From Candidatus Jordarchaeia archaeon (lineage in GTDB: Archaea; Asgardarchaeota; Jordiarchaeia; Jordiarchaeales; Jordiarchaeaceae): a DNA stretch of 39,871 nucleotides. Within the stretch, counting starts at the first letter, position 1. Each line of letters starts with the position of its first letter. Position numbers and translations under genes: made by a program. The stretch lies in assembly GCA_018383815.1 (NCBI GenBank), contig JAHAWU010000017.1:1-39871 (forward strand), written 5' to 3'. Positions 1 through 39,871 of this stretch are shown here, in pieces. The notes below the pieces were generated by a model. It did no database searches. It was not told the origin of the DNA and saw nothing but the letters and a program-made list of their open reading frames with translations.

Positions 1-52
1 GGTTCTCCAGGTTTTCTAGGTTTAAGTTTTGAATGACTTCTTCAGCTTTCAT
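1..52 (-). CDS. 5' end of an unidentified gene running off the left edge
   Basis: Reading leftward from an ATG whose first base is at 52 gives 17 open codons, MKAEEVIQNLNLENLEN, before the window ends. The leucine/asparagine spacing looks like an amphipathic helix. The fragment is too short to assign a family. No Shine-Dalgarno sequence is seen just upstream, so it would need to be leaderless. It may also be a chance frame. Confidence 0.35.
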   Translation of the reverse strand, partial: MKAEEVIQNLNLENLEN

Positions 53-457
53 AAAAATACATTGGCAGTACCTAACTTTGTAGTTTACCTAAATAACATA
101 CATATTACATTGCGCCATTTTTTTGGCACAATTAACTAGGCGTTACCTATTGTGTGCACGTTCGGAAAATATTCTAAGCGCCATGATGGGAGCCTGCTCA
201 CAGTTATTCCGCCAGTGAAAAGCGCCGAAATACGTTCTAGAAGGGAGGTTTGAGCCGAAAAAAATGTACAGCTCATGATAGGTGCCACTTAGTTAACAGT
301 GCTATTTTTTTAACTAATGCCGCCCTAGAATTTTAATGCTTCATCCTATTTTTAGATTAATTAAACCTTTTTCATCACTGAGCTTATTTGTATATAATGT
401 GGTGCTGAAAAATTCTTAAGGAGGCAATTGATTTAACTATCATAACTTTATTTGTTA
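53..457. other. Gene-free stretch upstream of topA
   Basis: About 400 bases without a convincing ORF on either strand. It is AT-rich with several T-runs. A TATA-like TATATAA lies near 391-397, and an AAGGAGG-like sequence near 418-424 is not followed by a usable start and open frame. I see no RNA gene or repeat here. Confidence 0.5.
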
Positions 458-458
458 A

Positions 459-483
459 CCCCCAAGGGGGAAGCTATATAAAA
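459..483 (+). promoter_or_regulatory. Candidate topA promoter with an abutting palindrome
   Basis: A perfect 12-bp palindrome CCCCCAAGGGGG (459-470) lies four bases upstream of a good archaeal TATA box TATATAAAA (475-483), where TFB would contact the BRE. Transcription would start near 505-510, giving a leader of about 50 nt to the topA ATG at 558. The palindrome could be an operator, since a dimer bound there would compete with TFB (inference). Confidence 0.5.
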
Positions 484-557
484 ATTTCAGTACATCAATG
501 ACTGTTTTCAATCCTCATCCTATTTGCTTGAGTCAATTAAATATGGCGTGAAGTGCG

Positions 558-2636
558 ATGAGCTATACCTTATTGATAACTGAGAAGCCGAATGCTGCCA
601 AACGAATTGCAGACGCATTAAATGAGAAGGGTACGCCTGTGAAACATGAAGAGCACGGTGTTACCTATTATGATGTTGTCAGGAATGGTGAAAGAATCAG
701 AGTGGTGCCTGCTATTGGGCATCTCTATTCAGTTGCTCAAGAAGGGAAGGGTTGGACATACCCCATATTTCAAACAAAATGGGTTCCCTCATATATTGCT
801 AACAAGCAATCAAGGAATACAGAGAACTTCATAAGGGTCATATCAAAACTTTCAAGGGACGCCAAAAATTTTATCTCTGCTACAGATTTTGATATAGAGG
901 GCAGTCAAATAGCTTATTGCGTATTAAAATACGCCTGCGGTGAATTAAGCCTCACTAGAGCTCAAAGAATGAAATTTTCAACATTAACTAATCGGGATAT
1001 AATTGAGGGGTTTAATTCATTATTGCCTACACTAGATTGGGAGTTAATAGAAGCGGGACGAACACGTCACGAGATAGATTGGATTTATGGCATTAACCTT
1101 TCTAGAGCCATGATACTATCTTTGAAGAAAGTTTCAGGGATGTATAAAGCTTTAAGCACTGGGCGTGTACAGGGCCCCACCTTAGCTTTCATAGCGGAGA
1201 GGGAGAAAAAAATTCGAAGTTTTGTTCCAAAGCCTTTCTGGATAATTAATGCAGTAGCTATAATAGATGGCAAAAAATATTCTCTCGAGTATTTTCAAAA
1301 AAAGATTTGGATAAAGAAGGAAGCAGAGAAGGTGATAAACGAGTGTAATAACAAAGTAGGAGTTGTTTCCCAAATTCAGACAAGAAAAACTTTGCACAAG
1401 CCTCCTGTACCCCTTGACATAGGCACTCTACAGTCAGAGGCGTATACTTACTTCAGATTTACACCCAGTCGTACTTTAAGAATCGCCGAACAATTGTATC
1501 TTGACGCATTGATTTCTTATCCTCGCTCCGGTAGCCAAAAATTTCCACCATCAATTGACTTACACGCCATTCTGAAATCGCTATCAAACATTGAGGAATA
1601 TTCTCAAATGGCTAGAGAGCTTCTGTCAAAGGAAAAACTGGTTCCCACTCAAGGCAAAAAGGAAGACTCAGCGCATCCACCAATTCACCCAACGGGGAAT
1701 TCGCCAGAAAAGAAACTAAAAGAGGATAATAGAAAAATATTTGATCTAGTGGTTCGAAGGTTTTTAGCAGTTTTTGGGGATCCTTCTATTCGAGAGAGTC
1801 TAAAAATAGAGATAACTGTTAATGGACATCTTTTTCATTTGCGTGGGAGTAGAATCTTGGCACAAGGCTGGCAGAAATACTATTCACCCTACATTAGAAG
1901 TGAAGAAACAATTTTGCCACAATTAAAAGAGGGGCAAAAAATTGAATTAGATTCAATAGAACTTGTTGATAAATACACTACGGCGCCTCCACGTTATAAT
2001 CCGAAAAGCGTTCTAATGTTGATGGAAAACCAACACATAGGCACCAAGGCCACAAGGGCAGAAATAATTGATACTTTATACAGTAGAGGCTACATTACGG
2101 GTGAAAGAATATTTATGACTCCACTTGGCTTTTCAGTAATAAACCTACTATCAAAGTATTGTCCTAAAGTTTTATCCGTAGAGCTTACCCGCGAACTGGA
2201 GCAGGAAATGGAGGAAATCGAGACAAACAAAAGGACGAGGCAAGAAGTAATCATTGACGCCGTGGAAAAACTCACTCCCATTTTAAAAGAGCTCAAACTA
2301 AAAGAGAAGATCATCGGTCAAGGGCTCTCCGAAGCGTTAGCCTCTTTAAGGAGAGAAAAAAGCACCATTGGCATGTGTCCTATTTGTAAGGAGGGCTCAC
2401 TTACCATAACGCATTCGAAAAAAACACGGAAAAGGTTTATAGGATGTTCCAATTACTGGACAAAAAAATGCAGCTTCAGCGTTCCAATACCTCAAGAGGG
2501 AGATATAGAAACTACTGGTGAAAATTGCCAATACTGCGGCTTTCCCATAGTTAGAATTAGGCGGCCTAGAAAGAAGCCTTGGAATATGTGTATTAATTGG
2601 CAGAATTGCCCCCGAGGAAAAAATAAAGTTCAATAA
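558..2636 (+). CDS. topA: DNA topoisomerase I (type IA, archaeal TopA)
   Basis: Relaxes negative supercoils by transient single-strand breakage. The N-terminal Toprim domain starts with LLITEKPNAAKRIADAL (residues 5-21). STGRVQGPTLAFIAERE (about 201-217) and ISYPRSGSQ (about 325), which carries the catalytic tyrosine, are type IA signatures. The C-terminus has Zn-ribbon repeats: CPIC...GCSNYWTKKC and CQYCG...CINWQNC. Its 692 residues are typical of archaeal TopA, and no helicase half is present, so it is not reverse gyrase. The ATG follows GTGAAGTG by two bases. A small Zn-protein gene follows after 14 bp, probably in the same operon. Identification is secure. Confidence 0.97.
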   Translation: MSYTLLITEKPNAAKRIADALNEKGTPVKHEEHGVTYYDVVRNGERIRVVPAIGHLYSVAQEGKGWTYPIFQTKWVPSYIANKQSRNTENFIRVISKLSRDAKNFISATDFDIEGSQIAYCVLKYACGELSLTRAQRMKFSTLTNRDIIEGFNSLLPTLDWELIEAGRTRHEIDWIYGINLSRAMILSLKKVSGMYKALSTGRVQGPTLAFIAEREKKIRSFVPKPFWIINAVAIIDGKKYSLEYFQKKIWIKKEAEKVINECNNKVGVVSQIQTRKTLHKPPVPLDIGTLQSEAYTYFRFTPSRTLRIAEQLYLDALISYPRSGSQKFPPSIDLHAILKSLSNIEEYSQMARELLSKEKLVPTQGKKEDSAHPPIHPTGNSPEKKLKEDNRKIFDLVVRRFLAVFGDPSIRESLKIEITVNGHLFHLRGSRILAQGWQKYYSPYIRSEETILPQLKEGQKIELDSIELVDKYTTAPPRYNPKSVLMLMENQHIGTKATRAEIIDTLYSRGYITGERIFMTPLGFSVINLLSKYCPKVLSVELTRELEQEMEEIETNKRTRQEVIIDAVEKLTPILKELKLKEKIIGQGLSEALASLRREKSTIGMCPICKEGSLTITHSKKTRKRFIGCSNYWTKKCSFSVPIPQEGDIETTGENCQYCGFPIVRIRRPRKKPWNMCINWQNCPRGKNKVQ

Positions 2637-2650
2637 GGAGGTGAGACTCA

Positions 2651-2869
2651 ATGAATTGCCTCATTTGTGGTGTTAATACAAATGAAGGATCCGATTACTG
2701 CGAGAATCACCTATCCGCCTACATTAACCTTAGAGAAGCATACAACGAGTGGAAAAAAGCCATGGATATTACTTGGCAAGAATATCTAAAGAAGGTAATA
2801 GAAAATGAAAATACTGGAGAGTGGGTTAGAGAACTCGCTATTCATCTGCTAAATGAAAATTTAGAATAA
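2651..2869 (+). CDS. Small zinc-finger-like protein of unknown function
   Basis: A 72-residue protein. Its N-terminus has a potential zinc site, C3-x2-C6 followed by C17-x2-H20 (CLICG and YCENHL). The rest looks helical and charged, with aromatic residues (YNEWKKAMDITWQEYL). It starts 14 bp after topA behind a strong AAGGAGGTGAG, so it is very likely translated and co-transcribed with topA. I do not recognise the family. A nucleic-acid-linked role is suggested only by the neighbour. Confidence 0.75.
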   Translation: MNCLICGVNTNEGSDYCENHLSAYINLREAYNEWKKAMDITWQEYLKKVIENENTGEWVRELAIHLLNENLE

Positions 2870-2958
2870 TTCTCCATATACTATGGGAAATTATTTAAGC
2901 TAGAACTGGCAAAAATTCTTAGCCCTTTTTAGTGCTTTTATTAAAAAGGTGCCTTATT

Positions 2959-3342
2959 ATGAAAAGACTTAAAATTAGTTTACCTACAGGTCTTTCACCT
3001 CTACTAGCTTTTGGTATTGTTCTAGCCGTGGTTCTTTTTGCTATGAGTGGCGGCGTTTTCTATTTAGTTAACAGTCCTTCATTTACTAATCCTTCAGGTA
3101 CCTCACTGGTGAATTCTAGCCTACAAGACCAGTATGGTATAGAAATGGTACTATCAATGGCGCTTATCTTCGTTGGTTTCGTTGGATTTCTGTTGATCTA
3201 TGAGTCCACAAAACATGTTTACAATGCTAGCTATGCTACAAAATTACTATGGCTAGGGATAGTAATGATAGCAATTTCGGTAATATTGTTGCATTGGATG
3301 ATGATATCGAAGGCTACTTGGTTATATCCTTGGGCTAGATAG
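2959..3342 (+). CDS. Three-TM membrane protein resembling OSTC / OST3-OST6 C-terminal region
   Basis: I prefer the ATG at 2959, seven bases after AAGGTG, over the ORF-track GTG at 2932; this gives 127 residues. Predicted TM segments lie at about 13-37, 62-80 and 95-116. The pattern matches eukaryotic OSTC/DC2 and the membrane part of OST3/OST6, from memory of those families. TM1 ends in SGGVFYLVNSPS (OSTC: TGGIIYDVIVEPPS). A QYGIE motif begins TM2 (OSTC: QYIMEG). Near the end, K118 and a tyrosine in LYPW echo the K-x-x-G-Y ending of OSTC. If correct, it would be an accessory subunit of the N-glycosylation oligosaccharyltransferase. No AglB/Stt3 gene is nearby. Gene reality is fairly sure; the family is a hypothesis. 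Confidence 0.8.
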   Translation: MKRLKISLPTGLSPLLAFGIVLAVVLFAMSGGVFYLVNSPSFTNPSGTSLVNSSLQDQYGIEMVLSMALIFVGFVGFLLIYESTKHVYNASYATKLLWLGIVMIAISVILLHWMMISKATWLYPWAR

Positions 3343-3372
3343 TTTAGGAAGAATAATTTTAAATACAGGCGG

Positions 3373-4056
3373 TTACCAGGGTTCCTTTTTGAGTTTTAAT
3401 TTATAGCCTATTATATTTGCAGTAAGATGTATTATTGGTGTGAAAACTAGTAACGCGATAATGATTTCTATTTTGGGGATGAATTCGATGAACGAGAGTG
3501 CTAATGCACCAACTATAAAGTCTAGCTGATCCAGTAATGGTGCAGGTTGTCCTCTCTCAAGACTAAGTCTTCTTTTCATGAATGAGCCTACCAAGTCGCC
3601 TAACAAGGCGCCAAAAGATAAAAGAAACCCGTGAAACACTGTGGGAGCCAATATTGACTTGGAATTTATTGGTAAACCCAATAGAATAAAGAATAATGGA
3701 GAAAAGGTTAACCATTGATAAATTAAAAAGTACAAAAGGTCATGAGAAGCACCCAAGTATGAGGCAAGATAAATCCATAATCCAATTGGCGCATTTGAGC
3801 CTAACCATGGTAGAGCTATTTTTTCTCCTGATAATAATTGTATAGCGCCTATTAATGTTCCAAATGCAGTTCCTCCTATAAGTCCACGGAATGTTTTTCC
3901 ATCTCCGAAAATACGCCTTCCGTCTATAAAGTTATGTCCAAAATCCAAAGGCTTATTCAGCCTGCTGCCTCTTCCAAAAACCACAGCAAGTCCATTTGAT
4001 GCATATGCGGGTAGAATAAACCAGAGGGCAAGGATAATAGCGGGTAAAATGTCCAT
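3373..4056 (-). CDS. carS: CDP-archaeol synthase (CarS)
   Basis: Transfers CMP from CTP to digeranylgeranylglyceryl phosphate, giving the CDP-activated precursor of archaeal ether lipids. The 227-residue protein has about five hydrophobic segments and the family signature RRIFGDGKTFRGLIGG (about 47-62). A second polar cluster, GALLGDLVGSFMKRRLSLERG (about 149-169), precedes LLDQLDFIVGA, as in other CarS/DUF46 proteins. It lies 82 bp downstream of radB on the same strand. A GGAGGT sits 11 bases before the ATG, a somewhat long spacing. Identification is firm. Confidence 0.93.
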   Translation of the reverse strand: MDILPAIILALWFILPAYASNGLAVVFGRGSRLNKPLDFGHNFIDGRRIFGDGKTFRGLIGGTAFGTLIGAIQLLSGEKIALPWLGSNAPIGLWIYLASYLGASHDLLYFLIYQWLTFSPLFFILLGLPINSKSILAPTVFHGFLLSFGALLGDLVGSFMKRRLSLERGQPAPLLDQLDFIVGALALSFIEFIPKIEIIIALLVFTPIIHLTANIIGYKLKLKKEPW

Positions 4057-4138
4057 ACTCTTGTTATACCTCCAATGAATAATAAGTCTATTACTGTCAC
4101 ACTTAATAATTTTGTTATGCAGCCGTACCAGCCAACTG

Positions 4139-4837
4139 TCAATGTAGCCCTTTTTTTGTCAATAAAACATTAATCATTTTTTCTGTACGGTCTTCAAAAT
4201 TTTTAAGTATAGTTATGCGCCTTACCCCCATCTCGAAGTGTTCCATTTTTAAATCTAACGAAGACCAATATGATAATATAGTTCCACCCGCGGGTTTGTT
4301 TTGATAACCATTTTCTTGAGTAACTGCTGAAACTTGATTTGTCATAATAACCGCTATGTTGTGATTGCTTGCTAAATTTAGTAGTACTGCCATTTGCCTA
4401 TTAAGCTCACGATTTAGGGCAACGTTTTTTAGAAGAGTCCCCAACTCAACTCTGTAAAGTCTTGTTGCAGTGTCAAGGACTATCAGCTTCACCCCTCTAA
4501 CTATAAATGATTCCATCTTATCAATCAAAGTGGATTGTTCAGCAAAAGATTGGGGCCTTATAATTAATAGAGCTTGTAAAAGATCCTTAGAATCAGCCAT
4601 TTGCAATATCCTACTAGGATGGACACCCTTTTCAGTATCTATATAAATTGTTTTCATACCTTTTCTTAAAGTATTTAATGTGCACTGAAGTGCAAGAGTA
4701 GTTTTTCCAGTCGCAGAGGCTCCAAAAATATGAGTTATTACGCCAAAAGGTATCCCCCCACCAAGCATATTGTCAAGAGATGGTATATTTGTAGGGATTC
4801 TCTGATAATCATTATTTTTTCTTTTTTCCGGAGCCAT
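4139..4837 (-). CDS. radB: DNA repair and recombination protein RadB
   Basis: A RecA-superfamily ATPase and paralogue of archaeal RadA that assists homologous recombination. Its 232 residues have the short RadB layout with no N-terminal HhH domain. Walker A is GASATGKTTL (about 39-48), Walker B is LIVLDTATRLY (about 118-128), and the L2-like region contains MTNQVSAVTQENGY. SLDNMLGGGIP before Walker A is typical. The C-terminus is basic. It runs ahead of carS on the minus strand. RadB is best known from Euryarchaeota, so its presence bears on lineage. Confidence 0.93.
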   Translation of the reverse strand: MAPEKRKNNDYQRIPTNIPSLDNMLGGGIPFGVITHIFGASATGKTTLALQCTLNTLRKGMKTIYIDTEKGVHPSRILQMADSKDLLQALLIIRPQSFAEQSTLIDKMESFIVRGVKLIVLDTATRLYRVELGTLLKNVALNRELNRQMAVLLNLASNHNIAVIMTNQVSAVTQENGYQNKPAGGTILSYWSSLDLKMEHFEMGVRRITILKNFEDRTEKMINVLLTKKGLH

Positions 4838-5252
4838 TCTTAACTCATCTTCTCCAATTCTACCAAATAATCTCTAGAAGTGCTTAATAAAATCTATTAA
4901 TTAATTTAGTTTTATACTAAATTGTATTCAAACTTGTGAATGTTAAATTGGCACAGAAAAGAAGAATAGAGCAAGTATTGGGTAGACGAACCGTTAACTG
5001 TAGAACTAGGCTTAAAGCTGATACACAAGGAGAGGGCCTTTAACAATAAGTAGTTGCAGATTTCTATTGAACTTACCTTTTTTGAATCTATTTTTGGACA
5101 ATTTAGTTTTGTTTAATTTATATTTGGTTTTAAAATTGTTTGGTTTAAATACCTTTTTGGAAACAATGGAGATGTGAATAAATTGTAACATATAAAATTA
5201 GAACTTAACCGAATACTCACAATATTATGTTGGAATAGATTTTTACCATGTT
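4838..5252. other. Gene-free stretch between radB and the TPR gene
   Basis: This holds the divergent upstream regions of radB and the TPR gene. A 35-codon frame, GTG at 4936 to TAA at 5043, encodes an Arg/Lys-rich peptide (starts VNVKLAQKRRIEQV). A TATA-like TTATACTA (4912-4919) lies about 20 bases upstream, as for a leaderless transcript. I do not recognise it and give it about 0.2 of being a gene. A TTTAAATA lies near 5145. Confidence 0.4.
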
Positions 5253-6044
5253 ATGGGTTGTGTGTCTATGGTAATGAAGTTATTTAAGTATGCAATGAAG
5301 AATAGCATAATGGGGAACTACACCGAAGCAATTGAATATTACCAGAAGTTTATTAATGAAGCTTCCAAACATTATATTGACTTGAGGTCAGGTTGCAAGA
5401 TTTTGAAGCCTGATGAGGAAGAAGCGGCAATAAATTTAGTTAATGCCTTATGCAACTTGGGGAACCTGTACAAGTTTCTAGGTAAAACAAGTGAAGCTCT
5501 CAAATGTTTTGATGAAGCATTAAAACTTCAACCTGAAGACCCGTTAGCACTACGCGAAATGGGGGAAATATACCATAAAACAGGCGAATACGAAAAGGCT
5601 CTCGAATGTTTAAATAGGTGTGTAGAGCTTGACCCGAGAGACTGCCATGCTTGGATTACTCTTGGAATAATATACGAAGCCATGGATAAACTTGATGACT
5701 CTATAGTATGTTATCAAAATGCCATAAATTCAAATCCCAAAAACGGAATTGCTTGGTATAATCTAGGTGTGATTTATGATAAGCTAACTAAGGGAGAAAA
5801 GGCCTTGGAATGCTACCAAAACTCAATAAAAAGCGATCCAGAAAACAAGTGTGCATGGGTTAATCTAGGCAACTATTACATGAAACATTTGAATCCAGAA
5901 AAGGCAATTCCTTACTATGAAAAGGCAATACAAATAGATCCCTACTATGAAAAAGCTTGGCAATACTTAGGTATCTGTTATGAGCTTCTGCGGGATCGAA
6001 AATCCACAGACAGATATTATAGAGAACTAGAGGGCCGCCAATAA
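5253..6044 (+). CDS. Tetratricopeptide-repeat (TPR) protein
   Basis: A 263-residue protein made almost entirely of TPRs: a partial repeat at about 14-35, then six near-regular 34-residue repeats from about 65 to the end. Each has W/A-x-x-L/M-G-x-x-Y and A-x-x-x-Y/F-x-x-A/S-I/L positions and ends in D/N-P (for example LGVIYDKLTKGEKALECYQ). TPRs are protein-interaction scaffolds. There is no signal peptide, TM segment or catalytic domain, so it is cytosolic with unknown partners. The start is uncertain among ATGs at 5253, 5268 and 5274, and no clear ribosome-binding site decides it. It appears monocistronic. Confidence 0.85.
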   Translation: MGCVSMVMKLFKYAMKNSIMGNYTEAIEYYQKFINEASKHYIDLRSGCKILKPDEEEAAINLVNALCNLGNLYKFLGKTSEALKCFDEALKLQPEDPLALREMGEIYHKTGEYEKALECLNRCVELDPRDCHAWITLGIIYEAMDKLDDSIVCYQNAINSNPKNGIAWYNLGVIYDKLTKGEKALECYQNSIKSDPENKCAWVNLGNYYMKHLNPEKAIPYYEKAIQIDPYYEKAWQYLGICYELLRDRKSTDRYYRELEGRQ

Positions 6045-6269
6045 ACGTAACGGTTTTTTCCTCTGAAGATAATAAAAATTAGGCACGCGTACATTATTTA
6101 AATATTAAAAATTGGAGGAGATGGGGATAGCCAGTGCCTTTTTAGGAAACAAATCTTTCACCGAACCAGAAAAGAAGCTATTAGCAAACCGACGATGCTC
6201 TCCTTCTCATTTACCCCGTAAAACATATTTCTAAAATAAAAGGTAACTCATAGCCATTTAAACATTTTA
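6045..6269. other. Intergenic region upstream of the MITE
   Basis: Mostly featureless AT-rich sequence. A 37-codon frame (ATG 6121 to TAA 6234) begins MGIASAFLGNKSF. A TTTAAATA box (6097-6104) lies about 20 bases upstream, compatible with a leaderless transcript; GGAGGAG directly abuts the ATG, too close to work as a normal Shine-Dalgarno. I do not recognise it and rate it 0.2 as a gene. Confidence 0.35.
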
Positions 6270-6277
6270 TTTCTAGG

Positions 6278-6415
6278 TGCTGTGTTGCATAATTTTACTT
6301 TTTTAAGTAGGTTTATTAGGTTGTTGAAAATTTTTCAAATTAACAATGTAAAATTATAAAAAATTCATTAGAATATATAAAGAAATTGAAAAAATGAAAA
6401 TTGTACAACACAGCA
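6278..6415. mobile_element. 138-bp MITE with IS6-like inverted ends and 8-bp target duplication
   Basis: The ends are inverted copies: left TGCTGTGTTGCATAATTTT; right, read inward from the other strand, TGCTGTGTTGTACAATTTT. That is 17 of 19 identical, with the outer 10 perfect. The same octamer TTTCTAGG flanks both sides (6270-6277 and 6416-6423), a textbook target-site duplication. The interior is non-coding and AT-rich, with a central palindrome TTGAAAATTTTTCAA. The end sequence resembles IS6-family termini (CTGTTGCAAA type), and that family makes 8-bp duplications. The element needs a transposase in trans. It also carries ATATATAA (about 6373-6380), a possible promoter for the M24 gene just downstream. 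Confidence 0.8.
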
Positions 6416-6475
6416 TTTCTAGGCATCATTTTTATCAACCTCCACTCATACATTATGCTTACTGAGGTGAAAAAA

Positions 6476-7648
6476 TTGAGTGCACCAGTTAGTATAAATT
6501 TTGAGGGAAGATTGAAAAAAGTTAGGGCAAAAATGGAGGAAGAAAAAATTGATGTCATAATTGGAACTCGTCTTCGAAGTCTTGGATATTTCAGTGGGGC
6601 GTTCATTCCGTGGAGAAGTGCGATAGTTATTCCTATGGATGGGGAACCGGAAATATTTACTCTACTACTTGATGTAGAACGAGTGAAGGACGATAGTTGG
6701 ATTAAAAATGTCAAAATTTGGGGGCCTGCTGAGGGTATGTACCTTGAGCCCCAAATCGTTGAGTCAATTAAGAAACTTGGTTATGAGAAGGGCAGAATAG
6801 GTGTTGAGTATGGGCAGGAAATGATTTTGGCATCTGGACACATACTAGCGGCTGAGTATGACAAACTGAAAAGTATGTTACCAGAAGCCGAATTCAAAAA
6901 CGCAACACCAATAATAGACTATATCACAAGCATTAAAGAACCAGAGGAAATTAAACTCTTAAAAAGAGCCTCCGAAATTACAGATGTAGGTCAGAAGGCA
7001 GTAAAAGAAGAATTCTGCGTTGGTATGACTGAAACGGAAGTAGCAGGTATAGCTGAGTACGCTATGAGGAAAGCTGGAAGCGATTGGGCATGGACACTTA
7101 CAGGTGGACAAGAGATAGCATCCGGCTACAGAACTGCTTATGCTATGGGTGGTTGCACACCTGCCACTACAAAAATAATTCAGCCTGGGGATAATGTACT
7201 TGTTGATTTACACGCAATGTACCAATTGTATTATGGCGACCTGTCCCACAACTACTTTGTAGATCAACCTACAAAAGATCAGAAAAAACTTGCAGAAGCA
7301 TATACAGAAATAAGTTACGCTCTCATTGATTCGATGCAAGCAGGGGCAAATCGGGGCGAGATTGCAACAAACCTAGTAAAAATAGCCGCAAAGCATGGTT
7401 ATGAAAACGACATATTATTTGCTTTTTCGCATGGTATCGGAGGTGTGGGCAACGAGTCTTACCCGATTATTGTTAACTTGAAGCCTTGGAGCGAGATGGA
7501 ACTAGAACCAAATATGGTCGAGATAGCGGCAGTGGTTCTAAATAAACCCGGTGTTGGTGGATTTCGACTGGAGAGGCCCGTTTGGATAAAGGAGAAAGGC
7601 AACGAAGTTCTGCCAAAGACGCCAATAGAACCCGAAATAGTTGGCTAA
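6476..7648 (+). CDS. M24-family (Xaa-Pro type) metallopeptidase
   Basis: A creatinase-fold peptidase with an N-terminal creatinase-like domain (about 1-130) and a C-terminal pita-bread domain. Likely metal ligands are visible in order: VDLHA (Asp), YYGDLSHNY (Asp), FSHGIGG (His), MVEIAA (Glu) and RLERPVW (Glu), so the site looks intact. I use the TTG at 6476, six bases after GAGGTG, rather than the ORF-track start at 6401. The latter lies inside the MITE inverted repeat and would add 25 residues encoded by the element and its junction. The exact substrate (X-Pro dipeptide or related amidohydrolase) cannot be told. Confidence 0.88.
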   Translation: MSAPVSINFEGRLKKVRAKMEEEKIDVIIGTRLRSLGYFSGAFIPWRSAIVIPMDGEPEIFTLLLDVERVKDDSWIKNVKIWGPAEGMYLEPQIVESIKKLGYEKGRIGVEYGQEMILASGHILAAEYDKLKSMLPEAEFKNATPIIDYITSIKEPEEIKLLKRASEITDVGQKAVKEEFCVGMTETEVAGIAEYAMRKAGSDWAWTLTGGQEIASGYRTAYAMGGCTPATTKIIQPGDNVLVDLHAMYQLYYGDLSHNYFVDQPTKDQKKLAEAYTEISYALIDSMQAGANRGEIATNLVKIAAKHGYENDILFAFSHGIGGVGNESYPIIVNLKPWSEMELEPNMVEIAAVVLNKPGVGGFRLERPVWIKEKGNEVLPKTPIEPEIVG

Positions 7649-8354
7649 ATACCTCCTAAACGTTACGACGCTTAATCACCTGAATTTATTCTCCTTTTCT
7701 AAAATTTTATGTTAATCCCTCATAGGCTTCGCATCTTGGAGAAAGGTTGAAATTTTTCATACTTTTTAAGGCACACTTAATTAAAAATGGCTTAATTTTT
7801 CTCATTCAATGAGTTTACTTACCATATAAAATGTTATCTCTAAAATAAGTACCTACCTGATAAATTTTACTTTCTTTTTCTCCTTTTTCGTCTCTGTCTC
7901 CGCAGTCTTTTTTTCTTCCATTTTTCCCTCATATGATGGCACACTCAGAATAAACCTCGTAATCGGTGAATAGCTTAAGTGAATTAATTAGACTAAACAG
8001 TCCTAATAAATATTTTTTCTCTTAATATCCAATAGTATTTCAGGAATATTTTCCTACATCCGCTCCCAAAGAGCGTGCTTTTCATCAAAAGGCTTTATTT
8101 AATATCCCTAGTTGTTAAATGGGCTTTACAGAAGATGCTGTGTGCATGAATCCCCCTTTTATTTAAGTGAGTACCAAATACTATTTTTTTCAACTTCCCT
8201 CAATTTTTCTTTTTTCCCCAAAAGAGGTCTTTACCGCTTTTTTGTGAATTGTGCTGCTTCAGTCATCAGTAACTATTCTGTTGTAGTTCAACTAAGACCT
8301 CTAAATATGTTAAAGCGCCTTTTACAATAAACTTTTTATTATTCATAATTTACA
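7649..8354. other. Gene-free stretch of about 700 bp
   Basis: No convincing gene. The 72-codon ORF-track entry at 8112-8330 looks random, rich in Phe, Ser and Cys. A pyrimidine-rich tract at 7870-7930 reads on the minus strand as a 22-codon Lys/Glu-rich frame (start 7921, stop 7853) behind GAGGG; I rate it 0.2 as a microprotein gene. A 9-bp inverted repeat AGAGGTCTT / AAGACCTCT (8224-8232 and 8294-8302) has no obvious role. Confidence 0.4.
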
Positions 8355-8363
8355 TATTATATA
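8355..8363 (+). promoter_or_regulatory. Candidate TATA box of the acyl-CoA synthetase gene
   Basis: ATTATATAA lies about 30 bases before the TTG start at 8388. A Shine-Dalgarno GGGAGGA (8374-8380) sits between them, so any leader would be very short. Confidence 0.4.
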
Positions 8364-8387
8364 AACTCTTTATGGGAGGAATGAGAG

Positions 8388-10190
8388 TTGGAGAAACCTT
8401 GGATGAAACACTGGCCTAGTATGGTTCCTAAATCCTTAGAATACCCTGAAATGCCTGTGTATAAGTTTTTGAGTTGCGCTGCTAAAAGGGTGCCAAAGAA
8501 AATTCTGAGCATCTATAATGACCGTGAAATCACTTATGGAGAGTACGAAGAGTTAACTAATCGATTTGCGTCCGCCCTAGTCGAGTTGGGAGTGAAAAAA
8601 GGAGATAGGGTTGCTATTCATCTACTTAATGTTCCTCAGTTCGTAATAAGCTATTTTGGAGCCCTTAAAGCGGGGGCTACTATTGTTCCCTGCAACCCTC
8701 TATTCTCTGAGAGAGAGCTAGAAATTATATTAAAGGATTCTGGAGCAGAAACCATAATCACATTTAACATAGATTTAACCTACAAAAAAATTACCAACAT
8801 CAAACATAAAACAAAATTAAGAAACATAATTACAACTGGTCTCGATGATTATCTATTATTCCCTGAAAAAATTTTATCCACAAATATAGAAAGGATAGAT
8901 GCCAAAGAAGCGAAAAGGAATGAAGATTACATTTTCACAGAATTGCTCAAAGTGAAGACGAAAACAACTGGAGTAAAAGTTAATCCCAAAGAAGACCTAG
9001 CCCATTTAAGCTACACTGGGGGTACAACTGGAACACCCAAAGGCGTAATGCTAACACACTTCAACGTTACAGCAAACATTATACAAAACACCTTCTGGAT
9101 GATGCCTCTCACAATGGAAAAAAATACCGACATTGCAATATGGCAAAAGTTGATGATGTACCCTGAAAAAAGTAATGAACAAATAGCCGAAGAACTTCAA
9201 GCTTCAGGTCTCGAAGTCGGCCTAGAAGACGTAAATAATTTGGTAAACAGAAGACGTGTAACCTTCTCAGCGGTTCCATGGTTCCACGCTATGGGGATGA
9301 TAGCCTATCTATGTCTGCCCATATGTAACATGCAAACCATGGTAATCTTTCTAAGATTTGACCCTAAAGAATATCTGGACGCAATACAAAAATATAAGCC
9401 GGATGCAATTGGCGGAGCGCCGCCCATGTTCGTACCCCTACTAAACCACCCAGACTTTAAAAAATACGACCTTTCCTCAATAAAACTCATAGCCTCAGGT
9501 GCCGCTCCCTTACCAGTTGCAAATCTAAAGAGATTGCAGGAAGCCACAAGTGGAGTAGTGATTGAGGCTTATGGCTTAACTGAAGTGACTATGGGAGTTC
9601 TATACAATCCTGCTGCTAAAGACTCCATAAGGAAGCCAGGTTCAGTTGGTATACCTATAATAGATACAGATGCGAAGATTGTCGATGTTGAAACAGGGAC
9701 TAGGGAGCTGCCATCAGGCGAATTGGGTGAGATCATAGTTAAAGGCCCTCAAATTATGAGAGGGTATTGGAACAAGCCAGAAGAGACTAAAAATGTGCTC
9801 AGAAATGGTTGGCTTTACACCGGCGATCTAGGAAAAATGGACGAGGACGGCTACTTCTACATAGTGGACCGTAAAAAGGATCTGCTCAAGTATAAAGGTT
9901 ACTCCGTGTTTCCGAGGGATATTGAGGAGGTGCTTCACATGCATCCGGCCGTTAAGGAGTGTGCCGTTGTCGGAAAGCCAGATGAGAGCGTCGGTGAGAT
10001 TCCTATAGCCTTCGTGGTCCTTAAAGAGGGCGCCTCCGCCACTAAAGAAGAGATCATGGAGTTTGTTGAGAAACAAGTAGCTCCTTACAAAAAAATTAGG
10101 GATGTTATTTTTAAGGATATGCTACCCATTAGCTTGGCAGGCAAAGTTCTTAGACGGGTTCTGAGAGAGGAAGCTGCAAAAATGTCATAG
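8388..10190 (+). CDS. Long-chain fatty acyl-CoA synthetase (AMP-binding ANL family)
   Basis: Activates a carboxylate, probably a fatty acid, to acyl-AMP and then acyl-CoA. ANL core motifs in order: P-loop SYTGGTTGTPKG (208-219), VPWFHAMGM (about 296-304), EAYGLTEVTMG, YTGDLGKMDEDGYFYIVDRKKD and the C-terminal catalytic Lys in SLAGKVLRR. The 600 residues exceed the usual 550-560 because about 50 residues (roughly 237-290) are inserted between the P-loop and the next core motif. That insert contains an HTH-like stretch, SNEQIAEELQASGLEVGLED. Start is TTG with GGGAGGA seven bases upstream. It appears monocistronic. Chain-length specificity cannot be read from sequence. Confidence 0.92.
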   Translation: MEKPWMKHWPSMVPKSLEYPEMPVYKFLSCAAKRVPKKILSIYNDREITYGEYEELTNRFASALVELGVKKGDRVAIHLLNVPQFVISYFGALKAGATIVPCNPLFSERELEIILKDSGAETIITFNIDLTYKKITNIKHKTKLRNIITTGLDDYLLFPEKILSTNIERIDAKEAKRNEDYIFTELLKVKTKTTGVKVNPKEDLAHLSYTGGTTGTPKGVMLTHFNVTANIIQNTFWMMPLTMEKNTDIAIWQKLMMYPEKSNEQIAEELQASGLEVGLEDVNNLVNRRRVTFSAVPWFHAMGMIAYLCLPICNMQTMVIFLRFDPKEYLDAIQKYKPDAIGGAPPMFVPLLNHPDFKKYDLSSIKLIASGAAPLPVANLKRLQEATSGVVIEAYGLTEVTMGVLYNPAAKDSIRKPGSVGIPIIDTDAKIVDVETGTRELPSGELGEIIVKGPQIMRGYWNKPEETKNVLRNGWLYTGDLGKMDEDGYFYIVDRKKDLLKYKGYSVFPRDIEEVLHMHPAVKECAVVGKPDESVGEIPIAFVVLKEGASATKEEIMEFVEKQVAPYKKIRDVIFKDMLPISLAGKVLRRVLREEAAKMS

Positions 10191-10236
10191 AACACAAGCT
10201 TTTTATTAACTTATAGGTTTATCGTTTTTTAGTTTT

Positions 10237-10740
10237 TTAATCTACTGGTATCTTTTTTTTCAGATGCTTTTCGTATTCGGAGGGTTTCCCCTTTATTTTT
10301 ATTACGTATTTCTCAATACCTTTAGGGACTTCTTTTGTTTCATAGCTTTCGAGTGTACTCATGGTTATGGGTTTTAATCTGACTACGTCGAATAGTGTTA
10401 TTATTCCTACAAGTTTTTCATTTTTGAGTATCGGTAGTTTTTTCACTCTTTTAAGAATCATGATTTTTACTGCATCGTCGAGGTTCATTTCAGGTTTTGC
10501 CGAAATGAGAGGGGTTGACATTACCTCTTCCACTTTGGTTTTCTCAGGATCTCTTCTTTCAACAACAATTCTCTTCAAGATGTCTCTTTCGGTGAGGATG
10601 CCCACAGGTTTTTTTCCATCCAGTATAATGATAGAACCAACCTCTCTCTCATTCATTTTTATGGTAGCGCTTAAAACACTTTCGGAAATGTCGGCTGTTA
10701 AGACATCCCTAATCATGATGTCCTCAATTCTAATGGACAA
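10237..10740 (-). CDS. CBS-domain pair protein
   Basis: About 167 residues forming a Bateman module. CBS1 (about 5-65) contains SVLSATIKMNEREVGSIIIL and VGILTERDILKR. CBS2 (about 72-130) contains MNLDDAVKIMILKRVKKLPIL and GIITLFDVV. The T-E-R-D motif at the end of CBS1 is typical of adenine-nucleotide or SAM-binding CBS proteins. There is no fused catalytic domain, so it is probably a nucleotide-responsive regulator of another protein. I choose TTG at 10740, six bases after GAGGTG, over the ATG three codons upstream. It converges on the acyl-CoA synthetase gene. Its target is unknown. Confidence 0.85.
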   Translation of the reverse strand: MSIRIEDIMIRDVLTADISESVLSATIKMNEREVGSIIILDGKKPVGILTERDILKRIVVERRDPEKTKVEEVMSTPLISAKPEMNLDDAVKIMILKRVKKLPILKNEKLVGIITLFDVVRLKPITMSTLESYETKEVPKGIEKYVIKIKGKPSEYEKHLKKKIPVD

Positions 10741-11153
10741 AATACACACCTCAGATTCCCATCAAAAATTTAGTATTACCCTCTAATTTCTTTTTGGGTA
10801 GATAAAGTTAATTGTGTTTATATAAAATTGTTAACTTAAGATTTTTGTCATGTCGAGAGCCTTTTGTAGTTTTTTGGGTGAGGCCTTTTTATTTGGTGAC
10901 TTGTGGAGACAAATAAGGTTATTAATAGCCTGCCGCGCAAAAAATTGAAGAATATAAAGTGTGGTCTTAATTTCACAGGTGCTTTTCGTGAAGATATAGT
11001 TAAATACCTGTATGGGTTACTTATGTCGCTGGGCAGTGCTACCTGTAAGCATACACACTACGCTTTTCGCCCAGCCGCTGTAATCTTGTTCACTCAGGGA
11101 TGGCGTTTCAGTCAGTCACAAAAAACACAAAGTATTTTTCCTTATAATAACCA
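10741..11153. other. Gene-poor stretch before the 11.2-kb relic
   Basis: The ORF-track entry at 10903-11394 (+, 163 codons) begins here, but its composition (Ser, Asn, Phe rich, no motif) looks like the shadow of minus-strand coding-like sequence. Short protein-like minus-strand pieces (for example LTETPSLSEQDYSGWAKSVVC) are broken by stops. I see no intact gene or RNA. Confidence 0.4.
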
Positions 11154-11408
11154 TCAATCCTTTTCTGGTCTTTTAAAGATGGGCCTCAAGAACCATTCGT
11201 CCCACTCTAGTTCAGGGATACCGAGAGCAAACACTACTTCCGACTCATATTTGGAATTCGTACAAAATGATTCAGCTATCCTTTTTAGAGGGTTTGTGAA
11301 GTACCCATTGATTAGTGCTGGCGATCCTCTCCCTTCACTAGTGTTCTACCTCATGTATTCTCCTAAGGCCAGATTCGCGAGGGAAAGTATGTAGCTCCAC
11401 CTATACAA
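11154..11408 (-). pseudogene. Decayed coding sequence of unknown family, internal TAG
   Basis: The minus strand reads as a protein-like frame of about 84 codons with one in-frame TAG (11346-11348). Before it is SYILSLANLALGEYMR; after it the frame includes NGYFTNPLKRIAESF and GIPELEWDEWFLRPIFKR, ending at TGA 11154-11156. The aromatic and hydrophobic pattern is far more natural than the antisense 163-codon ORF. No start with a ribosome-binding site is visible, and TAG is an ordinary stop elsewhere in the window, so a relic is likelier than recoding. I do not recognise the family. Confidence 0.4.
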
Positions 11409-11626
11409 GATTCAGCTTAACTACGAATAAATTCATATTAGATGAAATAATCTCCAGAAAATTTCCCTCCTCTATAAGGAATGCGAAAATAACCTAGTGA
11501 ATGTATTATCCTAAAAATAAATAAGTTGGTGGTACAAGTAATTTAGAGGAAAAGTTTTTTAAGTTTCGGATTTTATGAAGGTTTTGCAATTGTTATTATA
11601 AAAAAAGGTATTTGGATGGATAAGTT
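11409..11626. promoter_or_regulatory. Upstream region of the uS10 gene
   Basis: AT-rich sequence. AGTTTTTTAAGTTTC (about 11552-11566) may act as the promoter core for rps10. No ORF continues through it on either strand. Confidence 0.25.
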
Positions 11627-11935
11627 GTGGTGCAAAAGGCTAGAATCAGGCTTTCGGGAACCAATCCATCGAAGCTAGACACGATCTGCAACCAAGTTAA
11701 AAACATTACACAAAAGACCGGAATTCGTATGTCAGGACCAGTTCCCCTCCCTACTAAAAGGTTAAGAGTCCCTGTTCGTAAAAGCCCCAGTGGAGAAGGT
11801 AACGCAACGTGGGAAAGGTGGGAAATCAGGATTCACAAAAGATTGATTGATCTTGATGCAGACGAGAGAACATTAAGGCAGATTATGCGTATCCGAGTAC
11901 CTGAAGATGTTTATATTGAAGTTGAGCTTCTGTAA
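11627..11935 (+). CDS. rps10: Small ribosomal subunit protein uS10 (S10)
   Basis: A 102-residue 30S subunit head protein. Recognisable segments are [38 protein letters not shown] and the C-terminal [15 protein letters not shown]. Start is one of two tandem GTG codons (11627 or 11630), and no ribosome-binding site separates them. In most archaea this gene directly follows that for EF-1 alpha. Here the upstream kilobase holds only relics, so the gene has its own promoter or has lost its partner. Identification is firm. Confidence 0.97.
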
Positions 11936-11946
11936 GTAACGTTTGG

Positions 11947-12220
11947 TTACTTTAATCTGACCTTTACCATATTATCTGGTAACCTATTCTCATTTCCATT
12001 ATGGTTTTTCTCAAAACGTCTTGGCAGGCGGCCCGCATTTTCTTGAATGAATTTCTGGATTAGCCTAAATTGCTCTCAATTTGAGCTCTGGTATTTTTTG
12101 AAGATTTTTCATAGTTTGAGATGCTAGCAGAGCAAGCCCCCCAAATTTTTTTGAGCACGTCTGGAGGTCTAAATCATTATGAGGCAAGGTTTTAACCTCT
12201 GTTTCTTCCAAAATGCATTT
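11947..12220 (-). pseudogene. Frameshifted coding relic between rps10 and tRNA-Val
   Basis: Two overlapping minus-strand frames join into a plausible protein tail. The first reads TLPHNDLDLQTCSKKFGG...LLASQTMKNLQKIPELK and ends at TAG 12065-12067. The second, offset by one, runs EQFRLIQKFIQENAG and RLPRRFEKNHNGNENRLP to TAA 11947-11949 (start of second part near 12085). A single indel near 12075-12090 would connect them. No start with a ribosome-binding site is seen. Family not recognised. Confidence 0.4.
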
Positions 12221-12363
12221 TCATTTGTCTTTACTGATGGGGACCACATTTCTAAGCATAACCCGGAAGAAGAGAACAAAACTTGGGGAGATAAGATTGC
12301 AACGAATTAAACACAATTCAAACTATCCTATATTCAATCGAACTAAAAGACGAAGGGTATAGG

Positions 12364-12456
12364 TGGGCGTACCCGGATTCGAACCGGGGATTCGGCTCCC
12401 GAAAAAGGAATTACCGCGGTGTAAGCGCGGTGTCATAACCGCTAGACCATACGCCC
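12364..12456 (-). tRNA. tRNA-Val(UAC) with a 20-nt intron in the variable loop
   Basis: The spliced 73-nt RNA has acceptor GGGCGTA/TACGCCC with discriminator A, D-arm GTC...GAC, anticodon arm CCGCG-CTTACAC-CGCGG (anticodon UAC), variable loop TAATC and T-arm CCCGG-TTCGAAT-CCGGG. Unspliced, the variable region is 25 nt, impossible for class I tRNA. Removing 20 nt restores a normal 5-nt loop with C48 to pair with G15. The genomic 3' end reads ACCT, so CCA must be added enzymatically. Confidence 0.95.
12391..12410 (-). other. BHB intron of tRNA-Val, position 46/47
   Basis: On the minus strand the geometry is canonical. Central helix CGGT/GCCG is 4 bp with one U-G pair. Both bulges are AAT, cut AA^T. 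The inner stem is UCC/GGA. The outer helix is only 1 bp. Excision gives variable loop TAATC. Because AAT occurs at both junctions, other cuts give the same RNA; the BHB geometry selects 46/47. Confidence 0.85.
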
Positions 12457-12866
12457 AAATTTTGCTATAAATGTATTAACGATATTACAGACTACTATTT
12501 TTAATTTTGCCCTTGGAAATAAAAATTTCCCTTAAAATGGAGAGTAAAAACCTACAAAAAGGTATTTAAATAACTCGATTTTTTGGCAACTAATTCTTGA
12601 ATAACTTAGTTATAATAGAATATTTATAATTTTACAAAGTTAATTTCAGACTTTGTTTTTATTATTATATACTTTTATTAAGGAATTTATTTTAAGGCGC
12701 CAATCTATAAATTTTTCAATTTAAAATTAAATAACTACATATTTTTTATTTTTCAACCAAAAAATACTACTGAAAATAGTAACTTTTTTTAATGAGAAAA
12801 TACAAATATATACTGTAGTTTTGATTTTCATCGGAGGATGCGTGTAGCCTATCTAAAAAAACAGTT
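12457..12866. other. AT-rich gene-free stretch upstream of tfe
   Basis: Very AT-rich, with promoter-like TATA elements on both strands. AATATATAC near 12806 could serve tfe; AT-rich sequence at 12470-12490 could serve tRNA-Val. There is no ORF above background and no recognisable RNA. Confidence 0.45.
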
Positions 12867-13415
12867 ATGGTGAATAATATGATTATAACTACTGTTAAAA
12901 AACAGGGAGGAGATAACCTTTTTGTGTCTATAATTGAGGAGATTGGCGGCGAGAATGCGGTGAAAGTTGCTAATGCTTTATCCGACAAGGACGAAGCTAC
13001 AGATGAAGAGATAGCTGAGAAAACAGATATGCGTTTAAACGCAGTAAGAAAAGTCTTGTATAGACTATATGAGAATCGACTTGCATCCTACAGAAGAACC
13101 AGAGACACAAGAACAGGCTGGTTCATATATTTTTGGAAGCTAAATCCTGAAAGGCTTAGAACCCTCATAATTTCCAGAAAACAGATGGTATACCAACGCC
13201 TGAAGGAGAGACTTTATTTTGAAAAAGAGAACATGCTTTTCCACTGTGGCAATTCAGAGTGTGAACAATTAACTTTTGATGACGCAATGGATGTTTCTTT
13301 TAAATGCCCAAATTGTGCAAAACCGCTAATCTTCGTTAAAAACGACAAATCAATTGAACTTTTAGAGACAAAAATTAGTGAGTTGGAAGAAGAGTTAAAA
13401 ACTCTTAAATACTAA
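12867..13415 (+). CDS. tfe: Transcription initiation factor E subunit alpha (TFE-alpha)
   Basis: Homologue of eukaryotic TFIIE-alpha that stabilises promoter opening with TBP, TFB and RNA polymerase. The N-terminal winged helix (about 15-90) includes TDEEIAEKTDMRLNAVRKVL and a basic wing, RRTRDTRTGWFIYFWKL. The zinc ribbon is C-x4-C plus C-x2-C (FHCGNSECEQ and FKCPNCAKP, about 127-153). A short C-terminal coiled coil ends ISELEEELKTLKY. Its 182 residues are typical. Start could be ATG 12867, GTG 12870 or ATG 12879. A DUF2110 gene follows, the usual archaeal order. Confidence 0.95.
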   Translation: MVNNMIITTVKKQGGDNLFVSIIEEIGGENAVKVANALSDKDEATDEEIAEKTDMRLNAVRKVLYRLYENRLASYRRTRDTRTGWFIYFWKLNPERLRTLIISRKQMVYQRLKERLYFEKENMLFHCGNSECEQLTFDDAMDVSFKCPNCAKPLIFVKNDKSIELLETKISELEEELKTLKY

Positions 13416-13677
13416 AATTCCCCAAAAATATTACCCCCTGATTTTTGATTGGAACTGGAAACTGAAATCCATAACTGTTTTTAATGGCTTCCCTTCTACT
13501 TTCTGGATTCTTCTCCGTCGAAGAATAAATTGTTAACACTTTTACAATCCTACGCTGAAAATAAAAGTATCGTAAAAGTAATTCAGAACAAAGAGGCTCA
13601 AGTCAACAAACATTTGCGGCGCTCTAGCAAAAGGCTGATACGCTAGGTTTGGAGCGTAAACCAGTATATTTTAGCTT

Positions 13678-14508
13678 TTGGAAAATATTATCGATGAAAA
13701 AACTCAAAAGAGGTTGAATGTTTTTAAACTTATGAGACAAGCTTTTTTAATTCCAGAAAAAGTTTATGGGCCACAAAGAGAATTGGCGTTGCATTCCATC
13801 CGTACTAGCGTTAGAAGAGAAATTTCGGGCTTAAATGCTGAAATAATACAGATAGACGTTACCAATAGGGGGTGGGTTAAGTTAGTTTTAGAGGGAGAAG
13901 ACGCTGAGGCAGCTAAAAACTTTTTAGACCATAAGTATGGTTCAATTTATGAGTTGGATAGTTTGTATCCTGGCATGGTTTTAAAGGGTAAATTGGTTGA
14001 TCCTACCAAGTTTGGGCATGGTATTTATGTCGATATAGGTTTACTTTCCGTGAAAAAGGACGCCTTTATACCCCTTTATACGTTAAGAAAACAGTTGGTA
14101 AATAATATTCGGAAGCCTTTACGTAAAATTACTGATAATTTTGCTCTCGTCGAGAATTTTCCGCTCGAAATTAAAATTAGGAATATCGATAAAGCGACTT
14201 ATAATATTGAGGCAGAATTAAGCGAGAGTCAAATAAACATTTTTGAGGAATGGATCAAAAGTTTGTTGGATAGGATTATAATTTGTGGTGCTACACGTCA
14301 ACAAGTAAGAAAGGCGATTATTAAATCTGGGCATTTACAGGATATACTTTCTATTGACCGCCTTGGGCTTCTGGAACACGCGGTTGTTTGTAAGTACGGT
14401 ACTGAAGCACCGGGTATGATTTCTGAAATTGGAGAATTTCTTCCGAAGGTGCCCATGAAAGGTTTCCTTCCAAAAGTTATTAAAGCATTTATTGAGACGA
14501 AACATTAA
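13678..14508 (+). CDS. DUF2110 family protein
   Basis: 276 residues matching the archaeal DUF2110 family, often next to tfe and trm56 as here. A central segment, GMVLKGKLVDPTKFGHGIYVDIGL, resembles an S1/OB-type RNA-binding strand pattern, and FALVENFPLEIKIRNID follows. Function is not established; conserved linkage to transcription and tRNA genes suggests an RNA-related role (inference). The ORF starts at TTG 13678 without a good ribosome-binding site, so the true start may be a few codons downstream, for example the ATG of MRQAFLIP. Confidence 0.8.
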   Translation: MENIIDEKTQKRLNVFKLMRQAFLIPEKVYGPQRELALHSIRTSVRREISGLNAEIIQIDVTNRGWVKLVLEGEDAEAAKNFLDHKYGSIYELDSLYPGMVLKGKLVDPTKFGHGIYVDIGLLSVKKDAFIPLYTLRKQLVNNIRKPLRKITDNFALVENFPLEIKIRNIDKATYNIEAELSESQINIFEEWIKSLLDRIIICGATRQQVRKAIIKSGHLQDILSIDRLGLLEHAVVCKYGTEAPGMISEIGEFLPKVPMKGFLPKVIKAFIETKH

Positions 14509-14874
14509 TTTTTTTCAAAATAATGAACAATTTTTTCCATGAAAAACTTGTTTTCATACTTTATCTGAAATGCAAAGCGCATGATTGTTTATTTTCGATG
14601 TGGAATCAAATGATCCTACATCAACTTTCGGCAATGAAGTGTAACTAAAAATTTCTGCGGCGTGTCTCGGCCTGGTGTGTAAAAAGGTATGTATTTTGTG
14701 CACTGAAACGTTCCTTGTGTTTAACTCCCTCCTTTTTGTAAGAAGGATTCAAATGAGGTGCTTCTTAAGAAATCGACCTTTGCCAAAGAAGTAATATACC
14801 TTCTCCTTCAGGGTTTTAAGAATAATTGCCCCTTTTTCTCAGTCTCAACAGGTGGATATACCAAAAAGGGACAT
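14509..14874. other. Gene-free stretch between convergent DUF2110 and trm56
   Basis: About 366 bp. The 71-codon ORF-track entry (14758-14973) overlaps the end of trm56 and has no family features. On the minus strand a short run, GAIILKTLKEKVYYFFGKGRFLKKHL, is bounded by stops and may be a relic. No RNA gene or repeat recognised. Confidence 0.4.
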
Positions 14875-15471
14875 TTAAACAGCGACCTTTTTTCCATTTT
14901 TGCTAGGAATTATTCTCATTTTTGCATTCTTAAATTCGAAATAAAACTCTCGGCCCTCATGATAATGGTCTAGAAAAACCGCTAGAGCTGCTATTTCAGA
15001 GTGCGGTTGATTGGTTACAGACACATTATGGGTCGCAAATGAGTAAACTTCTGGTGGAACTTTTGGTCCCCCTACCACTACTAGCTTGTCTTTAGACGAG
15101 TTTCTAATTTTATCAATAACTTCGGGGAGAGGCAAACCATACATTGTTAAATGAATTACTTCCCCATCTTGGCACAACCAATTTTTTATAACCTTTTTCC
15201 AATCGCAGCCAGTTTCTATTAAAAAATCTCCGCCAAAATTTTTGGTAACGTTGTTAATTCTTTCACATAACCTCGTGTCAGGAACACCACTAAAAAAGAT
15301 GCCGTCCATACCAAAAGCCCTTGCAACAAGAGCAATATGGGTAGATACACGCATATCTCTGTGAGGACGATGTTCCAATCTTAAAGCAAATAATTTTTGC
15401 TTTGATTTATTTAAAGGATTCGAATCAAAAGTGCAAGGGGTTGATCTTTCTTGCATTTTTGTGTACCCCAA
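14875..15471 (-). CDS. trm56: tRNA (cytidine-56 2'-O)-methyltransferase Trm56
   Basis: A SPOUT-class enzyme that methylates the 2'-OH of C56 in the T-loop. Diagnostic segments are LRLEHRPHRDMRVSTHIALVARAFG, VGGPKVPPEVY and the knot region NVSVTNQPHSEIAALAVFLD. The core matches the family's usual 175-180 residues, but the frame adds 20-27 residues before FALRLEHRP. Starts available are TTG 15471 and ATG 15456; neither has a Shine-Dalgarno. Its substrate includes the T-loop that the second tRNA-Ser intron in this window interrupts. Confidence 0.92.
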   Translation of the reverse strand: MGYTKMQERSTPCTFDSNPLNKSKQKLFALRLEHRPHRDMRVSTHIALVARAFGMDGIFFSGVPDTRLCERINNVTKNFGGDFLIETGCDWKKVIKNWLCQDGEVIHLTMYGLPLPEVIDKIRNSSKDKLVVVGGPKVPPEVYSFATHNVSVTNQPHSEIAALAVFLDHYHEGREFYFEFKNAKMRIIPSKNGKKVAV

Positions 15472-15620
15472 AAAATAAAATATGTTTGTTTAATTAACTT
15501 TTTGAACCTTGATACTTAATTTTAATGTGCTAACTAATTAAAAATATTCCGCGCTACATTAGAATTAAAATTTGGAATTTTGTTATTTTCTTGGGTTGCA
15601 TTCTAAAAAATAGCTTACTT

Positions 15621-16142
15621 TTACGCGTTGTTGCTCCTCTTCTTTTTAATTTTAATAATATCCCCCAAAGTCAGTTCTTTACTTTGATCTTTAGAGGTGG
15701 TGGTTATTATTTTAGAGTCCGATTTTTCAGTGAGGTTGATTTGAAGTTCTTTTTCTAGTTTCTTAACTAGCATTAGAGATGGTCGCATTTTGCCCGTTTC
15801 AATTTTTTTTATTATGGTAACTCTTTCATTAATTTTTTTTGCCAATTCTTCATGTGACAATCCCTTTCCCTCTCTAGCTCTTCGAATTTTGTACGCATAA
15901 TCTTCTACTAAATCCTCATCCAAGAAAAAATCTTTACTGTCGACTTTGGCTCTGGGCCTTTTAACTCTAATAACTTTTTTAGGGCTGGCGAGGACCGTTT
16001 TAGACCCTTTCGATGTTGTACTTAAATCCTTTAAAGAATCTCCGAATTTTACGCAATTTTCACAAACAGTTAGCTCCGCTCCCTCAATGTTCACGTTTTT
16101 AGGTTTTCCTATTATTTTTTTACCACAAACCTCGCATAACAA
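15621..16142 (-). CDS. Multiprotein bridging factor 1 homologue (aMBF1)
   Basis: 173 residues. The N-terminal zinc ribbon is CEVCGKKI...CENCVKFG (3-31). A Lys/Arg-rich linker follows. The Cro/C1-type HTH (about 80-135) includes GLSHEELAKKINERVTIIKKIETGKMRPS. This order defines archaeal MBF1, which in eukaryotes bridges TBP and activators and in archaea is ribosome-linked. Start is TTG with GGAGGT eight bases upstream. Divergent from PAN across a 940-bp region that contains a structured-RNA candidate. Confidence 0.93.
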   Translation of the reverse strand: MLCEVCGKKIIGKPKNVNIEGAELTVCENCVKFGDSLKDLSTTSKGSKTVLASPKKVIRVKRPRAKVDSKDFFLDEDLVEDYAYKIRRAREGKGLSHEELAKKINERVTIIKKIETGKMRPSLMLVKKLEKELQINLTEKSDSKIITTTSKDQSKELTLGDIIKIKKKRSNNA

Positions 16143-17085
16143 GGGCTAAACCTCCTACATAAGACTACAGAAAACCATATATAAAGCATGCTATAGTCTA
16201 AATTTCTTGATTACCTAAGTTAGAGAACTTTTTCTTTTATTCACTGTATGTATATACACTTACACATTATTATCAGTCCTCTACTACTTATGTGATGTTT
16301 TTTTACTAAATTGTTAATTCATGTTTTTCACTTTAAAGCGCATGCTTCTTGTACTCCAAATCCAATTGTGAAACCCCTCTAAACAATAATTTAAACACAA
16401 CCTCTTCCATTGAAACGACAGCAAAAGATTGTTTTTATCTGCCATCTGTTTAACTTTTTCTGTTCAATTGACTGTCTCCCTCTATTCAATATGTTCTCAA
16501 AAACAAAAGAGGAGATAGAATCCAATCATATCTTGAATAACCCAACACAAGGCTTACATCATTATTTAGAGGCTTATTGAGGAAAATGGAAACAAATAAA
16601 TCTACATCGACCCGTTATTACGAAGCAAACTAAACAAAAGCGACTTTTCGATTTATATTCAAAAAAGGCATATTTGATGTAGATTTGCAAAAGTCTGTCT
16701 TTCGCTTTTGGAGTTCTACTTGAAAGGAGCCTCGGGCGCAATTCGAAACGGGGGCTATAGACTATTTATTGCTTGGTAGAATTCGTTAGATAAATTTGTC
16801 TACTTTTTATCTTGAAGCAACTCCTAACTAGGAGCACTAAATTTTAGAAGAAGACCATATGAACGAGATTAAAAGTATGAAAATACAATACAGAATAAAG
16901 TTTTTTATTTTTAAATACTGTTGTTAAAACTTGATTGTAGGTTTTAGAGAATTAAATCAAGCTAAAAGTCATCTACATTTATCTTATATAGGAGGTCTCC
17001 ATACTTTCTTAAGGAGCAAAACATAATTGTACCACCAAAATATTTAATATATTTGGAATAACAATGTCAGTTTGGAGGTAGTCTA
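16143..17085. other. 940-bp intergenic region between mbf1 and pan
   Basis: No ORF stands out. The left part is AT-rich upstream sequence for mbf1. The middle (16598-16784) holds interleaved and nested inverted repeats, listed separately. The right part carries the pan promoter region, with an AT-rich ATATTTAATATAT near 17038-17050 and GGAGGT before the TTG start. Confidence 0.5.
16598..16784. ncRNA. Candidate pseudoknotted structured RNA or DNA element
   Basis: Stem A: AAATCTACATC (16598-16608) with GATGTAGATTT (16676-16686), 11 perfect pairs. Stem B: CAAAAGCGA (16635-16643) with TCGCTTTTG (16702-16710), 9 perfect pairs. The order A-B-A'-B' is that of a pseudoknot. Directly after, GAGTTCTAC (16711-16719) pairs with GTAGAATTC (16776-16784), enclosing GCCTCG / CGGGGGC. 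No known family is recognised: it lacks RNase P conserved regions and is not a tRNA. Strand and transcription are unknown. Confidence 0.4.
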
Positions 17086-18291
17086 TTGCCAGACTCTGCT
17101 GATTCGGGAAAACATGTTTACAATTCTGATACGTCCTATTTGCTCTCCTATACGAGACATATTGAGAAAAGACTTAGGGCACTTGAAACCGAAAAACAGT
17201 GGCTAGATGCAGAGCGTATGAGACTTGAACGCGAAATTCACTCTCTTAGAGCTGAGATTGATAAAATAAGGCAACCCCCTCTAATCGCGGCGAGCATAAT
17301 AGATGTTCTGAGTGATAACCGTATTGTGGTAAAAAGCTCAACTGGACCACATTTTGTTGTTCATGTATCAAAAAGCATACCCCAGAAAGATTTAGTACCG
17401 GGGACCAGAGTAGCTCTGAATCAGAGAACTTTCGCTGTAGTAGAAGTGTTACCAGCAGCACGAGATCCCTTTGTTAGAGGAATGGAAGTTGAAGAAGCCC
17501 CTTCAGTTTCATACAATGATATTGGAGGTTTAGAAGAACAAATCAGGGAAATAAAAGAAACTGTTGAATTACCCCTGAGTCACCCCGAGTTATTTGAGAA
17601 AGTAGGTATAGACCCTCCAAAGGGAGTACTTTTAAGCGGGCCTCCAGGTACAGGGAAAACGCTCCTTGCGCGAGCGGTAGCACACGAAACAAAAGCAACC
17701 TTCATAAGAGTAATCGGATCAGAATTAGTCCAAAAGTTTATTGGGGAGGGCGCTAGGCTCGTTAGAGAGATCTTCCAGATGGCTAAGAGTAAAGCCCCGA
17801 GTATAGTATTCATTGATGAAATCGATGCAATTGGAGGCAAGAGACTTGAGATTGCCACCAGTGGTGATCGTGAGGTTCAAAGAACCTTGATGCAGCTTTT
17901 AAGTGTTCTAGACGGTTTTGATGTGCGGGGCGATGTACGTGTGCTTGCAGCTACAAACCGACCAGATATACTAGACCCAGCACTTCTTCGCCCAGGGCGT
18001 TTTGACAGGATAATCGAATTTCCAATGCCAAATGAGGCAGCGAGGCTAGATATTTTCAAAATTCATACGCGCCGTATGAACATCGATGCTGATGTTGATT
18101 TTAAGAAATTGGTTCCATTGACTGAAAATTGTTCTGGGGCGGACATTAAGGCAATCTGCACTGAGGCAGGTATGTTTGCGATTCGAAAGCTAAAAGATAA
18201 GGTGGGTCAAAAAGAGTTTGAAGAGGCAATAAAAAAGGTTCTAGGCAAGACCATATCTTGTGCAGAGGGCCCTGTGGGCATGTATGCGTGA
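17086..18291 (+). CDS. pan: Proteasome-activating nucleotidase (PAN)
   Basis: AAA+ ATPase ring that unfolds substrates and feeds the archaeal 20S proteasome. N-terminal coiled coil at about 22-62 ([20 protein letters not shown]), OB domain at about 65-125, Walker A GPPGTGKT, Walker [12 protein letters not shown] and second-region-of-homology residues LLRPGRFDR. It ends GMYA, a hydrophobic-Tyr-X (HbYX) tail that opens the 20S gate, which separates PAN from Cdc48-type ATPases. 401 residues, typical. TTG start six bases after GGAGGT. No proteasome subunit genes are in the window. Confidence 0.95.
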
Positions 18292-18406
18292 GCACAATTT
18301 CCAATTGGTTTGCAGGCAGTCAGTTACTAGACGCTAATTTTAACTATGGTTACTGGTATAAACTGTTCTCCCAACTGGATTTGGAACCTAGTCGGGATGG
18401 ATTACT

Positions 18407-19255
18407 TTGGGAGATGTCTCTTGGAAAAGGTTGAAGAAACTCTATGAAGCAGTTATCCCTAGGGATCTTCTAAATTTTGCTCCTCGTGGCTGGCAACTTT
18501 TAGGAAATATTCTGATTTGTAACATTAAACCGGAACTTTTACCTTACGAGTATGAAATTGGGGCAGTGCTTAGTAAAATTGAGAAACGGGCAAGAATTGT
18601 AGCTAGAAAGCTTACTCCCCCGCAGGGTGAGATGCGGATTCCTCAATTAAAGATAATAGCTGGTGGGGGAAGCACGGAGACAATCCATAGGGAAAATCAC
18701 TGCATTTTTAAACTTGATCCATTTAAAGTGCTTTTTTCGCCAGGCAACAGCAATGAGCGGTTAAGGCTAAGTCGGCTAGTAAAAGAGGGAGAGATAGTAG
18801 TTGATCTCTTTTCATGCGTCGGGCAATTCTCCATTCCAATAGCAGTTCACTCTAAGCCGCTAAAAATTTATGCGATTGAAATAAATCCTGTAGCATACAC
18901 TTATTTAGTTACAAATATTTTATTGAACAAAGTTAGTGAAGTAGTAAAACCAATTCTGGGGGATTGTAAAGAGGTGGCTCCGATAGGGGTTGCTGATAGG
19001 GTGATTATGGGGTTAATAAATGGAACTGAAAAATATTTAGGTACGGCGCTTAATTCCCTTAAAATGGAGGGAGGCACCTTACATTACCATGAGGCGATTC
19101 CCAAAAGGCTATTGAAAGATAAAATAAAGGTAATAGAGGAGAAGATTCAGCAAGAGTCTTTTAAAGTTGAACATTTGAATTTTAAAAGAGTTAAAAAGTA
19201 TGCTCCAAGTATTGATCACGTAGTTATGGATATTACTGTTGCTCCCAGCTCGTAA
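18407..19255 (+). CDS. taw2: tRNA-Phe wyosine aminocarboxypropyltransferase Taw2 (Trm5/TYW2 family)
   Basis: Rossmann-fold enzyme that transfers the aminocarboxypropyl group of SAM to 4-demethylwyosine at G37 of tRNA-Phe. The SAM site is VVDLFSCVGQFSIPIAV (about 128-144) followed by IYAIEINPVAYTYL. The motif after DRVIMG is LINGTEKYL with HYHE further on, where Trm5 methyltransferases have MNLP, so I favour Taw2 over Trm5. 282 residues, with no Trm5 D1 domain. TTG start six bases after GGGATGG. A PUA gene follows after 22 bp, then NAC, suggesting one operon. Confidence 0.87.
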   Translation: MGDVSWKRLKKLYEAVIPRDLLNFAPRGWQLLGNILICNIKPELLPYEYEIGAVLSKIEKRARIVARKLTPPQGEMRIPQLKIIAGGGSTETIHRENHCIFKLDPFKVLFSPGNSNERLRLSRLVKEGEIVVDLFSCVGQFSIPIAVHSKPLKIYAIEINPVAYTYLVTNILLNKVSEVVKPILGDCKEVAPIGVADRVIMGLINGTEKYLGTALNSLKMEGGTLHYHEAIPKRLLKDKIKVIEEKIQQESFKVEHLNFKRVKKYAPSIDHVVMDITVAPSS

Positions 19256-19277
19256 AATTGGTGAGGATGTAATCTAA

Positions 19278-19763
19278 ATGGAAAAAATTGAGGTGGATTA
19301 TCAGACGCTTAGAAAAATACGATGTATTGCAGATTATCAATTTTTCCCGGGAATAGGAAATAAATTGTTTCCCAGAGAAATCACTATATCCCGTTCACCG
19401 AAAACTGGAAAAATTAGGTTTATATACCTCAATGGGAATTTACTCTCAACCATTCGTCCTAAAGATGGAAAAATCGCGCTACATATGAAAGGAGCTGAAA
19501 TATTACTAAAAGGTATCGAAAAACCGAAATTAAGAGTAGTAATCCTAAAAGATATCGCTCCCTTTATACAACGAGGGCGTAATGTATTCGCGAAACACGT
19601 TGTGGATGTTGACCCAAATATTAGACCCGGAGACGAAGTAATAATTGTGGATCCTGATGACAATTTAATAGCAATCGGGAGAGCAGTTCTCAGCGCAAAG
19701 GAAATGCTAGCCTTCCGATCAGGAGTTGCTGTAAAAACTAGAACGGGTAATATTATGGATTAA
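19278..19763 (+). CDS. Stand-alone PUA-domain protein, archaeosine-transglycosylase-C-terminus type
   Basis: 161 residues. An N-terminal alpha/beta part (about 1-80) resembles the C2 region of archaeal tRNA-guanine transglycosylases. A clear PUA domain follows (about 85-155) with VVILKDIAPFIQRGRNVFAKHV, RPGDEVIIVDPDDNLIAIGRAVLS and a GVAVKTRTG end. PUA domains bind structured RNA. There is no catalytic TGT domain, so it is an RNA-binding protein or accessory factor, not the enzyme. It lies between taw2 and NAC with short gaps; archaeal PUA proteins are commonly found beside NAC. Confidence 0.85.
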   Translation: MEKIEVDYQTLRKIRCIADYQFFPGIGNKLFPREITISRSPKTGKIRFIYLNGNLLSTIRPKDGKIALHMKGAEILLKGIEKPKLRVVILKDIAPFIQRGRNVFAKHVVDVDPNIRPGDEVIIVDPDDNLIAIGRAVLSAKEMLAFRSGVAVKTRTGNIMD

Positions 19764-19818
19764 TAGGCGCAATCTTATATTAATTGAATGGGAACTAGAT
19801 TTAGAAGGAGGTCAATAA

Positions 19819-20160
19819 ATGCGTCGACTAAATCCTCGCCAAATGAAGAAAGCCATGCAACAAATGGGAATTAAACCTGTAGAGATAAATGCTAGTGAGG
19901 TAATAATTAAGTGTGCTGATAAGGATATAATTATAAGTAACCCCCAAGTTACACAGTTGGAAATAGCGAAGCAAACTATTTTCCAGATTATAGGTAGCAT
20001 TCAAGAAAGGAAATTACAAGAAAAAGAAGAGAAGGAAATCCCACTAGCAGACATTCAATTAGTAGCGCAGCAAGCAGGCGTTACAGAAGAAGAAGCTAAG
20101 CGGGCACTTATTGAGGCAAATGGAAACTTGGCTAAAGCAATACTTTTAGTTAAAAAATAA
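19819..20160 (+). CDS. nac: Nascent polypeptide-associated complex protein (archaeal NAC)
   Basis: Homodimeric ribosome-bound chaperone equivalent to eukaryotic NAC-alpha. N-terminal basic ribosome-contact region RRLNPRQMKKAMQQMG, NAC beta-barrel EVIIKCADKDIIISNPQV (about 30-60), and C-terminal UBA domain QLVAQQAGVTEEEAKRALIE (about 77-113). 113 residues, usual length. Strong AGAAGGAGGT six bases before the ATG suggests high expression. It stands 55 bp after the PUA gene and shares the exit-tunnel environment with SRP, whose RNA and Srp54 are also in this window. Confidence 0.96.
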   Translation: MRRLNPRQMKKAMQQMGIKPVEINASEVIIKCADKDIIISNPQVTQLEIAKQTIFQIIGSIQERKLQEKEEKEIPLADIQLVAQQAGVTEEEAKRALIEANGNLAKAILLVKK

Positions 20161-20251
20161 GTTTTTTCTAAAATTTTTCAAGACTTGCTATTTTGTGCAG
20201 AATTTACTTTTTATATTGTTTTAAACTAGCTTTTATTGATAATTGAAGAGT

Positions 20252-20899
20252 TTAGGAAGCTTTTGAAGCCAAGATTGATTTTATTCTTTTCATTCTGAAT
20301 AAATCTTCTCTTTCTCTTTCCTCTAAATGTAACTCAATAAATTTAATGGTGTTTGTGATGCGCGGTATGATAATGTATTTTAATGCGTTAACCCGTCTTT
20401 TGGTCTTTTCAATCTCTTCTGCTAACCGTTTAACCGCAGCTTCTGTTTCTGCTAACCTAATTATTGCTTTTAAAGCATTTCGGAACTTTTCAACCGCTTC
20501 ATCTAGTTTTGCAGAAGTGTCTGTAAAGCCATAGGAAGAAATCAAAGCAGCTTCGGGTTTTTCTTCTACCCGTAAGAGGGGAACGCGAACACCCATAACG
20601 TTTCTAGTACTTACATCTAATGCGAGGATAGGAGGCACGCCTGATGCCACTTCTTCCACCTTCAGGGGTCCCATAACCATTTTCGCCATGGCTAATGCTT
20701 CGTAAGCTTCTTTAAGAGCGTTGTTTACATCGCTTCTTAGTTTTCGAGTGTCTTCTAGAATATCAAAAAATTCCATTATCAGAGCGTCTCTTTTTTCTTT
20801 TAATAAATCATGTCCTTTTTCGGCAAGACTCCTTCTCCTCTTCAAAATTAGGAGCTCCATTCGCGTTGGATGTATCCCGGCAATCATTTCACTAGACAA
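20252..20899 (-). CDS. atpD: A-type (V/A) ATP synthase subunit D
   Basis: Central rotor stalk subunit. 215 residues of long antiparallel helices. Family segments are HPTRMELLILKRRRSLAEKGHDLLKEKRDAL (N-terminal), a middle beta region VSTRNVMGVRVPLL, and C-terminal RVNALKYIIIPRITNTIKFIELHLEEREREDLFRMKRIK. TTG start six bases after GGAGGT. The other A-ATPase subunits normally form one operon with D at its end; here D stands alone between nac and tRNA-Ser. Confidence 0.95.
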   Translation of the reverse strand: MSSEMIAGIHPTRMELLILKRRRSLAEKGHDLLKEKRDALIMEFFDILEDTRKLRSDVNNALKEAYEALAMAKMVMGPLKVEEVASGVPPILALDVSTRNVMGVRVPLLRVEEKPEAALISSYGFTDTSAKLDEAVEKFRNALKAIIRLAETEAAVKRLAEEIEKTKRRVNALKYIIIPRITNTIKFIELHLEEREREDLFRMKRIKSILASKAS

Positions 20900-21118
20900 G
20901 GTCTAACCTCCAACGAATTCCAAACTATCAATTTATTGGCGCGTCTTCTTAATAGAATTTAAAATACGATAATTTAATACCCCACTTAACTCTTTCTATA
21001 AATTGAAATTCAAACCTCCAAAAATTAAGATATGAAAAAAGGTTAAAAACAAGTAATTAACTAAAAAAGATTGGAAACATCCATAAAAGCGCAGGAGTAG
21101 CCAAGTGGTAAGGCGCTG

Positions 21119-21148
21119 TCCAGAGAATTAACAATTCTCAGGGCGCAA
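21119..21148 (+). other. BHB intron 1 of tRNA-Ser, position 29/30
   Basis: 30 nt. Central helix GCGC/GCGC (4 bp) with 3-nt bulges TGT and AAG, cut TG^T and AA^G. The inner stem is long: CC/GG, an A-A mismatch, then GAGAATT/AATTCTC with loop AAC. The outer helix is only about 1 bp. Excision fuses CTG to GCCTGC and completes the anticodon stem CTGGC/GCCAG. Confidence 0.9.
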
Positions 21149-21189
21149 GCCTGCTAAGCCAGTTCTCCGATGGAGAGCGCGGGTTCGAA

Positions 21190-21219
21190 TTGATCCAAAA
21201 AATTTATTGGTCAAGAAAA
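21190..21219 (+). other. BHB intron 2 of tRNA-Ser, T-loop position 59/60
   Basis: 30 nt. The T-stem GCGGG/CCCGC serves as outer helix. Central helix is TTCG/AGAA with one G-A mismatch. Bulges are AAT and AAC, cut AA^T and AA^C. The inner stem pairs TGA-CCAA with TTGG-TCA, with one bulged T. Excision gives a perfect T-loop TTCGAAC. A one-base shift of both cuts gives the same RNA. Confidence 0.88.
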
Positions 21220-21403
21220 CCCCGCCTCCTGCGCCACTTTGATTACCGACTACAGATTACCCCCCATTTCAACCTGAAAATTTTAATTTTCCGCTTGTTT
21301 TTGTCCAATTTCTTATTTTGCTTGGCTTTTTTTCAGCTATTCTGGTGATGTGGGGAACAAAAATCTGTCTAATTTATAATTGTAAAGCAGTAGAAAAGAA
21401 ATG

Positions 21404-21412
21404 TTTATATTT
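21404..21412 (+). promoter_or_regulatory. TATA box of the SRP RNA gene
   Basis: TTTATATTT lies 22-26 bases upstream of helix 1 of the SRP RNA (first paired base 21434), the usual archaeal TATA-to-start distance. Confidence 0.6.
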
Positions 21413-21429
21413 TTGGAAGAGTGTTCATT

Positions 21430-21803
21430 AGGTGGTGGCAAGTCTAGGCGGAGCGGCTAGGGGTCGCCTGAGAGAGGTTCTCCTCTTGACCGCAAATCCT
21501 CTTTAAGGCGGGCCGAAAGCTGATGCGAGGCTTATCCTAACCGCTAAAACGGTCTATCACTAAGGCAGTGAAGATCCGCACTGGAGGACCGGCGGTGGAT
21601 GGCGGCTTTCCGTAGGGAAAGTTGGTCCATCCTTCGTCGGAGGAACCGGTTAGGCCCGGGAGAGTGCGAGTATAGTGATACTTACGCCTTGAAGGAGCAG
21701 CCTAACTCTGGACGCCTGGTGCTTCCAGTATCCCGGATTGGAGACCAAGTGTTAGATACGTTAGCGGGGCGATTTGACGAGCATCAGGACTTGCCACCTA
21801 AAA
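21430..21803 (+). ncRNA. SRP RNA (7S RNA) with an intron in helix 8
   Basis: RNA scaffold of the signal recognition particle. Closing helix 1: GGTGGCAAGTC (21434-21444) pairs with GACTTGCCACC (21788-21798). Helix 5 is supported in order by CTGATGC/GCATCAG, CCGCTAA/TTAGCGG, ATCCG/CGGAT and CTGG/CCAG. Helix 6 is GGATGG/CCATCC continuing into CGGCTTTCC/GGAAAGTTG with a GTAG (GNAR) tetraloop, the SRP19 site. Helix 8 has 5' TTAGGCCC and 3' GGAGCAGCC, the SRP54 site. The helix-8 tip carries a 31-nt intron; the mature RNA would be about 340 nt. The 73-codon ORF-track entry inside it is spurious. Confidence 0.93.
21663..21693 (+). other. BHB intron at the helix 8 tip of SRP RNA
   Basis: 31 nt. Central helix CGGG (21657-21660) with CTTG (21688-21691), 4 bp including two G-U. 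The 5' bulge AGA is cut AG^A and the 3' bulge AAG is cut AA^G. The inner stem is GTGCGAGTAT (21664-21673) with ATACTTACGC (21678-21687), 9 of 10 positions paired counting G-U, loop AGTG. Joining 21662 to 21694 gives AGGCCC-GGGA-GGGAGCAGCC, the archaeal/bacterial helix 8 consensus capped by a GNRA tetraloop. Confidence 0.88.
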
Positions 21804-22052
21804 TACTTATTAGGTTTTAAAAAGCCTGCGTGAAACCTTTTTTCATGTCGAGTGTCATTTGATTTTTTACTCGCACTACTTCGGCTTCCTAATTAATTAG
21901 TTTTTTGCCCTTTTGAGTAGGTGTAATTAGTATTCTTTATCTTGGTCACCTTGCCTCGGGCATTTGAGCGTGTGCTAGGGGAACCTTGAACTCATTTCCC
22001 TATTTTGTCGTATCCTAGTTATGTGATGAGAAAAGTCGAGAGTTAATGTTAT

Positions 22053-22967
22053 TTATGATAGTAGTTGGCATGCTTTACATATTTTTTCTACGGAGGGTTC
22101 GCCGCATATCGAGCATTCTTGTATTGAGTTTTGGCTAATGGTAATTTGAGGGCTAATTTTGTCGTAAAGGCGTAGTATGTTATATTTGGTGCCTGGTCTT
22201 TTTCTTTCTATTTGGTTGAGGAAGGAGCGGATATCGTCTCTGTATGCTTCAGGTGCGTATGGGCAGGGTTTTGAATTGTGTTTTAGGTTTCTATAGAAGG
22301 CGTATAGGGTGGTTTCTTTTTCAGGTATTGTTCTTAAAGGTTTTATGCGTGGAACAAGTTTGGGGTGTACTCTTTTATTTGTTGGGCTGTTCCTCGCGAG
22401 TCTATTTAGGTCTCCTCTAAGAAAGTTTAGTAATATTGTTTGAGTTTCATCGTCAAGGTTGTGGGCGGTCGCTATGCAGTCTACATTAGCTTCTAGGGCG
22501 GCTCTGTTCAAAGCTTTTCTTCTGAGTACACCGCAGTAGGAACAAGCGCCTAATCGTTTATTTTCATCTTTTTCTGCACGTTTAATAATATCGTCTAGTG
22601 TTTTGCCATAAATTTTCTTATATGAAGATTGAATGAGAGGTATGTCCAAGTCCAAGGAGTGTTTCTTTACCACTTTTAGGTTGTTGTTGCTGTACTGAGA
22701 TATGCCCTCGTCAACATAAATTATTGATATTTTACTTTCAGGGAAGTTCTTTTCAATCTTATTCAAAATGTGCAGAAGCACCACGCTATCCTTTCCGCCA
22801 GATACAGCAACCCCTATGCGGTCTGATCTATCCAACATTTTATAATGGGAAATTGCTTTTTGAACTCTCTTCTCAACGGAGGTAAGAAAGCATTTACGAC
22901 AAAGTTTTTCTCCTGAGTAGGGTAGGAAAACCACTGCGTTTTTTGTGCATTTTTTACACTGCGTCAA
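22053..22967 (-). CDS. ncsA: tRNA 2-thiouridine synthetase, NcsA/TtuA (TtcA-like PP-loop) family
   Basis: Activates a tRNA uridine by adenylation and inserts sulfur. N-terminal zinc site CKKC...CRKC (4-26), PP-loop SGGKDSVVLLHIL (about 55-67), and the C-terminal zinc site CSICGE...CKAC. Three further cysteines at family positions, CSYCG (about 142, 145) and the single Cys in SKPCPYAPE, are the [4Fe-4S] ligands of this family. 304 residues. It may modify U34 (NcsA) or U54 (TtuA); the presence of Pus10 plus TrmY, which use U54, favours U34 (inference). TTG start; 21 bp downstream of the site-2 protease gene. Confidence 0.9.
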   Translation of the reverse strand: MTQCKKCTKNAVVFLPYSGEKLCRKCFLTSVEKRVQKAISHYKMLDRSDRIGVAVSGGKDSVVLLHILNKIEKNFPESKISIIYVDEGISQYSNNNLKVVKKHSLDLDIPLIQSSYKKIYGKTLDDIIKRAEKDENKRLGACSYCGVLRRKALNRAALEANVDCIATAHNLDDETQTILLNFLRGDLNRLARNSPTNKRVHPKLVPRIKPLRTIPEKETTLYAFYRNLKHNSKPCPYAPEAYRDDIRSFLNQIERKRPGTKYNILRLYDKISPQITISQNSIQECSICGEPSVEKICKACQLLS

Positions 22968-22988
22968 AGGGCGTATTTCCTCCGATTG

Positions 22989-24185
22989 CTAAAGGGGAGT
23001 GAAACCTACGGTTAATATAGGCAAAACTATATTTGCGACGAGCAGGGTAATCGCAGCGATGCGTGCACTATTAAGTAGAATTTTTCTTTGTGAGTAGGAT
23101 TTTTTTCCAATTTTTAGCATTTTCTCCCTTGATATAGAGTTTCTTATAATTTCTTCAAATATCTTATCCCCATCAAGGGAGTATATTGGAAGCATGTTGA
23201 ACATAGCTACACTGAAGGTGACAATAAAAATCCAGAAAAGTGTCAAGTATAGGTGCGCTGGGAAACTTATTCCAAGCCACCATACCGAAGGATATGGCAA
23301 ATAGAATGGGCGAGGATAAGTTATTCCTATATACCCTCGAGTAGGATTTCGAGGATTTATACTTGTAGTTAGGCTAATTGTTCCTATACTAGTTTCTAGC
23401 ACTAAAGTTTCAAAAGGTTTAACATTTATGAGGTAAAGGGTGAGACTTACGTCGGAGAAAACAGGAGTACCATTAATTGCAAATATTACTGTAGAAGGTG
23501 GGAGTTTAAAGTACGCGGGAGAGTTAGGATCTACGTCAGTAACAAAGACACCAATTGGGGGACCATACCAAGGAGACAAAGCTAGTGCAAAGTTACTAAA
23601 AAGTAGTAATGCAAGTAGAGCTGACACAAGATTTACTGCGGAGCCAGCGCTGAATATTCTGAATCTGCAGCGAGAGGGGGCTTTTTTCAAAAAATTTTCA
23701 TCTATTTCTACGAAGCCGCCGGGTATTAGTATAAAAAATAGTAAACCTGCAGATTTTATAGGTAAACCTTCCGCGATGGCAGCTATTCCGTGCGCCAATT
23801 CGTGTGTAACTAATGTGATAATTATAGCAATTAGTACATAAATTATTGAATTGCCAGTTATTGTAATTCCTGGAATTATTGGTATTAGGGGCGACGTGTT
23901 TTGTGGTTGGACAAATACATTGATTAAGTTTCTTAGCAACGCCATGATTCCATAACCGAACGCTGCATAACTTAGTGCTACTCCGAGGGCAGCAGTAGTT
24001 TTCCAGAATTTTGGAGATTTTTGTGCAATTTCTGAGATGAACTTGTTAAATCGCTTAGTTTTATACATCAGAAAGAAGGGTGCGATTTCGAAACCGTATT
24101 TTTCTAATTTCAAGTACTTTGCAATAATGAATAGTATCATCCAAAATAGAAAAATTGCTCCTAAAATTAAGTATGCGTCTGGCAA
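22989..24185 (-). CDS. Site-2-protease-type intramembrane zinc metalloprotease (M50) with PDZ domain
   Basis: 398 residues with several TM helices (about 5-24, 63-85, 110-145, 183-203, 300-320, 375-395). The zinc motif HELAH (about 128-132) lies in a TM helix. A PDZ-like domain (about 215-290; VFVTDVDPNSPAYFKL and FAINGTPV) follows. The second catalytic motif is NMLPIYSLDGDK (about 324-335), supplying the Asp ligand. These proteases cut membrane-anchored regulators. TTG start behind AAGGGGT. Probably co-transcribed with ncsA; substrate unknown. Confidence 0.9.
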   Translation of the reverse strand: MPDAYLILGAIFLFWMILFIIAKYLKLEKYGFEIAPFFLMYKTKRFNKFISEIAQKSPKFWKTTAALGVALSYAAFGYGIMALLRNLINVFVQPQNTSPLIPIIPGITITGNSIIYVLIAIIITLVTHELAHGIAAIAEGLPIKSAGLLFFILIPGGFVEIDENFLKKAPSRCRFRIFSAGSAVNLVSALLALLLFSNFALALSPWYGPPIGVFVTDVDPNSPAYFKLPPSTVIFAINGTPVFSDVSLTLYLINVKPFETLVLETSIGTISLTTSINPRNPTRGYIGITYPRPFYLPYPSVWWLGISFPAHLYLTLFWIFIVTFSVAMFNMLPIYSLDGDKIFEEIIRNSISREKMLKIGKKSYSQRKILLNSARIAAITLLVANIVLPILTVGFTPL

Positions 24186-24446
24186 AGGATACCCCTTCCT
24201 TTCTGGATAGATTAAAGTTTTAGAGTGTTAGCTTAGCGTTCTCAATAATTTTTTCGGGAGGCTTATTATGTGCTAGTAGTTTTCTGATAAATCAGATAAG
24301 GTGATGCTTAAAAAACTATCCTTGAAATGTTATGGTTACCTTTTTTGCGTTGTGTGATTAAAATTTTTGGAATAAAAAGGGTAATGTTTTTTTGAATGCG
24401 ATAAGAGGGGTTATTTTGAGCTTCTATTAAGTTCTGGTGGCTTATG

Positions 24447-25157
24447 ATGGCTGAGAAACCAGTGAGAATTGGAGATAAAATTGAGGTAAGGTATGATGCT
24501 GGTAGATGGATGCTTTTGAGAGCATTGAGAGAGAAAGCTACTCGTATTATGGAAATACTATTTAGGTATGGGATTCAAACAATTATTCATGGCAGTATTG
24601 CTAGGGGGGATGTAAAAGAGACAAGTGATGTGGATGTTTTTATCCCTTACGTAGTTTCATCTTTTCTAGTTGAGCACGCTCTCGAGAATATTAAGGAGGC
24701 TTTTTTCTCAAGAGAGATTGTTCAAGCTACTCCCCAATATGCTCCTAAAGCTTACATTTACCTTGAGGATAAAGTAAGTGTGTCTTTTCCTTTAGTAGAT
24801 CTTAGACGCTTGGAAAAAGAATTTTATTATTTTGGTGGCGCTTTAGACTTGCATGAGTTAAAAGATGATAGAAGAGTACCTGGTGTTGATAAAAGGCTGA
24901 TGTTTATAGAGCCGACCAAGTATGGTCATTTAGAAAGTCCGGTGATCGGGAGGGAGGCGAGTGTAGCTAAAAGTTTGGGGGTGAGTTTAGATATAGTTAA
25001 TCAGAGAGTAAGAGTGCTTACTAAACGCGACGATGTTGGGCGAACTGGTGTTTATCTTAAGAGGGTTTTGGAGAAAAATGAGAGCTTTGAGCAAGTAATA
25101 AAAAGAATATCTGATAAAGACCCTATTGTACGTAAACGTGTGCAAATAAAAAGATGA
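24447..25157 (+). CDS. Predicted nucleotidyltransferase (MNT-fold) with C-terminal extension
   Basis: DNA-polymerase-beta-like nucleotidyltransferase with HGSIARGDVKETSDVDVFIP (about 52-71), the GS-x-x-R/G...D-x-D signature with both metal aspartates. A basic C-terminal half includes SLGVSLDIVNQRVRVLTKRDD, HTH-like in pattern. 236 residues. I choose the second ATG (24447), six bases after GGTGG. A radical SAM gene starts 10 bp later; I recall this pairing from other archaea, which suggests a joint modification pathway. Substrate unknown. Confidence 0.87.
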   Translation: MAEKPVRIGDKIEVRYDAGRWMLLRALREKATRIMEILFRYGIQTIIHGSIARGDVKETSDVDVFIPYVVSSFLVEHALENIKEAFFSREIVQATPQYAPKAYIYLEDKVSVSFPLVDLRRLEKEFYYFGGALDLHELKDDRRVPGVDKRLMFIEPTKYGHLESPVIGREASVAKSLGVSLDIVNQRVRVLTKRDDVGRTGVYLKRVLEKNESFEQVIKRISDKDPIVRKRVQIKR

Positions 25158-25167
25158 AGGTGATACT

Positions 25168-26256
25168 TTGCGTAAAATTTCTAAGACGGGGTTTGGGTCA
25201 ATTTTTATTGGTAAACTATCTGAAGGTTGCCAACTCTGCATTCATGGCACCAAATTGGTTTTATTTGTGACTGGTTTATGTGAGCACCCCTCAAGTTGCT
25301 CGTGGTACTGCCCTATTTCGTATGAACGAAAAGGGAGAGATTTTACTTTTGCTAATGAAAGATTAGTCCTAGATGATAGCGATGTAATTAGTGAAGCTAC
25401 CCTTTGTAGTGCGGAGGGAACAGGTATCACAGGTGGCGAACCTCTCCTTGTTTTAGATCGAACTATTCATTATATTAACCTTTTAAAAAATCATTTCGGA
25501 GAAAAGCATCATATCCACCTTTATACAGGTAAGAGACGAATCATCAGGGAGGACATAGAAAAATTAGCTGATGCGGGGCTGGATGAAATACGCTTTCATA
25601 TTTCAACAGAAAAAGAAAGTAAAGTTTTAGCTTCTGTAGATAGTTCTTTGAGTGTTGGTGTTGAAATACCTGCTATACCTGGGAGAATAGAACCTACCAA
25701 GAGATTAATTAAATCACTTGAAAGGTACGAGGTTAATTTTCTAAATATTAATGAGTTGGAATTTAGTGAAACGAATGCTTATCAATTAAAAAAGCGTGGT
25801 TATAGACTTGAAAAAGATAGTATGGTAGCTGTAGAAGGAAGCGAAAATACGGCTATGGATTTACTCGAATGGGCTTTAAGCAATACTGAGTTAAACATCC
25901 ATTACTGCCCATCGAGGTTGAAGGGAGGAGTACAACTTAAGAATAGATTATTAAGACGAGCTAAAAATGTTGCCAAACCTTATGAAAAAGTTACGAGAGA
26001 AGGTCTTTTATTAAAAGGAATAATCACTTTTGATGAGTCGAACAAAGACCTAAATCCGATTTATTCGATTTTCAAGAAGTACAAAATTTCTGACCAGTTA
26101 ATATATTTAAATAAAGAAAAATTTAGAATTGAAACATCTGTTAGAGTGGTAAAAAAGATTGCGGAAGAAGCTAAAAGGAAAGGATTTAAAGTTGGCATTT
26201 TAGAGGAGTACCCAACAGAGCAACCTAGACTAGAAACCGAATATACACCTCTTTAA
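25168..26256 (+). CDS. Radical SAM protein (PflA-related archaeal family) with unusual cysteine spacing
   Basis: 362 residues. The N-terminal GCQLCIHGTKLVLFVTGLC...CSWYCPIS follows the archaeal family related to pyruvate-formate-lyase activases. Cysteines are at 21, 24, 38, 44 and 48. Ligands for the SAM cluster would be 38-44-48, spacing C-x5-C-x3-C instead of C-x3-C-x2-C. ITGGEPLL (about 89-96) is the SAM-amino-group motif, and the TIM-barrel strands LYTGK and EIRFHIST follow. The C-terminal 60 residues are basic. TTG start just after GGTGAT. Translated with the nucleotidyltransferase. Reaction unknown. Confidence 0.87.
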   Translation: MRKISKTGFGSIFIGKLSEGCQLCIHGTKLVLFVTGLCEHPSSCSWYCPISYERKGRDFTFANERLVLDDSDVISEATLCSAEGTGITGGEPLLVLDRTIHYINLLKNHFGEKHHIHLYTGKRRIIREDIEKLADAGLDEIRFHISTEKESKVLASVDSSLSVGVEIPAIPGRIEPTKRLIKSLERYEVNFLNINELEFSETNAYQLKKRGYRLEKDSMVAVEGSENTAMDLLEWALSNTELNIHYCPSRLKGGVQLKNRLLRRAKNVAKPYEKVTREGLLLKGIITFDESNKDLNPIYSIFKKYKISDQLIYLNKEKFRIETSVRVVKKIAEEAKRKGFKVGILEEYPTEQPRLETEYTPL

Positions 26257-26300
26257 CTAGTATACATTCAGCAATTTACATAAAAGCTATTTCTAAATAG

Positions 26301-27428
26301 TTATTCAGCTAGATGTTCAGCAAGAGGAAATCTTAAAATTGCGGCAATTCCCCCAAATGCTCGGAGCCGCTCTCCAGCTCTGTGCAACGTACTTATTATA
26401 TGGATTTTTCCACCCATGTGCTCTGATTGACGTAAAAGTTCATCATACTTCTCTCTTTCCTCAACATTAGCGGTTCTTAACTTTTCGTCGGTTATAAGTA
26501 ATTTATCTACGGCTCCCTGTAACACAGCCCTTTCAACCGCCTTATTTCCATACACAACCCGTTTATCATCTTTAGATAAATGTATGAAAAATTCTTCTAG
26601 GAGCTGTGAGTCTTTTACAACCTTGCTCTCTTCCAAGATTTTTGCAGCTATCCCTCTGTTGATAGCCTCGTAAATTCCATTTATACCTCCATAACTCGAA
26701 CTCTCAAGTACTAAATTATCCTTTAGCACTGGTTGTTTACTAATTAAATAATTTAGAAAATTATCTTTTGTAAAACCGGGTCCTACTATTACAATTTTAT
26801 TTATGTCTTGGCCAATCTTAAACTTTTGTGATGCAATAAATTGATTAAGAGCTTTATAGACTTCGCCAAAAAAAGTCCTAATTGCTTCATCATGTTGACT
26901 AACAAACCTTTTTCCCGGTATATTTATGCTAATGTTACTAATGATGTCTACGCTGTAACTATCAATTACTGCTATACTTGCTTCGCCTTCCTCCATTGAA
27001 ATTACAATTATTTTTGTTTCTTCTCTAAGTTTTTCAGATTCACCTATCCGGTCCAGAATATATTTGGGCCATTTACTTTTTATTATTTTAATGGGTGTTC
27101 CGGTTTCTACATTTATTGTATGATACGAACCTCTGGAAACATTTTCTGGTGCACTAGAAATAATTCCTCTCACTCTTAACCTATTAGAATACTTATGAAG
27201 AGCGGCATCCTCTACGGTAATACCCAAGTATACAGGAGTCTTTTCGCCCTTATCCGCTCTTAGAGGTTCGTTGGAACTTCTTATTCGCCTGAAAGTTTTC
27301 GCATAAACAGTGTCGCCTTTTTCTATAATATTATATAAATGCCAGAGGTCGGTGAGCGTTTCAGGTATTAGCTTCATTTCTCCCTTATGCAGCTTGTCTC
27401 TATATACCTTCAAAACTATTCCCTTCAT
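26301..27428 (-). CDS. pelA: mRNA surveillance protein pelota (Dom34)
   Basis: eRF1-like factor that, with aEF1A and ABCE1, splits ribosomes stalled on mRNA. Domain 1 (about 1-125; GEMKLIPETLTDLWHLYNII and VYLGITVEDAALHKYSNRLRVRGII), domain 2 (about 130-265; KIVIVGPGFTKDNFLNYL) and domain 3 (about 266-375; DKRVVYGNKAVERAVLQGAV and RAGERLRAFGGIAAILRF). No GGQ motif, as expected. 375 residues. Converges with the radical SAM gene. Confidence 0.95.
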   Translation of the reverse strand: MKGIVLKVYRDKLHKGEMKLIPETLTDLWHLYNIIEKGDTVYAKTFRRIRSSNEPLRADKGEKTPVYLGITVEDAALHKYSNRLRVRGIISSAPENVSRGSYHTINVETGTPIKIIKSKWPKYILDRIGESEKLREETKIIVISMEEGEASIAVIDSYSVDIISNISINIPGKRFVSQHDEAIRTFFGEVYKALNQFIASQKFKIGQDINKIVIVGPGFTKDNFLNYLISKQPVLKDNLVLESSSYGGINGIYEAINRGIAAKILEESKVVKDSQLLEEFFIHLSKDDKRVVYGNKAVERAVLQGAVDKLLITDEKLRTANVEEREKYDELLRQSEHMGGKIHIISTLHRAGERLRAFGGIAAILRFPLAEHLAE

Positions 27429-27710
27429 AATCTATAGTTCTATACATACCGAGGAACCCATGAACAACGAGTACGATAATATCACTATTTTTGAATCATT
27501 CCCGATTTTGATGAACGTTGTAAACACGTACAAATCCCTTCTTGATGGATTTGAGTATTTTTAGTAGAGTTGCAAAGACACCTTATAATCACGTCTTCTG
27601 TTTTTAACAAGCCGTAATAACATAGTTTTAGTATTAAGGGACACATAATTATTCAAGTTTGCAAAATCTGGAAAACTTGGCATGTTTGAATAATGATCGC
27701 AATTTATTAT

Positions 27711-28871
27711 TCAATCGTAGTTATCTTTACCTCCCTGTTCTAGTAGTTTTCTGGCTCTCTCTTCTAGAATGGATGCAGGGATATCTGTTAGTGTTATGAC
27801 TGTTCTTCTACCTCGTTTGAGATTTTTCACTACTGCATTAAATAATCCTATATCTGCAAGAACTCTGATGTAGTTTCTGAAATTTCTTGTGGATCTTGGG
27901 GAAGTTTGGTATTCCTCACAAACGATACGGTACTGTTCATATGCCTTATGAATTGGTACTGCGACTTCATATTTTAGGGCGGTGGCTGTTGATAGTGCTG
28001 CGATTAGTTCGTGTCTATGTAAACCTCGTAGTATTTCCGGAGAAGTTTCGGGGTAAACTTCATTTTTCGCAATCCGTATCATCTCGGGGGTTATTTTTTT
28101 GTCTTCACTTTTTTCAGCTAAGTATCCTGCATGCCGCAAAATTTCTATTCCATGGCGAGCATTTCCAGTTTCGCTTGCTATCTTTGCAACCATATTACAA
28201 TTTTCTCGAGAAAGTACGCCCTCATAGAAACTTAGAGACGCTCTGTAGGCAAGTATCTCCTGTAATTCTTGCTCCGTGTATCTTAAAAATTCTATTACAG
28301 AGTGAACATCTTCTATTAGGTGGGGGTATAGGTGTGCTACCCAATCCTCTGGCCTACTGATAATCAAAGTGCTTACCAACGCGTTTCCATATCCAAAATA
28401 CTCCGCACTGCGAATTAAGCCGTGTATTGCTTCCCCGCCTAGGAGTTTGGCATCATCTAGAGCAATTATAAGACGAGTATTTTCCCTCCTAAGTCTGTCA
28501 TTTAATTCAATTATTAATTCGTTTCCAGTTATTCCCATAACTGGCACTTTCTTCCAATTTTTCATAATTATCTGTCTTAGAACAGCAGGTAAGGTGCGTA
28601 CAGTACTGCAATACATGTATTCAAAAATTATTTTAGAACCAGACTGTCTAGCCATCTCCTCTATCTTTTGTCCAAACAATTTCGAAGTGGCTGTCTTTCC
28701 GAGACCCGCTTGCCCTACCAAGGCGCTATTTACGCTTACCAGTTTATCTGAAAAAAGTGGACGATAAATACGCATTAAATGTTCCAACTGTTTCTCCCTG
28801 TGGGGAAGTAGGGGAGGTACATACTCGGGGAACAGTGTACTTTCGTCTTTGAACACAGAGGATCTAATCAT
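27711..28871 (-). CDS. Orc1/Cdc6 replication initiator, copy 1
   Basis: AAA+ initiator that binds origin boxes and recruits MCM. The N-terminus has the family segment VFKDESTLFPEYVPPLLPHRE. Walker A is GQAGLGKT (53-60). Walker B reads LIIALDDAKLL (134-144), with Asp-Asp where Asp-Glu is usual, so ATP hydrolysis may be altered. Sensor-2-like GNARHGIEILRHAG is present, and the C-terminal winged helix (about 290-386) includes TSPRSTRNFRNYIRVLADIG. Divergent from copy 2 across 171 bp, the classic arrangement at an archaeal origin. Confidence 0.92.
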   Translation of the reverse strand: MIRSSVFKDESTLFPEYVPPLLPHREKQLEHLMRIYRPLFSDKLVSVNSALVGQAGLGKTATSKLFGQKIEEMARQSGSKIIFEYMYCSTVRTLPAVLRQIIMKNWKKVPVMGITGNELIIELNDRLRRENTRLIIALDDAKLLGGEAIHGLIRSAEYFGYGNALVSTLIISRPEDWVAHLYPHLIEDVHSVIEFLRYTEQELQEILAYRASLSFYEGVLSRENCNMVAKIASETGNARHGIEILRHAGYLAEKSEDKKITPEMIRIAKNEVYPETSPEILRGLHRHELIAALSTATALKYEVAVPIHKAYEQYRIVCEEYQTSPRSTRNFRNYIRVLADIGLFNAVVKNLKRGRRTVITLTDIPASILEERARKLLEQGGKDNYD

Positions 28872-29042
28872 AGTTAACTGTAAACAAGTAACGAAAAATA
28901 AAGATTTTTCACAAAATAACTTTACTTTTAATTAGAATCTTCCAAACAATGTGACAGGGGAAATATTGGAAATGACACATACATAGGATGTTTTATACGA
29001 TTAAGATTATTTTTGTAATACGAAGAATAAAAAAGTTCTGCA
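28872..29042. other. Candidate replication origin between divergent orc1/cdc6 genes
   Basis: 171 bp of AT-rich sequence shared by the two upstream regions. CTTCCAAACAATGTGACAGG followed by GGAAA (about 28939-28963) keeps the TTCCA...GGGG layout of archaeal origin-recognition boxes, with poor match in the middle. An inverted half TTGGAAAT (about 28966) follows, so TTCCAA and TTGGAA flank the G-run. Long A/T runs at 28890-28935 could melt. Context is strong, motif match weak. Confidence 0.4.
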
Positions 29043-30251
29043 ATGGAAGGACAAGCGGTGTCTAATATAGTGGAAGATGAGTTAAGCCGCCCATCATCGA
29101 TATTTAAGGATGAATCTAAACTATCTATTGATTATGTCCCAGAGCACCTTCCACATAGAGAGAACGAGTTAAAACAACTTGCCCTCATTTTCAAAGTGGT
29201 CTTAGAGAGGCCGGGAAATAGTCAAAAGGTTATTATTACAGGAAATATAGGTACTGGGAAAACTGCTTTAGCTAAAAATTTTGGAAGCCAAATTGTGGCT
29301 ATAGCAAACAGAAGGGGGATTAATATTCATTACATTCACATAAACTGTAGACGTGAGAGAACCAGTTTCACCATTCTCAACAAAATAGTCAAAACATTCA
29401 ATCCAAACATACCTAGACGAGGATTTTCCACAGAAGAACTGTTTCAAATTATGAAGGAAAATTTAGAAGAAAAAGATGCAAATGTCATTCTCACCCTTGA
29501 TGAGTTAGACTTTTTATTGAGAAGAGAGGGAGAGGAGCTTTTATACTCCCTAGTTAGACTTTTTGACGAGCAACTGAATGCGGTTCAGCGTCTCTCACTT
29601 ATAGGAATAATGAGAAGCGAAGAACTATTTAGGAGTCTGGATTTAAGTATCATCAGCAGTCTACAAAAAAATATTATTCGCCTAAGGGAATACACCGCAG
29701 ATCAGCTTGAAACCATTCTGAGTGAACGTGTCAAAGAAGCATTTCATGTAGGTACTATAACTGATGAAGAAATAAAATTTATTGCGGATATAGCGGCAAA
29801 ACAAGGAGACGCTAGATATGCTTTAGAGATTTTATGGCGCGCGGGAAAAATTGCTGATGCGCAAGGCATAACACGTATTTTGCCTGAGCATATAAGAGAA
29901 GCCAAATCAGAGATTTACCCTGTTATTCGAAAAGATGTTCTACGAGATTTGCCCTTTCAACACAAAGCGTTATTATTAGCAATTTCAAGAACGCTTACCA
30001 AAGAAAGGGCATATGTAACAACAAGTGAAATAGAGAAAGTATACAAAATTGTATGTGAAGAGTATAATATTAGACCTAGAAGACATACTCAGTTCTGGGG
30101 ATTTCTTAAGGAATTAGAAAAGCAGGGAATTATTACTACAGAAATCTCTGGGAATGGAATGAAGGGCAAAACAACACTCATAAGTTTGCCAGATATTCCC
30201 ACTTCGATTTTAGAACAAGAGATATTGAATTTATTAGAGGGGGTTAGATGA
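29043..30251 (+). CDS. Orc1/Cdc6 replication initiator, copy 2
   Basis: 402 residues. Shares IFKDESKLSIDYVPEHLPHRE with copy 1. Walker A GNIGTGKT (67-74), a standard Walker B VILTLDELDFLL (148-159), sensor-2 GDARYALEILWRAG, and the C-terminal winged helix (about 310-402; RPRRHTQFWGFLKELEKQG). Its intact DE Walker B contrasts with copy 1. The stop codon overlaps the next gene's start (ATGA), so a wHTH protein is translated with it. Probably paralogous to copy 1 and specialised. Confidence 0.93.
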   Translation: MEGQAVSNIVEDELSRPSSIFKDESKLSIDYVPEHLPHRENELKQLALIFKVVLERPGNSQKVIITGNIGTGKTALAKNFGSQIVAIANRRGINIHYIHINCRRERTSFTILNKIVKTFNPNIPRRGFSTEELFQIMKENLEEKDANVILTLDELDFLLRREGEELLYSLVRLFDEQLNAVQRLSLIGIMRSEELFRSLDLSIISSLQKNIIRLREYTADQLETILSERVKEAFHVGTITDEEIKFIADIAAKQGDARYALEILWRAGKIADAQGITRILPEHIREAKSEIYPVIRKDVLRDLPFQHKALLLAISRTLTKERAYVTTSEIEKVYKIVCEEYNIRPRRHTQFWGFLKELEKQGIITTEISGNGMKGKTTLISLPDIPTSILEQEILNLLEGVR

Positions 30252-30619
30252 AAAGAGAAATCGAAACAATTGAGGAAAATTCTCTAGAACAAATTTTTTC
30301 TTCAAAAGGTCGCATAAAAATAGTCAAAGTCCTTGCCCGCGAGGAAGAACTAAACATATCCGAAATAGCAAAACGTGCAAATCTCAACTATTCTACCACC
30401 AACCAGCACCTAGACTTTCTAGAAAAAGCAGGGCTGGTTCAAGAGAAGATATTTGGAAGAATAAGGATATTTAGATTCAGAATAGAAAACATAAAAGCGC
30501 AAGCAATCAAGAATTTATTCGATATTTGGGAAGGCAACAAAACAATAGCAGAAGATTATAAAAGGAACTCAATAATTCACTCATACACGCCGAAAAAATC
30601 CACAGCATACATAGATTAA
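30248..30619 (+). CDS. ArsR-like winged-helix transcription regulator coupled to orc1/cdc6
   Basis: 123 residues. The winged helix at about 12-75 is GRIKIVKVLAREEELNISEI...NLNYSTTNQHLDFLEKAGLV followed by a wing. The C-terminal 45 residues are basic and helical. No metal-binding cysteines, so it is not a classical metal sensor. It overlaps orc1/cdc6 copy 2 by four bases, implying translational coupling; it may control the initiator operon or bind near the origin (inference). Confidence 0.85.
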   Translation: MKREIETIEENSLEQIFSSKGRIKIVKVLAREEELNISEIAKRANLNYSTTNQHLDFLEKAGLVQEKIFGRIRIFRFRIENIKAQAIKNLFDIWEGNKTIAEDYKRNSIIHSYTPKKSTAYID

Positions 30620-32105
30620 ATTAAAAATATATTCAAATAACGCGAAGTACTTCTCACATTTATGAGGCTTTATGAGAGAACGCATTCCTGAGATCTAGAA
30701 CTCGCATTGTATTTTACTCTGGATTAGACAAAATTAGTAATATCCCCCCTTTTAGAACCTCTTCGCTGAGCCCAGATACTTTTTCTACACGCGTGTGGGT
30801 GCTACACTCTTTTAAATTAACGGCTTCTCCTGCATTTACTCCTTAGGTGGGAAAATGCTTAGTTCAGCATGAGGCTTTCCCTAGAAGCTCATTCTTCACG
30901 TGACTAACCTGTTACCTGCTGATAGCACTTACCTCCTACGGAAGAAAAGCAACTTGGTAGCTGATATGGGCGCCAAACCCCGAACATATCACAAGCAGGG
31001 AGTAACTCTCAAGAGGAAAGGATGCAAAGCATAAGCGGACCCTGCATTCCAACTTCATAGACGAACGCAGTTACGGCTCAGAAGATCCCCCACGTTCAAC
31101 CACCAAAACCACCTTTTTGCTCTTCAAGAAGAGCTATTCTAAGTCCTCGCGGAAGAAGTAAGATTACACATGAAGCTGGAGCTTTTGCAAAGGATGCATG
31201 ACTGCAATTTTGAAGAGACTCTACCAACAGAAACATCTGAAAAGAAATAACCCTTATGGAAGCATGTAACACATGATTTTATTCCATCCACGGCCATTAA
31301 ATTGAATACTTTTATATTCCCCATTGATACCTTTTATACTGGGTGATGAGCAGAAGGACGGCTGCCGGTGCCTCATGGCGCTGAGGAAATCCATCCATCA
31401 TGTGGGACTCGAGCACTGTAAAGTGCAGGCTGAGAAGCCTGGCAATGGAGCAGAAATCCTGCGAATTAAGGACTGCAAACGATACACCCATCTGAAGGAT
31501 GACAATGATACGGCCTTTGAACATAAAAATTAAAACATTGGAATATGTTTAAAAGCAAACCGCTGAGGATTCAGATGGAATTGTTGAAACGGCCACCCTC
31601 GAGGATGCAAGTCCAAATAGGCTACCCATGATTCCCACAAGAGGTAGCGGGTAGGACGCTAAGCTGAATGCCGTCAAGAGATTAAATGGTAACATTTATC
31701 TTTTAACAGAAGATGGATTACTCTCTGCACATCACCCCCAAACTCCATTGTTTCCTCATCCTGCTGTAAAGAGGATCTTTATGGTTTGTCCAAGCGTTTT
31801 AGCGTTTCAACTTTTTAATAAATAAGCCCAGTACATCTACAAATCTGATTCTCACAAAAGTTTTCTTTAATACCTACAATGATTGTACGGTTGCTTTTCA
31901 ACTCTTCACTTGCTGTAAATGTTCAAGCAGAACCAATATGGAATGAGTTCTCCGCAAACTCGCCAGAAAATATTTATGAATAGGTTGAAGGTAACTGTTC
32001 GGAATAGTGTTTTATTCATTATAATCGATGGTTATAAAATATCTTAGATACCAATCCATCCTGTCGGTCCAACTTGCACTAGAACGTTTTGCGCCCAGTA
32101 TTTGT
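30620..32105. other. 1.49-kb gene-free stretch with atypical composition
   Basis: The longest gap in the window. Much of 30750-31750 looks richer in G+C than its surroundings and lacks the purine bias of local genes. ORF-track entries here are short (61-70 codons) and antisense to one another. No tRNA, rRNA, RNase P conserved block, CRISPR or terminal inverted repeats were found. Coding-like pieces at 31324-31833 are listed separately. Confidence 0.5.
31324..31833 (+). pseudogene. Possible decayed gene in two frames
   Basis: The frame at 31324-31533 (ALRKSIHHVGLEHCKVQAEK and onward) ends at a stop. A second frame from about 31553 reads QTAEDSDGIVETATLEDASP, then TAG, then DAKLNAVKRLNGNIYLLTED to TAA 31831-31833. 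Residue patterns look protein-like, but no start, ribosome-binding site or family supports an intact gene. It could be chance in a GC-richer segment. Confidence 0.25.
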
Positions 32106-32606
32106 TTAGAAAAGATACTGATTTTGAATTTTTATTATCTCTGTACTGTCTACCGCTCTAGAATACTTTTCTAAGAGTTCTTCATTAAGTCTAATGAAGT
32201 TCAGGCCCCATTTAAAGAGGCTAAGGATTTCTTTTGCCTCTTCTTTGTGATTAGTTATGTAAAGCGCAGCTGCGAAGGCCTCCGCACTACTTAATTTTGT
32301 TGGCTTGCCATAGTTTATCGGGTTAGCTGCTACCAAATAGGGCAAAGCCCGTTTTACTCCCTTTATCCTATCAAAAACCCCTTCGATCAATTTCCATGAG
32401 CAGTCTATGACGGTAAGTCCCCCCTTAACTATGTATTTATCATCTTGTGGTGATATTGCCTTTAAAGCGAAGGGGTCAAGTATTAAACTACCTCTAGGTA
32501 TCTCGGCCAAACGACTTATCAGCCTTACTTTATTGAATCTAGCTAATTTTAAGCCAGTGCATAAATGTGGTGCGCATTGTTTAGCATTGTACAAATACAA
32601 TTTCAT
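32106..32606 (-). CDS. tsr3: 18S/16S rRNA aminocarboxypropyltransferase Tsr3
   Basis: SPOUT-like enzyme that transfers the aminocarboxypropyl group of SAM to a modified pseudouridine or uridine in the small-subunit rRNA. Family segments are MKLYLYNAKQCAPHLCTG (N-terminus), LILDPFALKAISPQD, LTVIDCSWKLIEGVF and LPYLVAANPINYGKPTKLSSAEAFAAALYI. I use ATG 32606 (MKLYLYN, matching the family's N-terminus) rather than the ORF-track start 42 codons upstream. 166 residues, normal. Divergent from the Lrp-like gene. Confidence 0.93.
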   Translation of the reverse strand: MKLYLYNAKQCAPHLCTGLKLARFNKVRLISRLAEIPRGSLILDPFALKAISPQDDKYIVKGGLTVIDCSWKLIEGVFDRIKGVKRALPYLVAANPINYGKPTKLSSAEAFAAALYITNHKEEAKEILSLFKWGLNFIRLNEELLEKYSRAVDSTEIIKIQNQYLF

Positions 32607-32819
32607 TTTTACCCACTGGTTCATCGAAATTTTTAGATTTATTTTATTAAAATAACTCGACAACTTAATTATTTTAACTGTAACATAATTGTTTTTCTTG
32701 GAAATCAATAATAACCCGTCATTGATTAGCATTTTGGTTTAGTTGCTTTTGCATTAAATATAAGTACCTTAATGTAATAATAATTGTTAACTGAAAATTA
32801 TACGCGTGGTGATGCTATT

Positions 32820-33059
32820 TTGCCTATAGCTTTTGTTTTAATCAACACGGAACCCGCTAATGAGGAGAAGGTTCTTAAAGCAGTTTCTAAAATTGAGGGC
32901 ATAGAGGAAGCGTATATCCTATATGGGGTATATGACATTCTAGCGAAAATTAAAACCGAATCTATGGAAAATTTGAAACAAACAATTATATGGCAGATTC
33001 GAAAAATCGAAGGCGTTGTTTCAACCCTCACACTTATTGTGGCTGAGGAAGGAGACTAA
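32820..33059 (+). CDS. Stand-alone Lrp/AsnC ligand-binding (RAM) domain protein
   Basis: 79 residues from a TTG six bases after GGTGAT; the ORF track starts 12 codons earlier without support. It is the alpha/beta ligand-binding domain of Lrp/AsnC regulators (PIAFVLINTEPANEEKVLKAV, GIEEAYILYGVYDILAKI, IRKIEGVVSTLTLIV) without the DNA-binding HTH. Such proteins form ring oligomers that bind amino acids and may modulate full-length Lrp proteins. The ligand cannot be told. Confidence 0.9.
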   Translation: MPIAFVLINTEPANEEKVLKAVSKIEGIEEAYILYGVYDILAKIKTESMENLKQTIIWQIRKIEGVVSTLTLIVAEEGD

Positions 33060-33268
33060 ACACTGATTACCGCTTTTTTCATTTATTACCCGCGCCTATC
33101 TAATGTAGGAATAATCGTTTACCATTATTCTTTTTATTATTAAACTAGTTTCTAAAATTCTAATAAGAAAAACTCTATTTACTCTTATTAACAAAACAAC
33201 CTTCTAATATCGCTTTTAATCTATGGAAAATTTATAAATTGTAGGGCTATTTTATAGCAAGAGAAAAA

Positions 33269-33529
33269 ATGGACAATTCAAAAATATGTGAAATTTGTGA
33301 AGAAGATGTGATAGTATCAGAATGCTACTTGTGTAAAAGGCGGGTTTGTGCGAACTGCCTATCACAAAGTATTTGTGTTATCTGTAATGACACCTTATGT
33401 ACCAATTGCAGAAAACAGTTATCCGATAGAGCGTGTAATATCTGTGGTTCATTGGTTTGCGAGGATTGCAGTGTTAAAATAAATGAAGAAATTATTTGTT
33501 TAAATTGTAACCCTAAGAGGCGTTTCTAG
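33269..33529 (+). CDS. Cysteine-rich multi-zinc-knuckle protein
   Basis: 86 residues with about eight C-x2-C pairs spaced 8-13 residues apart (CEIC, CYLC, CANC, CVIC, CTNC, CNIC, CEDC, CLNC), enough for about four zinc ions. The cross-brace-like spacing recalls B-box/RING folds, but no exact family fits. It ends in NPKRRF. The next gene, tiaS, begins at the base after its stop, so the two are surely co-translated. A tRNA-related or binding role is inferred from that only. Confidence 0.85.
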   Translation: MDNSKICEICEEDVIVSECYLCKRRVCANCLSQSICVICNDTLCTNCRKQLSDRACNICGSLVCEDCSVKINEEIICLNCNPKRRF

Positions 33530-34852
33530 GTGACTTTTCTCCACATAGGATTTGATGACACTGATTCCCCTTTAGGTGGTTGTACCACCTATTTATGCGC
33601 AAAAATAGTAGAGAAGCTTTCATCCTTAAATGTGACCTTCATTGATTACCCGCTGCTAATACGCTTAAATCCTAATGTACCATTCCGTACTAGGGGAAAT
33701 GCTGCATTGTGTTTAAGAATAAAAATCAAGGAGGATTTGGAAGAAGCAGTTAAGCAGATTGTTCTTGAAGAAATAAAAAGAGGAGCGAATTTATCATTCA
33801 GAAATACTAATCCGGGTATAGTTTTTTATGAAGGAGAAAAAATACCTCCTACATTGAAGAAACTCTCAATAAAGACTATGCAGGATATTGTAACAGTTAA
33901 AGAAGCCCTAAAAACTGCTGAAGCCATAGGAGCTGAAATCCACACCTTAAAAAGTACAAGGGGTATCATTGGTGCATTAGCCGCAATAGGCTCACTCCTT
34001 GAAAACGACCACACTTATGAATTAATAACCTATAGAATCCCCCAAAATTATGGAAAACCACGAAAATTGGACTTTGCCTCTATTAAAAATATGAACTCAA
34101 TAACATCCCCAAACACCTTTTGTAATATTGACGATGGACGCGTACTTATCACACCCCACGGTCCTGATCCCATACTTTATGGCATCAGAGGAGAAACTGC
34201 AGAAATCGTTTATGCAGCGTACAATATGGTTATTCCTCTCGAACCCATCGAGCGATGGGTAATTTTCAGGTCGAATCAGGGCACAGATATGCATTTACGG
34301 CTCATACAGAATATTTCCCAAATCAGACCCTACTTATCTGTAATACTAAATGGTGAAGTTTCTGGAAAACCAAAAACAATCCCCGGAGGACACGTAATTG
34401 TCCAGATAAAGGACTCATCTGGAAAAATCGACTGCGCTGCCTATGAACCTACGGGGCCATTCCGAGAAGTAATAAAACACCTAATCCCCGGAGATCAGGT
34501 GCGTGTATATGGTGGGGTGCGCCCCGCTTCCTCTTTTCATCCACTCACAATTAATTTGGAAAAAATTGAAATTCTCAAACTGGCGCCATTACTCATTAAA
34601 TCTAATCCAAAATGTACCAAGTGCGGAAAGAGTATGACCTCCATGGGCAAAAATAAAGGCTTCAAATGCAAGAAATGCGGATTAAAATCAAGTATTTTCG
34701 AAAAATCCACTTTAGAGGTCCCCAGACCTCTTTCCGAAAAACTTTATCTACCTCCACCCCGAGCTCACCGTCACTTGACCCGCCCTAAAGAACGCATTGG
34801 CAAAGCATCAAAAAAACCAGAAACTATGTTTATACCTTGGCACTATCCATGA
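33530..34852 (+). CDS. tiaS: tRNA(Ile2) 2-agmatinylcytidine synthetase TiaS
   Basis: Attaches agmatine to C34 of tRNA-Ile(CAU) using ATP so that it reads AUA. N-terminal signature LHIGFDDTDSPLGGCTTY (4-21). The catalytic core includes FRTRGNAALCLRIK and GIIGALAAIG. An OB-fold (about 290-350; VILNGEVSGKPKTIPGGHVI) and a C-terminal zinc ribbon CTKCGK...CKKCG (about 363-385) follow. 440 residues, typical. GTG start directly abuts the TAG of the Cys-rich gene. Confidence 0.96.
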   Translation: MTFLHIGFDDTDSPLGGCTTYLCAKIVEKLSSLNVTFIDYPLLIRLNPNVPFRTRGNAALCLRIKIKEDLEEAVKQIVLEEIKRGANLSFRNTNPGIVFYEGEKIPPTLKKLSIKTMQDIVTVKEALKTAEAIGAEIHTLKSTRGIIGALAAIGSLLENDHTYELITYRIPQNYGKPRKLDFASIKNMNSITSPNTFCNIDDGRVLITPHGPDPILYGIRGETAEIVYAAYNMVIPLEPIERWVIFRSNQGTDMHLRLIQNISQIRPYLSVILNGEVSGKPKTIPGGHVIVQIKDSSGKIDCAAYEPTGPFREVIKHLIPGDQVRVYGGVRPASSFHPLTINLEKIEILKLAPLLIKSNPKCTKCGKSMTSMGKNKGFKCKKCGLKSSIFEKSTLEVPRPLSEKLYLPPPRAHRHLTRPKERIGKASKKPETMFIPWHYP

Positions 34853-34864
34853 AAACTTTTTTAT

Positions 34865-35797
34865 TCATAGTTCCCTTAGTTTTTGTTTAGCAGCAGCGAC
34901 TAAAATCGGAAAGGCCACAGTGACATCTGCTATTAAATCCACGCTTTTCGCGTTACTTTTCAACTTGCCCCACGAACGTGCTTCATCTAAAGTTGCTCCG
35001 CTTAACCCCCCCGACTCTGGTCTGTCAAGAGTAATTTGGATAGCGTAATCAAATCCTTTACCCGTAATAAGCATAGTCTGCAGAATGTGGTTTTTAGGGA
35101 CACCGCCACCCAAAATTATGGCGCCGCTTTTTTTACTTTCATAAGCTAAGTTTATGATTTGATGCAGATCCTCAAGTATGTTTATTTTTAAGGGATTTAA
35201 TTGAGAAAAAAGCCACGCTTGAAGCCCAAGAATAGAATCAGTTATAGCCGGGCAAAATATTGGAACACCCTTATCTGCGGCTACTTTAACAAAGGATTTC
35301 TTATCCTTCAGCCTCTTCCCAATTTCCTTTATAAGTTCATATACCGCAATACCCTCTCTCCTTTTTTCAACATCTATATCTCTAAAGATCTGTTGTATCT
35401 TTTCTTCAAATTTCATGAATGCCGCATCAGAAACATATACATCATAAATTCGATTAATCCCTCGCCTTCTAAGATTGGTGTCATCTCCTTCGATGCCCTT
35501 TTGATGTTGCCCGCCAAAAGCCTCAATTAAGTCATGAGTTATATTTGCTCCTGTACTAACAATAACATCTACAAAATCTTCCTGAATCAGGTCTGCAAAT
35601 ATCTGTCCTAATCCTGCGGGCACCAGAGCGCCTGCAAGCCCCAAGAATACTGTGGTGTCGGGGTCGCTTACCATTTCGACGAATATGTCCAAAGCTCTAG
35701 CCAAGCGCCCCGCACAAAAAACTCCTGCTGCGTCCATCTCTTTAACAAGATCCAAGACACTCATATTTTCGTCTATTTTCATGCGTTCAACTTTCAC
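34865..35797 (-). CDS. dhs: Deoxyhypusine synthase
   Basis: NAD-dependent transfer of aminobutyl from spermidine to a lysine of aIF5A. Recognisable are FLGLAGALVPAGLG (about 51-64), STGANITHDLIEAFGG (81-96), PIFCPAITDSILGLQ, and ILGGGVPKNHILQT, in which the Lys is the catalytic residue forming the enzyme intermediate. 310 residues, usual for archaea. Start is GTG 35797 or the ATG five codons later. Convergent with tiaS. aIF5A is not in the window. Confidence 0.95.
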   Translation of the reverse strand: MKVERMKIDENMSVLDLVKEMDAAGVFCAGRLARALDIFVEMVSDPDTTVFLGLAGALVPAGLGQIFADLIQEDFVDVIVSTGANITHDLIEAFGGQHQKGIEGDDTNLRRRGINRIYDVYVSDAAFMKFEEKIQQIFRDIDVEKRREGIAVYELIKEIGKRLKDKKSFVKVAADKGVPIFCPAITDSILGLQAWLFSQLNPLKINILEDLHQIINLAYESKKSGAIILGGGVPKNHILQTMLITGKGFDYAIQITLDRPESGGLSGATLDEARSWGKLKSNAKSVDLIADVTVAFPILVAAAKQKLREL

Positions 35798-35906
35798 TTC
35801 ATATACCCCGAACTAAATTGACTCCAACATCGCCATTTTGTTTTTTCGATAATGCACTTCAAATTTAATCCTAATAACTTCGATATGTCTTGTATTTTAT
35901 TAGGGG

Positions 35907-37265
35907 TTAAGATGTTAGGCTTTGCTCACTACGTTTTTCATCCACTTTAATTACGTCCAACTGTAAACATTTTGCTTCTGTATTCAGTATAGAAGATACG
36001 CTTGGTTTCGTGCGTCCCTCGTCACCCGAAATTAGCTCTTTAATGTATAATCCTCCTTGGCCTTCAATAATCAGCTCCAACCTATTTGAATCCAGTATTT
36101 TGTAGTCTACTCTGTAAACTTTTTTTGCTCTAACCAGGTTTGCCCTACGATGTGTAACTCTCTTTGGTGTTTGTTGATGTATGATTTCTCCTGTAAGTTT
36201 AGTCTTTAATAGTTCTAGCTTTTCTAATGGTACCTGATCCTTTAGTTCTACCAATGCACAGTAGGTTTTGGTAGAGATTTGAGACATCGCCTTAATATTT
36301 CTAACTTCATCCTTATTTGAGAAACTGAGATCCATTACCTTTACTTTTCCTTCAGAGTAGGTATTGATTATATTTTCCAATTCTTTTAGATCTATATTTC
36401 GCTTTTTGGGGTTTTTAATTTCTAAGACAAACCGACGCCCACTTCCCAACATTCTGGCGTCAATATCCTCTCTACCTGCTCCATGAAATTTTGATTCCTC
36501 CCCTCCAGTGATTTCAAGTACTGGTTTAGCAATTATTTCTTCCACCGATTCTTGATACATTTTACCCGTGCCCCCGCATCTTTCACATCCTTTTCCACGA
36601 CATTGCCGGCATGGCCATTTGGTTTGAGGGATACCTCTCTTAAGTTTCAAGTATCTCCCCGAAATATAAAGAGGATTAACCTCAATTGATATTGAAAAGT
36701 CTTCTAAATCCAAAACTACTAGTATATCTGGCCTATTAAACTCAGCCTTTTTACCAGTAATTATTGTCAACATCTTACCAATCTCGCGATTTATTTCCGC
36801 CTTTAAGGCCTCACCAGTGCTAATTCCAAAAGTCGCCCTCAAAGCATCCTCCTTTTCAGAAATTCGAGGCGGAACCTTTGATCCTATAAGGAAGTTGTTA
36901 AACTCATACTTACCTAACTCTGTAGCAATTTTCCTTGCGATTTCCTCCTTTTTGGAAAAAATATTTTCACAAATTTCACATTTTCCCTCTATTCTAAGTT
37001 CCAAGCCCATTGATTGAAGAATGCCTAATGCGGGAGCAAAAAACCCGTTAACGGCTATAGTTCTTAATAAATTCTCCCCCCTAACTTTATCCCTCGTGAA
37101 AAATTCATGACCCATTAGCGCTAGAACCGTCTTTATCGAACGCCCCCTCTCTTCATTACTAAGTCCTGTTCCCAATAAAGCAAATTGTCTTCCCAAGCAG
37201 TTATCGCATAGCTTATACGCTTTCAAAATTTCCATAGCCTGGTCAATCAGTTCCATTGTTACCAT
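35907..37265 (-). CDS. pus10: tRNA pseudouridine synthase Pus10
   Basis: Makes pseudouridine at positions 54 and 55 of the tRNA T-loop. N-terminal zinc/THUMP-containing region: CDNCLGRQFALLGTGLSNEERG (18-39) and CEICENIF. A cysteine cluster CRQCRGKGCERCGGTGKMYQ (about 219-238) is typical of Pus10. The catalytic motif is REDIDARMLGSGRRFVLEIK (about 264-283), with the active-site Asp in DAR. 452 residues. Start overlaps the end of trmY by 23 bases, so translation is probably coupled. Its product pseudouridine-54 is the substrate of TrmY. Confidence 0.95.
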   Translation of the reverse strand: MVTMELIDQAMEILKAYKLCDNCLGRQFALLGTGLSNEERGRSIKTVLALMGHEFFTRDKVRGENLLRTIAVNGFFAPALGILQSMGLELRIEGKCEICENIFSKKEEIARKIATELGKYEFNNFLIGSKVPPRISEKEDALRATFGISTGEALKAEINREIGKMLTIITGKKAEFNRPDILVVLDLEDFSISIEVNPLYISGRYLKLKRGIPQTKWPCRQCRGKGCERCGGTGKMYQESVEEIIAKPVLEITGGEESKFHGAGREDIDARMLGSGRRFVLEIKNPKKRNIDLKELENIINTYSEGKVKVMDLSFSNKDEVRNIKAMSQISTKTYCALVELKDQVPLEKLELLKTKLTGEIIHQQTPKRVTHRRANLVRAKKVYRVDYKILDSNRLELIIEGQGGLYIKELISGDEGRTKPSVSSILNTEAKCLQLDVIKVDEKRSEQSLTS

Positions 37266-37848
37266 TACCCCACAAATTGTCTAACCAGTTTTGTACCATA
37301 ATGATGAAATTATCAACTGGACTATTACCACTAAAAAATACTTCCATATATCCTTGCTCAACTAGTTTATTCCTCATAAAATCAGGAAACGGATATTCAA
37401 GTGGCACAATACAATTTATACTAGCTTTAGTAACTATCTCTTCGATATTTCTTCCCTTTAAATTTGGGAAGATTACCTGTTCCGCATCGATATTTCTAAG
37501 CCTGTCAACTAAATCAGCATCATCTTCGAAGATATAAGCTCCTCGCTTCGATAAAACCTTTTTATTATTTAGTTCCTTTACTTCACCCAGTACCTTCATT
37601 AACAGAATAGAAGTAGATCTTATGTCTGGTCCTAAATATCTTAACTCACTGCCTACTAACTTGATAGTGTAATTTTTATCTTTAATTATAATATATAGAA
37701 CTGTATCTTTTCTGATTCCATTAGAAAGAAAAAAGGCAGTTCTTATACATGCTCCAAGCCTTGAAATAGTGTTATCCACAAATCCCAAATCAAGTTTTCT
37801 TTTGTTAATTGTAGAAATACTATTTAATACGACGCTAAAAATTCTCAT
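37243..37848 (-). CDS. trmY: tRNA (pseudouridine-54 N1)-methyltransferase TrmY
   Basis: SPOUT enzyme converting pseudouridine-54 to 1-methylpseudouridine. Family segments are MRIFSVVLN, ACIRTAFFLSNGIRKDTVLYIII, IKLVGSELRYLGPDIRSTSILLMKVL and a C-terminal EYPFPDFMRNKL. I use ATG 37848, which overlaps the srp54 stop as ATGA, over the ORF-track start six codons upstream. 201 residues. It sits between srp54 and pus10 in an overlapping three-gene operon; Pus10 makes its substrate. Confidence 0.93.
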   Translation of the reverse strand: MRIFSVVLNSISTINKRKLDLGFVDNTISRLGACIRTAFFLSNGIRKDTVLYIIIKDKNYTIKLVGSELRYLGPDIRSTSILLMKVLGEVKELNNKKVLSKRGAYIFEDDADLVDRLRNIDAEQVIFPNLKGRNIEEIVTKASINCIVPLEYPFPDFMRNKLVEQGYMEVFFSGNSPVDNFIIMVQNWLDNLWGNGNNGTD

Positions 37849-39218
37849 GCTAATTTTCCTTTCCACTTCTTTATCTGTTCTGGCGATATACCTTGAGGTA
37901 TCTGCATTCCATGTTTCCCTCTTAACCTCTGCTTTCCCATCATCTTTGCTACTTTTTTAGCTGCAAAATACTGGTCGATTAATTCCTTGACCTCTTTCGG
38001 TTGCGTTCCAGATCCCCTAGCAATTCGAATTATCCTAGAACGGTCGATTAGCTTAGGATTAACCAGTTCCTCCCTAGTCATTGATTGCATCATCACCTTC
38101 CAGTACTTCATTTTATCATCAGCAACATCCTTTAAATCATTTGGAAATTTGGCGCCAACTCCTAACAGTTCCAAAACTTTACTTACGGGCCCCATTTTCT
38201 TAAGTTGTTCCATAGCATTGTAGAAATCTTTTAAAGTAAACCTTCCGCTCAAAAACGCCATTGCTGTCTCCTTATCTGGCGTTAATTCCGCCTCTCTAAC
38301 TTTGTCTAGAAGACTTTGCAAATCGCCCATTCCTAATAGGCGTCCCACAAAGCCGGTTGGGTTAAAACTCTCAATGTCTTCGATCTTTTCACCATTGCCT
38401 ATGAATTTGATTGGAGCTCCCGTAGCTGCTACTGCCGAAAGAGCGCCGCCCCCACGAGCCGAGCCATCCAACTTGGTGACAATTATAGACCCAATGTTTG
38501 TAGCTTCCTTAAAAGCTCGGGCTTGAACAGATGCTTGTTGCCCGAGGGTTCCATCGACTACCAATATTATCTCCTGAGGGTTAATGGCCTTTGCTATGTC
38601 GCGCATTTCCTTCATTAGCCCCTTTTCCTCCTTATGTCTTCCCGAAGTATCAACGATAATCGCTTCACATCCCTCTTTCTGTAGCACCTCTATTCCTTTC
38701 TTAGCTACAGAGACACTACTCTTACTATTTGGGTCTCCGTAAAATTTTACACCCAATTCACTAACTAACTGATAGAGTTGTTCATATGCACCGGCACGGA
38801 ATGTGTCAGCGCAAACTACCCCTGTTTTTAAGCCTCTTTTAGTGAGGTACCTTGCGAGTTTAGCAACTGTGGTTGTTTTACCAGAACCTTGAATCCCTAC
38901 GAGCATGATAATATTTGCTTTTCCTGGTGTTATCTCAAGAGGATACGCTTTTTTACCGAGAATATTTGTTAACTCGTCATAAACTATTTTCACAATATGC
39001 TCTCTTCTACTTATGCCTGGAGGTAATGTCTCGTCAAGAGCTCTTTCCTTAATCCTTTCACTTAGCTCAAAAACTAGTTCCACATTTACATCAGACATTA
39101 GCAACGCTCTCTGAAGCTCTTTAACTAATTCCTCGACAGCTTCTCTATCTGCCACATTTGAACGTATAATCTTATTTATCGCGTTCCTAAGACCTTCGCC
39201 CAATTTCTCTAAGACCAT
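37845..39218 (-). CDS. srp54: Signal recognition particle GTPase Srp54
   Basis: Binds signal peptides and SRP RNA helix 8 and docks with FtsY. N domain (about 1-85), G domain with G1 GIQGSGKTTT, DTSGRHKEE (usual form DTAGRHK) and TKLDGSARGGGALS, then an M domain (about 300-457) with MGPVSKVLELLG, the RNA-binding helix region RSRIIRIARGSGTQPKEVKELI and a Met-rich, basic tail. I use ATG (MVLEKLG) at 39218; the ORF track adds three codons from a GTG. First gene of the srp54-trmY-pus10 operon. Its RNA partner in this window carries an intron at the hairpin this M domain recognises. Confidence 0.96.
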   Translation of the reverse strand: MVLEKLGEGLRNAINKIIRSNVADREAVEELVKELQRALLMSDVNVELVFELSERIKERALDETLPPGISRREHIVKIVYDELTNILGKKAYPLEITPGKANIIMLVGIQGSGKTTTVAKLARYLTKRGLKTGVVCADTFRAGAYEQLYQLVSELGVKFYGDPNSKSSVSVAKKGIEVLQKEGCEAIIVDTSGRHKEEKGLMKEMRDIAKAINPQEIILVVDGTLGQQASVQARAFKEATNIGSIIVTKLDGSARGGGALSAVAATGAPIKFIGNGEKIEDIESFNPTGFVGRLLGMGDLQSLLDKVREAELTPDKETAMAFLSGRFTLKDFYNAMEQLKKMGPVSKVLELLGVGAKFPNDLKDVADDKMKYWKVMMQSMTREELVNPKLIDRSRIIRIARGSGTQPKEVKELIDQYFAAKKVAKMMGKQRLRGKHGMQIPQGISPEQIKKWKGKLA

Positions 39219-39871
39219 TATATTCACATCCTCAAAAGCGAAGCGGTGTTATTTTTAACCATATTTGCTGTAATTATTAATATTATGCATTAGGAAATAA
39301 ATAATGTACTATTATAGAAGCTTCGTTTAACATTATGTATTCCGCTCATGAAAACCAATCTGGCAGAATATTCCTACTTTTTCGAAAAGGCTCTAAGAGG
39401 TTTCCCTTCCTTGTAGCGAAGGATCTTCAAAAATATTTGATGTTGGCTTTCTTTTGGCTTTTAGAGCCTCACCGCCCCTTTTTGCCAAGGCAGCCAAAGA
39501 ATTCCATATGTTTAATCAAAATGCTATTCGGCTGTGTTGTTATACTTTTGGGATGTTTCTTGCCTCCGCAAATACTCGTCTCCTTTCTACGGAAAGATGT
39601 TAAAAGGGGAAATGAGGACTCCGGCAAAATTTCCCAAAACTATGAATGTTACCTAAACATATAGAATATATCCCGTTTTGTATGTAAGTATCAATTCGGT
39701 GCCAATTATTAGAGATTCGGAACTCCAAAAATCAAATTTCAGTATTTGAAAATGAAATGTGTGTTTAAAACTGGTTTTGGCTGGTGGGCAGCCACCAGAA
39801 CCGCAATGCCGCAGCCCTGGACTCCTTTTTAACTCAAAGAGAGGCTTTCTTCAAGAGCCTTCCAGCCCTCC
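39219..39871. other. Gene-free right end, upstream of srp54
   Basis: Includes the AT-rich srp54 promoter region (39230-39330). The 109-codon plus-strand ORF (39335-39664) looks like a shadow. Antisense to it, a 40-codon minus-strand frame (about 39401-39520; NSLAALAKRGGEALKAKRKP) looks more protein-like but has stops at both ends and may be a relic. Near the edge, CTGGTGG-GCAG-CCACCAG (39781-39798), with GGTT/AACC below it across a bulge, forms a strong hairpin of unknown nature. Confidence 0.4.

Follow-up and report, generated by a model that had tools for sequence, protein, structure and literature searches.

The closest described relatives of the locus reported here are the permuted, circularised SRP RNAs of Thermoproteus tenax and T. 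uzoniensis (Plagens et al. 2015, PMC4731332), in which the gene order is permuted, the bulge-helix-bulge (BHB) motif is formed by leader and trailer sequences, helix 1 has been lost and the product is circular. The precursor of the T. tenax RNA forms its BHB at the tip of helix 8, where recombinant endonuclease cleaves it, and the open form of this RNA binds SRP19 and SRP54 poorly; the same authors thought it plausible that the permuted genes go back to an ancestor that had simple BHB introns (PMC4731332). BHB introns are also found in archaeal tRNAs, at the canonical position 37/38 and at non-canonical ones, and in the rRNA and the cbf5 pre-mRNA of Crenarchaeota, cbf5 being the only confirmed case of archaeal pre-mRNA splicing by 2009 (PMC2738675). 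The precedent named in an earlier, sequence-only reading of this DNA was the permuted Thermoproteus RNA with its BHB at helix 8, and our search, of largely open-access literature, gave no other SRP RNA with a BHB.

The SRP RNA gene of Jordarchaeia described below resembles each of these systems in part. As in Thermoproteus, the tip of helix 8 is interrupted and the predicted product restores the helix 8 loop; unlike in Thermoproteus, the gene has the normal order, keeps helix 1, carries a 31-nt internal intron and is predicted to yield a linear RNA. With archaeal tRNA introns it shares a 4-bp central helix, 3-nt bulges and, presumably, the EndA/RtcB pathway, but the host RNA is SRP RNA. The rRNA and cbf5 introns likewise lie in non-tRNA hosts and show lineage-specific gain and loss; they differ in host gene, and here the exon's own tetraloop provides one strand of the central helix. 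The SRP RNA genes of some fungi have introns too, but these are spliceosomal, with a mechanism unrelated to BHB splicing.

The window, that is, the whole 39,871-nt stretch of DNA analysed, is contig 143 of a metagenome bin (3.79 Mb in 234 contigs) assigned to the class Jordarchaeia of the Promethearchaeati (Asgard), in a genus close to Ca. Jordarchaeum madagascariense. An Rfam search placed the SRP (7S) RNA gene at 21436-21796 on the plus strand (RF01857, 132.4 bits against a gathering score of 96.5, E = 3.8e-30). The match covers the whole archaeal SRP model (positions 1-317) and is collinear, with helix 1 present, so that the gene is linear and non-permuted; the Thermoproteus arrangement, with termini at helix 8 and helix 1 absent, was not found in it. 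It is the sole RF01857 match in the whole genome. Reading directly from the sequence, we found a TATA-box-like element, TTTATATTT, at 21404-21412 (plus strand), about 24-32 nt upstream of the mature 5' end, and the block AAAGAAAYGTTTATATTTTTG around it is conserved in all four SRP genes of the genus. Its neighbour is a TtuA-like gene, and this synteny is conserved. This thiolation gene (22053-22967, minus strand) lies directly downstream on the opposite strand, and has the same place in Jordarchaeia relatives, in Baldrarchaeia and in a record titled Bathyarchaeota. The window also encodes, at 37845-39227 on the minus strand, a 460-aa SRP54 protein (Pfam PF00448, PF02978 and PF02881), which is the expected binding partner of helix 8. 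As a separate observation, the RNase P RNA at 31346-31732 (plus strand) contains insertions that the Rfam consensus lacks, one of them a 26-nt hairpin after GAAUGCCGUC that is probably a normal variable helix.

The RF01857 alignment does not accommodate 33 nt, located precisely at the tip of helix 8. The sequence-only reading had placed 31 extra bases at 21663-21693 in this tip, and these coordinates proved exact: the segment AGTGCGAGTATAGTGATACTTACGCCTTGAA (plus strand) is delimited by the sequence itself, by the RF01857 gap and by same-site inserts in 12 other genes. Its removal would shorten the RNA from 361 to 330 nt. On the 5' side, the exon segment AGGCCCGGGAG (21652-21662, plus strand) is identical to the 5' half of the helix 8 tip in intron-less relatives and has 21662 as its last base; on the 3' side, GGAGCAGCC (21694-21702, plus strand) forms the SRP54-binding strand, both sides being placed by sequence and RF01857. 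When 21663-21693 is excised, 21662 joins 21694 to give CCC-GGGA-GGG, the tip of intron-less relatives, and only then does the SRP54-binding loop of helix 8 carry a GNRA-type cap. The junction obtained by cutting after the second base of each bulge, as had been proposed from the sequence, is thus identical to that of the intron-less genes and restores the functional RNA sequence.

The BHB fitted to this segment of the plus strand has the geometry described in the sequence-only reading. The central helix pairs CGGG (21657-21660), which consists of C21657 and the GGG of the GGGA tetraloop that splicing would form, with CUUG (21688-21691), two of the four pairs being G-U in this species. It is flanked on opposite strands by two 3-nt bulges, AG^A (21661-21663) and AA^G (21692-21694), with inferred cuts at 21662/21663 and 21693/21694. 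The inner stem-loop (21664-21687) pairs 21664-21673 with 21678-21687 around the loop AGUG; nine of its ten positions are paired, the mismatch being C21667 with A21684. On the outer side of the register a single C-G pair is followed by the non-canonical symmetric loop of helix 8. When the 31-nt insert was shuffled, the same central helix with contiguous inner pairs arose in 0.18% of 20,000 shuffles; at the 12 other same-site genes each value was at most 0.33%, and at eleven of them at most 0.09%. The unconstrained RNAfold optimum is, however, a neighbouring register in which GAG pairs with CUU, at -22.1 kcal/mol where the BHB register reaches -16.4 (about 6 kcal/mol better), and a competing register of this kind (GAG with CUU or CUC) is the optimum in several species. 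We therefore rejected RNAfold alone as a test for the BHB. The comparison was trusted over the energy because the BHB register is kept in 13 genes while the GAG pairing is broken in six of them, and it is from this comparison across genes, not from folding energy, that the BHB register in the window species draws its support.

Inserts at the identical nucleotide were found in 13 SRP RNA genes, seven of Jordarchaeia type, two from Baldrarchaeia and four from Thermoproteota. The Thermoproteota number is at least four, among the matches listed; 398 genomes of this phylum were sampled by pattern, and model searches added two insert genes. The lengths range from 15 to 60 nt: in the Jordarchaeia type 31 (window), 30 (L024), 30 (L031), 31 (L063), 18 (L012), 24 (L013) and 19 nt (L014); in Baldrarchaeia 26 (L007) and 24 nt (L010); in the Thermoproteota order of a record titled Bathyarchaeota ILS 300, 22 (L058) and 60 nt (L116); and in a second Thermoproteota order 15 (L089) and 23 nt (L090). 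Although the inner sequences are mostly unrelated, the geometry is the same: a stem stands in the required register in every intron, and all four pairs of the central helix form in 12 of the 13, the exception being a G.A within the helix of L013. As part of the tetraloop, the 5' strand CGGG does not vary. Opposite it stands CUUG, CUCG or CCCG, and once ACCG; the two middle positions of this 3' strand are always pyrimidines that face G. The G closing the central helix and the A after it are present in all 13 genes; some searches used patterns favouring this A, but the discovery of L013, L024, L031, L090 and L116 did not depend on such patterns. A 3' strand of CCCG or ACCG, present in six genes, disrupts the competing GAG pairing and leaves the BHB intact.

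The pattern matches L073, L074, L081 and L082 were dropped, being without an SRP RNA match, and eight further ones in bacterial records (L051, L052, L054, L055, L057, L059, L060 and L062) were set aside as chance by title and context. The introns of L007 (Baldrarchaeia) and L116 (Thermoproteota) have AUGGA...UGUCCACCCGAA in common, which may point to common descent or to transfer. L063 comes from a record titled Sigynarchaeota (genome G184); because its genes and gene order match those of the window at 73-78% protein identity, we judged it a mis-binned contig of the Jordarchaeum genus, so that the G184 bin may be contaminated.

For comparison, 105 other SRP loci were classified automatically. 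A closed tetraloop was found at the helix 8 tip of 93 (59 GGGA, 27 GGAA and 7 UGGC), ten were known inserts, and two were left unassigned. Thus 93 of 95 intron-less genes have a plain tetraloop by the automatic test; of the other two, L046 has GGAA by eye and L047 was not classified. At this tip, relatives that lack the insert have exactly the sequence predicted for the spliced RNA. Neither an intermediate expansion of the loop nor an expansion without BHB geometry, which the sequence-only reading had set against its own proposal, was seen among the sampled SRP genes. That reading had also expected the spliced sequence to outscore the unspliced one under a covariance model. We scored both instead with a profile HMM of the helix 8 region built from 91 intron-less sequences, and the spliced form scored higher in all 13 genes, by 14 to 45 bits (57.0 against 25.4 bits for the window gene).

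Genes for the tRNA endonuclease and RtcB are present in intron-bearing genomes, RtcB in all eight of those searched. Two paralogues of the splicing endonuclease are encoded in the window's genome: the contig 8 protein carries Tyr, His and Lys, as a catalytic subunit should, and the contig 180 protein is without the His. Other genes of the genus appear to carry BHB introns as well. In the window, the tRNA-Val(UAC) gene (12362-12456, minus strand) has a 20-nt BHB-type intron in its variable loop (12391-12410, BHB assigned by eye), with the central helix CGGU/GCCG; without these 20 nt an ordinary 75-nt tRNA is left. The position is non-canonical, and ARAGORN calls the gene an ordinary 95-nt tRNA. 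Outside the window, the rtcB genes of this genome (L160, G000:C175:3989-5323) and of J. madagascariense (L161, G002:C464, minus strand) are interrupted between LPD and AHQGYG by 30 nt that include an in-frame TAA. The insert fits a BHB with the central helix CCCG/CGGG; one bulge is AA^G, and the other is AC^A in this genome and AU^C in J. madagascariense. Excision at these bulges gives back exactly LPDAHQGYG in each species. If so, making the RtcB ligase would first require its message to be spliced. Together the variable-loop intron and the stop-containing rtcB intron imply that BHB splicing is used in the genus.

Three other explanations of the insert were weighed. It might be kept in the mature RNA as a plain extension of helix 8 that ends in an ordinary hairpin loop and is never spliced, and the continuous extended hairpins that RNAfold gives with good energies in several genes, including the present one, agree with this. 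Such an extension predicts graded loop lengths and free drift, whereas the tips observed are either the plain tetraloop or a BHB insert; it also leaves unexplained why the 3' strand is complementary to CGGG, why the G and A before the junction are invariant and why the GAG pairing fails in six of the 13 genes. The poor binding of SRP19 and SRP54 by the T. tenax RNA interrupted at the same tip (PMC4731332) is a further point against it, and we consider this explanation improbable.

Still less probable is an RNA that is cleaved at the BHB and never re-joined, its two pieces being held by the helices in the manner of fragmented rRNA. Some rRNAs do function in pieces, and endonuclease action alone would produce such an RNA; yet RtcB is present, and in each of the 13 genes the junction recreates the consensus GNRA-type cap exactly, a match that matters only if the ends are joined. 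An assembly error, a pseudogene or a hairpin arisen by chance could be suspected in a metagenome bin of 234 contigs, but with same-site inserts in 12 independently assembled genomes, a conserved promoter and a gene that is the only SRP RNA copy, we regard the chance of this as negligible.

We conclude, with a probability of roughly 0.93, that the 31-nt insert is a BHB intron in a linear SRP RNA gene, an intron that would be cut out by the tRNA-splicing endonuclease and closed by RtcB to rebuild a helix 8 capped by GGGA. This agrees with the proposal made in the sequence-only reading of a linear SRP gene with a small BHB intron, which now extends to 13 genes with the intron at the same nucleotide, in different inner sequences and the same geometry, and with the enzyme genes present. 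In the mechanism that we propose, a promoter of its own would drive transcription of the SRP RNA, with the intron still in the tip of helix 8; a heterotetrameric tRNA-splicing endonuclease would cut both 3-nt bulges after the second base; RtcB would ligate 21662 to 21694; and the ligation would rebuild the GGGA-capped helix 8 required by SRP54 together with SRP19. Cleavage, ligation and the inactivity of the unspliced RNA are what we infer from these comparisons. By default we take splicing to be an obligatory processing step, with a regulatory role possible; that it gates or regulates SRP assembly would be speculation, for which the sole support is the poor binding of SRP19 and SRP54 by open T. 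tenax SRP RNA (PMC4731332). The T. tenax RNA, with its endonuclease-cleaved BHB at the same tip, also gives the proposed mechanism its nearest experimental backing.

All readable SRP genes of Jordarchaeia and Baldrarchaeia have the insert, and none of the other Asgard genes read does. In Thermoproteota its occurrence is sporadic (four genomes or more), and the orders holding L058 and L116 and L089 and L090 have mostly SRP genes without it. By DNA search an SRP RNA gene was not found in the Jordarchaeia genomes G003 and G006 or in Baldrarchaeia G020, all three without a significant Rfam match, or in the Sigynarchaeota genomes. This distribution would require either several gains at one site or else repeated losses. 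Because the tetraloop itself supplies CGGG, the helix 8 tip is predisposed to BHB introns. A wider proposal, which we think unlikely, is that this tip is a recurrent BHB insertion site in Asgard archaea and Thermoproteota and that, through the interrupted rtcB, tRNA splicing, ligase supply and SRP assembly would be linked in a single feedback loop, with splicing capacity determining how much active SRP there is. Two further observations were made on SRP loci in the survey. Some Thermoproteota genomes have two SRP RNA matches (G287:C1:3279-3591 and 4913-5230; G599, contigs C213 and C252), and in G634 (L159:401-527) the Alu-domain end of the SRP model alone matches, the S domain being apparently absent there; this is possibly a split or divergent gene.

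As judged from its sequence, the Jordarchaeia gene with its cis-intron is the intermediate state that Plagens et al. proposed for the permuted Thermoproteus gene. Because SRP annotation tools leave such introns unmarked, mature SRP RNA sequences would be misread in the intron-bearing groups. The finding points to the tRNA-splicing machinery as the processor of one more essential RNA in Asgard archaea, the closest group to eukaryotes, and in some of them, as in a few other archaea, the universal SRP RNA probably needs splicing before it can function.
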